Source: Smithella sp.
GTDB lineage: Bacteria > Desulfobacterota > Syntrophia > Syntrophales > Smithellaceae
Direction of reading: 5' to 3'
DNA: 64,000 bases
Assembly: GCA_012510495.1 (NCBI GenBank)
Contig: JAAZHX010000109.1
Span: 62,001 to 126,000, forward strand
The notes under the pieces were generated by a model. The model was not told the DNA's origin. It saw only the letters and a list, made by a program, of their open reading frames with translations, and ran no database searches. Shown in pieces: positions 1 to 64,000 of the stretch. The position numbers were made by a program, and so were the translations under genes. The number at the start of each line of letters is the position of its first letter. Position 1 is the stretch's first letter.

Positions 1-62
1 ATCTTCAGCTGCAATTGGACGCAATCAAAAAGCGCCTTGAAGAACTTTCGGTTCAAAGCTAA
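1..62 (+). CDS. C-terminal end of a small coiled-coil protein, DUF5320-like (partial)
   Basis: Frame 3 reads LQLQLDAIKKRLEELSVQS-stop at 60-62, directly upstream of a NifX-like gene, a common neighbourhood for DUF5320. Confidence 0.5.
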   Translation, partial: LQLQLDAIKKRLEELSVQS

Positions 63-142
63 AATCAAGAACGTGCGGACGGGCGCCGCTCCCGGGACGT
101 CCGTCCGCATTGTTCAAGATGCATGAAAAGAGGAAGGAAAAA

Positions 143-505
143 ATGAAAATCGCATTCACCACCACCGGCGACGACTTATCGGCGCCGCTTGACAGCCGCT
201 TCGGCCGCGCTCCGAAGTTTTTGATTTACGACATCGACGCCGGCGCGTTCACCCTAGCGGACAACCAACAGAACCTGAACGCGGCGCAGGGTGCGGGCAT
301 TCAGTCCGCGCAGAACATCGCGCGTCTGGGTGCATCGGCGCTGGTCAGCGGACACTGCGGCCCCAAAGCCTTTCATGTGCTCCAGGCGGCGGGCATCAAA
401 ATCTACTACTCTTCCGCCGCAACCGTAAAAGAAGCGCTGGAACTGTTCAAGGCCGGAAAGCTCCAGGAAGCGTCATCCGCCGACGTGGAAGGTCACTGGG
501 TATGA
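143..505 (+). CDS. NifB/NifX-type dinitrogenase iron-molybdenum cofactor family protein
   Basis: MKIAFTTTGDDLSAPLDSRFGRAPKFLIYD...GHCGPKAFHVLQAAGI; start moved from 110 to 143. Confidence 0.85.
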   Translation: MKIAFTTTGDDLSAPLDSRFGRAPKFLIYDIDAGAFTLADNQQNLNAAQGAGIQSAQNIARLGASALVSGHCGPKAFHVLQAAGIKIYYSSAATVKEALELFKAGKLQEASSADVEGHWV

Positions 506-996
506 AGACGGATTCGCGGATATGGCACCGGCCGATCGGCGTCATACACAGCGAACATAGCGCCGCGGAGAAAACGCCCATTCAGCCGGTTTATGCGAAG
601 GGGTGCCGGGGGCGCGCCGAGATATTTCCGGAGTTTGCCGGGGGACTTCGCGACCTGGAGGGATTCTCGCATATCTACCTGATCTATCATTTTCACCGGG
701 CGCCGGAAGCGAAACTGATCGTCAAGCCGTTTTTGCAGGATGTGGAGCGTGGCGTCTTTTCGACGCGGGCGCCCTGCCGCCCCAATCCCATCGGCCTGAG
801 CGTCGTCGAACTTGTCAAAATGGAAGGCCATATTCTGCATGTCGATGGACTGGATATCCTTGACGGAACGCCGCTTCTGGACATCAAGCCCTACACGGAG
901 AAGTTCGACCTGCATGACGTGAAGAAAAACGGCTGGCAGGACGAAGTGGACGAAACGACAGCCCGTATCCGGGGAAAGAGAGGTTTTCGATCATGA
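502..996 (+). CDS. TsaA/TrmO-like tRNA (N6-threonylcarbamoyladenosine) methyltransferase family
   Basis: PIGVIHSEH...GFSHIYLIYHFHRAPE...FSTRAPCRPNPIGLSVVEL motifs. Confidence 0.85.
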   Translation: MKTDSRIWHRPIGVIHSEHSAAEKTPIQPVYAKGCRGRAEIFPEFAGGLRDLEGFSHIYLIYHFHRAPEAKLIVKPFLQDVERGVFSTRAPCRPNPIGLSVVELVKMEGHILHVDGLDILDGTPLLDIKPYTEKFDLHDVKKNGWQDEVDETTARIRGKRGFRS

Positions 997-1865
997 ACAC
1001 GCGTCTGGATTGCATTCCCTGCTTTATTCGCCAAGCCGCTGACGCGGTCCGCCTGTCGGCTCCGTCAGAGGAAGATCAGAACCGTCTGATGCGCAGCGTC
1101 CTCCAGTGCCTGGAAAACATCGACCTGCGGCTGGCGCCGCCGGCCGCCGCGCAAATGATTCACCGGCGTCTGCGCAGCCTCCTGCCCACGGGTGACCCTT
1201 ACCGGGCTTCCAAGGACCGCCACAATCAACTGGCGGCCAAGCTGATCCCCTCCATCCGGCGGCGCATCGAAGCCTCCTACGATCCTCTGACCATGGCGGT
1301 GCGCTACGCTATTACGGGCAACATCATCGATCTGGGCGCCAAAAGCAACGTGGGTTTCGGGGATATTTACGCCGAACTGCAAAGCGCGCCCATCCAGCCG
1401 ATTTTCGGAGATCTGGAAGCATTCAAAAAATCTGTTGCCCGGGCAAAGCAAATACTGTATCTGGCTGACAACGCCGGGGAAATTTTTTTCGACCGCCTGC
1501 TTATCGAGCAACTGGGCAGCGCAAAAATCACGCTGGCGGTGCGCGGTAAACCGGTGATCAACGACGCGACGCGCGAAGACGCGCTGGCGTCCGGGATGGA
1601 TGAAATCGCCCTGGTGATTGACAATGGTTCGGACGCGCCGGGAACGATTCTGGAGGATTGCAGCGCCGAGTTTCGCGCGCATTTTGATAAAGCGGATATG
1701 ATCATCGCCAAAGGACAGGGGAATTATGAAAGTCTCGCGAATGAAGACCGTCCTATCTTTTTTCTGTTTCGGACCAAATGCAGTGTCATCAGCCGCCGCT
1801 CGGGATATTCCATCGGGACGTATGTCGCGTTCCGGGGCGGCGCATCCCCGAGGGCGGACTGTTAA
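993..1865 (+). CDS. DUF89/ARMT1-family damage-control phosphatase-like protein
   Basis: CIPCFIRQAADAVRL...YLADNAGEIFFDRLLIEQL...IIAKGQGNYESL. Confidence 0.85.
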   Translation: MNTRLDCIPCFIRQAADAVRLSAPSEEDQNRLMRSVLQCLENIDLRLAPPAAAQMIHRRLRSLLPTGDPYRASKDRHNQLAAKLIPSIRRRIEASYDPLTMAVRYAITGNIIDLGAKSNVGFGDIYAELQSAPIQPIFGDLEAFKKSVARAKQILYLADNAGEIFFDRLLIEQLGSAKITLAVRGKPVINDATREDALASGMDEIALVIDNGSDAPGTILEDCSAEFRAHFDKADMIIAKGQGNYESLANEDRPIFFLFRTKCSVISRRSGYSIGTYVAFRGGASPRADC

Positions 1866-2474
1866 ATGAAACCTTCCGAAATTGCCTTTGAGCTCAGAAA
1901 GCATGCCCCTTTTACCTCGTTCGGCACGATCACCGGAATTGTCATCATGGCGTCATTTGTTCAGTTTCAGGTGCCGCGGGGCATCTCCGACACACTGTTC
2001 TGGGTTTTTCACCCGCTGCACGTTCTTTTAAGCGCCATGGTTACCACCTCCATGTACCGGATCCATATCAAATCGAATATCTGGCGCACTTTGCTTATCG
2101 GTTACATCGGATCGGTCGGCGTCGCCACGCTGAGCGATTCATTGATCCCCTTTTTAGGGGAGTGGCTTCTGGATCTTCCCAATCGCGGTGTGCATCTGGG
2201 ATTTATCGAAAAGTGGTGGCTGGTAAACCCGCTGGCTTTTGCCGGCATCGGTCTGGGCTATGTCGTTTCGCATACGAAAATCGCGCACGCCGGTCACGTA
2301 CTGATCAGCACCTGGGCGTCGATTTTCCACATCACCATGGCGCTGGGGACTTCTCTTGACGCGGTCACGGCTATTCTGATCGCCGTCTTTTTGTTTCTGG
2401 CCGTCTGGGTGCCCTGCTGCACCAGCGACATTATCTTCCCGTTGCTGTGGGTGAAAAAAAAGGAGGCCGGATGA
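1866..2474 (+). CDS. uncharacterised multi-pass membrane protein with PCCTSD motif
   Basis: Hydrophobic 202 aa ORF starting directly after the DUF89 stop codon; HPLHVLLSAMVTTSMYR and VPCCTSDIIFPLLW. Confidence 0.75.
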   Translation: MKPSEIAFELRKHAPFTSFGTITGIVIMASFVQFQVPRGISDTLFWVFHPLHVLLSAMVTTSMYRIHIKSNIWRTLLIGYIGSVGVATLSDSLIPFLGEWLLDLPNRGVHLGFIEKWWLVNPLAFAGIGLGYVVSHTKIAHAGHVLISTWASIFHITMALGTSLDAVTAILIAVFLFLAVWVPCCTSDIIFPLLWVKKKEAG

Positions 2475-3334
2475 AGATAGCCATCGCTTCCGGAAAGGGC
2501 GGAACCGGGAAAACCACCGTTGCCGTCAATCTGGCGCGCGTCTTTGACGCCAATGTTACCCTGGCTGATTGCGACGTGGAGGAACCCAACGCGCATCTAT
2601 TTCTTGCGACCGCCGGCAATGAAGAAAAAGAGGTAAACCTGCTTGTGCCGCAAGTCAACGAAACGCTTTGCGACGGCTGCGGCAAATGTTCGGAAATCTG
2701 CCAGTTCTCCGCGATTGTGACCTTCGGCACAGTCCCCCTTGTTTTTCCGGAAATGTGCCACGGCTGCGGCGGCTGCGCGCTGATTTGTCCGCCCAAAGCG
2801 ATTACGGAATACCCACATCGCATCGGTGTGGTGGAAACCTCACGGGCGGACAACATTACGCTGGTGACCGGACGTCTGGACGTGGGCGTGGCGCTTGCCC
2901 CGCCTTTAATCCGTGCAGTGAGAAACGCGATTCCGGCGGGCAAAGACGCCATCCTGGACGCGCCGCCCGGCACATCCTGCCCGGTGATCGCCGCGATCCG
3001 GGAGACGGATATCGTGTTGTTGGTGACGGAACCTACACCCTTCGGCATGCATGATCTGACGCTGGCCGTGGACATGGTGAGAGAGCTTGACCTTCCGTTC
3101 GGCGTCATCGTCAACCGGATGGGCAGCGGAGATGATCGCGTACAGCAGTTTTGCGAAAAAGAAAACATTTCGATTCTGCTGACGATTCCCGACGACCGGC
3201 GGATAGCAGAAAATTATTCGCGCGGTGTCCTCATGGTGGATGCCCTGCCCGAATATCGGGAGATTTTTAAAAAATTGATACAAAAGATCAGGGAGCAAAT
3301 CGGTAAAGGAGAAAAGCAACATGCCCACCTATGA
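2471..3334 (+). CDS. MinD-superfamily P-loop ATPase with inserted ferredoxin domain
   Basis: ASGKGGTGKTTVAVNLA; CDGCGKCSEICQF and CHGCGGCALICPPKA 4Fe-4S motifs. Confidence 0.92.
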   Translation: MKIAIASGKGGTGKTTVAVNLARVFDANVTLADCDVEEPNAHLFLATAGNEEKEVNLLVPQVNETLCDGCGKCSEICQFSAIVTFGTVPLVFPEMCHGCGGCALICPPKAITEYPHRIGVVETSRADNITLVTGRLDVGVALAPPLIRAVRNAIPAGKDAILDAPPGTSCPVIAAIRETDIVLLVTEPTPFGMHDLTLAVDMVRELDLPFGVIVNRMGSGDDRVQQFCEKENISILLTIPDDRRIAENYSRGVLMVDALPEYREIFKKLIQKIREQIGKGEKQHAHL

Positions 3335-3575
3335 ATATGCATGCAGCCATTGCGGCCTGAATTTTGAAAAACGGCAGAGCATGAATGACGAACCCGTTTC
3401 GGGCTGTCCGGAATGCGGCGGAGAAGTCCAAAGGCTGATCAGCGGGGGGACCGGTTTCATGATGAAGGGATCCGCCGGTCGCGGCAGGACATCCGGTGAA
3501 TGTTTGCTGGAAACAACGGGACGCACCTGCTGCGGGGCTGCCGGCCGCTGCTCAGATTCCGTCTGCGGAGAATGA
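3321..3575 (+). CDS. FmdB-family zinc ribbon protein
   Basis: MPTYEYACSHCGLNFEKRQSM...CPECGGEVQRLISGG. Confidence 0.88.
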   Translation: MPTYEYACSHCGLNFEKRQSMNDEPVSGCPECGGEVQRLISGGTGFMMKGSAGRGRTSGECLLETTGRTCCGAAGRCSDSVCGE

Positions 3576-3576
3576 A

Positions 3577-4530
3577 ATGGGATCGACGGTTTTTAAATAT
3601 GTTTACGGACCTGTGCCTTCGCGCAGGCTGGGACGTTCTTTGGGGCTTGATCTTATCCCCTTCAAAACCTGCTCCTACAACTGTATTTATTGTCAGTTGG
3701 GCAATACAACGGATTTGACCATCGAAAGACGCAACTACGTTCCAGCAGACGATGTGCTGGCCGAACTGAAAGAAAAACTGGCATCCGGCATTACCTGCGA
3801 CTATATCAGCCTGGCCGGCTCCGGTGAGCCAACGCTGTGCGCGTCAACCGGTAAACTGATTGCCGGAATCAAGGAAATGACCGACATTCCCATATCGGTG
3901 ATCACCAACGGGGCTTTGCTTTATCTTCCCGAAGTGCGCCGCGAGCTTAAGCGCGCCGACCTGGTGATCCCCTCGCTGGATGCCGGTGATGCAGCTTTGT
4001 TCGATTATGTCAACCGTCCGCATCCGGATATCGTTTTTGAACGGGTCGTTGAGGGGCTGATCGCTTTTGCCGGAGATTTTTCCGGACGTCTCCTGCTGGA
4101 GGTTCTTCTGGTCTCCGGCGTCAGCGGCCTTGGCGACGAGGTCAAAAATATCGCGGCCCTGGCCGAAAAGATCCGGCCGGAAAAAGTCCAGCTCGGCACG
4201 GTGACCCGCCCTGCCCTTGAAGATTTTGCCTGCGCCGTGAAGCCGGAACAGATGAAAAAACTGGCCGGTCTTTTTACCGGCAAGGTTGAACTTCTGCCCA
4301 ATGATCAACCCGTGGTTTCAGTGTTGGATGCGACATCCGAGGCGACGGACGCGGACATTTTGAATCTGTTGGCCCGGCGCCCCTGCTCGCTGGAAGGAAT
4401 CGCGCAGGGGCTTAATCTCCATCCACACGACGCGGCCAAACGGCTGAAAAAGCTTCTGGGAGAAAGGCATATCAACTCGCACAGAAACGGCCGGACGGTC
4501 TTTTACAAACGATCCGGCCGGAACGGTTGA
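3577..4530 (+). CDS. radical SAM protein (COG0731-like)
   Basis: YGPVPSRRLGRSLGLDLIPFKTCSYNCIYCQLG (CxxxCxxC motif); start moved from 3496. Confidence 0.9.
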   Translation: MGSTVFKYVYGPVPSRRLGRSLGLDLIPFKTCSYNCIYCQLGNTTDLTIERRNYVPADDVLAELKEKLASGITCDYISLAGSGEPTLCASTGKLIAGIKEMTDIPISVITNGALLYLPEVRRELKRADLVIPSLDAGDAALFDYVNRPHPDIVFERVVEGLIAFAGDFSGRLLLEVLLVSGVSGLGDEVKNIAALAEKIRPEKVQLGTVTRPALEDFACAVKPEQMKKLAGLFTGKVELLPNDQPVVSVLDATSEATDADILNLLARRPCSLEGIAQGLNLHPHDAAKRLKKLLGERHINSHRNGRTVFYKRSGRNG

Positions 4531-4637
4531 ACGAGCATGAGACAGATCCAAGTCGCAGAAAAAGACACGGACAATTTGATTGCGGTCGGGAAATCCAGCC
4601 GAATCACCCTGATGAAGCCGGAAAAGGAAAGTGGAGC

Positions 4638-5279
4638 ATGAACAGCGGGGAAGAGGCAAAAAGATACGCCAAAACCTGCCAGGAAGACTTCTGGCAGAAG
4701 ATTTTTCGGGCGGAAACCGACTATCTTATGGCTCGCCTTGAAGGCTGCCGGGATATTTTAAGCGTCGGTTGCGGCCCGGCGATCATCGAAGGAGAGCTTA
4801 TTCGGAAAGGTTTCCATCTGACGGGGCTGGATGTTTCAGCCGAAGCGCTCGCCTGTGCGCCGGATGGTCTCCGGACCGTTACAGGCCGGGCCGAAGACAT
4901 GCCGTTTCCCGATAACTCTTTCGATGCGGTCATTTTTGTCGCGTCGCTGCAATTCATCGCAGATTACAGAAGCGCGCTTACGAGAACGTTCGCCGTTTTG
5001 CGTCCGGAGAGGATCTTTCTCGCTATGCTTCTCAACCCCGAATCGTTGTTCTTCAAAAAAATGAAAAACGAACCGGATGCTTACGTGCGTTTTCTCCGGC
5101 ACCAGGATTTGCGGGAAATAGCAGAAGAGGCGGCCCGGCATTTTGTTTTGCAAACCGAATACGCGCTCGGCATCCGCGGAGAAAACGTCTTTGAAAGCGA
5201 CAATCCCTCTGATGCGGCTTTATATGTATTGGTGGGCCGGAAGGCAAAGCAGCGTCAAGGTCTTCAGGGAAAAATATGA
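4638..5279 (+). CDS. class I SAM-dependent methyltransferase
   Basis: ILSVGCGPAIIEGELIRKGFHLTGLDVS...MPFPDNSFDAVIFV. Confidence 0.85.
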   Translation: MNSGEEAKRYAKTCQEDFWQKIFRAETDYLMARLEGCRDILSVGCGPAIIEGELIRKGFHLTGLDVSAEALACAPDGLRTVTGRAEDMPFPDNSFDAVIFVASLQFIADYRSALTRTFAVLRPERIFLAMLLNPESLFFKKMKNEPDAYVRFLRHQDLREIAEEAARHFVLQTEYALGIRGENVFESDNPSDAALYVLVGRKAKQRQGLQGKI

Positions 5280-5602
5280 ACCGCAACCTGCAGATGGACC
5301 GGGCCAGACGAATCCTGGGAATCCGCCCGGAAGACGGTGTCGAAGAGGTGAAAAAGCAGTACCGGGAAATGGCAAAAATATGGCACCCGGATGTCAACAA
5401 GAGAGAAACAGCGCATGCGAAGATGCAGGAAATCAACAGGGCATTCGCGTTGCTGATGAAAGAAGAATTCGGCGTTCTTAATTTCCGGGAAGACTACAAC
5501 CGATGGTGGTGGCGGCAGTACGGAAACGATCCGATCTGGGGCAATCATTTTCCTGAAGAGCATCATGGAGCGCCAGAGCGAAAAAAGGCCGTCCGGCGTT
5601 AA
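5276..5602 (+). CDS. DnaJ (J-domain) protein
   Basis: RRILGIRPEDGVEEVKKQYREMAKIWHPDVNK with HPD motif; overlaps upstream stop. Confidence 0.85.
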   Translation: MNRNLQMDRARRILGIRPEDGVEEVKKQYREMAKIWHPDVNKRETAHAKMQEINRAFALLMKEEFGVLNFREDYNRWWWRQYGNDPIWGNHFPEEHHGAPERKKAVRR

Positions 5603-5618
5603 AAAAGGAAAGCGAGCA

Positions 5619-6518
5619 ATGATAAAAGAACTGGTCATCATCAGCGGCAAAGGGGGAACGGGCAAAACCAGCGTAACGGCATCCCTGGCCGTGCTGGCAG
5701 ACCGTCCTGTGATCTGTGACTGCGACGTGGACGCAGCGGATCTTCATCTGGTCTTAGAGCCGGAAATATTGCAGGAACACGAATTCCGCAGCGGTCATGA
5801 AGCATTCATCCGACAAAACGACTGCACCGGCTGCGGCATCTGCGCGGACCTGTGCCGGTTCGGGGCGATCCGGATGGAAAAAAAAGAGGACAGTGACACG
5901 CTGTTTGTCATTGATCCCGTGTCGTGCGAAGGCTGCGGCGTATGTGTTCATTTTTGTCCCGAAAAAACCATTGATTTTCCGGAGAGTCTCTGCGGTAAAT
6001 GGTTCGTATCCAAAACGCGCCTCGGACCCATGGTGCACGCGCGCCTCGGCGTCGCCGCCGAAAATTCCGGGAAACTTGTCTCCACCGTGCGCCAGGAAGC
6101 GCGTCGTCTTGCTGAAACAGGCGGTCATGACCGGGTGATCATCGACGGACCGCCCGGCATCGGTTGTCCCGTCATCGCGTCGGTCACCGGCGCGGCGCAG
6201 ATTCTGGTGGTCACCGAACCGACCGTATCGGGCGAGCATGACCTCGAAAGAGTGTTGGGACTGGCCCGGCATTTTCAGATTCCCGCGGCCGTTTGCGTCA
6301 ACAAGTGGGACATCAATCCCGATATGACCGGGCGAATCGAAGCAAAGGCAAGATCGGCGGGGGCGTCCATCGCCGGGCGCATTCGTTACGACCCCGCCGT
6401 CACGCGCGCGCAGGTTTTGCAAAAAACGGTCGTGGAAACAGACGCCGCCAGCGCCTCCGACATTCTCGACGTTTGGAAGAATTTGAGCCATTCGGAAGGG
6501 ATGATCCGGAAAACATGA
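5619..6518 (+). CDS. MinD-superfamily P-loop ATPase with inserted ferredoxin domain (second copy)
   Basis: ISGKGGTGKTSVTASLA; CTGCGICADLCRFGAI and CEGCGVCVHFCPEKTI. Confidence 0.92.
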   Translation: MIKELVIISGKGGTGKTSVTASLAVLADRPVICDCDVDAADLHLVLEPEILQEHEFRSGHEAFIRQNDCTGCGICADLCRFGAIRMEKKEDSDTLFVIDPVSCEGCGVCVHFCPEKTIDFPESLCGKWFVSKTRLGPMVHARLGVAAENSGKLVSTVRQEARRLAETGGHDRVIIDGPPGIGCPVIASVTGAAQILVVTEPTVSGEHDLERVLGLARHFQIPAAVCVNKWDINPDMTGRIEAKARSAGASIAGRIRYDPAVTRAQVLQKTVVETDAASASDILDVWKNLSHSEGMIRKT

Positions 6519-6540
6519 AAACAGGAGGAAAATAAAAAAA

Positions 6541-7434
6541 GTGGAAGACAAAAAAACGTGTGACTCGTGCAGCGAGGAGAGCTGCTCGGCGAAAAAGCAG
6601 AAAAAAAATGAAAATCAGGAAGAGTATGCGGACCGGCAGCGCCTGCAGGCAAGACTTTGCCGCATCCGGCATAAAATTGTCGTGCTCTCCGGTAAGGGCG
6701 GCGTCGGCAAAAGCACGGTGGCTGTCAATCTGGCAACAGCGCTTGCGCTTCATGGACAGCGGGTTGGTCTGTTGGACGTGGACATCCACGGCCCGAGCGT
6801 CCCCACCATGCTGGGACTGGAAGGCGAATCGCTCAAAGGCAATCCCGGCGAACTTTTTCCAGTGGAATTCGGCGGATTGAAAGTCATGTCGCTGGGCTTT
6901 TTGCTGCACAATCCAGATGACGCGGTCATCTGGCGCGGTCCGATGAAAATGGGCGTCATCAAACAGTTTCTGACGGACGTGAATTGGGGTGATCTGGATT
7001 ATCTGATTATCGACGCTCCTCCGGGCACCGGCGACGAACCACTGTCATTGTGCCAGTTGATTCAGCCGCTCGACGGCGCGGTGATCGTGACCACGCCGCA
7101 GAAGATCGCGGCCATCGACGTGCGCAAATCCATCAGCTTTTGCCGACGGGTTAATGTGCCCGTTCTTGGTGTGGTGGAAAACATGAGCGGTTTTGTCTGC
7201 CCGAAGTGCGGAGAGCTCACTCAAATCCTGCCGGAAGGCGGAGGGCGAAAGATCACATCCGATATGAATGTTCCCTTTCTGGGCGCGATTCCCATGGATC
7301 CGGCTCTTGCCGAGGCCGGAGATTCCGGCCGGGTGTTTATCTATCACTTTTCGGAAACGCCAACCGGAAAAATCATGCAGGATATTATCGATCAGATTCA
7401 AAATATGAACTCAACAAAAAAACTGGATTCGTAA
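6541..7434 (+). CDS. Mrp/NBP35-family Fe-S carrier ATPase (GTG start)
   Basis: IVVLSGKGGVGKSTVAVNLATALALHGQRVGLLDVDIHGPSVP; CPKCGEL. Confidence 0.93.
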   Translation: MEDKKTCDSCSEESCSAKKQKKNENQEEYADRQRLQARLCRIRHKIVVLSGKGGVGKSTVAVNLATALALHGQRVGLLDVDIHGPSVPTMLGLEGESLKGNPGELFPVEFGGLKVMSLGFLLHNPDDAVIWRGPMKMGVIKQFLTDVNWGDLDYLIIDAPPGTGDEPLSLCQLIQPLDGAVIVTTPQKIAAIDVRKSISFCRRVNVPVLGVVENMSGFVCPKCGELTQILPEGGGRKITSDMNVPFLGAIPMDPALAEAGDSGRVFIYHFSETPTGKIMQDIIDQIQNMNSTKKLDS

Positions 7435-7446
7435 GGAGAAACAGCC

Positions 7447-7785
7447 ATGAAAATCGCCATACCGTTAGCGGAAGGAAAACTGTCGATGCACTTCGGCCAT
7501 TGCGCGAGCTTTGCGCTGGTGGACGTGGATCCGCAGACCAAAAAAATTATCAAACAGGAAGAAATAGCCGCCCCGCCTCATCAACCCGGGCTTTTGCCCC
7601 CGTGGCTGGCCGAACGGGGCGCGACCATGATTATTGCCGGCGGCATGGGGCAGCGGGCCCAGCAGCTTTTCACCCAGCAGGGCATTCAGGTGGTCGTGGG
7701 CGCGCCGGCCGAGACGCCGGAAAAAATCATTACAGATTATTTCGCGGGAACGCTGCAGATCGGAGAAAACGTCTGTGACCACTGA
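7447..7785 (+). CDS. NifB/NifX-type dinitrogenase iron-molybdenum cofactor family protein (second copy)
   Basis: MKIAIPLAEGKLSMHFGHCASFALVDVD; RBS AAGGAG at 7433. Confidence 0.87.
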   Translation: MKIAIPLAEGKLSMHFGHCASFALVDVDPQTKKIIKQEEIAAPPHQPGLLPPWLAERGATMIIAGGMGQRAQQLFTQQGIQVVVGAPAETPEKIITDYFAGTLQIGENVCDH

Positions 7786-7899
7786 GCAACCACAGGCAGA
7801 GGCGGAAGGGATGTCCAATCAGAGGCGTGGGATGGAATTTTTTCATCCTGTACGCCGGAACTCATTTGGTTTGCCGCAAATAAAAGGAGGGGCAAAGTT

Positions 7900-8853
7900 A
7901 TGGTGGAGACAGCATTGAAAATGGTGGAAAAAGTTGAAATTCTGACCCTGCAGGACAACTACATCGAGATGACGGCCATGGACAACAATGCCGTCGTCAC
8001 ACGGGCCGCCCCATTAAAAGACGGTGAAATCAAAGCCTCTATTGGCGCGGAGCACGGTTTTTCAGCGCTGGTCAAGATTACGGCGGAAGGCAAAACGCGC
8101 GCGATGCTTTTTGATTTCGGCTTCTCTGAAAACGGCGCGGCGCAAAACGCTGAAACCCTGGGCATCGATCTCACGGACGTAGAAGCCGCGGCGCTCTCGC
8201 ACGGGCACAGCGACCATACCGGCGGCATGGCCAAGCTGGCGGCAATGACGGGCAGGACCGGCCTTCCGCTGGTTGTGCACCCGGCCGCTTTCCAGTCGCC
8301 GCGGTATCTTAAATTCAGCGAAGAATTCAAGATCTATTTTCCTCAATTCACGCGTGATATGGTCCGGCAGGCGGGCTTGTCCGTCATCGAAGCGGAGGGA
8401 CCGCATCCAATGCTGGACGGAACCGTTCTCTTTCTGGGCGGCATTCCGCATACCACGGATTTTGAAAAAGGCTGGCCCCTCCCCCATTCCCAGAAAGACG
8501 GCAAGGAAAGCTGGGACGCCATCGAGGATGATTCCTCCATCGTCATGCACATAAAGGACAAGGGATTGGTCATCTTATCCGGCTGCGCGCACGCGGGAAT
8601 TGTCAATACCGTTCAATACGCCGTTAAGACCACCGGCATTAGCAGGATTCACGCCGTCATGGGAGGATTCCATCTCTCCGGCCCGTTTTTCGAACCTCTG
8701 ATCGACCGGACAACCCTGGAGCTTCAGAAGATGGCTCCAGCCTACATCATTCCCACGCACTGCACCGGACGAAAAGCGATCATGGAAATGGAAAAACAGA
8801 TGCCGCAGCAGTTCATTTTGAATATGGCAGGAACAAAGCTGACATTTCAATAA
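7900..8853 (+). CDS. MBL-fold metallo-hydrolase
   Basis: ALSHGHSDHTGGM...LSGCAHAGIVNT...GGFHL; AAAAGGAGG ribosome-binding site. Confidence 0.9.
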   Translation: MVETALKMVEKVEILTLQDNYIEMTAMDNNAVVTRAAPLKDGEIKASIGAEHGFSALVKITAEGKTRAMLFDFGFSENGAAQNAETLGIDLTDVEAAALSHGHSDHTGGMAKLAAMTGRTGLPLVVHPAAFQSPRYLKFSEEFKIYFPQFTRDMVRQAGLSVIEAEGPHPMLDGTVLFLGGIPHTTDFEKGWPLPHSQKDGKESWDAIEDDSSIVMHIKDKGLVILSGCAHAGIVNTVQYAVKTTGISRIHAVMGGFHLSGPFFEPLIDRTTLELQKMAPAYIIPTHCTGRKAIMEMEKQMPQQFILNMAGTKLTFQ

Positions 8854-8865
8854 AAATAAGGTAAC

Positions 8866-8950
8866 GGGTGACAGGACAATGTCGCGTGGGGTTTTAGCCC
8901 CGCTAATTGTCATGGTGAGCCAGTCGAACCATGAGCGATGGGTGACAGGA
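8866..8950. repeat. small hairpin-rich intergenic element flanked by 11-bp direct repeats (GGGTGACAGGA)
   Basis: Direct repeats at 8866-8876 and 8940-8950; internal GACAAT/ATTGTC (8875-8880/8906-8911) and CATGGT/ACCATG (8911-8916/8928-8933). Confidence 0.55.
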
Positions 8951-8991
8951 TAACATGCACCATCCACTATCCACCAAACCAAGGAGCTTTC

Positions 8992-9468
8992 ATGACAAAA
9001 AAGGCTTTTCAGGATTATTACCCGGAGGATTTGAGCCACTGTTACGGCTGCGGCTCGCTCAATGAAAAAGGACTGCAAATCAAAAGTTTTTGGGACGGTG
9101 AAGAGGAGGCGGTCTGTATTTACACGCCCCGCGACCACCACACCGCCATTCCGGGTTTTGTTTACGGCGGGCTTATCGCCTCGCTTATCGACTGCCACGC
9201 CACCGGCACCGCGTCGGCGGCTCAATACCGCGCGGAGGGCCGGGAAATGGGCTCCGATCCGCCGATTCGATTCGTGACGGCGTCGCTGCATGTAGATTAT
9301 CTGCTCCCCACACCGATTGGCGTTCCTCTTGAAGTCCGGGGGAAAGTGAAGATGATCAAAGGCCGCCGGGTTGTTGTTGAGGCGCGCTTGCTGGCCGAAG
9401 GAAAGGTCTGCGCGAAAGGCGAGGTCGTCGTCGTCCAGATGCCGGAAAACATGCGGCCGGGCAAATAG
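8992..9468 (+). CDS. PaaI-like hotdog-fold thioesterase
   Basis: CYGCGSLNEKGLQIKSFWDG...GFVYGGLIASLIDCHATGTA...HVDYLLPTPIG. Confidence 0.85.
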   Translation: MTKKAFQDYYPEDLSHCYGCGSLNEKGLQIKSFWDGEEEAVCIYTPRDHHTAIPGFVYGGLIASLIDCHATGTASAAQYRAEGREMGSDPPIRFVTASLHVDYLLPTPIGVPLEVRGKVKMIKGRRVVVEARLLAEGKVCAKGEVVVVQMPENMRPGK

Positions 9469-9498
9469 AAAATTGAACAATCAGACGATGGTAATGCT

Positions 9499-10323
9499 AT
9501 GATGAATTATTCCGTCAAAACCTTTTATTTCAGCGCCACGGAAACGACAAAGAAAATTGTGGCCGCAACGGCCAGAAAGCTTGCGGAGAGCCTGGGCGAA
9601 CAGGTGGCGGAAAATATTGATTTTACATTGCCGGATGCCAGAAGATCGCCTGCATCCTTTACGCCTCAAGACCTTGTGGTTGCCGGCATTCCTGTTTATG
9701 CGGGCCGAGTCCCAAATGTTTTATTGAAGTATCTCAATGAAACACAGGGGAACGGCGCGCTGGCCGTCGCCGTGGTGGTTTACGGCAACCGCCATTATGA
9801 CGACGCACTCGTCGAGTGGCGGGATATTCTGGAATCAAGAGGTTTTAAGGTCATTGCCGCAGGCGCGTTCATCGGCGAGCATTCCTTTTCCAGAATCCTG
9901 GGGCAAAACCGTCCTGACCCACAGGACATGTCCCGGGCCGCGGAATTTGCCGGGCTGATTTATCGAAAACTTACGGCTTCTCCCGAAGCCCGGCAGACCG
10001 TAACCGTTTCCGGTAACAAACCTTACCGTCCCTATTACCGACCCAAAGATAAGGACGGCAATCCCGCCTCCATCCTCAAGGTTGTTCCCAAAACCGGCGA
10101 CGACTGTATCCACTGCGGCCTCTGCGTCAGTCTTTGTCCTATGGGGTCCATTGATGCGGATGATGAATCCATCATAACGGGAATCTGCACCAAATGCTGC
10201 GCCTGCATAAAAAACTGCCCGGTGGAGGCAAAGTATTTTGACGACAAAAACTACCTTTGGCACAAGCAGGAATTGGAGGTTGCCTTTACTTCCCCACGAC
10301 GGGAGCCGGCATGGTTTTTATAA
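9499..10323 (+). CDS. EFR1-type flavodoxin-ferredoxin fusion
   Basis: Flavodoxin-like N-terminus; CIHCGLCVSLCPMGSI and CTKCCACIKNCPVEAK C-terminal 2[4Fe-4S]. Confidence 0.85.
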   Translation: MMNYSVKTFYFSATETTKKIVAATARKLAESLGEQVAENIDFTLPDARRSPASFTPQDLVVAGIPVYAGRVPNVLLKYLNETQGNGALAVAVVVYGNRHYDDALVEWRDILESRGFKVIAAGAFIGEHSFSRILGQNRPDPQDMSRAAEFAGLIYRKLTASPEARQTVTVSGNKPYRPYYRPKDKDGNPASILKVVPKTGDDCIHCGLCVSLCPMGSIDADDESIITGICTKCCACIKNCPVEAKYFDDKNYLWHKQELEVAFTSPRREPAWFL

Positions 10324-10452
10324 ACGTCCGGCTCGTTGATCTTGACCAATGCAATGGATTCCGCTATCTATTAACTGTTTTTCAAGATTTTTAAATCATT
10401 CAACAGAACCATTTGAAAATGTTTCAATGATTTCCAACAACAGGAGTACTTC

Positions 10453-12153
10453 ATGGCAAACCGAAAGAGAATTATCGTGATCGGCGGATCGGCCGCCGGC
10501 CCCAAAGCGGCGGCCAAAGCCCGCCGGATCGACAACGACGCCGAAGTCATCATTCTGCAAAAAGACGCGGATCTTTCGATGGCGTCCTGCGGATACCCGT
10601 ATTACGTCGGCGGCTTTTTCAACGACCGCAACCAGCTTTTGTGCACGCCGGCGGGCGTGGTGCGAAACCCCATGTTTTATCTGAACGCCAAGGACATCGA
10701 GGCGCGGGTCAATACCGAAGTCACGGCAATCGACCGGAAAAACAAAATCGTCTCGTGTAAGAATCTGGCAAACGGTGAAACAGGGACGCTGTCCTACGAC
10801 AAACTCATCATCGCAACCGGCTCCGTTCCGCGGATGCCCCCGGTTCCAGGAGTGGATCTTCAGGGCATCACCACGCTGCAGTCGATGAAAGACGCGGATT
10901 TTCTGCGCAAGATTCGCGACGAAGGCAAAATCAAAAAAGCGGTTGTCGTCGGCGGAGGGCTGATCGGCATCGAGACCTGCGAAGCGCTGCAACTGGCTGG
11001 CATTGAAATCAACGTCATCGAGCTTCTGCCGCAGCTTCTGACCTTCCTGGACTGGGAACTGGCCAAGCTGGTGGAAAACCACGTGAAAAGCAAGGGCGCC
11101 AATGTCATCACAGACAACGGCATCGCCGCTTTTCTGGGTGAAGACGGAAAGCTCACGGGCGTCAAGCTGCAAAACGGGACGGAGCTGCCGTGCGAGCTGG
11201 CGGTTGTGGCCATCGGCGTACGCCCCAATGTCAAACTGGCCAAAGAAGCCGGACTGAAAATCGGCGAACTGGGCGGGGTTGACGTCAACGAGCATATGCA
11301 GACTTCCGATCCGGACATCTATGCCGTGGGTGACTGCGTGGAAACCACCAGCCGCATCACCGGCAAGAAAGTGCTGGCGCCTTACGGCGATCTGGCCAAC
11401 CTTCAAGGACGTGTGGCGGGTGAAAACGCTGCTTCAGTCAACTGCGTGACGTTTCCGGGCACCATCCAGACAGGCATCTGCAAGGTGTTCGACTACGCGG
11501 CAGGATCCACGGGGCTTTCGGAAACAGCGGCCAAACGCCTGGGAATGGCCGACATCGTCACCGTCATCAACGCCAGTCCCGACAAGCCGGGCTTCATGGA
11601 AGGCAAGCTGCTGGTGACGAAGCTGATCGCGGATTCAAAGACCGGCCGTATTCTCGGCGCGCAATCCATCGGCCCCGGCAATGTCTCCAAACAGATTGCC
11701 CAGTGGGCAATGGCCATTCAGGGAAAGCTGACGGTTGAAGATCTCATCAACGCGGATTTGCCCTACGCTCCACCCTTCTCGCTGGCCATCGATCACTGCA
11801 TCGCCACGGCGCACATTCTGCAAAACAAAATGAAGGGCCGGATGACGGGGATCAGTTGCAAGGACGTTTATGACAAGCTCAATGCCGGCGAAAAACCGTT
11901 TATCATTGATACGCGGGGTCCGGAGGAATTTGAAGAAGTGCGTCTGGGCATCGGCGAGACGCTGATTCCGCTGGGGGCTATCCGCAAACGTCTCGGAGAA
12001 CTGCCCGAAGACAAAAACAAAGAAATCATCTGTTACTGTAAAATTTCACTGCGCGGTTACGAAGCAGCGCTGGCGCTGGAAGGCAACGGCTGGAAAAACG
12101 TGAAGGTCATGGAAGGCGGCATTATGGCGTGGCCGTATCCGCGGGAGAAATAA
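10453..12153 (+). CDS. FAD-dependent pyridine nucleotide-disulfide oxidoreductase with C-terminal rhodanese domain (CoA-disulfide/persulfide reductase type)
   Basis: VIGGSAAGPKAAAKARRID; MASCGYPYYVGG redox Cys; C-terminal IIDTRGPEEFEEVRLG...IICYCKISLRGYEAA. Confidence 0.9.
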   Translation: MANRKRIIVIGGSAAGPKAAAKARRIDNDAEVIILQKDADLSMASCGYPYYVGGFFNDRNQLLCTPAGVVRNPMFYLNAKDIEARVNTEVTAIDRKNKIVSCKNLANGETGTLSYDKLIIATGSVPRMPPVPGVDLQGITTLQSMKDADFLRKIRDEGKIKKAVVVGGGLIGIETCEALQLAGIEINVIELLPQLLTFLDWELAKLVENHVKSKGANVITDNGIAAFLGEDGKLTGVKLQNGTELPCELAVVAIGVRPNVKLAKEAGLKIGELGGVDVNEHMQTSDPDIYAVGDCVETTSRITGKKVLAPYGDLANLQGRVAGENAASVNCVTFPGTIQTGICKVFDYAAGSTGLSETAAKRLGMADIVTVINASPDKPGFMEGKLLVTKLIADSKTGRILGAQSIGPGNVSKQIAQWAMAIQGKLTVEDLINADLPYAPPFSLAIDHCIATAHILQNKMKGRMTGISCKDVYDKLNAGEKPFIIDTRGPEEFEEVRLGIGETLIPLGAIRKRLGELPEDKNKEIICYCKISLRGYEAALALEGNGWKNVKVMEGGIMAWPYPREK

Positions 12154-12420
12154 ATGTCCGTAAAATCTGAAAATAATAAAGCCATCGCGGAGGATACCAT
12201 ACTCTTGGATGTTGTTTCCAACTGGCCGGCAACAGAAACAGCAATTAAAAAACACGACGAAAAGGCGGGAGTATGTTTGTGTTGCTCCTGCCTTTTCGAC
12301 ACCGTTGGAGACGTTGCCGTCCGTTTTTCTCTGGATAAGGACGCGTTTCTTCACGACCTGCAAAAAGCCGCCGGACAATCGCAAGAAAAAAACAAATCAC
12401 TCAAAGGAGAGCTGGCATGA
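12154..12420 (+). CDS. DUF1858-like small Cys-rich protein
   Basis: TILLDVVSNWPATETAIKKHDEKAGVCLCCSCLFDTVGDVAVRFSLD; begins right after upstream stop codon. Confidence 0.6.
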   Translation: MSVKSENNKAIAEDTILLDVVSNWPATETAIKKHDEKAGVCLCCSCLFDTVGDVAVRFSLDKDAFLHDLQKAAGQSQEKNKSLKGELA

Positions 12421-12764
12421 AACAATACGCCCTTTTTGTCTTCAACGGAGATCCGATGTGTTTTATCCATGTGCTGCTCAACGCGCTGGATATGAAAGCC
12501 AAGGGTCATGAAGTAAGAATTATTCTGGAGGGAGCTTCAGTCAAACTGATTCCCGAACTGGTCAAACCAGAAAATCCGCTGAACGGATTATGGAAGAAGA
12601 ATTGTGAGGCCGGTCTTGTTGAAGGTGTCTGCAAGGCCTGTTCCAGTAAACTGGGGACTTTGGAAGCGGCGAATGAACAGGGCTTTAAGCTTCTTGACGA
12701 TATGTCCGGCCATCCGGGCATCGCGACATACCGTGATCAGGGATATGAAATCATTACCTTCTGA
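12417..12764 (+). CDS. DsrE-like protein
   Basis: FVFNGDPMCFIHVLLNALDMKAKGHEVRIILEGASVKLI...VCKACSSKLG; 4-bp overlap with upstream gene. Confidence 0.75.
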   Translation: MKQYALFVFNGDPMCFIHVLLNALDMKAKGHEVRIILEGASVKLIPELVKPENPLNGLWKKNCEAGLVEGVCKACSSKLGTLEAANEQGFKLLDDMSGHPGIATYRDQGYEIITF

Positions 12765-12862
12765 TCCAGGCTTGTTTTGTTCATGCGTAACGTGTAAATG
12801 GAAAAAACAATAAATTAAGAAGATCAAATAAGATGAACTTGTAAAAGGTAACCCAAACCGTC

Positions 12863-12941
12863 ACCCCGGCGGATACCCTAAAGGGCACGAGTGCCGGGGT
12901 CCATAACCAACTGTAGTTACTGGATACCGGCTTTCGCCGGT
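12863..12941. repeat. REP/ERIC-like intergenic inverted-repeat element
   Basis: ACCCCGGC(12863-12870)...GCCGGGGT(12893-12900) then CTGGATACCGGCTTTCGCCGGTAAGACA with ACCGGC-TTTC-GCCGGT (12926-12941). Confidence 0.65.
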
Positions 12942-13007
12942 AAGACAAAAAGAGCGCGCAATTGATTTTTTACGAGGACGTCAAATAAAGAAAGGAGGCA
13001 ATAACGT

Positions 13008-13733
13008 ATGGCAAAGGAAATCAAGGCCGGCTGCGCCAGACCCACCGGCGGACCGGTCGGAGAAAAACCGGTAGCGAAAAAAGAAACCCCCGAACAATCC
13101 TTCATCAAGGAGGTGAAAAGCATGGTAACCGTCGGCAAGAAGGCTCCGGATTTTACGGCGCCCGCGTACCACAAGGGCAAATTCGTCAACGTTCAACTCT
13201 CCGAGTTTCTCGGGAAATGGGTGATCCTGTGCTTTTACCCCGGCGATTTCACATTTGTCTGAGCCACCGAAATCTCCGCGGTCGCGGAGAAATATCCCGA
13301 ATTCAAAAAACTGGGCGTTGAAGTTCTTTCCATGAGCGTGGACAGCGCCTTCGTCCACAAGATGTGGAACGACCATGAACTCTCCAAAATGGTCAAAGGC
13401 GGCGTGCCCTTCCCCATGCTCTCCGATGGAGGCGGAAAAGTGGGCAGCATCTTCGGCGTCTATCTGGAAGACGCGGGCGTGGAGGCCCGCGGCCGGTTCA
13501 TCATCGATCCCGACGGCGTCATTCAGGGTTTTGAAGTCCTAACCCCGCCGGTGGGACGCAATGTAATGGAAAGCATCCGCCAGATTCAGGCGTTCCAGCA
13601 CGTTCGCAAAACCAAGGGCGCGGAGGTGGCACCTTCCGGCTGGAGGCCCGGCAAAGCTACACTCAAACCCGGCCCCAATCTGGTGGGCAAAGTCTGGGAA
13701 GTCTGGAAAACCAAAATGGCGTTTGATGATTGA
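13008..13733 (+). CDS. selenocysteine-containing peroxiredoxin (in-frame UGA 13260-13262 = Sec); alternative start 13122
   Basis: Same frame through the TGA: ...[42 protein letters not shown]...; U sits at the peroxidatic Cys of FTFVCPTE; hairpin TCTCCGC-GGTC-GCGGAGA follows. Confidence 0.93.
13273..13290 (+). promoter_or_regulatory. bacterial SECIS-like stem-loop for the first Sec peroxiredoxin
   Basis: Perfect 7-bp stem TCTCCGC/GCGGAGA with GGTC apical loop; loop G is 18 nt past the UGA. Confidence 0.85.
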
Positions 13734-13753
13734 TTCTCCTGACCAACCTATGA

Positions 13754-13782
13754 GCGGGCGGCTCCGGTCTTGAGCCGCCCGC
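13754..13782. other. strong intergenic hairpin between the two Sec peroxiredoxin genes
   Basis: GCGGGCGGCTC-CGGTCTT-GAGCCGCCCGC, perfect 11-bp stem, no clear T-tract on either side. Confidence 0.7.
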
Positions 13783-13808
13783 CGCAAAAATCTCTCCGGG
13801 GAGGAAAC

Positions 13809-14354
13809 ATGCGACGAATTTCTCTGATATTCGCTTTGCTTTTCATCCTGGCGCCGGCGGCAGGCGTCAAAGCGGACGTCCAAGTGTCATCGCCTGAACG
13901 CGCGCAGGCCGCGCCCGATTTTACGTTGCCGGATCAGGACGGAAAAATGTGGAAACTCAGCGACACGCTGAAAGAATACCGCTCTGTGGTGCTCGCCTTT
14001 TATCCCAAAGACGACACCGGGGTTTGAATTCGCCAGTTTGTTGAGTTTCAACAAAACATAGAAAAATACGAAGCCAGAAAAGTTAAAATTTTAGGCCTCT
14101 CGAGGGATTCGGCCGACTCGCACCGCAAGTTCATTGCCAAACACGGCTTGAGCAAGATGACGCTGCTGGTGGACAAAAATGGTAAAATCGCCAAAACGTA
14201 CGACGCGGATCACTGGATATTGCCCCTGTCCAAACGCGTTTATCTGATCGTCGATCCGAACCTGAACATCCTTTACAGGAAAGACATGGGCTTTGGCCTG
14301 CTGCCGGACCAGACGCAAACGCTGATTGCGGAAATCGACCGCATGATCAAGTAA
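13809..14354 (+). CDS. exported selenocysteine-containing AhpC/TSA (BCP-like) peroxiredoxin (in-frame UGA 14025-14027 = Sec)
   Basis: Signal peptide MRRISLIFALLFILAPAAGVKA; FYPKDDTGV-U-IRQFVEFQQNIEKYEARKVKILGLSRDSADSHRKFIAKHGL...; same frame to TAA 14352. Confidence 0.9.
14037..14055 (+). promoter_or_regulatory. bacterial SECIS-like stem-loop for the second Sec peroxiredoxin
   Basis: TTTGTTG-AGTTT-CAACAAA, perfect 7-bp stem (8 bp if A-T closes); loop G is 18 nt past the UGA. Confidence 0.8.
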
Positions 14355-14427
14355 AAAGACATTTCGGAACCGGACAACGGAGCGGTCCAAGAAAGACACG
14401 AAAGACCGTTACCCGGCTCCGGCAACT

Positions 14428-15600
14428 TCACTCCTGTTTGCTCCGGCGCTGATCAAAACGACGGCCATACAAAATACTGGCCATCGTCAGCCGAAGCATC
14501 TGGACGGTCCCGCCGGCCACACCCCACGCACGAGCGTCACGAAGCATCCGCTCCACCGGAAATTCCCGGCTGTAGCCGTAGCCCCCGAAGACCTGCATGG
14601 CTGCATTGGTCACCTCAATAACCATCTCATTGGCAAAACACTTGGCCATGGAAGCCTCGTAAACGGAAGGCAATCCCTGCCCCGCTCCCGCAGCGGCCCG
14701 GTAAACGAGAAGACGCGCCGCGTCGAGCTTCATTGCCATGTCCACGGTCATAAACTGGATCGCCTGGAACTCACAGATCGGCCGTCCAAACGCCTGACGC
14801 GTCTGGGCATAGGCAATGGCCTCGTTGAGGGCGCCTCCGGCAACCCCCAGACACATGGCTGCATTGCCGCACCGCTCGATGTCGAAGGTCAGCATCAGCT
14901 TATTGAATTCACCGGCCCTGATGACCAGATTTTTCTTGGGAACCCGCACATCCTCAAAAATCAGTTCGCAGGAAGGCATGCCTCGGAGGCCGAGAAAATC
15001 TTCCTGCTTGCCAAAGCTGAACCCGGGCAACCCTTTTTCGACCAGCAGACCGCCAATCCCCTTGTAACCGGGGATGTCTCCGAAGCGGGTGTAAACAAAG
15101 TAATGGCTTGCGTGCCCGCCGCCCGTGATAAAAACCTTTCGGCCGTTAAGGATGTAATGATCACCGTCATCAACGGCTTTTGTGCTCAAAGACGTCAGGT
15201 CCGAACCGGCTTCCGGCTCCGTCATGCAGACGGATACACTGAGATCTCCCTTGCACACCCCCGGAACAATGGTTTTTCTCTGCTCTTCGGTCCCGAACAT
15301 ATCGATGACTCGCACCGGTCCCACATTAGACTCGAAGATCGGTCCTGCGATGATGGGGCTGTATTTGGCCATTTCCTCAATTGCCAGCAGGGCATTGAGC
15401 GCCGGCTGTCCACCGCCGCCGTAGTCCGGTGAAAGCGTCATCCCCAGCAATCCCATCTTTCCATATTTTCCAAGCAGATCGGCCGGAAATTCCCCCGATC
15501 GGTCAATTTGCACCGCTCGTTCCTTCAGCTTCTCCCGTTCCCCCATAGTCTGAAGCGTTCGAATCAACATCTTTTGTTCATCATTCAATGAAAAATCCAT
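14428..15600 (-). CDS. acyl-CoA dehydrogenase
   Basis: SVCMTEPEAGSDLTSLSTKA...YAQTRQAFGRPICEFQAIQ...MQVFGGYGYSREFPVERMLRDAR. Confidence 0.95.
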   Translation of the reverse strand: MDFSLNDEQKMLIRTLQTMGEREKLKERAVQIDRSGEFPADLLGKYGKMGLLGMTLSPDYGGGGQPALNALLAIEEMAKYSPIIAGPIFESNVGPVRVIDMFGTEEQRKTIVPGVCKGDLSVSVCMTEPEAGSDLTSLSTKAVDDGDHYILNGRKVFITGGGHASHYFVYTRFGDIPGYKGIGGLLVEKGLPGFSFGKQEDFLGLRGMPSCELIFEDVRVPKKNLVIRAGEFNKLMLTFDIERCGNAAMCLGVAGGALNEAIAYAQTRQAFGRPICEFQAIQFMTVDMAMKLDAARLLVYRAAAGAGQGLPSVYEASMAKCFANEMVIEVTNAAMQVFGGYGYSREFPVERMLRDARAWGVAGGTVQMLRLTMASILYGRRFDQRRSKQE

Positions 15601-15664
15601 TTACTATTCTCCTTTTATCTTGATCGCTCCATCAGCCGGATAAGCGCCCAAATATCCGGGCTGT

Positions 15665-16465
15665 TTAAACATACCCTTTGCCTTCATAAACCCGAATCAT
15701 GCGGTGCGGGTCGAGAATTTCCCGAATCGCCTCCAGCTCCGCGGCTCTGGGCGGTTCCGTCTCGTGGACCTCCGGGGAGATTTTCAAATCCCAGCCGGTA
15801 TTTTTCCGGATTTCCTCCACGGTGCAGCCCGGATGATAGCTTTCCAGGTAAGCTTCTTTAGTTTCCGCGTCAAAACGAAGAATGCCTTTATTCGTGATGA
15901 TCACCCATGGACCGGTTGCGGAAGGCAATCCCCATCGTTCACGGGCGCCGGGACCGTTGAGATAGCCGGGGGTGGTAATAAAGTCGACTTTTTCGACAAG
16001 ACGCCGGGGATCGTGCTGGACGATGATCAGCGTTCGCCTGGCCAGGGCCCCGATGGGATTGGCCCCGCCGCTTCCCGGCAACCGGCTGCGCGGGGAATCA
16101 TAGGGACCGATGCAGGTCGTGTTCAGATTTCCATAACGATCCACCTGAGCACCGGACAGAAATCCCACGTCCACCCAACCACTCTGCAGAAACATGCCCA
16201 TCACGTCGGTCAGCCCGCCGATCATGGCCGACCCGGGATTCAGGCACGCGTCGCCGACGGATAAGGCCGGACGTCCCGGTCTGGCGTCATAAACCCCCGA
16301 TTCCTGCATCATCACCGCCCCGGGGGCATGGGTATGCTTGGCAATGTTGGCCGACATGGCGGGAAATCCCGTACCAACGACGACCACATCACCATCATGT
16401 ATTTCTCTGGCGCCGCAACAGGCCATCAGTTCGGGCTTAATATAGTCCTTTGGATACTCAATCAT
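15665..16465 (-). CDS. CoA-transferase subunit B (glutaconate CoA-transferase B-like)
   Basis: family I CoA-transferase beta: MMQESGVYDARPG...GSGGANPIGALARRTLIIVQHDPRRLVEKVDFITTPGYL. Confidence 0.85.
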   Translation of the reverse strand: MIEYPKDYIKPELMACCGAREIHDGDVVVVGTGFPAMSANIAKHTHAPGAVMMQESGVYDARPGRPALSVGDACLNPGSAMIGGLTDVMGMFLQSGWVDVGFLSGAQVDRYGNLNTTCIGPYDSPRSRLPGSGGANPIGALARRTLIIVQHDPRRLVEKVDFITTPGYLNGPGARERWGLPSATGPWVIITNKGILRFDAETKEAYLESYHPGCTVEEIRKNTGWDLKISPEVHETEPPRAAELEAIREILDPHRMIRVYEGKGYV

Positions 16466-16479
16466 TTATATTCACCTCC

Positions 16480-17415
16480 TCAGTAAGCATAACTGACCGG
16501 ATAGCCATAATCGAATTTCGCCTGGAGTTTCCGGAACTGGGCATAGCCGAACCGATTGATGTAGTGCTGGATATAGGAAACCCGGTCTGGCACATCCATG
16601 ATCCACTCCTGAAGAAACGCCCGAAAACCTTCTTCCGTATTGGATGCCTGCTGATACAGATAACCAAAACTGAAATCCAGATCGTAGAAACCGGGCGTGT
16701 AGCCCGGATGCGACGCGAAAGGCTCTTCCACAACAGCAACCACCTTGAAATCCGGAACGATCGTCCGGGAAGGGTCTTTCCCGATGACGTCCCGGCTGAC
16801 GATGCGTTCGCAGGACACAATGACCTTCTGCGACGCGTTGGCGCCGTATTTGCAATCTCCGCCGATTCCCCACATCTGCGCGTTGCCTTCTTCGTCCGCC
16901 TGCTGGACATGAATAATTCCCACATCCGGTTTGAGGGCCGGCACGAGCAGGACGGAGGATCCGTCAAAGGGAGAGGAGATCATCCGGCATTTATCCTCTC
17001 CCATAAAGCCCTTCGCGTTCATGAGGTCCGTCCCCACCATGTCTTTGACGGGAATAAAGGGCATGCCCATCGCTCCCGCCATCAGCATCATGGGCAGCGA
17101 CAGGTTGGTATATTCCTCCACCTCAATCTTGCGGGGAATGCATTTTTCCAGGGAACGCCGGTAACAGCGGGCTAAACCGTAAACGCCGAGAGAAATGAAC
17201 GTGGAAATAAATCGTTTCACCGCCCCCGCCCCGATCAGCATATCGAAGTCATCCGAGGCGTTGCCGCGGGTAACCGTCAGTTCTTTTTTCCCCTGGCGGA
17301 TCAGTTCGTGAACCGCCGAAAAAGGCGGGCGGCAGATATAGCCGCCGATATATAGAAAATCGCCGTCATGGACATGTTCGGCAATTGCTTTTTGCATGGT
17401 CATAACCTTATTCAT
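16480..17415 (-). CDS. CoA-transferase subunit A
   Basis: DFLYIGGYICRPPFSAVHELIRQGKKELTVTRG...FIPVKDMVGTDL...DVGIIHVQQADEEGNAQMWG. Confidence 0.85.
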   Translation of the reverse strand: MNKVMTMQKAIAEHVHDGDFLYIGGYICRPPFSAVHELIRQGKKELTVTRGNASDDFDMLIGAGAVKRFISTFISLGVYGLARCYRRSLEKCIPRKIEVEEYTNLSLPMMLMAGAMGMPFIPVKDMVGTDLMNAKGFMGEDKCRMISSPFDGSSVLLVPALKPDVGIIHVQQADEEGNAQMWGIGGDCKYGANASQKVIVSCERIVSRDVIGKDPSRTIVPDFKVVAVVEEPFASHPGYTPGFYDLDFSFGYLYQQASNTEEGFRAFLQEWIMDVPDRVSYIQHYINRFGYAQFRKLQAKFDYGYPVSYAY

Positions 17416-17495
17416 GAAGGTCCTCCGTTGGTTTGAGGATTGTCCGGCCGGGATACGTCTTCCCGGCCGGACTGAATCTTTTCGTTGAAAAACGA

Positions 17496-18923
17496 TTAAG
17501 GGTTTTGCGCGATTAGAGCCTTGATTTCCAGATACTCTTCCAGTCCGTATTTGCTGCGTTCGCGTCCGAGTCCGGACTGTTTATACCCTCCGGCCGGAGC
17601 ATCGATGTCAAAGTCGGCCCCGTTGATGAAGACCTGGCCGCTTCGAATCTGACGCGCCACGGCTCTGGCTTTTTCAAGATCCGCCGACCAGACGGAGCCG
17701 GAAAGCCCGTAAACACTGTTGTTCGCGATGGCGATAGCTTCTTCCTCGGTCTGGTAGGGAATGATGCACAAAACAGGACCGAATATTTCCTCCTGCGCAA
17801 TGATCATATCGGGTTTGACGTCTGCAAAGAGCGTCGGCTTGACAAAGAATCCCTTCGGAAGGTTTTCGGGGGTTTCTGGACCGCCGGTGACCAGTGTGGC
17901 GCCTTCGCGGATCCCGGCCCGGATATATTCGCGAACGGATTGACGCTGGGCATCATCCACCATTGGCCCCAGATAGACGCCGTCTGTAAAGGCATCTCCC
18001 ATCACCATGGATTCGACGATGGCTTTTGCCATTTCGACGATTTCTTTCTGTTTGTGCGCCGGGACAATCATGCGGGACAGGGCAATGCAGGTTTGTCCGG
18101 AATTCAAAAAGCAGTTGTACACTCCTTTTGTCACCGCCATGGAAATATCCGCGTCTTCGAGCAGGACATTGGGGGACTTCCCGCCAAGCTCGAGCGTAAC
18201 CCGCTTGATCGTTGTGGCGGCAGCCTGGGCCACGGCAATGCCGGACTTCGTGGAACCAGTGAGAGACACCATGTCCACATCAGGATGAGACGACAGAGCG
18301 TAGCCCACTTTCGATCCGGCCCCGGGAACCAGGTTGAAGACTCCTGAAGGCACGCCGATTTCCTGCATGATCTCCGTAAATATATAGGCATTCAGCGGAG
18401 CCAGCTGGCTGGGTTTCGCCACCATGGTACAGCCCGCGGCAAGCGCCGGCGCCACTTTGCCTACGAGTTGGTGCAGAGGATAATTCCAAGGCGTAATGAA
18501 ACCGCAAACGCCGATCGGTTCTTTCACGATTTCCGTTCGCCCCATCGGGTAAGAGAATTGATAGTTTTCCAGAATCGGAACGAAGCTGCTGAGCGTGGCA
18601 ACGGGCAGGCCGGCCTGAATCATTCGGGACCAAGCGGACGGCATGCCCATCTCCCGGGAAATCGTATCGCCGATTTCGTTCTGGCGAGCGGCGATAGCCT
18701 CGGCAAGTTTTGCAATCAGTTTGCTCCGATCGCCGACGCTGGTTTTGGACCAGGAGGGAAAGGCCTGCAGAGCCGCCTTGACGGCTTTATCGACATCCTG
18801 TTCGTTGCCCAGTGGCACGGAGGCAATCGCTTCCTCCGTACAGGGGTTGATCACATCGACTTTATCCTTACCGGCGGGGGAAACCCACTGGCCATTGATA
18901 TAAATTTTATCGTATGTCTTCAT
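17496..18923 (-). CDS. NAD(P)-dependent aldehyde dehydrogenase
   Basis: FITPWNYPLHQLVGKVAPALAAGC...TLELGGKSPNVLLEDAD...NSGQTCIALSR; start moved to MKTYDKIYINGQW. Confidence 0.95.
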   Translation of the reverse strand: MKTYDKIYINGQWVSPAGKDKVDVINPCTEEAIASVPLGNEQDVDKAVKAALQAFPSWSKTSVGDRSKLIAKLAEAIAARQNEIGDTISREMGMPSAWSRMIQAGLPVATLSSFVPILENYQFSYPMGRTEIVKEPIGVCGFITPWNYPLHQLVGKVAPALAAGCTMVAKPSQLAPLNAYIFTEIMQEIGVPSGVFNLVPGAGSKVGYALSSHPDVDMVSLTGSTKSGIAVAQAAATTIKRVTLELGGKSPNVLLEDADISMAVTKGVYNCFLNSGQTCIALSRMIVPAHKQKEIVEMAKAIVESMVMGDAFTDGVYLGPMVDDAQRQSVREYIRAGIREGATLVTGGPETPENLPKGFFVKPTLFADVKPDMIIAQEEIFGPVLCIIPYQTEEEAIAIANNSVYGLSGSVWSADLEKARAVARQIRSGQVFINGADFDIDAPAGGYKQSGLGRERSKYGLEEYLEIKALIAQNP

Positions 18924-20110
18924 GCGTTGCCTCCTTCGTAAACGGATTGAATCCAACGGGTCAGTTCCTCTTCCGATGGTTTTTTGGATGCCAGGAGATA
19001 CCATGTGCCCGATGTCGTGTGGCGAATGATTTCCTCCGTATCGGAAAGCTTCAGCCCCATGTCTTTCAACGGTGGAATTCCGCAATCCTTGTAAAAGGAT
19101 TGAATGGCGATTTTGATCGCTGCCCCGATCTCCGCAACGGATTTTCCGGCAGGATCGATTTTGAACAAAGACGCCAACTTGTTGAGTTTCTGGGGAATGA
19201 GTTCAGCCATAAACTCGATGTTGTAAGGAAGAATGGAGGCGCATAAAAAACCGTGATTATGAATACTGCAAACCTCTCCCATGGCATGACCCAGGCAATG
19301 CCCCATGCTCAGTCCACCACCGGCGCCCAGAATGGACATAAAAGCGGCATAGGACATATCCGTCCTTGCCTTAATGTCTTTCCCGTTCTTCATGGCAGGC
19401 AGAAGACTCTCCAGCACCAGTTCGATGGCGGTAAAGGCAAAAGAATCCCGCATGGGCGACGGAGTAAAAATCGCCAGGCCGCCCATAAGACCTTCCATGG
19501 CGTGCGCAAAAGCGTCCAATCCAGTAGAAGCGGTAACGTTCACGGGCAGGCCCACAGTCAGAGCCGGGTCGATGAGAGCCATTGTGGGCACCAGGTCTGG
19601 CGCCATGACCGAAACCTTCAGTTTCGCTTCGTGATCGGTAACAACCGCCGACGGGGATATTTCACTGCCGGTTCCGGCGGTTGTGGGCAGGGCAAAAAAA
19701 GGTTTGAGCGGATTTTCAAAAGGGAATACCTTGAGGCCGTTGAGGTTGATGGCATGGTCGCGAAGCGTTCCGGGGTTGGATAGATTCGCGTTGACAGCTT
19801 TGGCTGTGTCGATGGAGCTGCCGCCACCCACGGCGACAAAGACATCCGGCTTGATCTCTCGCGCCAAGGCCGTGCACTGATCGATGACTTCCATGGGCGG
19901 ATCCGGCAACACCCCGTTGAAAGGCGTTACCTTCAGGCCTGCCGCTTCCATGTCCTCGATGAGCGGCGCGACAAGCCCCGCACCTTCCACACCTTTATCA
20001 AAGACACACAGAACGCGTTTTACGCCGGTCAGCTTGACATTTTCCCCCAACTGCCTGGAGCACCCTTCTCCGATGATCATTTTTGTAGGCAATTCAAATC
20101 TATAGTCCAT
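18920..20110 (-). CDS. iron-containing alcohol dehydrogenase
   Basis: VFVAVGGGSSIDTAKAVN...FFALPTTAGTGSEISPSAV...MGHCLGHAMG; 4-bp overlap with aldehyde DH. Confidence 0.94.
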   Translation of the reverse strand: MDYRFELPTKMIIGEGCSRQLGENVKLTGVKRVLCVFDKGVEGAGLVAPLIEDMEAAGLKVTPFNGVLPDPPMEVIDQCTALAREIKPDVFVAVGGGSSIDTAKAVNANLSNPGTLRDHAINLNGLKVFPFENPLKPFFALPTTAGTGSEISPSAVVTDHEAKLKVSVMAPDLVPTMALIDPALTVGLPVNVTASTGLDAFAHAMEGLMGGLAIFTPSPMRDSFAFTAIELVLESLLPAMKNGKDIKARTDMSYAAFMSILGAGGGLSMGHCLGHAMGEVCSIHNHGFLCASILPYNIEFMAELIPQKLNKLASLFKIDPAGKSVAEIGAAIKIAIQSFYKDCGIPPLKDMGLKLSDTEEIIRHTTSGTWYLLASKKPSEEELTRWIQSVYEGGNA

Positions 20111-20328
20111 GATTCCTCCTTTTTGGTGTTCATTTACTACATTTCAAATGCATCTCCTCCACGTCCATCGTTGCTTTTGTCACCTAATATACTGACCGCT
20201 GCATGTCGTAAATTCTATTCTCTGGCACGCACCCCTCCTTTCTTCATGAGGCATGGTTTCACCTCAACAAACTGCATAATTTACGGACAACTTTTCTCCA
20301 ATCGTTCAAATATCGACTATATAGATTG

Positions 20329-20356
20329 TATATATATTTTTTTTATATACTGTCAA
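20329..20356 (-). promoter_or_regulatory. sigma70-like promoter for the alcohol/aldehyde/CoA-transferase operon
   Basis: Minus strand TTGACA (20356-20351), 16-bp spacer, TATATA; alternative TATACA at 18 bp; very AT-rich block; CTATATAG palindrome at 20317-20324. Confidence 0.5.
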
Positions 20357-20976
20357 GTATTTTTTCTCCTCATCAACTAAAGGTCAATACCTTAATATTC
20401 TTGGCGTTCTGTGCTTGGCAACCATCATCGGCCATAAAAAATAAATATCGAAACAGAAGATAATTCTTCCGGTTGATGCTGAAAATGCTGGATATGAAAA
20501 TGAGCGGCAAGCTTTTGGATGGCGATTCTGACTTTTGCGAAGATGTTTCCCGGGGAACGAGTCGTTTCCCCACCGATCGAGGCGCTTCAGCCGCGCCGCC
20601 CAGCGGCGCATCAAGCAGATCCTCGCAGGGGTCATCCACAAAGGCTTCAGATGGTCTACCGCCATCGCCACCGTATGACTTTCTTCCGTCTTTCTTTTGC
20701 ATCGCTTGCTCCCGGGCTTGTGGAAGCGCACTGAACCGTTTTTTTGAAGCATTTTACCAGTTCGCCTGCGCAAATACAAACGGGCAGCTGTCGTCGTGAC
20801 GATCGTCAGCAGCCCGCCCGAATGAATTCTCCGGACCCGGGAAATGGATTCCTGCAATGATCAAATCATCCTTAATCACTGCAAATCCTGTTTTGCTTTT
20901 GTTCAATTCAATGCTATGAAAACGACGGCTTCCGCTGAAGGGTGGAGCACGGTAAGGAATGCCGGAGGATAGCGCC

Positions 20977-21375
20977 ATGGTAAAAGTCACAGAGGAAATC
21001 AAAGAAAGTTTGAAAGGAACAAAAATCGCGTTTCTTGCGACGGCGTCAAAGGACGGAATTCCCAATGCGATCCCGATCGGCGCGTTCAAATTCCTGGACG
21101 ATGAAACGCTTCTGATCTCCGATCAGTACTTTAACAAAACCCTGAAGAACCTTCAGGAGAATCCAAAAATCTCCCTCGTCTGGTGGGGAGAAAAAAACGG
21201 CTTTCAAGTCAAGGCCGACATCACGATCCACACGGAAGGAGAAATCTTCCGGCGGAATGTCGAGTGGGTCCGCGGCATCAAAGAGACGCTCCGCCCCAAA
21301 TCCGCCATCGTGGGAAAGATAACTGACGTTTATCTTATCAAAAGCGGCCCTGACGCAGGGAAAAAGATACTGTAA
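20977..21375 (+). CDS. pyridoxamine 5'-phosphate oxidase-fold FMN-binding protein
   Basis: GTKIAFLATASKDGIPNAIPIGAFKFLDDETLLISDQYFNKTLKNLQENPKISL. Confidence 0.8.
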   Translation: MVKVTEEIKESLKGTKIAFLATASKDGIPNAIPIGAFKFLDDETLLISDQYFNKTLKNLQENPKISLVWWGEKNGFQVKADITIHTEGEIFRRNVEWVRGIKETLRPKSAIVGKITDVYLIKSGPDAGKKIL

Positions 21376-21440
21376 GCGCCGACGCCGGGGAAAAAAGCCC
21401 CCTTTACGGATAGAGAAGAATATGATAAAGGAGTTGTAAA

Positions 21441-21884
21441 ATGGCAGACGAACAAAAGAGCGACGAGCAAATCAAACAGGAAATGATCGATCTGCTCATG
21501 GAAAAAATCACGGGCGGTCTTTCCGAAAAGGTTGTGGATTACGGAAACAACCCCAGAAATTACGGCAGCCTCGACAAACCCGACGGCTACGCCAAAATCA
21601 AAGGCCCCTGCGGCGACACGATGGAAATGTTTCTCAAGATTCGAAACGATAAAATCGACAATATTTCCTACACGACGGACGGCTGCATGACATCCCATGC
21701 CGCGGGCACGGCCGCCACGGTCATGGCCAGGGGGAAAATGGTCCGGGAGTGTCTGAAAATCAATCAGAGCTCCATCCTGGAGCACCTGGGCGGCATGCCT
21801 GAAGATTCGGAGCATTGCGCCCTGCTGGCCGCCAACACGTTTCACAAAGCCCTGCGGGACTACGCCGTCGGAAAGAAAAAATGA
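21441..21884 (+). CDS. NifU/IscU-like iron-sulfur cluster scaffold
   Basis: VVDYGNNPRNYGSLDKPDGYAKIKGPCGDTMEMFLKI...YTTDGCMTSHAAGTAA. Confidence 0.85.
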   Translation: MADEQKSDEQIKQEMIDLLMEKITGGLSEKVVDYGNNPRNYGSLDKPDGYAKIKGPCGDTMEMFLKIRNDKIDNISYTTDGCMTSHAAGTAATVMARGKMVRECLKINQSSILEHLGGMPEDSEHCALLAANTFHKALRDYAVGKKK

Positions 21885-21915
21885 TTCTTTACTCCCTTCG
21901 GCAAACAGGAGAATC

Positions 21916-22151
21916 ATGACCCGCAAAGCCCGACAGATGGTCGAATGGTTCGAGTATTATACGGCGCGCTACCGCGACGCGAAAGGTTTGCTGACTCCCG
22001 CGCTGGAGCTCAAGTATCGCCACAGCCAGCGCGTCGCGGAGAACACCCGCCTGATCGCCCGTGGCCTGAAAAAGGAAATGATCATCCGGGGCGGTGAAAC
22101 ATCTACCCCAAAGAGCTGGAAGCCGCTCTGAAATCGGAGGGGAAAATCTGA
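21916..22151 (+). pseudogene. chimeric remnant: HD-domain protein N-terminus joined to AMP-dependent acyl-CoA synthetase C-terminal fragment
   Basis: LELKYRHSQRVAENTRLIARGL (HD family) runs into KKEMIIRGGE, then after a 1-nt frameshift NIYPKELEAALKSEGKI-stop (22149-22151), matching RGGENIYPKELEAAL of acyl-CoA synthetases. Confidence 0.6.
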
Positions 22152-22208
22152 CCGGAACCGGTCGTGGATAGCGCGAACAGGAATTATTAAATCATTGAGG
22201 AGGCGATT

Positions 22209-23435
22209 ATGAAAATAGCATCGATTGAGCTTTATCATGTACAGATTCCCCTGAAAGAAACCTTCTGGCCCACGTGGATCCCCGGCTATCCGCAGACGCA
22301 CAACGGATTTACTCTGATCAAGCTGGTCACGGACGACGGAATTGAAGGATATTCCGCAGGCTCCGCCCTGGGACTCGAGCGGGATGGCCTGGGCGATCTC
22401 ATCGGCGGGTATCTGCTGGGCGCGGACCCGACCGACATCGAATCGGTGCAGGCATTGCTCAAGCAGGCCGGCATCCTGGGATGGAGAAATTTCTGGATCG
22501 AGCCGGCGTGCTGGGACATCATCGGCAAAAGTAAGGGAAAGCCGGTTTATGAACTTCTGGGCGGTGAGAAACGGCCCATCGAAGTGTACTGTTCCACGGG
22601 AGAAATGCACGAACCGGAAAAGAGAGTGGAAGAGCTCCTGGCCATGAAAGAGCGTGGTTTTAAAACGGCAAAACTGCGGGTAAAAAACAAGGAATTGAAG
22701 GACGACATCCGGCATATCGAGGTCATCCGGAAAGGCGTGGGAGACCGCTTGGTTTTAGGCGTGGATGCCAACCAGGGCTGGCTGGTGACGATTGTGGATA
22801 AAATTCCCGCGTGGGACCTGAAGCGCGCAACGGCCTTTGCGGAGGTCTGCGCCGCGAACGGCATCTCCTGGCTGGAAGAGCCGCTGGATTCGCGGGACTA
22901 CGACGGCAATGCCGCCCTGAAGAAAATCTCCAAAGTCAGAATCTCCGGCGCCGAGCTGAACTACGGCTGGGATGAAATCAAGATCATGTTCGAAAAAGAC
23001 TGCTTCCATATCTATCAGCCGGACGCAACGTTTGCCGGAGGAATTGCCCAAGTAAAAAAAGTGATTGACGCCAGCCATGCTCATCAACGGGAGTACTCTC
23101 CGCATACCTGGACCAATGGAATCGGTTTTTACATCAACTGGAACCTCGTGCTCGCCGATAAAGGCAATACCCTTCCCCTAGAATACCCCCTGGAGGAGCC
23201 ATCCTGGGTACCGGAACAGAGAGAAGGAATCATCGACCCGATCCTCCCAGACAAAAACGCGATGCTCGCGCCGTTCACGAAGCCGGGCCTGGGATTTGAG
23301 ATTGACCGGAAGAAGCTGAACAAATACGGAAAGCGGTTTTTTAAGCTGACGGAGCTGCGGCAGAAAATCAAAGTGATCCGGCAAAAAGGCCTGAAGACCG
23401 CACTGGCGCTGAAGAATAGAAAAGAATCCCAGTAG
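22209..23435 (+). CDS. enolase-superfamily (mandelate racemase/muconate lactonizing) enzyme
   Basis: IASIELYHVQIPLKETFWPTW...LGVDANQGW...WLEEPLDSRDYDG...PDATFAGGIAQVKKVIDASHAH. Confidence 0.88.
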   Translation: MKIASIELYHVQIPLKETFWPTWIPGYPQTHNGFTLIKLVTDDGIEGYSAGSALGLERDGLGDLIGGYLLGADPTDIESVQALLKQAGILGWRNFWIEPACWDIIGKSKGKPVYELLGGEKRPIEVYCSTGEMHEPEKRVEELLAMKERGFKTAKLRVKNKELKDDIRHIEVIRKGVGDRLVLGVDANQGWLVTIVDKIPAWDLKRATAFAEVCAANGISWLEEPLDSRDYDGNAALKKISKVRISGAELNYGWDEIKIMFEKDCFHIYQPDATFAGGIAQVKKVIDASHAHQREYSPHTWTNGIGFYINWNLVLADKGNTLPLEYPLEEPSWVPEQREGIIDPILPDKNAMLAPFTKPGLGFEIDRKKLNKYGKRFFKLTELRQKIKVIRQKGLKTALALKNRKESQ

Positions 23436-23462
23436 CCCGTAAATTGCTCCGGAAGATCGGTT

Positions 23463-23855
23463 ATGAAAAAGCCCCTGAAGATCGCGGTCATCATTCTTAC
23501 CGTCGTTCCCGTCGTGATCGTCGCCGTCAGTATGCTGATCAAGACCTTTCTGACGGAAGAGGGGCTTCGGCCCTCGTTACAGAAACGGTAGAAAAGTCGC
23601 TCGAGCGCAAGACCAGCTTCGGCGCTATTCAGGTAAGCCTTTTTCGCGGCATCGTCGTCCGGGATTTTGAAATCCGCGAACAGGACGCCGAATCCGTACG
23701 AAAGCCGTAGGCAGGAAGGTCTCGGAAGGCCTGCAGAAAAAGGCCGGCGAGGAGCTTCGCTATATTATGCTGAAAGACCGGAAACCTGTCGCCGCGGGCG
23801 ATGAGGACAAAAACGCTAACCGCAAAAGCGTGATCCGTGATCTCTTCGGAAGATG
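23463..23855 (+). pseudogene. AsmA/DUF748-family remnant with frameshifts and internal deletion
   Basis: MKKPLKIAVIILTVVPVVIVAVSMLIKTFLTEEGLR / ALVTETVEKSLERKTSFGAIQVSLFRGIVVRDFEI / VGRKVSEGLQKKAGEELR...NRKSVIRDLFGR-stop in three different frames. Confidence 0.65.
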
Positions 23856-23910
23856 AAATCCGGCAATGGCCGCTCCAAGGATACCGTTTGAGCAACGGCC
23901 CGTAAAGATT

Positions 23911-24564
23911 TCATCTCAATCTTCCGGGAGTAGCCGCCAGGATTGCGCCGATCTCGATGGTCGCATACCGTCCCTTTTTGAAGCTTCCGGTGTTGACGAC
24001 CAGGGTGTTTTGAAAACGTTCAACGCCGTGCGCCTCGTGAATATGCCCGCAGAGGCAAAGACTGACCGGATGGGTTGAAAGAAACGCCTGCACGCTGCGG
24101 CTCCCCCCGCGCAATCCGAAAAAAGACCGGTCCCGAACGGAACGCGGCGGAGCGTGGGAAATCACAACCAGCCGGGAAGCCTGCCGGATTTGCTCATATC
24201 CTGTTTTTAAAATCCGGGCGATTTCTTCTTCCGAATACACCGTGGCAGTGGGCAACGGTGTCGGCGACGACCCGCCGACGCCGAAGAATCCTGTCCCATC
24301 CAGAATCCGGCCCCTGCCGTGCAGAGAAAAACCTTTTTCTTCGAGAAAGTCGCCGACTTCCTTCCGATCCCAGTTGCCATGGACAGCGAGAATCTGTTTT
24401 GAATGCTGCTCCAGACACCCAAGAACATCCTCCGCCTCGGTCCGCGTTTTGGTGTGCGTGATGTCGCCGGAAATGACCACTGCGTCAGCCTCGCGGATGA
24501 GATGGGCGGCTTTTTCAATAGACCCGATTGCACCGTGAATGTCACTGATTGCAAATATCTTCAT
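23911..24564 (-). CDS. metallophosphoesterase (YfcE/MJ0936-like)
   Basis: MKIFAISDIHGAIGSIEKA...VVISGDITHTKTR...AVHGNWDR...VISHAPPR...LCGHIHEAHG. Confidence 0.92.
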   Translation of the reverse strand: MKIFAISDIHGAIGSIEKAAHLIREADAVVISGDITHTKTRTEAEDVLGCLEQHSKQILAVHGNWDRKEVGDFLEEKGFSLHGRGRILDGTGFFGVGGSSPTPLPTATVYSEEEIARILKTGYEQIRQASRLVVISHAPPRSVRDRSFFGLRGGSRSVQAFLSTHPVSLCLCGHIHEAHGVERFQNTLVVNTGSFKKGRYATIEIGAILAATPGRLR

Positions 24565-24771
24565 TTTCATCGTTTCCTGATGTCAGGACAGGGTCGGAAA
24601 CCGGCTTGAATCCCGCTTCAGCGGGACGAGCGTTCATTATCCGCAACTTACTGCGATATAATGACGTTCACTTCATACCTCAACAGCTTGCTGCGAGGTG
24701 GTTGATTCGGCGCAGAATCGCGCCGGACGGCACTGGAATGTGCCGGTGGGGAAGGGGGGATCCGCTGAAGA

Positions 24772-25032
24772 TTAATCGGGAATCACTTTAAAAACTTCAT
24801 CTCCGGGTCGCACGCGATCCGAGACCTTCAGGCCGATGGAATCGCCCGCCACGGCTTTCTGCACCGGCTTGTTATCCACTTCCATGGACTGAATCACGTC
24901 GGTAAATTCCGTTGTGTGGCCGGAAAATTTGATGCTGTCGCCAATCGACAATTCGCCCTCCGAAAGATGAACCGCCGCCACCGAAGGCTTCGCAAAAAAC
25001 TTGAGCACTTCGCCGATCTTTTTTTCTGCCAT
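24772..25032 (-). CDS. small translation elongation factor domain II-like protein
   Basis: MAEKKIGEVLKFFAKPSVAAVHLSEGELSIGDSIKFSGHTTEFTDVIQSMEVDNKPVQKAVAGDSIGLKVSDRVRPGDEVFKV. Confidence 0.8.
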   Translation of the reverse strand: MAEKKIGEVLKFFAKPSVAAVHLSEGELSIGDSIKFSGHTTEFTDVIQSMEVDNKPVQKAVAGDSIGLKVSDRVRPGDEVFKVIPD

Positions 25033-25094
25033 TACGACTCCTCCTTTGCGATAGTGGTCAATCAATACCTTGATTGATTTCAAAAAACAACCAC

Positions 25095-25124
25095 AAAAAA
25101 AGGCAGGGGGCGCGCCCTGCCTTT
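25095..25124 (-). terminator. rho-independent terminator after rplQ
   Basis: Minus strand AAAGGCAGGG-CGCGCC-CCCTGCCTTTTTTT. Confidence 0.9.
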
Positions 25125-25143
25125 GATGATCTGATTTTATTGG

Positions 25144-25551
25144 CTATTCGGCCTTTTTCTCCTTCTTCTTCGGCTTTGCCTTCTCTTTCCTGCTCCCATC
25201 CGGAATATATTCCAGAATAGAAACCGGCGCGTTGTCGCCAAAACGGTAGCCGACTTTGACGATCCGGGTGTAGCCGCCCGCGCGATTGCGGAAGCGTTCG
25301 GCCAGCTCGCCGAAAAGCTTGGCGACCATCTCTTTGTCCCGAACCACCGACAGCGCCTGCCGGCGCGCATGCAGATCGCCTCTTTTCCCCAGCGTAATCA
25401 TTCGATCCGCCAGTTTGCGCACTTCCTTGGCTGTCGCATCGGTTGTCCGGATGCTTTCATGTTTGATGATCGATGTCACCATATTGCGAAACATGGCTTC
25501 CCGATGGCTGGATGTTCGTCCCAGTTTTCTGCCCGCCTTACCGTGATACAT
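25144..25551 (-). CDS. rplQ: 50S ribosomal protein L17
   Basis: [28 protein letters not shown]. Confidence 0.97.
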
Positions 25552-25638
25552 GGCTACATTATCCTTTCCTGACCGTCTTCCAATGATTTATCCAACGCCA
25601 TCTTTCGCCGCCGGCTGGGTTCCGGTCGCTTTGCTTTT

Positions 25639-26613
25639 TTAAGCATTTTCCTCCGACTTCATGCCAAAAACCAAGCCGTATTCGTTGAGAATATCCTTGA
25701 TTTCACTTAAGGACTTGCGTCCGAAATTCTTGGTTTTAAGCATTTCCGCTTCGGTCCTCTGGACCAGCTCCCCGATCGTGTTGATGCCCGCGTTTTTCAG
25801 GCAGTTGGCCGAACGAACGGAAAGCTCCAGATCTTCAACCGAGCGCATGAGAATTTCATTGATGTCGCCTTTTCCGTCCTCATCCTGCTCCGGAGCGATA
25901 TCTTCTTCGACTTCCTCAAAATTGATAAACACATCCAGCTGCTGTTTGAGGATCTTGGCCGAATAAGCGATGGCGTCGGCCGGATTCAGGCTTCCGTCCG
26001 TCCAAACCTCCAGCACCAGTTTGTCGTAATCCGTAATCTGACCGACGCGGGCGTGTGACACCACATAGTTGACTTTTCGGATCGGCGAAAAGACGGCGTC
26101 TACATTGATGGTTCCTTCCGGCTGATCGGGTTCCATCTCTTTTTTCGCAGCGATGTATCCCTTGCCCATTTTCACGACCATTTCCGCTTTCAGCGAACCG
26201 TCGCCGGACAGCGTGGCGATGTAATGGTCGGGATTCAACACATCAATCGTTCCGTCGGTAATAATATCGGCGGCCGTAATCACGGCGGCGCCGGTCACGT
26301 TGAGTTTTACGACTTTCGTGTCCGCCGCGCCCAGTTTGAAACGGACGCCTTTCAGATTCAAGATCACGTCCGTGATGTCTTCCTTGACACCGGGGATTGT
26401 GGAAAACTCGTGCAAAACACCGTCGATTTTAACGGAAGTAATGGCCGCTCCCTGGATGGACGACAACAAAACCCTTCTCAACGCGTTTCCCAGTGTTATG
26501 CCAAACCCTCTTTCCAGAGGTTGAATGGTAAATTCTCCGTAGATCCGTGTATGCGTGGTTTCATCGACATCTACACGCTTGGGACGAATTAAACTCGACC
26601 AGTTTCTCTGCAT
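25639..26613 (-). CDS. rpoA: DNA-directed RNA polymerase subunit alpha
   Basis: [26 protein letters not shown]; alpha-[14 protein letters not shown]-like. Confidence 0.97.
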
Positions 26614-26657
26614 AATCAAACCCACCCTTAAGCTGGTTCATTCAATATGTTGGTTGC

Positions 26658-27287
26658 TTACTTGGAGTAAAGTTCCACGACAAGCTGTTCCTGCATCGGC
26701 ATCGTCAGATCTTCGCGAACCGGGAGCATCGTGACGGTCGCTTTAAAGTGATCTTTATCCAATCCCAGCCAATGCGGCACACCGCGCCGGGCAACGGTTT
26801 CCATGGCTTCCAGAATCCGGCTGATCTTCCGGGAGCCTTCTTTAATCGTAACTTCATCGCCTGCCTTGAGCAGGTACGACGGGATGTTGACGGCTTTGCC
26901 GTTCACCAGAAAATGACCGTGGCTGATCAGCTGCCGCGCCTCGATTCGTGAATTGGCAAACCCCAGGCGGAAAACCATGTTGTCCAGCCTGCGCTCCAGA
27001 AGGACCAGCAAATTGGTGCCGGTAATACCCTTCTGGCGATCCGCCTTTTCATAGTATCCGTGGAACTGCTTCTCCAGAAGTCCGTACATTCTTTTGAGCT
27101 TCTGCTTTTCGCGCAGCTGGGTGCCGTAGTCCGACTGCTGTCTCTTGTGGGACTGACCGTGGTCTCCCGGCGCGTAGCCTCTTCGTTCAAAAGAACATTT
27201 TTCTGAATAACACCGGTCGCCCTTCAAAAAAAGCTTTACGCCTTCCCGACGGCACAAACGACATGAGGAATCCGTATATCTTGCCAA
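26658..27287 (-). CDS. rpsD: 30S ribosomal protein S4
   Basis: [36 protein letters not shown]. Confidence 0.97.
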
Positions 27288-27336
27288 AAAAAGCCTCCCT
27301 TGTACTCTTTCTCAAGTATCCTTGGAATATTTTATA

Positions 27337-27729
27337 TTACACGCGGCGCCGCTTCGGCGGCCTGCAGCCATTGTGCGGGACAGGCGTAACGTCGCGTATC
27401 ATTGTAATGGTCAATCCGGCCAGCTGCAGAGACCTAAGCGCCGATTCCCGTCCGGCGCCCGGACCCTTGATATAAACCTGGACGCGACGCATGCCCTGAT
27501 CCCTGGCTTTGCGCACCGCGTCTTCCGCAGCCATCTGCGCGGCGAAAGGCGTGCTCTTGCGCGAGCCCTTGAATCCCTGCAAACCAGCGGACGACCAGGA
27601 GATCACGTTGCCCAACATGTCCGTAATCGTAATAATCGTGTTATTGAAAGTGGATTGAATATGTGCAACCCCTTCCGTAATATTTTTCTTTTCTTTTTTC
27701 TTGCCTGTTTTCCTGACTGTTTTCGCCAT
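27337..27729 (-). CDS. rpsK: 30S ribosomal protein S11
   Basis: [22 protein letters not shown]. Confidence 0.97.
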
Positions 27730-27756
27730 TTTCCCTCCGGTCGAAAATGTTTTCAG

Positions 27757-28125
27757 CTATTTTTTCTTGCCCGCGATTGCCCGTCTCGGACCTTTTCTCG
27801 TTCGTCCGTTGGTATGCGTTCTCTGCCCCCGAACCGGCAGCCCTTTGCGATGACGCAGGCCGCGGTAAGCGCCGATGTCCATCAGGCGCTTGATCGACAT
27901 GGAAACCTCGCGGCGCATATCCCCTTCGACCTTCCCCTCCTTGTCGATAATACTTCGAATGGCCGAAATTTCGGAGTCCGCCAGCTGGTCGGTCTTGGTG
28001 TCCGGACTGACGCCCGATTCTTTCAGAATCTGCATCGCCCGGGTTTTGCCGATGCCGTAAATGTACGTTAAGGCAACTTCCATTCTCTTGTTTTTCGGTA
28101 AATCAACACCTGAAATTCGTGCCAC
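27757..28125 (-). CDS. rpsM: 30S ribosomal protein S13
   Basis: [26 protein letters not shown]. Confidence 0.97.
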
Positions 28126-28150
28126 CTATAACCTCCTGAAATGATAGATC

Positions 28151-28264
28151 CTAGCCCTGGCGCTGCTTATGTTTGGGGTTTTCACAAATCACGCGCAAAA
28201 CACCCTTGCGTTTGACAATCTTGCACTTCTCGCATATCTTTTTCACTGACGATCGCACTTTCAC
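28151..28264 (-). CDS. rpmJ: 50S ribosomal protein L36 (GTG start; absent from ORF track)
   Basis: Minus strand reads [37 protein letters not shown]-stop. Confidence 0.93.
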
Positions 28265-28298
28265 GACTCCCGCTCCTTCTTCCCGACAAATGATGCCT

Positions 28299-28517
28299 TT
28301 ACTTCGTTCTGTACGTGATCCGGCCCCGGGTCAGATCATAAGGAGAAAGCTCCACCGTGACTTTGTCCCCGGGCAATATTTTGATAAAATGCATGCGCAT
28401 TTTGCCGGATATGTGCGCCAGAACCTTATGTCCGTTTTCCAGCTCCACCCGAAACATGGCATTCGGCAATGGTTCCAGAACCCGGCCTTCAACTTCTATT
28501 GCTTCCTCTTTGGCCAT
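28299..28517 (-). CDS. infA: translation initiation factor IF-1
   Basis: [45 protein letters not shown]. Confidence 0.97.
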
Positions 28518-28549
28518 ACATTTTTCAACCGCCGGTTAAATAAAAATAA

Positions 28550-29299
28550 TTAATTCAGTCTGCTCAGTATCTCCGGTCCGTTGTCCGTAATGGCCACGGA
28601 ATGCTCGAAATGGGCAGACAAGCTGCCATCCTCCGTAATCACCGTCCATCCGTCCCGCAAAATCTTTACCCGATACCCGCCCGCGTTGACCATCGGCTCG
28701 ATGGCGAGAACCATTCCCGTCTGCAGCTCGATTCCCCGTCCTTTTTTCCCGAAATTCGGAATCTGGGGGTCTTCGTGCATATTTCTGCCGATGCCGTGTC
28801 CGACAAAATCCCGAACAACCGAATATCCGGCGGATTCCGCCGTTGTCTGAACCGCCGCCGAGATATCTCCAAGGCGGTTTCCGGCACAGGCCTGGTCAAT
28901 CGCCGCGTATAAACTCCGTTCGGTTACCCGCATCAACCGCGCCGCCTCTTCGCTCACCCTGCCTACGGGAAGCGTAATCGCCGCATCCCCGTAAAAGCCC
29001 TGATAATAAACGCCAAAGTCCAATCCGATAATGTCGCCTTCTTTCAAGACCCGGTTAGACGGCATTCCGTGAACAACTTCTTCGTTGACCGACGCGCACA
29101 GGGAATACGGATATCCCCGATACCCCTTGAATGCCGGTTTGGCACCCCGCTTCTGCGCAGTTTCTTCGGCAATTTTGTCCAATTCCCGGGTAGTCACGCC
29201 CGGCTTTATTCTTTCCCGAAGGACGTTCAGGGTTTCCGCTACAATCCGGCTGCTCGCTTGGACCTTGTCGATCTCATCCGGCTGCTTCAGAATGACCAT
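28550..29299 (-). CDS. map: methionine aminopeptidase type I
   Basis: VVHGMPSNRVLKEGDIIGLDFGVYYQGFYGDAA...VGHGIGRNMHEDPQIPN. Confidence 0.96.
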   Translation of the reverse strand: MVILKQPDEIDKVQASSRIVAETLNVLRERIKPGVTTRELDKIAEETAQKRGAKPAFKGYRGYPYSLCASVNEEVVHGMPSNRVLKEGDIIGLDFGVYYQGFYGDAAITLPVGRVSEEAARLMRVTERSLYAAIDQACAGNRLGDISAAVQTTAESAGYSVVRDFVGHGIGRNMHEDPQIPNFGKKGRGIELQTGMVLAIEPMVNAGGYRVKILRDGWTVITEDGSLSAHFEHSVAITDNGPEILSRLN

Positions 29300-29322
29300 G
29301 AGCTCCTGCTTTCAATGTCCGC

Positions 29323-30630
29323 CTACCGTCTGCGCGCCATGTGTCCTTTTTTCATGAACCCTTCATACTGGCGGGTCAGCAAATGCGATTCGATCTGACT
29401 TGCCGTGTCCATGGCCACGCCGACGACAATCAACAAAGAGGTGCCGCCGAAATAGAAAGGCGTGTTCAGCTGAGAGATCAGCACACTGGGCAGCACGCAG
29501 ATGATGGAAACATAAACCGCCCCGCTGAAGGTAAGCCTTTCCAGAATTTCTTCGATAAATTCGGCGGTTTTCTTTCCCGGACGGATTCCCGGAACATACC
29601 CGCCGAATTTTTTCATGTTTTCCGCCATATCGTCCGGTTTGATCGTCACGGCCGTGTAAAAGAAACAGAAGAAGAAAATCAACCCGACAAAAAGGATTTC
29701 ATAGCCGAATCTCCCGGGCATCAGGTAACCCGAAATTGTTTTCATCAGACCGGCCGGCGCAAAGTTGGCGATGGTCGCCGGAAACATAATCACCGACGAC
29801 GCAAAGATCGGCGGAATGACGCCCGCGGAATTGATTTTCAGCGGCAGGTGGGTTGTCTGTCCGCCGTACATCTTCCGGCCCACAATTCTCTTGGCGTACT
29901 GGACCGGAATGCGTCTTTGCGCGGCTTCCACGTAAACAATCGCTCCGATCACGGCGATCATGAACAGCACCAGCAGCACCAGCAGGAGAAAATGCAGTTC
30001 ACCGGACGAATACAGGCGCCAGGTATTGCTGACGGCCCCGGGCAGATTGCAGATAATGCCGGCAAAAATAATCAGCGAAATGCCGTTGCCGATCCCCTTT
30101 TCCGTAATGGTCTCTCCCAGCCACATCAGAAACGACGTTCCGGACGTCAGGGTTATAATTGTCATCAGGAGAAACCCCCAGCCGGCATGAAGCACAATAG
30201 GGGCGCCCGTCGGGCTGGCCATATGCTGCAATCCCCAGGCGATGCCGAATCCCTGAATGATGCTCAGCCCCACTGTGCCGTAGCGGGTGTACTGGGTGAT
30301 TTTACGACGGCCGTTTTCACCCTCCTTGGAGAGTTTTTCCAAGTGCGGGATGGCCACCGTCAGCAAGTTAATGATAATGGACGAGGTAATATAGGGCATG
30401 ATCCCCAGAGCAAAAATGGAAAAAGTGCTCAACGCGCCGCCGGCAAACAAATCCATCAATCCCAGCATGGACCCGCGCGCCTGCTCGAAAAAAGCCAAAA
30501 GCGCCGTATTGTCGATGCCGGGCGTCGGAATAAAGACGCCGACGCGGTACACCGCCAGAAGAAGAAGCGTAAACAGAATTCTTCTCTGCAGTTCGGGTAT
30601 TTTGGAAACGCCGCCCAGTCCCTCTAACAA
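29323..30630 (-). CDS. secY: protein translocase subunit SecY
   Basis: LRRRILFTLLLLAVYRVGVFIPTPGID-type start; multi-TM 435 aa. Confidence 0.97.
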   Translation of the reverse strand: MLEGLGGVSKIPELQRRILFTLLLLAVYRVGVFIPTPGIDNTALLAFFEQARGSMLGLMDLFAGGALSTFSIFALGIMPYITSSIIINLLTVAIPHLEKLSKEGENGRRKITQYTRYGTVGLSIIQGFGIAWGLQHMASPTGAPIVLHAGWGFLLMTIITLTSGTSFLMWLGETITEKGIGNGISLIIFAGIICNLPGAVSNTWRLYSSGELHFLLLVLLVLFMIAVIGAIVYVEAAQRRIPVQYAKRIVGRKMYGGQTTHLPLKINSAGVIPPIFASSVIMFPATIANFAPAGLMKTISGYLMPGRFGYEILFVGLIFFFCFFYTAVTIKPDDMAENMKKFGGYVPGIRPGKKTAEFIEEILERLTFSGAVYVSIICVLPSVLISQLNTPFYFGGTSLLIVVGVAMDTASQIESHLLTRQYEGFMKKGHMARRR

Positions 30631-30631
30631 A

Positions 30632-31078
30632 TCAGATTACCTCTTCAATCGATCCGCCCGCCGCGGTGATTTTGGCTTTCGCGGCCGCGCTGATTTTTGC
30701 CATTTTCACAGTCACGGGAAAATCGATGTTTCCCTTGGCCAAAAGCTTGATTCCGGCGCTCTTTTTCTTGACCAGGCCGCTTTTCAGAATGGCCTCTTCA
30801 TCAATCACGGCGCCCTTCTCAAACTTGCGGCACAAATCCATGACGTTCACGCCGACATAGCTTTCCCGGAAGGGATTACGGAAGCCTCTCTTCGGAAGCC
30901 TGCGGGACATGGGCATCTGACCGCCTTCAAATCCATCCCGCACATGGCCTCCGGAGCGGGATTTCTGTCCCTTGTGTCCTTTACCGGACGTCCCCCCGAG
31001 GCCGGACGCGTCGCCGCGACCGACTCTTTTTCTCTTTTTGGTTGCCCCCAGGGGCGCTTTCAGAGAGCTTAAATCCAT
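30632..31078 (-). CDS. rplO: 50S ribosomal protein L15
   Basis: [31 protein letters not shown]. Confidence 0.97.
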
Positions 31079-31082
31079 AGCC

Positions 31083-31271
31083 CTACTCCTTTGACTCTTC
31101 TACAGAAACCAGGTGGATGACTTTGTGAATCATACCACGAATCTCCGGGGTATCGGCCAGAGTCACGGTCTTGTTTACCTTGGTCAGCCCCAGGCCGCGC
31201 ATGATTTTTCTCTGCTTTTCCGGCCGTGCGATGACGCTTTTCACCATTTTCACTTTCAATATTTTAACCAC
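31083..31271 (-). CDS. rpmD: 50S ribosomal protein L30
   Basis: 62 aa, [29 protein letters not shown]. Confidence 0.94.
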
Positions 31272-31296
31272 TGTATCAACACCCTCGTCATATTCT

Positions 31297-31794
31297 TTAC
31301 TTGCCCCGCCGCGCGGAAATTTCCGCCGGATCCTTCAACTGACAAAGCCCGTCAACGGTCGCTTTGACCAGGTTGTGCGGATTATGCGAGCCCAGACATT
31401 TGGTCAGAATATTGTGAACGCCGGCCACTTCCAGAACGGCTCTCACCGCGCCGCCGGCAATCAATCCGGTCCCTTCCGACGCCGGTTTCAGCAGCACTTT
31501 TCCCGCGCCGAATTTTCCCAGAACCTCATAAGGAATCGTTTTGTTGGCCACCGCGACTTTGACCATGTTTTTCTTGGCCATTTCCATTCCCTTACGGATC
31601 GCCTCGGGAACTTCGTGGGCTTTTCCCAGTCCTGCGCCGACCATTCCCTGGCCGTCGCCGACCACCACGATCGCACTGAAACGAAAACGCCTTCCTCCCT
31701 TGACGACCTTTGCCGTGCGGTTAATGGCAATGACCCGGTCCAGGAGCTCCACTTCTTTCATGTCTCGTGTATCGATGGATTCTTCTCTGATCAT
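31297..31794 (-). CDS. rpsE: 30S ribosomal protein S5
   Basis: [32 protein letters not shown]. Confidence 0.97.
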
Positions 31795-31815
31795 GAGTTC
31801 CGTTCACAAAAGTAA

Positions 31816-32181
31816 TTAAAATGTAAGGCCGCTTTCCCGCGCCGCATCGGCCAGGGCTTTTACGCGTCCATGATAGAGAAACCGTCCTCTGTCAAAAACG
31901 ATTTTCTCCACTCCCAGCGTCCGCAGGCGCGCCGCAATCAGCTTGCCCACCTCCCGGGCCACATCCACTTTCCTGATCCCCTTGTGCTTTCCGGCCAATT
32001 CCTTGCTCAGCGTGGAAGCCGTCGCAATCGTTGTGCCCTGCGCATCGTTGATCACTTGTGCATAAATGTGTTTGTCCGACCGGAAAACCGAAAGGCGGGG
32101 CCTTTCTGCGGTTCCCGTCAGTTTGCCCCTGACTCTCTTTTCCCTTTTCTTTCTTACTTTAAGCGTCTTTTTGGAAGCCAA
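31816..32181 (-). CDS. rplR: 50S ribosomal protein L18
   Basis: [34 protein letters not shown]. Confidence 0.97.
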
Positions 32182-32217
32182 TGTTCCACCTCTTTTTTGC
32201 TGTGTTTCCCGAAACTA

Positions 32218-32760
32218 TTATTTGGCGCCGGCCGCCTTGCCGGCTTTCCGGCGAATATATTCTCCGGCGTATTTAATGCCCTTCCCCTTGTAAGGTTCCG
32301 GCTTCTTCAACGCGCGAATCTCCGACGCGACGCGGCCCACCAGCTCTTTGTCGATTCCGGAAACGACAAGGTTGACCTGCTTGTCGATCCTGACCTCAAT
32401 GCCTTTGGGAATGCCGTATTCGACCGGGCTGGAAAACCCGAGGATCAGTTTCAGATTCGAACCGGCGATTTCCGCGCGGTAACCGACGCCGGAAATTTCC
32501 AGCGCTTTCTCAAAACCGGCGCTGACGCCGGCCACCATGTTGTTGACCAGGCTACGGGCCAGGCCATGATAAGACCGGGCAAGGCGATCATCGGATTTTC
32601 TCTCAATGATCAGCTGATTTTCTTTTACCGCCATTGCAATGCCCTCCGGCAATGTTGACGACAAAGTCCCCTTGGGCCCCTCCACTTTGACGACATTTCC
32701 GCTCTGGCTGATCTTCACACTGCTCGGAAACGCAATTGGTTTTTTACCTACTCTCGACAT
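32218..32760 (-). CDS. rplF: 50S ribosomal protein L6
   Basis: MSRVGKKPIAFPSSVKISQSGNVVKVEGPKGTLS. Confidence 0.97.
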   Translation of the reverse strand: MSRVGKKPIAFPSSVKISQSGNVVKVEGPKGTLSSTLPEGIAMAVKENQLIIERKSDDRLARSYHGLARSLVNNMVAGVSAGFEKALEISGVGYRAEIAGSNLKLILGFSSPVEYGIPKGIEVRIDKQVNLVVSGIDKELVGRVASEIRALKKPEPYKGKGIKYAGEYIRRKAGKAAGAK

Positions 32761-32795
32761 GAATCAGAACTCCCGTTTACCCCTCTGTATTGGAA

Positions 32796-33197
32796 CTACC
32801 AAACCTTGCAAAGCACTTCGCCGCCGACATTCGATTCTCTGGCTTCCTGGTCGGTCATGACGCCGCGGGACGTGGAAAGAATCGAAATGCCGAAGCCGTT
32901 GAGCACCTTGGGAATCTTGCCGGCCGAAACGTACACCCGGCGGCCGGGCTTGCTGACTCTTTGAAGATCGGTAATGACCGTATGTTTGGCGTCCGGATAT
33001 TTGAGCGTAATCTTGAGCATTACGCGGCCGTCTTCATCTTTGACCGTCTCATAATGATGGATATATCCGGCCACTTTCAGGACTCTGGCGATATTCATAT
33101 TCATCTGCGACATATAAACGCTGACATTCTTGAAACGGGCTTTATTCCCGTTACGTATCCGGGTCAGCATATCGGCAATAGGATCCGTCATCCCCAT
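32796..33197 (-). CDS. rpsH: 30S ribosomal protein S8
   Basis: MGMTDPIADMLTRIRNGNKARF...STSRGVMTDQEARESNVGGEVLCKVW. Confidence 0.97.
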   Translation of the reverse strand: MGMTDPIADMLTRIRNGNKARFKNVSVYMSQMNMNIARVLKVAGYIHHYETVKDEDGRVMLKITLKYPDAKHTVITDLQRVSKPGRRVYVSAGKIPKVLNGFGISILSTSRGVMTDQEARESNVGGEVLCKVW

Positions 33198-33219
33198 GCT
33201 TATTCTCCTTACACAATGG

Positions 33220-33405
33220 TTACCAACTTGATTTGATCACGCCGGGAAGCTCACCCTGCAGGGACAGTTTCCTCAGGCAGATTCTGCACATTTCGAATTT
33301 TCTATAATACGCCCGGGGCCTGCCGCAAATCTGACAGCGATTGTATTCCCGAACCGCAAATTTCGGTTTTCTTTTTGCCTTTGCGATTAATGACTTTTTT
33401 GCCAC
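33220..33405 (-). CDS. rpsN: 30S ribosomal protein S14 (zinc-binding type)
   Basis: 61 aa with CQICGRP...CRICLRK. Confidence 0.96.
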
Positions 33406-33432
33406 GCTACAATTCCTCCGGAGCTTCCTGTT

Positions 33433-33972
33433 TTAATTCTTGAAGGGCACGCCCATCAGTTTCAGCAGAACGCGGGCTTCTTCGTCCGTCCGGGCCGACG
33501 TCACGATGGTAATATTCATCCCCTTGACCTTTTCGATTTTGTCATACTCGATTTCCGGAAAAATAATCTGCTCGTGCAGGCCGATGGAATAGTTGCCCCG
33601 GCCGTCAAAGGCGCTGGCCGATATCCCCCGGAAATCACGGACTTTCGGCAGGGCAACGTTCACCAGCCGATCGAAAAACTCGTACATCATGTCTTTTCTC
33701 AGCGTCACCGAGCAGCCGATCGGCATGCCCTGGCGGAGTTTGAAGGTCGCGATAGATTTCTTTGCTTTGGTGACCACCGGCCTCTGCCCCGTGATCATCG
33801 CCATTTCCTGTACGGCGCCGTCAATGATTTTCACGTTGGAGATGGCCTCGCCCAGACCCATATTGACAACGATCTTCTCCATTTTCGGAACCTGCATGGG
33901 ATTCTTGTAGTCGAATTCCCTGACCAGAGCCGGCACTACGGTTTTCAAATAATATTCCTTTAATCTTGCCAT
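33433..33972 (-). CDS. rplE: 50S ribosomal protein L5
   Basis: [21 protein letters not shown]. Confidence 0.97.
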
Positions 33973-33977
33973 TTTCC

Positions 33978-34316
33978 CTAACCCACATCGATGACGTCAT
34001 TGCATTTGCTGCAGATCCGAATTTTCTTGCCGTCCTCGAGAATGCGATTCCTAATCCGGGTCGCTTCCTTGCATTTGCCGCAAATGATGCTGACCTTGGA
34101 AACATTCACCGCCGCCTCTTTTTCCAGGACACCGCCCTTGCTTTTCTGATCAGGCCTTTTATGTCTCTTGATCACATTGATCTTTTCGACAATCACTTTA
34201 TTTTTGCCGGGGATGGCTTTCAGAATCTTGCCGGTTTTCCCTTTGTCCTTGCCGGACAGCACCTTCACCAAATCCCCTTTTTTCAATCTGCCTAAACTCA
34301 TTTTTCTCCTCTTCAA
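33978..34316 (-). CDS. rplX: 50S ribosomal protein L24
   Basis: [34 protein letters not shown]. Confidence 0.96.
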
Positions 34317-34323
34317 GACCGGC

Positions 34324-34692
34324 TTACAGAACCTCTGGCGCCAGAGAGATGATTTTCATAAATTGTTTGGCTCTCAATTCGCGGGCGACCGGTCCAAAAA
34401 TTCTTGTGCCGATGGGCTCCATCTGATTGCTGATGAGAACGGCCGAATTGTCGTCAAACTTCAGATACGAGCCGTCCGAACGCCTCACTGCCTTTACGGT
34501 ACGAACGATGACGGCTTTCATCACATCGCCTTTTTTGACTTTGGAATTCGGGATAGCCTCTTTCACCGCCACGACAATGACATCCCCCAGAGAAGCGAAG
34601 CGCCGCTTCGATCCGCCAAGCACTTTAATACACGCGACCCGCTTGGCGCCGGAATTGTCGGCAACATTTAAAACGGTCTGCATCTGAATCAT
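34324..34692 (-). CDS. rplN: 50S ribosomal protein L14
   Basis: [27 protein letters not shown]. Confidence 0.97.
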
Positions 34693-34740
34693 AAATCAAC
34701 TCCACACTCACAACATGCCTGCTTGGGGCAAGCCATATTT

Positions 34741-34998
34741 CTATTTCGCTTTCTCCAGAACTTCCAGCATTCTCCAGCGCTTGTCGCGGCTGATCGGCCG
34801 CGACTCAATAATGACGACGGTGTCTCCGGTCCTGCACTGGTTTTGCTCATCATGGGCCTTGTATTTCACATGCCGGCGGACGTATTTGTGAAACACCGGG
34901 TGCTTCACCAGGCGTTCGGCTTTCACCACAATGGTCTTGTCCATTTTATCACTGACGACCACGCCCTTAATGGTGCGTTTGTTGCTCTTTTCAGCCAT
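34741..34998 (-). CDS. rpsQ: 30S ribosomal protein S17
   Basis: [32 protein letters not shown]. Confidence 0.97.
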
Positions 34999-34999
34999 A

Positions 35000-35194
35000 T
35001 TATCCTGCGGCCTCCTTTTCCTTCATCACGGTTTTGATGCGGGCAATATCCTTGCGGAGGCGGCCTAGGCCGGTGGTCGATTCCAACTGGCCCCCGGCAT
35101 GCCGAATCTTCAACCGAAACAGTTCTTCCGCCAATTCACTCTTTTTTATCTGAAGCTCGGCAATGCCGAGACCCCTGATTTCACTAATTTTCAT
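35000..35194 (-). CDS. rpmC: 50S ribosomal protein L29
   Basis: [36 protein letters not shown]. Confidence 0.95.
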
Positions 35195-35606
35195 CAGATA
35201 TCTTCCTTGAACAAAACTTGGTCGAAATCGCCAGTTTATGCGCCGCCAGACGAAACGCTTCTCTGGCTACGTCCTTGGTTACGCCTTCCATCTCGTACAA
35301 CACGGAACCGGGCTTCACGACCGCCACCCACTCTTCCGGTGCGCCCTTTCCTTTGCCCATGCGGGTTTCAGCAGGCTTTTTCGTGACGGATTTGTGAGGG
35401 AATACGCGAATCCAGATCTTGCCGCCGCGTTTCACATAACGGGTCATCGCAACGCGGGCCGCTTCGATCTGGCGGGCCGAAACCCATCCGCATTCCGCCG
35501 CCTGTAATCCGTAGTCGCCAAAAACAATGGAGCCGCCCCGGATCGCTTTTCCGCCCATGCGGCCTTTCTGCAATTTTCTGTATTTTACCCGTTTTGGCAT
35601 TAACAT
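35184..35606 (-). CDS. rplP: 50S ribosomal protein L16
   Basis: [38 protein letters not shown]. Confidence 0.97.
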
Positions 35607-35666
35607 AATCTACAACTCCCGTTCCTCCTGGACAGCTCCCCGTCGGGGAAAATCGCAAGGTTGCTG

Positions 35667-36314
35667 TCAGAACTGTCTTTCGTTCTTCTGGGGCAAAACT
35701 TCTCCGTGAAAAATTAAAACTTTGACGCCGACCAGCCCGTAGGCTGTATGCGCTTCGATGAAGCCGTAGTCAATGTCGGCCCGCAGGGTGTGCAGGGGAA
35801 CGCGGCCTTCGCGATACCATTCCGACCGGGCAATTTCAGCGCCTCCCAGCCTGCCGGAACAACTGATTTTGACGCCTTTGGCGCCGAACTTCAGCGCGTA
35901 ACCGACGCATTTTTTCATGGCGCGGCGGAAGGCAACCCGCCGCTCCAGCTGCATGGCGACATTCTCGGCCACCAGCTGCGCATCCGTTTCCGGCTTGCGG
36001 ACTTCCAGAATATTGATAATAATCTCCGCCTGCGAAAATTTCTCAATTTCCGCTTTCAGCTTTTCAATTTCCGATCCTTTCTTGCCGATAATCACTCCCG
36101 GGCGGGCGGCGTAAATATTCACCTTGGCTTTGTTGGCCGCGCGCTCAATCTCGATGTGGGAAACGCCGGCATGATAGAGCTTTTTCTTGAGGTGCTTCCG
36201 GATCTTCAAATCCTCAAGCAGCATGCCGCTGTAATTTTTTTCGGCAAACCATACGGACTGCCATTTTTTGATGTAGCCCAATCGTAATCCTACCGGGTTA
36301 ACCTTCTGACCCAA
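35667..36314 (-). CDS. rpsC: 30S ribosomal protein S3
   Basis: [44 protein letters not shown]. Confidence 0.97.
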
Positions 36315-36326
36315 GATCGTTCCTCC

Positions 36327-36659
36327 TTACCTTTCTTCCACGACCACGGTGATGTGAGACGTTCTTTTTTTGATTGCCGCCGCTCTCCCCTGCGCCCGGG
36401 CCCGCCACCGCTTCAGCGACGGCCCCTGGTCCACGAAGATCTCCTTCACGTAAAGCGTGTTTTCGTCAATATTCGGATTCTGGGCCGCGTTGGCGATCGC
36501 CGATTGGAGCGTCTTGGCTACAATCCCCGCTGCATATTTTCGGGTATAAAGCAGGATATTGCGGGCTTCCTGAACTTTCTTGCCCCGGACCAAATCAACC
36601 ACCAGCCGAACTTTCTGCGGCGACATCCGGATATATTTTGCAATTGCTTTTGCTTCCAT
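36327..36659 (-). CDS. rplV: 50S ribosomal protein L22
   Basis: [30 protein letters not shown]. Confidence 0.97.
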
Positions 36660-36698
36660 ATTTCATCCACTCCCAACCTGTCCGCTTGCGCGAACTCC

Positions 36699-36980
36699 CT
36701 ACTTTTTCACCTTGGTTTTCCGGTCGCCGGAATGGGAATAAAACGTCCTCGTCGGCGCGAATTCGCCCATTTTATGGCCCACCATATTTTCCGTCACGTA
36801 AACCGGAATGAATTTTTTCCCGTTATGCACGGCAAACGTGTAACCGATCAGCTCGGGGGTAATGGTTGAACGCCGCGACCAAGTCTTGATCACATTCTTG
36901 CTGCTTTCGGCCTCCATTTTCCGGACTTTGGCCAGCAAACTTTCTTCAATATAAGGACCTTTTTTGATCGAACGTGCCAC
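36699..36980 (-). CDS. rpsS: 30S ribosomal protein S19
   Basis: [19 protein letters not shown]...[46 protein letters not shown]. Confidence 0.97.
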
Positions 36981-36983
36981 GTT

Positions 36984-37808
36984 TTATTTCCCTCTTCTTT
37001 TCACAATATATTTATCGGTTTTCTTGTTTTTCCGGGTTTTGTGTCCCTTGGTCGGCACGCCCCAGGGGGTGCAGGGATGACGGCCGCCGGAGGATTTGCC
37101 TTCGCCGCCGCCCATGGGATGATCCACGGGATTCATTACCACGCCGCGAACGTGAGGACGCCTCCCCAGCCATCGGGCACGGCCCGCCTTGCCGATGTTC
37201 ACGTTTTCATGTTCGTTGTTTCCCACCTGGCCGATGGTCGCCATGCATTCAATGAAGACCTTGCGGACTTCTCCGGACGGCAGCCGCACCTGGGCGTAAC
37301 TCCCTTCCTTGGCCATCAGCTGACCGTAAGCGCCCGCCGAGCGAATCAACTGTCCGCCGCGTCCAACCTTCAACTCTACATTGTGAATCAGCGAGCCCAG
37401 TGGAATGTGCCTCAGGGGAATGGCATTGCCCGGTTTGATATCCGCTTTCTCCCCGCTGACCAGAATCTCGCCGACGCGGATTTGCGCCGGGGCCACAATG
37501 TATCTTTTCTCACCGTCGCGATAATTCAAAAGAGCGATCCGGGCCGATCGGTTCGGGTCGTACTCAATGGCCGCCACTTTGGCCGGAATGTCCGCCTTGT
37601 TGCGGCAAAAATCGATCACCCGGTACTTCCGCTTGTGGCCGCCGCCGATGTGGCGCGCCGTAATGCGCCCGTAGTTGTTGCGTCCGCCCGTTCTCCTGAT
37701 CGGCTTCAAAAGACTTTTGACCGGCTCGGTGGAGGTGATCTCCGCAAAGTCAGAAACGCTCTGAAACCTTCTGCCCGGCGATGTCGGTTTGTATTTGATG
37801 ATTGCCAT
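36984..37808 (-). CDS. rplB: 50S ribosomal protein L2
   Basis: [15 protein letters not shown]...[37 protein letters not shown]. Confidence 0.98.
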
Positions 37809-37829
37809 GTGCTCAGTCCTTCGCTCGTT

Positions 37830-38117
37830 CTATACGCCTTCGGCGACTTCGATGCGGCTGCCCTGGGCCAGCGTCACAATCGCTTTTTTCCAGGAACTTT
37901 TCCGTCCAACGATCCGGCCCAAGCGCTTCTTCTTGCCCAGAACATGAATCACGCGGACCTCCGCCACTTTGACCTTGAATAATTTTTCCACCGCGTGGCC
38001 GATTTCCACCTTGTTGGCCCGCCGATCGACTTCGAAGTGGTATTTATTTGACGTCTCACGATCCAGGTTGCTCTTTTCCGTGAGGAGTATTTTCCTGATC
38101 ACCTGATGCAGTTCCAT
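37830..38117 (-). CDS. rplW: 50S ribosomal protein L23
   Basis: IRKILLTEKSNLDRETSNKYHFEVDRRANKVEI. Confidence 0.95.
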   Translation of the reverse strand: MELHQVIRKILLTEKSNLDRETSNKYHFEVDRRANKVEIGHAVEKLFKVKVAEVRVIHVLGKKKRLGRIVGRKSSWKKAIVTLAQGSRIEVAEGV

Positions 38118-38740
38118 TATGCCAGCAATGCCCCCTCGATTTTTTTTATGGAGGGTTCAAGAAGAACCAGGTGCTCATAATTGAGCACATCATACACATT
38201 GATGCCTTCCGACCGAATCATTTTCACGCTTTTGATGTTTCGTGATGATTTCATCAAAACAACATTATCCTGATCAATCACAAAAAGCGCCTTTTTCAGG
38301 CCGAAGAGATCCACCACTTTCTGAAACGCCCTGGTGCTGATCGCTTCCATCGGAAAATCGCGCAGAATCGTCATCTTTTCTTCTTTCACTTTCATGCTCA
38401 GCGCCGAGATCAACGCTTTTTTGCGGACTTTTTTCGGGACGCTGTAAGCGTAATCGCGCGGCTGCGGACCAAAAACAATCCCGCCGCCCCTCCAGATCGG
38501 CGAGCGCGATGTTCCCGAGCGGGCGCGGCCGGTACCCTTTTGACGCCAGGGCTTCTTTCCGCCGCCCCTCACATCGCTTCTCCCCTTGGTGGCCGAAGTG
38601 CCCGAGCGCCGCGATGCCCGCTGCATCTTGACGACCTCATAGATCGTTGCTTCATTGATGTCCGCGCCGAAAACCGCGTCATTCAATTCGACCTCGGCAA
38701 CCTTCTTTTTTTCAATATCAAAAACATCTGCGAGTGCCAT
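38117..38740 (-). CDS. rplD: 50S ribosomal protein L4
   Basis: RSDVRGGGKKPWRQKGTGRARSGTSRSPIWRGGGIVFGPQPRDY. Confidence 0.97.
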   Translation of the reverse strand: MALADVFDIEKKKVAEVELNDAVFGADINEATIYEVVKMQRASRRSGTSATKGRSDVRGGGKKPWRQKGTGRARSGTSRSPIWRGGGIVFGPQPRDYAYSVPKKVRKKALISALSMKVKEEKMTILRDFPMEAISTRAFQKVVDLFGLKKALFVIDQDNVVLMKSSRNIKSVKMIRSEGINVYDVLNYEHLVLLEPSIKKIEGALLA

Positions 38741-38758
38741 GTTTACAACTCCACTGTC

Positions 38759-39391
38759 TTACGCGCTTTTTTTCCTAGCCTGCGAAATGAACACATAGCC
38801 GTTTTTCCCGCCGGGGACCGAACCTTTCAGCAACAACAAATTGCGATCGGAGCGCACCTGCCAGACCTGAAGGTTTTGAACAGTTTTCCGGACGTTTCCC
38901 ATCTGACCGCCCATCTTGGTTCCCTTGAAGACCCGGGACGGATCCGCGCTGGCGCCAATGGAACCGGGGGCCCGATGACACATGGAACCGTGCGTCGCCC
39001 GACCGCCGCCGAACCCGTGCCTTTTCATAACCCCCTGAAATCCTTTTCCTTTTGAGGTTCCCACGACATCAACAAAACCGCCTGTCTGGAAGATGTCGGC
39101 TGAAATTTCCTGCCCGACTTCGTACTCGCCGGCCGCAGCCCGAACTTCCTTAAGAACACGGAAGTACCCTTTATTGGCCTTGTCCAAATGGCCCTGCAGC
39201 GGCTTCGTGACATTCTTCTTTTTCATCCGGCCGTAAGCGATTTGCACCGCGTCGTAACCGTCCTTTTCCCTGGTTTTCACCTGAACGACCACCGAGGGTT
39301 CGACCTCAATCGCCGTCACGCCGACCGCGGTACCGTCTTCGGCAAAAACCTGCGTTATCCCCAATTTTTTTCCAAGAATTCCCTTGTTCAT
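38759..39391 (-). CDS. rplC: 50S ribosomal protein L3
   Basis: MNKGILGKKLGITQVFAEDG; GFQGVMKRHGFGGGRATHGS; start trimmed from 39451. Confidence 0.96.
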   Translation of the reverse strand: MNKGILGKKLGITQVFAEDGTAVGVTAIEVEPSVVVQVKTREKDGYDAVQIAYGRMKKKNVTKPLQGHLDKANKGYFRVLKEVRAAAGEYEVGQEISADIFQTGGFVDVVGTSKGKGFQGVMKRHGFGGGRATHGSMCHRAPGSIGASADPSRVFKGTKMGGQMGNVRKTVQNLQVWQVRSDRNLLLLKGSVPGGKNGYVFISQARKKSA

Positions 39392-39487
39392 CACCATCCA
39401 ACTTTTCAATGAAATAAAGCCGCGAACTTCAACGTTGTGGAAAAACGACAATTTCCAGGGCCATTTTCCACCGTCTTTATTTTCCGC

Positions 39488-39796
39488 CTACGCTTTGATC
39501 TCGACATCCACTCCCGCCGATAGATCCAGCTTCATCAGCGCGTCCACAGTGGCTTGCGTCGGCTCGACAATATCAATCAATCTTTTATGTGTGCGAATTT
39601 CGAACTGCTCCCGGGATTTTTTGTCCACGTGCGGCGAACGATTGACACAGTATTTATTGATTTCCGTAGGAAGAGGAATGGGACCGGCGACGCGTGCGCC
39701 GGTCCTCTTTGCAGTTTCTACAATTTCTTCGACAGAACGGTCCAGCAGTTTGTAGTCGTAAGCTTTGAGGCGAATTCTTATCTTCTGTTCTTTCAT
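39488..39796 (-). CDS. rpsJ: 30S ribosomal protein S10
   Basis: [40 protein letters not shown]. Confidence 0.97.
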
Positions 39797-39817
39797 GGAT
39801 CGGTTAACCTGCCATTT

Positions 39818-41011
39818 CTACGCAAGGACCTTGCTTACGACGCCCGCGCCTACGGTTCTGCCGCCTTCGCGGATCGCGAATCTCAGCTGCTCTTCCATGG
39901 CAATGGGCATAATCAGTTCGATCGTCATTTTCACGTTGTCGCCGGGCATGACCATCTCCACGCCTTCGGGCAGCGTCGCAACGCCTGTCACGTCGGTTGT
40001 CCGGAAATAAAACTGCGGACGATATCCGGAAAAGAACGGCGTATGCCGGCCGCCTTCTTCTTTGGTCAGTACGTAAACCGCTGCTTCAAATTTGGTGTGG
40101 GGCGTAATCGAAGCGGGTTTAGCCACGACCTGTCCTCTTTCCACTTCTTCACGCTTGATGCCGCGAAGCAACAAACCGATATCATCGCCCGCCCGGCCTT
40201 CGTCCAGGGTTTTACGGAACATTTCCACGCCCGTCACAACGGTTTTGACCGTGGGACGAATGCCGATGATTTCCACTTCTTCGCCCACCTTCACAATTCC
40301 GCGGTCCACGCGACCTGTCACAACGGTTCCACGTCCGGAAATGGTGAAAACGTCGCCGACCGGCATCAGGAAAGGCTTGTCGGTGTCGCGCTTCGGCTCG
40401 GGAATGTAAGCATCCACCGCACTCATCAGCTCTTCGATGCACTTCACGTTGGGGGAATTGACATCTTCCGCTTCCAGCGCATGCAATGCCGACCCGCGGA
40501 TGATGGGAATCGTGTCTCCCGGAAATTCGTACTGGGTCAGGAGCTCCCTCAGTTCGAGCTCGACAAGGTCCAACAGCTCGGGATCGTCAACCAGATCCAC
40601 TTTGTTGAGGAAAACAACGATGTAGGGAACCTGTACCTGCCGGGCAAGGAGGATGTGCTCGCGGGTCTGCGGCATCGGGCCGTCGGAAGCGGCTACCACC
40701 AGAATTGTTCCGTCCATATGGGCGGCGCCGGAAATCATGTTTTTGATATAGTCGGCGTGGCCGGGGCAATCCACGTGAGCGTAATGTCTTTTATCCGTTT
40801 CATACTCCACGTGGGAAATGTTGATGGTTACGCCGCGTTCTTTCTCTTCCGGCGCATTGTCAATCGAATCAAACGCCCGAAATTCCGCGAAGCCTTTTTT
40901 TGCCAGATATTTGGTAATGGCGGCGGTTAATGTCGTCTTACCGTGATCCACGTGACCGATGGTCCCTATATTTAAATGCGGCTTTGTCCTTTCAAATTTT
41001 TTCTTTGCCAT
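39818..41011 (-). CDS. tuf: elongation factor Tu
   Basis: [24 protein letters not shown]...[13 protein letters not shown]. Confidence 0.98.
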
Positions 41012-41068
41012 CTCACCTTTCCTCCTTAACTTTGAATGGTTGGTTTCCTTGTCGTTTTATGGATTGCT

Positions 41069-41539
41069 TTAAAATTTATAATGCGCAAATGCCTTGTTGG
41101 CCTCCGCCATTTTATGCACCGCTTCTCTCTTCTTGATGGCGCCCCCCCGATTGTTGGCCGCGTCGATCAGTTCCGCCGCCAGCTTCTCCCGCATGGTTTT
41201 CTCAGTGCGCCCCTGCGCATTGGAGATCAGCCAGCGGATCGCCAGCGCCGTTCGCCGGGCGGGAACGACTTCCGTCGGCACCTGATAGGTGGATCCGCCA
41301 ACCCGCCGCGATTTGACTTCAATCACCGGCTTGACGTTGTTAACGGCCTTTTCGAAAAACTCTACGGGCTGTTCCTTGACGCGCTTTTCAATAATGTCAA
41401 AAGCACCGTACAGGATACTTTCCGCAACGCTTTTCTTCCCTCGTTTGAGCAAAGAATTCACAAACTTGGCGACTAGTTTGTTGTTATATTTGGGGTCCGG
41501 TAAAATCTCCCTTTTTTCAATTTCTCTTCTTCGTGGCAT
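41069..41539 (-). CDS. rpsG: 30S ribosomal protein S7
   Basis: [28 protein letters not shown]. Confidence 0.97.
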
Positions 41540-41557
41540 GTTTTTTCGGTCCTTTGT

Positions 41558-41929
41558 CTAACTGGGCTTTTTTGCACCGTATTTTGATCGACTTTGCTTG
41601 CGGTCGGCAACGCCGACGGCGTCCAGCGTGCCGCGAACGATATGATAGCGGACGCCAGGCAAATCCTTGACTCGGCCGCCTCGAACCAGCACCACCGAAT
41701 GCTCCTGCAGGTTGTGGCCGATACCGGGAATATAGGAGGAAACCTCGTAACCGCTCGTCAGGCGAACCCTGGCCACCTTGCGCAAAGCGGAATTCGGCTT
41801 CTTGGGCGTCGTCGTATAGACCCTCACGCAGACCCCACGGCGCTGCGGTGATCCGGCCAGAGCCGGGGAGTTTGTTTTTCTCTTGATCTGGGTTCTGCCT
41901 TTGCGAACCAGTTGACTAATTGTCGGCAT
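41558..41929 (-). CDS. rpsL: 30S ribosomal protein S12
   Basis: [12 protein letters not shown]...[23 protein letters not shown]. Confidence 0.98.
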
Positions 41930-42034
41930 TTTTCCTCCCGAACGTTTTTCTGCATTTTACGGGCAGCAGCAAATCCGTGGTAGCTATCAATTCAGACTGC
42001 TTCTGTCAAGCAATTTCTTGCCTTTTCTGCTCGT

Positions 42035-46129
<4,095 letters not shown>

Positions 46130-46164
46130 AGATTTTCTCCTGTTTTTAAAACAAAATTGCGGGG

Positions 46165-49100
46165 TTACTCTTCCTCGATCAATTCCACATCCAGCCCGAG
46201 GCTCTGGAGTTCCTTCACCAGAACATTGAAGGATTCCGGCAGACCCGGCTCGAAGGTATGCTCCCCTTTGACGATGGATTCGTAAATCCGTGTGCGTCCG
46301 GCGACATCGTCGGACTTGACCGTCAAAAACTCCTGCAGGGTATAGGAAGCGCCGTAGGCTTCCATGGCCCACACTTCCATTTCTCCCAGCCGCTGGCCGC
46401 CGAACTGGGCTTTGCCGCCCAGCGGCTGCTGAGTCACCAGCGAATAGGGCCCGATCGAACGGGCATGAATTTTATTGTCCACCAGGTGATGCAGCTTCAT
46501 CATGTAGATCATGCCGACGGTGACTTCCTGATCAAAGGGCTCGCCGGTCCGGCCGTCGAACAGGACTGCCTGTCCGCTTTCCGGCAGACCCGCCGTCTCC
46601 AGCAATTTACGGATTTGCGGTTCGGGGCAGCCGTCGAAAACGGGACTGGCCACCAGCATGCCTTTCTTCAGGCAGCCGACAAACCGCTTGATGTCTCCGG
46701 CGGACGCCTTTTCCAAAAATTCGTCAAACTCCGCGGAGGAGTAAGTTTTCTTCAATTCACTTTTCATTTGCTGAAGATTGTTGTTCTTTTCCAGCAATTC
46801 ATTCAGACCTTCGCCGATGGATTTTGCCGCCCAGCCCAAATGGGTTTCGAGAATCTGGCCGACGTTCATGCGGGAAGGAACACCCAGCGGGTTGAGGATA
46901 ATATCGACGGTGGAGCCGTCTGAAAAATAGGGCATGTCTTCTTCCGGGAGAATCCTGGACAAAACACCCTTGTTGCCGTGGCGACCCGCCATTTTGTCGC
47001 CCACGGATAATTTCCGCTTGATGGCGACATAGACTTTCACCATTTTAATGACGCCGGGCGGCAGCTCATCGCTGGCCTGGACCTTCTCCAGCTTTTCCTC
47101 GAAGCGGGCTTTCACAAAATCGATTTTTCTTTCCATCACGGAAAGCAGTCCCGCCAGCTTTTCTTCCGAGCCGTCACGCTCCGAAAGCGTTACGTCCTTC
47201 CAGTACATGAAGGGGATTTCCTGCCATATCTCGCGGGTGATTTTTTCGCCTTTTTTGAGGAGGGTTTTCTTTTTTACGTCAACAACCTTGCCCGCGGCTG
47301 TTTTGCCGACCACCAGCTTGGCGATGTCCTTCTTGATGGACTCCGCCAGAATCCGGATTTCATCGTCGTGGTCCTTCGTCAGCTTTTCAATCGCCTCTTC
47401 CTCGATCGCCTGCGACCGCAGATCCTTGTCGGCGCCTTTGCGCGTGAAAATCTTGGCGTCGATGACCGTTCCTTCCACGCCGGGCGGAACCCGCAAAGAG
47501 GTGTCCCGCACATCGCTTGCTTTTTCTCCGAAAATCGCCCGCAACAGTTTTTCTTCCGCGGACAGCTGTGTTTCGCCCTTGGGCGTAATCTTGCCGACCA
47601 GGATGTCCCCGGGCTTCACGGACACACCCGGGCGAATAATGCCGCTTTCGTCGAGATTGCGCAGCGCTTCCTCGCCGACGTTGGGAATGTCACGGGTGAT
47701 TTCTTCCTTGCCCAGTTTGGTGTCGCGGGCCATGGTTTCAAATTCTTCGATATGAATGGAAGTGTAGATGTCTTCCTTGACGATCCGCTCGCTGACCAGA
47801 ATCGAGTCTTCATAGTTGTAGCCGCCCCAGGACATGAAGGCCACCATCACGTTGCGGCCCAGCGCCAGCTCTCCGGTGTCCGTAGCGGGACCGTCGGCCA
47901 GAATATCTCTCTTCCGGACGCGGTCGCCTGTGGAAATAATGGGCTTTTGATTAAAGCAGGTGTCCTGATTGGAGCGTTGATACTTGGACAGGGTATAAAT
48001 ATCGACGCCGGTATCGATGCCGTCTTCTTCGGGCTTATCCGCGCGAATCACAATGCGCGAAGCATCCACGCTTTCGACGACGCCGGAACGTTTGGCGACC
48101 ATGACGGCGCCGGAATCACGGGCGACCACCGCTTCCATGCCCGTGCCGACCAACGGCACTTCGGGGCACATGAGCGGCACGGCCTGACGCTGCATGTTGG
48201 AGCCCATGAGCGCGCGGTTGGCGTCGTCATGCTCCAAAAACGGGATCAGGGCCGCCGCCACGGAAACCAGCTGATCGGGGGCCACATCCATCATCCGGAT
48301 GTCCTCGGGCATGGCCGAAACAAAGTCGCCGCCTTTGCGGACCGAAATCAGTTCTTCCTCAAACTTCCCCTTTTTATTGAGCGGCCGGTCCGCCGGGGCA
48401 ATGAGCTGGTTTTCCTCTTCGATGGCCGTCATGTATTTTACATCATTCAGCACTTTGCCGTTTTCAACCAGACGGTAAGGGCTTTCTATGAAGCCGAATT
48501 CGTTCACCCGCGCGTAAGTGCTGAGGGATACGATCAAGCCGATATTCGGGCCTTCCGGTGTCTCGATCGGACAGATGCGGCCGTAATGCGTCGAATGAAC
48601 GTCGCGGACCTCAAAGCCTGCGCGCTCCCGTGTGAGACCGCCGGGCCCCAGCGCCGACAGTCGGCGTTTGTGCGTGATTTCCGAAAGCGGATTGGTTTGA
48701 TCCATGAACTGGGAAAGCTGACTGGATCCGAAAAATTCATTCACCACGGCCGATACCGGCTTGGCGTTGATCAGATCGTGCGGCATCATGGTTTCGATGT
48801 CCTGAAGGCTCATCTTTTCCTTGATCGCCCGTTCCATGCGCACCAGGCCGATGCGGTACTGATTTTCGATCAGTTCGCCCACGGAGCGCACGCGGCGGTT
48901 TCCCAGATGATCGATGTCGTCCACGCTGCACTTGTCCACACCGTTTTTCAAATCGATCAGATATTTGACGGACGCCAGAATGTCTTCATTGCGCAGGACC
49001 GTCAAATCCGTCGGCACATTCAGTCCAAGTTTGTAGTTCATCTTGGCCCGGCCGACATCCGACAAATCATAGGTTTCCAGTTCAAAAAAGAGGCTGTTGA

Positions 49101-50280
49101 AAAACTTCGCCGCGGTCTCCGGAGTGGGCGGATTGCTGGGCCGGAGCCGGCGGTAGATTTCCATAATCGCGTCTTCCGCGGTGTCAATGCGGTCCATGAG
49201 CAGCGTATCGCGAATGGAGGCGTTGTCCATGTCTTCATCGATATGGATGAAGTTCAACTCTCTGACCCCCTTCTCCTGGGCGATTTCGAGGCCGTTCAGG
49301 GGAAGCTCTTCGTTGCAGCGGAAAAGAATTTCGTCCGTCGCGGGATCCCGGACATCCGAGGAAAGAATTTTCCCGGTCAAATCCGCTTCCTTGATCGCCA
49401 CTCGCTTGATCCCGGCGTCCATGATCTTCTTGAGCAGGAGTTTGGTGAGTTTGCGCCCTTTCTTGACGATAACTTCATCGCTTTTCGGATTTTTGATATC
49501 TTCAGGCGCCTTCTGCCCGGTCAGGGATTCATCAACCCCGAAGTAAATCTTTTCCCCTTCGAGGGTAATTTTTTCAATGTGGTAAAAATAGTTCAGAAGA
49601 AATTCCGTCGAATTGCCCATGGCTTTGAGCAGAATCGTGACGGGCATTTTGCGGCGGCGGTCGATGCGGACATAGAGGAGGTCCTTGGAATCAAATTCCA
49701 AATCCAGCCAGGAGCCGCGAATGGGAATGACGCGCGCCGAATAAATCAGTTTGCCGGAAGCGACTGTTTTCCCTTTGTCGTGATCAAAAAAGATCCCGGG
49801 CGACCGATGCAGCTGGCTGACAATCACGCGCTCCGATCCGTTGACGATAAACGTGCCGTTTTCCGTCATCAGCGGAATTTCACCGAAGTAAATTTCCTGT
49901 TCTTTGATATCGCGGATCGGCTTGGTCTCTGGCGTTTCACGATTGATCCGGCCGTCGGGGAGCCGGTCGGTGTCAAACACCATCAGACGGACCACGATTT
50001 TCAAAGGAGCGGCATAGGTCATGCCCTTTTGAATGCACTCCTTCATGTCGTACCGGACATCGCCGATCTTGTAGCTGACAAATTCCAGGGAGCATTTTCC
50101 GCTGAAGTCCGAAATGGGAAAAACGCTCTTAAAAGCCCCCTGCAGGCCGACATTGCGCCGTTTGGCCAGGGGCACGTCGGCCTGCAGGAACTTTTCGTAG
50201 GACTGTGTCTGAATCTCGATCAGATTGGGAATGTCCAATACTTTTTTAACGCGACCAAAACTTTTTCTAAAGTCACCCAT
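46165..50280 (-). CDS. rpoB: DNA-directed RNA polymerase subunit beta
   Basis: [47 protein letters not shown]. Confidence 0.98.
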
Positions 50281-50316
50281 GGTATCCCTGAATTCAATGG
50301 TGGAGTAAAAATTCTC

Positions 50317-50709
50317 TTATTTAATTTCAACAGTTCCGCCGACTTCCTCAACCTTCTTCTTGATTTCAGCGGCTTCCTCTTTGGAGACGGCTTCTTTAAT
50401 CGGTTTGGGCGCACCTTCCACCAGATCCTTGGCTTCTTTCAGGCCCAAACCGGTGATCGCGCGAACGACTTTGATGACCTGAATCTTTTCCGCTCCGAAT
50501 CCTGTCAGAATGGCGTTGAACTCCGTCTGTTCCTCCTCTGCGGGAGCCGCTCCGGCCGCCGCTCCGGGCATCGCCACGGCGGCCGCCATCGGGGCAGCGG
50601 CAGACACGCCGAATTTTTCTTCCAGTTCCTTCACCAGAGCGGAAAGCTCCAGCACGGTCATGTTTTCAATAAATTTAACGACATCTTCTTTCGTGATTTG
50701 ATCAGCCAT
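50317..50709 (-). CDS. rplL: 50S ribosomal protein L7/L12
   Basis: [44 protein letters not shown]. Confidence 0.98.
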
Positions 50710-50733
50710 TTTTCATTCCTCTTTCGTATGGTT

Positions 50734-51261
50734 TTATGAGTTTAATGTTCGCTTTTTTTCGCTGTAGGCATGGAGCGCCTGCATAAAGCTTCTGGGCACC
50801 GCGCTCAAAACCGAAACCAGCGAAGTCGGCGCCGCCGCCATCACCGAAACCAGTTTCCCCAGAAGCACTTCGCGGCCGGGCAAATCGGCCAGTGCGGTAA
50901 TGTCCGCTTTCGTCAGCATCTTGCCGTCCAGCACGCCGACCTTGATATCCAGCTCAGGATTTTTTCTGGCAAAATCGATCAACGCCTTCGTCGGCGCCAC
51001 CGGATCCTTATAGCTCAAAACCACGGCGATGGAATACTTGAAATGATCCGTCAGAACGGCAAAGCCGGTTTCTTGCGAAGCAATGCCCAGCAGGGTGTTT
51101 TTGACAACCTTCAGCTCCGCATCGTTTTTTCGCAATGCGTTCCGCAGGGCTTCCATTTTTTCAACGTTCATGGCGTTGAAACCGGTCAATATCCCCAAAT
51201 GGGCCTTCTTGAGCTTTTCCTGAAGCTCGGATACAATTTTTTCTTTTGTTCTCCGATCCAA
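50734..51261 (-). CDS. rplJ: 50S ribosomal protein L10
   Basis: 175 aa between rplL and rplA; LRNALRKNDAELKVVKNTLLGIA. Confidence 0.96.
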   Translation of the reverse strand: MDRRTKEKIVSELQEKLKKAHLGILTGFNAMNVEKMEALRNALRKNDAELKVVKNTLLGIASQETGFAVLTDHFKYSIAVVLSYKDPVAPTKALIDFARKNPELDIKVGVLDGKMLTKADITALADLPGREVLLGKLVSVMAAAPTSLVSVLSAVPRSFMQALHAYSEKKRTLNS

Positions 51262-51529
51262 TTTATCAGCCTCCTTTCACGATTATTTTCTGTTTGAGGC
51301 CGAACAACCACGCCGCACACGAAATAGAAAACGGCCGATCCCGCCTTTCCGATCCCCGTTTCCGGGAAAATAGATTACCCCGAAGCCTGTCGGGGAACTA
51401 TTTTCCGCACTGCGAGTCTCGGCAGGCCCTTGTCCGTTTAAACTTCCGTACCTGCTGTCTTCGACCTGATCCTGTTTGCACTTTAAGCGGTCGCTGCGTT
51501 TTGGCGAACGCGGCAACCGCGAATTCTTC
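51262..51529 (-). promoter_or_regulatory. putative L10 (rplJL) leader region with strong hairpin at 51365-51406
   Basis: ~268-nt untranslated gap upstream of rplJ; GGAAAATAG-ATTA-CCCCGA...TCGGGG-AA-CTATTTTCC stem. Confidence 0.5.
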
Positions 51530-52231
51530 TCAGTTTGCGCTTTTGATATCCAGCGGATCAATCTTTACCCCCGCGCCCATTGTGCTGGAAATCGCAATGC
51601 TTTTAATATAGGTTCCCTTGCTGGATGCGGGTTTCAGCTTGATGATGGTTTCCAGAAGCGCCGTGATGTTTTCATAAAGTTTTTCTGCGCCGAAAGACAC
51701 TTTGCCCACCGGCGAATGGACAATGCCGGCTTTTTCCACACGGAATTCCACCTTGCCGGCTTTCAACTCCCTGACCGCATTGGCGATGTCAAAGGTAACC
51801 GTTCCCACTTTGGGGTTGGGCATCAGGCCGCGAGGCCCCAGAATCTTGGCGATTTTTCCCACGGCCCCCATCATATCCGGCGTGGCAATCACGCGGTCAA
51901 ACTCCAGCCAGCCGCCTTTGATCTTTTCAATGACTTCTTCGTTGCCGACCATGTCCGCGCCTGCTTCCAGGGCCTCTTTTTCCTTTTCTCCCTTGGCAAA
52001 AACCAGCACACGAACGGTTTTCCCCAGGCCATTGGGCAATACCACGCTGCCCCGAACCATTTGATCGGCGTGCGCCGGGTTGACGCCCAGGCGAACGGCG
52101 GCATCCACCGTCTCGTCAAATTTGACTCCCGCCATGGATACCACCATTTCCGTAGCCTCTTTCAGCGTATAACGCCTGGTCGGCTCGACCTTTTTCTTCG
52201 CAGCGATAATGCGTTTGCCTCGTCTTAACAT
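51530..52231 (-). CDS. rplA: 50S ribosomal protein L1
   Basis: [41 protein letters not shown]. Confidence 0.97.
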
Positions 52232-52249
52232 GATCAAACCTCTTCTGTA

Positions 52250-52675
52250 TTAACCTGCTATTTCTATTCCCATGGACCTTGCCGTGCCGGCAACAATTCT
52301 GACCGCGCCGTCAATATCAACGGCGTTCAGATCATTGAATTTCAGCTGCGCAATATCCCGAACCTGTTTGACCGTGACGGTTCCCACCTTTTCTCTTTTG
52401 GGGTCGGCGGCGCCCTTGGCAACCTTGGCCGCCTGCTTGAGCAGGACGGACGCGGGCGGTGTTTTGGTAATAAACGTAAACGAGCGGTCCGCGTACACCG
52501 TAATCACCACGGGGACAATCATGCCTTCCTGGTTTTGCGTCATCGCGTTGTAGGCCTTGCAGAATTCCATGATATTCACGCCGTGCTGGCCCAGAGCCGG
52601 CCCGATCGGAGGCGACGGAGTCGCCTTTCCCGCTTTGATCTGCAATTTAATGTTCGCAATCACTTTTTTTGCCAT
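52250..52675 (-). CDS. rplK: 50S ribosomal protein L11
   Basis: [35 protein letters not shown]. Confidence 0.97.
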
Positions 52676-52743
52676 AATCATCACCTGCGCTGTAATTTTT
52701 TTTAGGCCTGTGCCTTACGCCGTGTCATTGCCTCATTTACGAC

Positions 52744-53277
52744 CTATTGTCCCTGGGTGACCTGGATAAAATCCAGTTCCACCGGCGTCGGGCGACCGAA
52801 GATGCTCACAACCACCCGGAGTTTACTTTTTTCCGGCCGGACTTCGTCAATCACACCGTCAAAATTGGTGAAGGGTCCGTCGATAATCTTCACGTGGTCG
52901 CCGACGTCAAACTTGAATTTGGGCTTCGGTTTGAGCGTCCCTTCGTCAATCCGGATCTTGAGATTCTCAACATCTTTATCCGGAATCGGGGAAGGCTTGT
53001 CCTTGCTGCCGATAAAACCGGTCACCTTCGGCGTATTCTTGACAATATGCCAGTTTTCATCGCTCATTTCCATGCGCACCAGGATGTAACCGGGGAAAAA
53101 TTTGCGCTTGGATGTTTTCTTTTCCCCGGAAATCAGCTCCACCACGTCTTCTTCGGGAATGAGAATGTCGGAGAAGGAAGCCTGAGCGCCGGCCAGTTCA
53201 ATCCTTTCCTGAAGGCTCAACTTGACCTTGTTCTCAAATCCCGAATAGGTATGAACGACGTACCACTTAAAAGCCAT
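52744..53277 (-). CDS. nusG: transcription termination/antitermination protein NusG
   Basis: KWYVVHTYSGFENKVKLSL...KRKFFPGYILVRMEM; KOW domain. Confidence 0.97.
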   Translation of the reverse strand: MAFKWYVVHTYSGFENKVKLSLQERIELAGAQASFSDILIPEEDVVELISGEKKTSKRKFFPGYILVRMEMSDENWHIVKNTPKVTGFIGSKDKPSPIPDKDVENLKIRIDEGTLKPKPKFKFDVGDHVKIIDGPFTNFDGVIDEVRPEKSKLRVVVSIFGRPTPVELDFIQVTQGQ

Positions 53278-53281
53278 GAAG

Positions 53282-53485
53282 TTACCTTAAAATAAATTTG
53301 ACCAGTTTTGCAAGAATCAGGTCGATCACGCCCAGGTAAAAGGCTGAAATCGCGACGACCACCATGACCACTCCGGTGGAAGCCAGTGTCTGTTTCCGGG
53401 TCGGCCAAGTGACTTTTTTCAACTCCGTCTTCGCCTGGGTGAGAAACTGTACCGCTCTGTCGAACAGCAACTTTAATTTTTCCAT
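53282..53485 (-). CDS. secE: preprotein translocase subunit SecE
   Basis: FLTQAKTELKKVTWPTRKQTLASTGVVMVVVAISAFYLGVIDLIL. Confidence 0.95.
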   Translation of the reverse strand: MEKLKLLFDRAVQFLTQAKTELKKVTWPTRKQTLASTGVVMVVVAISAFYLGVIDLILAKLVKFILR

Positions 53486-53513
53486 ATCGTCGGCCTTTGC
53501 ATTCGGGAAAAAC

Positions 53514-53590
53514 TGGCAGGCCAGGAGGGACTTGAACCCCCAGCATCCGGATTTGGAGTCCGGCGCTCTATCCATTAGAGCTACTGGCCT
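53514..53590 (-). tRNA. tRNA-Trp(CCA), CCA encoded
   Basis: AGGCCAGTAGCTCTAATGGATAGAGCGCCGGACTCCAAATCCGGATGCTGGGGGTTCAAGTCCCTCCTGGCCTGCCA. Confidence 0.95.
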
Positions 53591-53604
53591 GCGTCAATTC
53601 CCCG

Positions 53605-53754
53605 CTACTTGGTTTCTCTGTGCAGTTTGTGTCCGCGGCAAAACTTGCAGTATTTCTTCATTTCCAGACGGCTTTGCATGGTGCGCTTGTTTTTCGTCGT
53701 CGTGTAATTTCTCTGTTTGCATTCCGTACAGGCCAAAATAATGTTGTTTCTCAT
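53605..53754 (-). CDS. rpmG: 50S ribosomal protein L33
   Basis: [49 protein letters not shown] (49 aa). Confidence 0.96.
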
Positions 53755-53767
53755 ACGTCTCCTTCAC

Positions 53768-53843
53768 TGGAGCCCACGACCAGGATCGAACTGGTGACCT
53801 CATCCTTACCAAGGATGTGCTCTACCGACTGAGCTACGTGGGC
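53768..53843 (-). tRNA. tRNA-Thr(GGT)
   Basis: GCCCACGTAGCTCAGTCGG...CATCCTTGGTAAGGATG...TCCA cloverleaf. Confidence 0.95.
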
Positions 53844-53879
53844 GCGGCGTTCCTTGTCCGTCAGCGCCAAAAAGCAACC

Positions 53880-53955
53880 TGGAGCGGGAAACGGGATTCG
53901 AACCCGCGACCCTCAGCTTGGAAGGCTGACGCTCTAGCCCCTGAGCTACTCCCGC
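53880..53955 (-). tRNA. tRNA-Gly(TCC)
   Basis: GCGGGAGTAGCTCAGGGG...GTCAGCCTTCCAAGCTGAG...CCA. Confidence 0.95.
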
Positions 53956-53969
53956 TTATTTCAAAAAAC

Positions 53970-54054
53970 TGGTGGAGGGGGGAGGATTTGAACCTCCGTA
54001 GGCTCCGCCGGCAGATTTACAGTCTGCTCCCTTTGGCCGCTCGGGAACCCCTCC
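53970..54054 (-). tRNA. tRNA-Tyr(GTA) with long variable arm
   Basis: GGAGGGGTTCCCGAGCGG...GCAGACTGTAAATCTGC...ACCA, 85 nt. Confidence 0.95.
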
Positions 54055-54070
54055 GGGTATGTTGCTCATC

Positions 54071-54146
54071 TGGAGCTGGCGATGGGACTCGAACCCGCAA
54101 CCTGCTGATTACAAATCAGCTGCTCTACCGATTGAGCTACGCCAGC
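54071..54146 (-). tRNA. tRNA-Thr(TGT)
   Basis: GCTGGCGTAGCTCAATCGG...GCTGATTTGTAATCAGC...CCA. Confidence 0.95.
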
Positions 54147-54314
54147 AAACCATTTAAATCATTACGTTTTCACACAAATCAGTTGTTATTTTGAACGCAA
54201 AAAAGCGACTACACTGCTTCGTGCGAATTGAGGACATTAATTTTTATACCTGCTTTTGTCAAGTAAATTTTTAAATTACCTGGAAAAATCTTCCGGCGAA
54301 GGAATCGGGTGAAT

Positions 54315-54881
54315 TTAATCCGCATCGCTGAAATAATTCGCGGAGAAGATATAAATCTCCGTTTCCTTGTCTTTCCACGCCTTATGGGGCAGGCCCGCTT
54401 TAAAGCACGTCTCCCTAAGAAACGTTTCCCGGTCCCATCCGCACTCGGTCGCCACCTGCGGCAGGAGCAAACCGGAATTATAGCCCCTGACGATGTAAAG
54501 ACCGTGTTTACCCACCTCAATTTCATCAATGTTCTGAATCTTCTGCAGAGGGCTCAACACCGATATTTCATATCGTAAATCCCTTATTTCCTCGCTCTTG
54601 ACGGAAGGAAAACGCGGATCATGAAAAGCCGCGGCAACCGCCATTTCCTGCACCGTATCTCCCAGAGGTTTAACCGCCTTGATGTATCCGATGCAGCCGC
54701 GGAGATGTCCCCTTTTCTTCAAGGTGACAAACGCGCCTCTTTTTTCCTTCAGGATGGGCAAATCCAGCGATAGCCTGGGCAAGTCGCGGTTCCCGACTTT
54801 GGCGATGACCGCCCTTTTGGCAATTTCCAAAAGCGTCGTTTTTTCCTGATCTGTCAGCTCCATATTAACCTCTTTTTTCAT
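54315..54881 (-). CDS. AmmeMemoRadiSam system protein A (AMMECR1 family)
   Basis: FVTLKKRGHLRGCIGYIKAVKPLGDTVQEMAVAAAFHDPRFP. Confidence 0.93.
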   Translation of the reverse strand: MKKEVNMELTDQEKTTLLEIAKRAVIAKVGNRDLPRLSLDLPILKEKRGAFVTLKKRGHLRGCIGYIKAVKPLGDTVQEMAVAAAFHDPRFPSVKSEEIRDLRYEISVLSPLQKIQNIDEIEVGKHGLYIVRGYNSGLLLPQVATECGWDRETFLRETCFKAGLPHKAWKDKETEIYIFSANYFSDAD

Positions 54882-55699
54882 TGGTAATAAACGGCTGCGG
54901 CATAGCCGACCACGGATTGAAGATCCCCTGTCGCTTCTCCGGAATGGGCGTATTTCAAAAGCAGCGAATGAGAAGCGCCCAGCCCTCTGGCGGCCATCAT
55001 GGTTACCGCCATCGGCCCTCCGCCGCAGGCTTCTGTTTGACCGCGCGCCAGATCCTCCAGAAGACCTTCAGCATCGTTGTCCCGCACGTGCTTAAGCGTT
55101 GCGCCATCCAGCGCTCTTGCTTTTTCATCCTCATGAAAATGCGACAGATCGCTGCTGGCGACAACCAGCAAACGCCGGTTTTTACCTGCCTGAACGATCA
55201 CTTTCGCCAGCTTCCGGCAGGTTGCGGCGTCCTGATCCCCCATCACGAGCGGAACAAAAGAGAAATCGCCCAGCGCCATCTGCAAAAAAGGAAGTTGAAT
55301 TTCCAGGGAATGCTCGTGGGCGTGAGCCGCCGGGAAATCGACGAGAATCCCGCTCGCGCGCGTCATTTCTTGCGCCAGTTTTTCATGGACCGGCACATGG
55401 CCCAGGGGGGTTTCAAAAGCCCCGCTGCCCCACACGGAAACCCCCGGAAAGGCGACCCTGTGGCTCGGACCGATCAAAACCACCCCATCGTAATTTTTTC
55501 CCCGGACCAGTTGGTAAGCATAGGCCGCCACTTGGCCGGAATACCGGTAGCCGGCATGAGGCGCAATCAGGCCGACCACCTCTCCGGAAAGCCCCCGGTC
55601 GGGGACATTGCGGAAATATTCGGCAATGTCCCGCTTCAACACCGGCGGATCGCCTGGATACCAGGAACCGGCAATAACGGATTTTCGCACATTATCCAT
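54878..55699 (-). CDS. AmmeMemoRadiSam system protein B (Memo family)
   Basis: AGSWYPGDPPVLKRDI...LIAPHAGYRYSGQVAAYAYQLV...HEHSLEIQLPFLQ; overlaps AMMECR1. Confidence 0.94.
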   Translation of the reverse strand: MDNVRKSVIAGSWYPGDPPVLKRDIAEYFRNVPDRGLSGEVVGLIAPHAGYRYSGQVAAYAYQLVRGKNYDGVVLIGPSHRVAFPGVSVWGSGAFETPLGHVPVHEKLAQEMTRASGILVDFPAAHAHEHSLEIQLPFLQMALGDFSFVPLVMGDQDAATCRKLAKVIVQAGKNRRLLVVASSDLSHFHEDEKARALDGATLKHVRDNDAEGLLEDLARGQTEACGGGPMAVTMMAARGLGASHSLLLKYAHSGEATGDLQSVVGYAAAVYYQ

Positions 55700-55712
55700 T
55701 CGCCTGCCTCTT

Positions 55713-58031
55713 TTACTTTAAACGCCAGATCGTCCCCTGCTCACTGTCCAGAACGTCAACGCCGAGCAGAGCCAGCTCGTTTCTCAATGCATCTGCCTCC
55801 TGCCACAGGCCGGCTTGCCTGGCTTTTTCTCTTTTCTGAATCAGTTCGTTGACCTTCCAATCGTCAATTTGTTGTTTGAAATCCATTATCAGCAGGACAT
55901 CATTGATTTTTTGCAGCGCCTCAAGAATCTTGCGGGCGTCTTCCCCGCTGATCCCCCCGCCAGCCAGAGGCGCGTTGACTGAACCGATAAATTCAAAAAG
56001 CGCCGCCAGTGCGGCGGAGATATTGAGGTCATCGTCCAGGGCATGCTCAAAGGCGTGGTTAACATTATAAATCAACTGGTCCGCCTCCGGAAAATTCGGA
56101 GCGGTGTTTCGGATCGTCTGCAACCGGGAAATGAAGGTGTCCATTTTCCTGACGGTGTTTCGGGCCATTTGCAGAGCATTTGCCGAATAGCTGATCGGCT
56201 TGCGGTAATTCATGCCCAGCAGGAAAAAACGGACATCCCTGCCGCCGTACCCGCTTTGCCTGAGGTCATCCATCGTTACGATATTGTTCAATGACCGGGA
56301 CATTTTTCGACCGTCCACCAGGATCAGTTCTGTCCCGATCCAGTGTTTTGCGCCGCTGTGTCCAAAGCAGGCCTTGTTGATCGCGATCAGATTCTCGCAG
56401 TGGGGAAAGGTTTCATCCGCTCCGCTGATATGGATGTCATAGGCCGTTCCCAGATATTTCCGGGAAATGGACGCGCATTCCAGATGCCAGCCCGGCCGGA
56501 CATTGCCCCACTTCGTCTTGGAATAAATCCCCCTTTTCAGCTCTCCCAGGCTGGCCCTTTTCAAAAGCGCGAAGTCTGCTGGAGAGTCCTTTTCGTAATC
56601 ATCCAGATCGACCGACCGGCCTGTCCTGGTTTTGGCCAGATCAATATTGGACAGACTGCCGTAGTCTCCCAGTTTGGAAATGTCGAAATAAACGGAGTGC
56701 AGCTTCTCGTAGGCGTATCCGCGATCGACCAGCTTTTCAACGATCTTGAGCGTGGCATCGACATCTTCGGAGGCTCTCACGTAGATATTGTCCGGACGGA
56801 TCTGCAAAAACCGGGCATCCTCCAGAAAAATCCGCAAATATTTATCGGAATAATCCGCGAGGTTCATGCCCGCCTTTTCCGACCCCTTGAGAGACTTGTC
56901 GCTGCAATCCACGATATCGACGACATGTTTGACGGCGTACCCTTTGAAGGTCAGGTAGCGGCACAGCAGATCGGACACCACCAAACGCCGGTAATTTCCC
57001 AGATGAGGAGCGTCATGAACGGTCGGGCCGCATGTGCGCAGCCGCACCTCCTCCGGCTGCAACGGACGGAAAAGTGTTTTCCGGCGCTTGATCGCGTTGT
57101 AAAAACTGATCGTCGCCAGTTCTTCTTTGACCGCGAACAATTCCGTGCTCAGGTAGCGCTCCCCGCTGTCCGGGAAAATGACCACGATCGTCCCTTCTTC
57201 CTGTTGACGGGACTTCCCGGCTGCGACAAACATGGCCGCGCCGGAGCTCATGCCGGCTAGGATGCCTTCTTCCCGGGCCAGTCGGCGCGACATTTCAAAA
57301 GCGTCTTCATCCAGGATATTCACCTTTTCATCCAGGAGCTTCTTGTCATAGATCCCCGGACGGTAGGACTCGCGCATGTTTTTGAGGCCCTGTATCTTAT
57401 GCTGCAGGTAAGGCTCAACGCCGATGATCTGAATGCGCGGATTGAGTTCCTTGAGTCTTTGCGCAATGCCCATCGCGGTCCCGGTGGTCCCAAGCGTGAC
57501 CACCACCGAGGAGACGCGACCTTCCGTCTGATCCCAGATTTCCTGCGCCGTGCCGAAATAATGGGCGGAGATGTTATCGGGGTTGTTGAATTGATCGGTG
57601 CCGAAGTACTTTTCCGGATTTTCCCTAAGCATCCGGTAGGCTACCTCGATGGCCCCGTCCGTCCCCTGCGCCGCGGGGGTAAAAATCAGTTCGGCGCCCA
57701 GCGCCCGCAGAATCTTTTTGCGCTCCTCACTGGCCGCTTCGGACATCGTCAGGCACAGCTTGTAGCCTTTCGCCGCGGCTACCATAGCCAGTCCGATGCC
57801 GGTATTGCCGCTGGTTGCCTCCAGAATCACCTTCCCGGGTTTCAAATCACCCCTTTTTTCGGCGTTTTCGATCATGCTGAGCGCGGTACGGTCCTTAATG
57901 GATCCCCCGGGATTCGCGGACTCCAGCTTGGCCAGAATCGTGACCTTTTTATTCGGGTTCAGCTTCGAGATTTCCACCAGCGGCGTGTTGCCGATGCGAT
58001 CAATAATGCTTTTATACAAGTTCATCATCAC
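55713..58031 (-). CDS. cysteine synthase :: cysteinyl-tRNA synthetase fusion protein
   Basis: N-terminal GNTPLVEISKLNP...NPGGSIKDRTALSMIE...TSGNTGIGLAMV (CysK); C-terminal RTCGPTVHDAPHLGNYRR...GWHLECASI...FPHCENLIAI...KMSRSLNN (CysRS); one 772-aa ORF. Confidence 0.92.
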   Translation of the reverse strand: MMMNLYKSIIDRIGNTPLVEISKLNPNKKVTILAKLESANPGGSIKDRTALSMIENAEKRGDLKPGKVILEATSGNTGIGLAMVAAAKGYKLCLTMSEAASEERKKILRALGAELIFTPAAQGTDGAIEVAYRMLRENPEKYFGTDQFNNPDNISAHYFGTAQEIWDQTEGRVSSVVVTLGTTGTAMGIAQRLKELNPRIQIIGVEPYLQHKIQGLKNMRESYRPGIYDKKLLDEKVNILDEDAFEMSRRLAREEGILAGMSSGAAMFVAAGKSRQQEEGTIVVIFPDSGERYLSTELFAVKEELATISFYNAIKRRKTLFRPLQPEEVRLRTCGPTVHDAPHLGNYRRLVVSDLLCRYLTFKGYAVKHVVDIVDCSDKSLKGSEKAGMNLADYSDKYLRIFLEDARFLQIRPDNIYVRASEDVDATLKIVEKLVDRGYAYEKLHSVYFDISKLGDYGSLSNIDLAKTRTGRSVDLDDYEKDSPADFALLKRASLGELKRGIYSKTKWGNVRPGWHLECASISRKYLGTAYDIHISGADETFPHCENLIAINKACFGHSGAKHWIGTELILVDGRKMSRSLNNIVTMDDLRQSGYGGRDVRFFLLGMNYRKPISYSANALQMARNTVRKMDTFISRLQTIRNTAPNFPEADQLIYNVNHAFEHALDDDLNISAALAALFEFIGSVNAPLAGGGISGEDARKILEALQKINDVLLIMDFKQQIDDWKVNELIQKREKARQAGLWQEADALRNELALLGVDVLDSEQGTIWRLK

Positions 58032-58120
58032 TATACGCTCCGTTCGTCAATCCTTCATCATTCCTTTTCGAAACAAGGATTGCGCAGGGGCCGGTAAAGT
58101 CATCCTGGAGGATATACGGG

Positions 58121-58537
58121 TCAGCTGTCCATTTTGGGCAGAGAAATTTTCATAAACGAAACCCCTTCTTCTTTCAAGATCGTTTCTTCCCGGGGGGTCG
58201 TCGTTCCCTTGATGTTGCGCCTCTTTTCATCGCCCGCATGGATTTTCAGCGCAACTTCGGCAAATTTGTTTCCGACGTCTTCAAAATTGTTTTCAATGTG
58301 CCGGCGCAACGACTCCATAATCTGCCGCGCAGAGACACTCTGACCCTCTTTGTTCCGGGGCGGTTTTGAGTCCTTTCCCATAATCGTCAGGGAAGAAGGC
58401 GCGATTTCCACACTGGAGCTGTTGCAGACGGGACAGCAAACCAGGCCCCCGGCATTCTGTTCTATCCAGGCCTGGCGGTCTTTAAACCAGCCTTCAAAGA
58501 TATGGCCGTTTTCACATTTGATGTCGTAAATAATCAC
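58121..58537 (-). CDS. DUF1178 family protein (GTG start)
   Basis: IYDIKCENGHIFEGWFKDRQAWIEQNAGGLVCCPVCNSSSVEIAPSSLTIMGK. Confidence 0.88.
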   Translation of the reverse strand: MIIYDIKCENGHIFEGWFKDRQAWIEQNAGGLVCCPVCNSSSVEIAPSSLTIMGKDSKPPRNKEGQSVSARQIMESLRRHIENNFEDVGNKFAEVALKIHAGDEKRRNIKGTTTPREETILKEEGVSFMKISLPKMDS

Positions 58538-58594
58538 AAGTCGGGCGCTTTCTTTGAGCTGAAAACGGTTGACATCCGCTGGACATAAAAACAT

Positions 58595-58622
58595 GTGGAC
58601 ATTTCGTGATAAATTCTATAAC
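58595..58622 (+). promoter_or_regulatory. possible sigma70 promoter for tRNA-Pro
   Basis: GTGGAC-N16-TATAAC ending 14 nt before the tRNA 5' end. Confidence 0.35.
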
Positions 58623-58636
58623 GTCGCTTTCCGTGT

Positions 58637-58713
58637 CGGGATGTGGCCCAGCTTGGTAGGGCACTGCGTTCGGGACGCAGGAGTCGCGCGTTCAAATCGC
58701 GCCATCCCGACCA
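58637..58713 (+). tRNA. tRNA-Pro(CGG), CCA encoded
   Basis: CGGGATGTGGCCCAGCTTGGTAGGGCACTGCGTTCGGGACGCAGGAGTCGCGCGTTCAAATCGCGCCATCCCGACCA. Confidence 0.96.
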
Positions 58714-58717
58714 TTTT

Positions 58718-59926
58718 TTATCCCACAACCGACGCCATTTTAAAGATCGGCAGATACATGGCGATAATCATGCCGCCGCAGACGCCGCCCAGAAAAACCA
58801 TCATCAAAGGCTCAATCATCGCGGTCATGCCCTTCACCGCCGCATCCACTTCGTCATCGTAAAAGTCGGCAATTTTGTTGAGCATAATATCCAAAGCGCC
58901 GGTGGCCTCGCCAACGGCGATCATTTGCACCACCATCGGCGGGAAAACGCCGGAGGTCGACAGCGGTTCGGCAATGGACTGACCTTCGCTGATGGCTTGG
59001 CGCGTCTTGACGACCGCCGTTTCAATGACGACATTCCCGGCGGTCTTGCTGACGATATTCAATCCCTCCAGAATCGGAACACCGGAGCTCATCATCGTGG
59101 CCAGCGTTCTCGTAAATTTGGCGACGGCGACTTTCCTGAGCACATTACCGATCAGCGGCGCCTTCAGCAGCAGCACATCAATTGTCCAGTGGCCTTTTTC
59201 CGTTTTATAAAACATTTTCAGGCCGATCACAATCGCGGCAATGATCACCCCGAGCACCCACCAGTAATTCTGCATGAATTCGCTCATTCCCACGACCACC
59301 TGTGTCGGACCGGGAAGCTCACCGCCCATATCCGCAAACATCTTTTGGAAGGTGGGAATGACTTTCAACAGCAGCAGCGTCACCACGCCGGCGGCAATGC
59401 ACAACACAGTAATGGGGTAGGTCATGGCGCTTTTGACGGCTGCTTTGAGTTTCATCGCATTTTCCAGATAATTGGAAAGGCGAGCCAGAACAATGTCCAG
59501 AATACCGCCCGCCTCGCCGGCGGCGATCAGGTTGACAAACAGGTCGTCAAAAACCTTCGGATGTTTTTTCAGCGCATCCGTCAGGCTTGTCCCCCCTTCG
59601 ATTTCCTCCTTGATCGTCCGGAGGATTTTAGCAAACGCCTTATTCTCTTCCTGTTCGGCCAGAATGCCCAGGCATTGAATAAGCGGCAAACCGGCGTCGA
59701 TCATCGTGGAGAAAATCCGGCAGAATACCACCACGTTTTTTTCTTCCACGCCTCCCTGAAGGAAAGGAATGTTTTCCAGAAGGTCTTTCGGTTTTGGCTT
59801 GACGGTTATGGATTTGAATCCCTGCCGCCGTAAAGCCGTGCGTACGACCGGCTCATCGGCGGCTTCCATCTCGCCTTTTTTGACCTCGCCCCTTTTCGTC
59901 GTTCCTTCCCAAAGGAAAACCGACAT
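58718..59926 (-). CDS. pilC: type II secretion/type IV pilus inner membrane protein, GspF/PilC family
   Basis: FLWEGTTKRGEVKKGEMEA...FCRIFSTMIDAGLPLIQCLGILAEQ...GEATGALDIMLNKIADFYDDEVDAAVKGMTAMIEPLMMVFLG. Confidence 0.93.
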   Translation of the reverse strand: MSVFLWEGTTKRGEVKKGEMEAADEPVVRTALRRQGFKSITVKPKPKDLLENIPFLQGGVEEKNVVVFCRIFSTMIDAGLPLIQCLGILAEQEENKAFAKILRTIKEEIEGGTSLTDALKKHPKVFDDLFVNLIAAGEAGGILDIVLARLSNYLENAMKLKAAVKSAMTYPITVLCIAAGVVTLLLLKVIPTFQKMFADMGGELPGPTQVVVGMSEFMQNYWWVLGVIIAAIVIGLKMFYKTEKGHWTIDVLLLKAPLIGNVLRKVAVAKFTRTLATMMSSGVPILEGLNIVSKTAGNVVIETAVVKTRQAISEGQSIAEPLSTSGVFPPMVVQMIAVGEATGALDIMLNKIADFYDDEVDAAVKGMTAMIEPLMMVFLGGVCGGMIIAMYLPIFKMASVVG

Positions 59927-60047
59927 AAGTGTAAACATCCTTCCTTCTTGATCAGGCGCCATTTTTTTGTGGGTGCATCATAAACCATCTTCCGTGCGGT
60001 TTCAACCGGTTAAATTCAGAAACCTTCGCTGCCTGACCATTGCGCCA

Positions 60048-60803
60048 TCACGTCCGGAGACCGGCCGGCTTCACCAGCCGCTGAAGCAGTATTTCGTATT
60101 GAATGATCCCTGCCGCCACAGCGACATTCAAAGAATCAAAATTCCCCGCCATCGGAATCGAAATGATAAAATCGCACTTCTTCCGGATCAGCGGCCGCAA
60201 TCCTCTGGATTCGCTTCCCAAAACCAGGGCCACCGGCACACCAAAACTCTGTTCTCTGATGTTTTTCCCCCCGCGGGCATCCGCCCCATAAATCCAGAAA
60301 CCTTTGTTTTTCAGATCATCGATTGTCCGGGACAGATTCGTCACGCGGGCAACCGGCAGGTGCTGGGCGCTGCCGGCCGACGACTTCATGACCGCGGGCG
60401 TGACGGACGCCGACCGGTCGGCCGGGATCACGACGCCGTTGGCGCCCAGACAATAGGCGCTGCGGATCACGGATCCCAGATTTTGCGGATCCAGAATGCC
60501 GTCAAGAATCAAAACCAGGTCCTGGAACAGGCGCGGGCTGCGGTTTTTCAACACGTCTTCCAGGTCGGCGTAGGCAAACGCGTCGCGAAAACCGGCAATA
60601 CCCTGATGACCGGTCTGACCCGTCAATCCATCCAGACGTTGGCGGGGCACCCATTCGACGGGAATGTTCTTTTGCCTCGCCAAAGCCAGAATTTCCTGAA
60701 GCGGCGGACCGCTCCGGCCTTCGGCAATCAAAATTTTTTTCAAGGGGGTCGTGTCCCGGGAAAGGAGAACCTTGATGGGGTTGATGCCGTAAACTGCCTC
60801 CAT
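60048..60803 (-). CDS. rlmB: 23S rRNA (guanosine-2'-O-)-methyltransferase RlmB-like (SpoU family)
   Basis: VYGINPIKVLLSR...LILDGILDPQNLGSVIRSAYCLGANGVVIP...LVLGSESRGLRPLIRKKCDFIISIPMAG. Confidence 0.9.
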   Translation of the reverse strand: MEAVYGINPIKVLLSRDTTPLKKILIAEGRSGPPLQEILALARQKNIPVEWVPRQRLDGLTGQTGHQGIAGFRDAFAYADLEDVLKNRSPRLFQDLVLILDGILDPQNLGSVIRSAYCLGANGVVIPADRSASVTPAVMKSSAGSAQHLPVARVTNLSRTIDDLKNKGFWIYGADARGGKNIREQSFGVPVALVLGSESRGLRPLIRKKCDFIISIPMAGNFDSLNVAVAAGIIQYEILLQRLVKPAGLRT

Positions 60804-60832
60804 GCTCCGCCTCCCGTCTGGTTGAGATAGAG

Positions 60833-61591
60833 TCATTCGCGGTTTCGGGCTTCCAAGCCGTCGGCAATCTCCCGGATGATCCGGCGGCAGGCCTCCAGCG
60901 GATCCTGAGCCTGCCGGATGGGTCTGCCCACGACAATGTAATCGGCGCCTGCCGAAATCGCTTCCAAGGCGCTGAGCGTTCTTTTTTGATCATCCGCCGC
61001 CTTTTCATCGGATGCGCGAATACCGGGCGTCACAATCAGAAAATCGTCACCCAGCGTCCGCCTCAGCGCGGAGATATCCCTGGGCGAAGCCACCACCCCC
61101 GACGCTCCGGCCTCACGGGCCATTTTCGCCAGATGCAGAACCAGTTCGCCTGCCGTTTTTTCAAAACCGACTTCCGTCAGATCCTGATCGTTCAAACTGG
61201 TCAGCACCGTCACGGCCAGCACGAAAGGACATCCAACGCCCCTCTTTTCGGCGCAGGCGGCCGCGGCCCGGACGGTTTCCCGAATCATCCTGCTTCCGCC
61301 GGATGCGTGCACATTGAACATCTCCACATTCAGCGCCACAGCAGCTTCACCGGCGCGGGCCACCGTGTTGGGAATATCGTGAAACTTGAGATCCAGAAAC
61401 ACCCGTCCGCCTTTTTGCCGGATGCGCTCCACGACGGCCGGTCCGGCGGACGTAAACAATTCCTTGCCGACTTTGAACAGGCCGACGCTGCCGGAAAGAC
61501 GGTCAACCCAGGAAAGAGCCTCATCAGCGTCCGGCGCATCCAGCGCGAAGATCAGCCGGTCCTGGGGCCGCCTACTCGATATATTCTTCAT
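60833..61591 (-). CDS. pyrF: orotidine 5'-phosphate decarboxylase
   Basis: RLIFALDAPDADEALSWVDRL...VFLDLKFHDIPNTVARAGEAA...VTPGIRASDEKAADDQKR. Confidence 0.95.
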   Translation of the reverse strand: MKNISSRRPQDRLIFALDAPDADEALSWVDRLSGSVGLFKVGKELFTSAGPAVVERIRQKGGRVFLDLKFHDIPNTVARAGEAAVALNVEMFNVHASGGSRMIRETVRAAAACAEKRGVGCPFVLAVTVLTSLNDQDLTEVGFEKTAGELVLHLAKMAREAGASGVVASPRDISALRRTLGDDFLIVTPGIRASDEKAADDQKRTLSALEAISAGADYIVVGRPIRQAQDPLEACRRIIREIADGLEARNRE

Positions 61592-61841
61592 CGCCGATAA
61601 ACTCTGTGTTGTCCGGTATCGGTTTGAAATCTTCCTGTGTCCCGTTTAAAAATTCAGGATGGGCATAAACGACCTTCCCCCGGGCGATTTCCCGAAGCGC
61701 AAGAACAATCTCGCGGTTCTTGCTTTCCATCAACGGCTTGGACCCTTTCAGCAGCTGCCGCGCGCGCTTGGACGCCAGCGACACCAGACCGAACCGGGTT
61801 TTCGCCACAACGAGAGAATCTTCTATGGTAATTCTGGCCAT
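61572..61841 (-). CDS. rpoZ: DNA-directed RNA polymerase subunit omega
   Basis: MARITIEDSLVVAKTRFGLVSLASKRARQLLKGSKPLMESKNREIVLALREIA. Confidence 0.93.
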   Translation of the reverse strand: MARITIEDSLVVAKTRFGLVSLASKRARQLLKGSKPLMESKNREIVLALREIARGKVVYAHPEFLNGTQEDFKPIPDNTEFIGDEEYIE

Positions 61842-61855
61842 GAATCAAACACCTC

Positions 61856-62479
61856 CTACACCTCTTTTTTAATCGATAAATATAAATGACGCATTGTGCC
61901 GCGTAAACGGCTTGTTTTGCACTTTTCCGCCTGGTAAATCGCGATCAACTGCCCCACAGCCGTGTCCAGATCTTCGTTTATGACGACGTAATCATACCAC
62001 AAAACTTCTTCAAGTTCACTTGCGGCCTGGGCAAAACGTTTTTGGATCGCCTCCGGCGTCTCGTGCCCGCGCTTTTGCAGGCGTTTCAGGAGTTCGTCCA
62101 AAGAAGGGGGCAGCACAAAAACAAAGACGCCTTCCCGTAATTTTTTCTTCATTTCCTTTGCCCCGCGCGGTTCAATGTCGAGCAGCAGATCCTTCCCGCG
62201 AATGAGCGCATCCTCGAGCGTGCCGCCGGATGTCCCGTAAAGTTCCCCATAATTTTCCACCCATTCGACAAATTCGCCTTGGTCAATCCGGCGCTGAAAT
62301 TCTTCGCGGGTAATAAAACGATAATCTTTTCCGTCGATCTCGTTAGGACGCGGTGCCCGCGACGTAAAGGAAACAGAGAATTCCATGTCCGGACAGGCCG
62401 CCAGCAACCGTCGGCAGATACTGCTTTTTCCCGACCCGGAGGGGGCGGACAAAACGATGCAAAGTCCTTTTTCCGTCAT
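61856..62479 (-). CDS. gmk: guanylate kinase
   Basis: LSAPSGSGKSSICRRLLAACPDMEFSVSFTSRAPRPNEIDGKDYRFI. Confidence 0.95.
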   Translation of the reverse strand: MTEKGLCIVLSAPSGSGKSSICRRLLAACPDMEFSVSFTSRAPRPNEIDGKDYRFITREEFQRRIDQGEFVEWVENYGELYGTSGGTLEDALIRGKDLLLDIEPRGAKEMKKKLREGVFVFVLPPSLDELLKRLQKRGHETPEAIQKRFAQAASELEEVLWYDYVVINEDLDTAVGQLIAIYQAEKCKTSRLRGTMRHLYLSIKKEV

Positions 62480-62483
62480 CCGT

Positions 62484-63362
62484 CTACTCAATATTCTGCG
62501 CCTGTTCGCGCAATTTACCCAGCTCGCTTTTCACCTCGATCACCCGGCGGGCAATTTCCACGTCGCTGCTCTTGGAACCGATCGTGTTGATTTCACGGTT
62601 CATTTCCTGAAGAAGAAAGTCGATTTTGCGGCCTTCGGCCTCATCGCTTGCGAGCAGTTCCTCAAGTTGACCGATATGGCTCTGCATACGAACGATCTCC
62701 TCCGTGATGTCGCACCTCTCCGCCAGGATGGCGATTTCCTGGGCCAGGCGGGCGGCATCCGGCTCGATCCCCTCCGTCAACTCCCTGATGCGCTCGCAAA
62801 GACGCTTCTGGTAATCCAACACGACCTGCGGCGCGCGCAGACGAACGGCTTCCATCGTTTCCCGGATCGCCTGAAGCCGGTTGTGCATATCGGAAAACAG
62901 GGCAATCCCTTCCTCCTGCCGCATATGGGCCAGCATCGACAAAGCTTCCTGCAAGGTCTGTTCAACCCGGCTCAAAAAAGCGGCCTCCAACTGCGTTTCC
63001 GCGGGCGGCGTAAAAATATCCCGAAAGCTGATCAGGTTCTGAAGGCTGACGGCTTCCCGAAAATCGAATTCATTTTTCAGACGGGTCAGCACATCCACGT
63101 AGCCGCGCGCAATCTCCAGATTCAGATTCACCCTCGAGGGTTCGTCGCTCTCGCCCTCCAGGCGGATGGAAACATCAATGCGGCCGCGCTTGAATTTTTC
63201 CCCGATTTTCTTCTTGTATTCCATCTCCAGCGGATAGAGGGCGGCGGGTGTCCGCAGAGCGATTTCCAGAAACCGGTGATTTACGGATTTGGCTTCCACC
63301 ACAATGTTCCGGCCGTCGCAGATCGTTTCCACCCGGCCGTAACCGGTCATGCTTTTAATCAT
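62484..63362 (-). CDS. YicC family protein
   Basis: MIKSMTGYGRVE...EAKSVNHRFLEIALRTPAALYPLE...FLLQEMNREINTIGSKSSD. Confidence 0.93.
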   Translation of the reverse strand: MIKSMTGYGRVETICDGRNIVVEAKSVNHRFLEIALRTPAALYPLEMEYKKKIGEKFKRGRIDVSIRLEGESDEPSRVNLNLEIARGYVDVLTRLKNEFDFREAVSLQNLISFRDIFTPPAETQLEAAFLSRVEQTLQEALSMLAHMRQEEGIALFSDMHNRLQAIRETMEAVRLRAPQVVLDYQKRLCERIRELTEGIEPDAARLAQEIAILAERCDITEEIVRMQSHIGQLEELLASDEAEGRKIDFLLQEMNREINTIGSKSSDVEIARRVIEVKSELGKLREQAQNIE

Positions 63363-63379
63363 TTTCAAACCTTCCGCCG

Positions 63380-63928
63380 TTAAACGGCCCGCTGTTCGTC
63401 GCCTCGCATTTTCAGCTGCAACAGATAGCGGGACCGGATCGCCCCGAGCATCGTCCACAGCTTCTCGTTTGCATAATCCGGATACGTCCAGGGCAGGGAA
63501 CAAAACTTTTTGGCCTGATAAATCAGGGTCAAATCCGCGTAAATCCCATCCCGCAAATAGGGCCGGTGCGTATAGCCTTTGCCCGTGGCCAGGATCAGAT
63601 GGGCCTGCGACAGGTAACCGGGATCAATATTCACCTGCCGGCTGCTTCCCAAAAGCGTCCGGCCCTCGATTTCATTCGCGGCCAGCTTGATGTCCGGCAA
63701 ATGTTCCGGCCGGATCAGCCCCTCCATCGACACAAAACGCCGGACCAGCGCCGGTCCCATTTCCGGCATATAATATGCCGTGTCATCAAAAGGAATCTGC
63801 GCGCTGACGTAGTCCGGCCGGCCGTACAGGTCGGACAACCGGCGGATCGCGTCGTTAATCAAGTTTCCCGCCGGCGCGAAAACACTGAAGATCAGCTTGA
63901 CCGCCGCGGCCTGCGTCGGTTTGCTCAT
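63380..63928 (-). CDS. DUF4416 family protein
   Basis: VKLIFSVFAPAGNLINDAIRRLSDLYG...YYMPEMGPALVRRFVSMEGLI...NIDPGYLSQAHLILATGKGYTHRPYLRDGIYADLTLIY. Confidence 0.85.
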   Translation of the reverse strand: MSKPTQAAAVKLIFSVFAPAGNLINDAIRRLSDLYGRPDYVSAQIPFDDTAYYMPEMGPALVRRFVSMEGLIRPEHLPDIKLAANEIEGRTLLGSSRQVNIDPGYLSQAHLILATGKGYTHRPYLRDGIYADLTLIYQAKKFCSLPWTYPDYANEKLWTMLGAIRSRYLLQLKMRGDEQRAV

Positions 63929-64000
63929 AACACGCCGATCAATTCTTCCTGCGACACGGTGGACGTTCCGACTTTGCCCACGACAATGCCCGCCGCGTGG
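63925..64000 (-). CDS. C-terminus of an RfaE/PfkB-like sugar kinase (partial)
   Basis: Minus strand reads HAAGIVVGKVGTSTVSQEELIGVL-stop, ATGA overlap with the DUF4416 gene. Confidence 0.65.
   Translation of the reverse strand, partial: HAAGIVVGKVGTSTVSQEELIGVL

Follow-up and report, generated by a model that had tools for sequence, protein, structure and literature searches.

Gcn2 and HisZ show that copies of aminoacyl-tRNA synthetases can turn into regulators. In Gcn2, uncharged tRNA is sensed at a HisRS-like pseudo-active site; HisZ, a paralogue of HisRS, binds histidine and gates HisG (PMC4335047, PMC9437257). For cysteinyl-tRNA synthetase (CysRS), a 2022 review of synthetase duplication gives MshC and CysRS* as the only paralogues, the latter also in Desulfobacterales, and contains no fusion with cysteine synthase (CysK) (PMC9437257); a 2022 survey of cysteine-encoding systems likewise leaves cysteine synthase unmentioned (PMC8762117). 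Our search of the open-licence literature found no description of a CysK-CysRS fusion, although an earlier report elsewhere is possible.

The protein described here joins a cysteine synthase to a CysRS-like half in one chain. Like MshC and CysRS*, it contains a duplicated CysRS with an apparently new task, but neither of these is fused to CysK; MshC does not act on tRNA, and CysRS* lacks the anticodon-binding domain, whereas the fusion has a CysS_C domain and so does not qualify as CysRS*. Gcn2, with its HisRS-like domain, and the HisZ-HisG pair share with it a synthetase-derived domain, seemingly without an aminoacylation role, that is linked to amino-acid supply. Those domains derive from HisRS, a class II enzyme, and that of the fusion from CysRS, which belongs to class I. 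Moreover, HisZ senses histidine as a subunit of its own and Gcn2 is a kinase; a Gcn2-like response of the fusion to uncharged tRNA is suggested by residue conservation. The best explanation, which we hold at a probability of about one half, is a CysE-independent, probably O-phosphoserine-using cysteine synthase that would be gated by a tRNACys-binding pseudo-synthetase, because the module for tRNACys recognition has been kept and the chemistry of charging discarded.

The fusion gene and its distribution

In the window, the whole 64-kb stretch of DNA analysed, the fusion gene occupies positions 55713–58031 on the minus strand, starts with GTG and runs for 772 aa in one uninterrupted frame with no internal stops. 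Its product consists of a CysK/CysM-type PLP domain (aa 1–300; 57132–58031, minus strand) followed by a CysRS-like half (aa 308–770; 55722–57110, minus strand). Pfam PALP matched aa 11–288 (E = 2.5e-73) and tRNA-synt_1e aa 321–624 (E = 7e-75), the second half also containing DALR_2 and the CysS_C anticodon-binding domain, and the protein scored above the cut-offs of both NCBIfam models, cysKM and cysS. Both folds are complete in an AlphaFold2 model built from a 48-row alignment (pLDDT 86.7). In Foldseek comparisons the CysK half aligned with 2bhs (TM normalised to target, 0.95) and the CysRS half with 8qhp and 1u0b (0.91 and 0.82), the last being the complex of E. coli CysRS with tRNACys. An earlier note on this DNA had read the gene as CysK and CysRS in a single polypeptide, and the open reading frame, domain matches and model bear that reading out.

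Directly downstream lie Memo- and AMMECR1-like genes of the AmmeMemoRadiSam set (54315–55699, minus strand), an arrangement kept only in Syntrophales relatives, where local synteny upstream comprises a DUF1178-like gene, a gene of type II secretion/pilus type and an rRNA methylase. Beyond this local synteny, no conserved operon partner was found. A search of the surroundings of the gene for RNA elements, T-boxes included, returned tRNAs alone. A tRNA-Pro gene lies upstream of the fusion on the opposite strand (58637–58713, plus strand), and a cluster for Trp, Thr, Gly, Tyr and Thr adjoins secE/nusG and ribosomal genes (53514–54146, minus strand). The 64-kb window contains no tRNACys gene.

The search for other such fusions that the earlier note had proposed was positive in 140 of 297 Desulfobacterota genomes of at least 95% completeness; the CysK-CysRS fusion is a phylum-wide family and no oddity of one genome. 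Among the best 80 of 154 loci in the genome scan, CysK comes first and CysRS second in all, nearly all are intact single reading frames, and essentially all are labelled Desulfobacterota/Deltaproteobacteria; the exceptions to intactness are L040, which has internal stops, and a few loci cut by contig ends. In L040, whose contig was deposited as Syntrophus aciditrophicus, the matched frame is interrupted by six stops. An assembly chimera was rejected as the origin of the fusion, since many independent assemblies and closed single-contig genomes carry it. A plasmid collection yielded one match covering both halves, in two pieces of an unannotated Acetoanaerobium record.

In a tree of CysRS halves, 142 fusions fall on one side of a branch with SH-aLRT 100, opposite 39 standalone CysRSs of Desulfobacterota and that of E. 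coli. The fused CysRS halves are thus one clade, separate from standalone CysRS; the fused CysKs also cluster in the CysK tree (SH-aLRT 91). An apparent standalone CysRS of the fused type in G259 and an apparent standalone CysK in G108 proved to be contig-end cuts. An apparent loss of the anticodon domain in G067 (locus L144) was traced to a frameshift near residue 598, with the remainder in another frame; both pieces are present in this single-contig genome, the break being either a sequencing error or real.

The CysRS-like half and the separate CysRS

Compared with bacterial CysRS (TIGR00435; E. coli 1li5/1u0b), the CysRS-like half has the same fold, domain order and anticodon-binding residues and most of the zinc ligands, but it is joined to a cysteine synthase, is never the sole CysRS, has altered or erased HIGH and KMSKS motifs, and carries a conserved block of its own in the connective peptide region.

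The second cysS that the earlier note had asked for exists in the window genome as a canonical gene of 490 aa (G000:C291:12819-14288), so the fusion is not the only CysRS there; a binning contaminant was rejected as its source because the protein is 90% identical to the copy of a congeneric genome. A separate cysS accompanies the fusion in 140 of 140 genomes, each with at least two CysRS matches, and in none of them is the fusion the sole CysRS. A search with the standalone CysRS of the window genome at a very strict cut-off recovered a copy of ~490 aa in all but a few genomes, and the misses checked among fusion genomes (G135, G157 and G176) have a second CysRS match in the count given above. 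More than one CysRS-like match also occurs in seven f38 genomes without the fusion (two each in G129, G170, G188, G223, G269, G285 and G330) and in G192 of f42 (four); these extra matches are possibly CysRS* or another paralogue.

Motif positions are given in E. coli CysRS numbering, after a reference sequence whose check covered its length and the expected places of ligands and motifs. The window fusion has HLGN as a degraded HIGH motif (aa 343–346; 56994–57005, minus strand), KMSRS as the KMSKS equivalent (aa 576–580; 56292–56306, minus strand) and the segment HCENL (56385–56402, minus strand), in which His544 is the zinc ligand H234, Cys545 stands for H235 and Leu548 for E238. Across 138 fusions, the HIGH residues H37, G39 and H40 are retained in 65%, 75% and 9%, and the KMSKS residues K266, K269 and S270 in 78%, 1% (Arg in 54%) and 46%. 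The zinc ligands C28, C209, H234 and E238 are retained in 86%, 90%, 99% and 51%, with all four present in 64 of 138 and the first three in 117 of 138 (85%). Near-canonical HIGH, KMSKS and zinc ligands occur together in one fusion of the 138, and across the family HIGH and KMSKS depart from the motifs of a functional CysRS. On the tree of 142 fusions, KMS[KR] is broken in 75, by at least 12 changes, and the zinc triad has undergone at least five; no zinc site is left in families f45, f77, f94 and f48.

The earlier note had interpreted the fusion as channelling newly made cysteine to tRNA, that is, as an active bifunctional enzyme whose CysRS half charges tRNACys. The Syntrophales, the clade of the window, speak for this reading: H-x-G-[NSG] and KMSRS are constant there, three zinc ligands are kept, and the window fusion passes the NCBIfam cysS cut-off. 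Cys at position 235 is always paired with a hydrophobic residue at 238 in fusions, and in the Syntrophales it accompanies the loss of E238, possibly re-liganding the zinc site as C, C, H, C. Given these constant motifs and the Cys235 exchange, residual catalysis is conceivable, and the CysRS-like half of Syntrophales may still form the adenylate. Charging by the fusion is nonetheless improbable, and it cannot be what the whole family has in common, because a separate CysRS is constant and the motifs are eroded, the second His of HIGH and the second Lys of KMSKS being nearly gone and whole motifs erased in many members. Thus the fusion and its cysteine-making half stand from the earlier interpretation, whereas channelling by an active synthetase lacks support for the family, more than half of whose members have degraded ATP motifs. 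An inactive synthetase beside a canonical cysS, which that note had named as evidence against itself, is largely what the family displays, the Syntrophales largely keeping their ATP motifs.

The anticodon-binding signature of the window fusion (R734, R738, W743, D747, R750 and D762; 55746–55832, minus strand) corresponds to R423, R427, W432, D436, R439 and D451 of E. coli, which we take to be the anticodon contacts in the E. coli CysRS complex. Among 138 fusions, R423, D436, R439 and D451 are each present in 99% and R427 in 96%; all five occur jointly in 137 of 142, the departures being four R427K substitutions and one frameshifted copy, and the signature needs four changes on the tree of 142 fusions. 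In the 41 fusions with a destroyed ATP site, counted with four highly degenerate f48 members included, R423, D436, R439 and D451 are retained in 100% and R427 in 98%, while W432 is retained in 73% and otherwise replaced mostly by Phe or Tyr. The four f48 members have lost their ATP and zinc sites almost entirely and retain RR-F-DRD. Over the solo-invariant columns, this group retains 0.93 in the anticodon domain versus 0.55 in the catalytic domain (P = 0.002). The CysRS half also has invariants specific to the fusions, namely R43, S141, L189, L192, T196 and K300 together with an insertion block, VDL..Y.K..P.DF.LLKR..L..LK.G....T.WGNVRP (aa 474–513; 56493–56612, minus strand), which differs in standalone CysRS; their existence indicates that this half is under a constraint of its own. 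Retention of the recognition residues is well supported, and by it the fused half would still recognise tRNACys through its anticodon-binding domain.

A sensor of free cysteine analogous to HisZ, in which the pseudo-active site would bind cysteine through zinc and feedback-inhibit CysK without involving tRNA, could draw on the three zinc ligands kept in most fusions and on the compensating Cys swap of the Syntrophales. It is unlikely nonetheless, as the zinc site is gone in the four families named above and conservation in the CysRS half is highest at the anticodon residues, for which a cysteine sensor would have no use.

The cysteine synthase half and CysE

The earlier note had also described a complete-looking CysK domain, a description that the residue table of 142 fusions upholds, the PLP lysine and the TSGNTG, GTTGT and SSG loops being present in all or nearly all. 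K46 (the PLP lysine), S74, G75, N76, T77 and G78 of the TSGNTG loop, G181, T182, G184 and T185 of the GTTGT phosphate cup, and S262 and G264 of the SSG loop are each found in 142 of 142.

When serine acetyltransferase (CysE) was counted at E < 1e-40, it was present in none of the 65 fusion genomes that have no CysK-like gene besides the fused copy, but in 72 of the 75 with a second CysK (Fisher, 7.6e-37, for 140 related genomes with kinship ignored). Weaker matches to the CysE model occur in 6 of the 65, among them the window genome, in which two weak partial matches to the family (5.5e-31 and 6.8e-26) make the absence of CysE less clear-cut than in closed genomes. A set of 20 genomes, most of them closed, often has no CysK-like gene other than the fused CysK, and a full-length serine acetyltransferase is then absent; a second CysK, where present, is usually accompanied by CysE, often adjacent. 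That the fused CysK works independently of CysE is well supported by these gene contents.

The fused domain resembles CysM/CysK, especially CysM of Mycobacterium tuberculosis (3dki), in having all PLP and catalytic motifs, a basic residue at the position of Arg220, and a function that does not require CysE, and differs in bearing a CysRS half; phosphoserine use by the fusion is predicted from sequence. CysM of M. tuberculosis is an O-phosphoserine sulfhydrylase, and Arg220 is read here in the role that the CysM literature gives it. The aligned residue, Lys217 (57381–57383, minus strand), is present in 142 of 142 fusions, and Gln takes its place in 8 of the 9 further CysKs that fusion genomes encode, the majority of which are paired with CysE. 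Lys also occupies this position in 17 of 18 unfused CysKs, mainly from genomes lacking CysE. Because CysE independence coincides with Lys217, the fused CysK probably uses O-phosphoserine and sulfide; five non-fusion genomes with CysE also hold a K-type CysK among several, which makes Lys217 a lead and no proof. The unfused CysKs with Lys217 at L188–L201 (f50, f58, f64 and others), from genomes with little or no CysE, are possible relatives of the fused CysK.

tRNACys as a possible gate for cysteine synthesis

Sequence supports well the fusion itself, the separate CysRS, the erosion of synthetase motifs, the retention of tRNA recognition and the independence from CysE; we infer the phosphoserine substrate, the binding of tRNA, and allosteric gating and its direction. 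Under tRNA-gated synthesis, the CysRS paralogue on the cysteine synthase would no longer be the cysteinyl-tRNA synthetase of the cell but would still be a reader of tRNACys. The pseudo-synthetase would dock tRNACys, and the CysK active site would respond to its occupancy or to whether the tRNA is charged: either uncharged tRNACys would turn cysteine synthesis on, or it would be turned off by cysteine or charged tRNA. Sulfide-rich cells would then make cysteine in step with translational demand. The repeated loss of the loading machinery alongside a preserved tRNA-reading part suggests that cysteine production may be controlled by tRNACys, although the kept anticodon residues imply tRNA binding and not regulation. 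We put at slightly below even odds the specific claim that, in much of the Desulfobacterota, a phosphoserine-dependent cysteine synthase is under the direct control of tRNACys charging within one polypeptide, with neither a riboswitch nor a transcription factor involved.

In a bolder form of this idea, the PLP half would convert phosphoseryl- or seryl-tRNACys into Cys-tRNACys, as a fold-type-II analogue of SepRS/SepCysS. That system likewise ties tRNACys and a PLP enzyme to phosphoserine and sulfide, but SepRS is class II and SepCysS a PLP enzyme of fold type I. The kept tRNACys-recognition residues and a phosphoserine-type CysK in genomes lacking CysE would suit on-tRNA chemistry, and there are other organisms in which a direct route exists beside an indirect one (PMC8762117). 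A SepRS-type route was rejected, however, as SepRS was absent from all 20 fusion genomes tested while the M. jannaschii control was positive; most fused halves could not load tRNA themselves, and there is no known source of misacylated tRNACys. With SepRS absent and no loading enzyme evident, on-tRNA conversion is a rather remote prospect and less likely than tRNA gating. That the CysRS half has no function and is merely carried along, decaying slowly since an ancient gene fusion, is scarcely credible: its catalytic motifs do decay repeatedly, but the C-terminal half is full-length and intact in nearly all of the best 80 of 154 loci, with a strict anticodon signature and the fusion-specific invariant block.

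We know of no amino-acid-making enzyme with a tRNA-reading pseudo-synthetase inside its own chain. If tRNA-gated synthesis is true, it would couple cysteine supply to translation demand directly at the enzyme level in sulfide-bathed organisms, and would account for cysteine synthesis without CysE in many sulfate reducers and syntrophs. It would also correct an annotation error: L116 (G079) has HVGL and KLSSE in place of the two ATP motifs, yet it scores above the NCBIfam cut-off for cysteine--tRNA ligase and would be named a synthetase by automatic annotation, and because at least this degraded member passes, genomes seem to carry two cysS.
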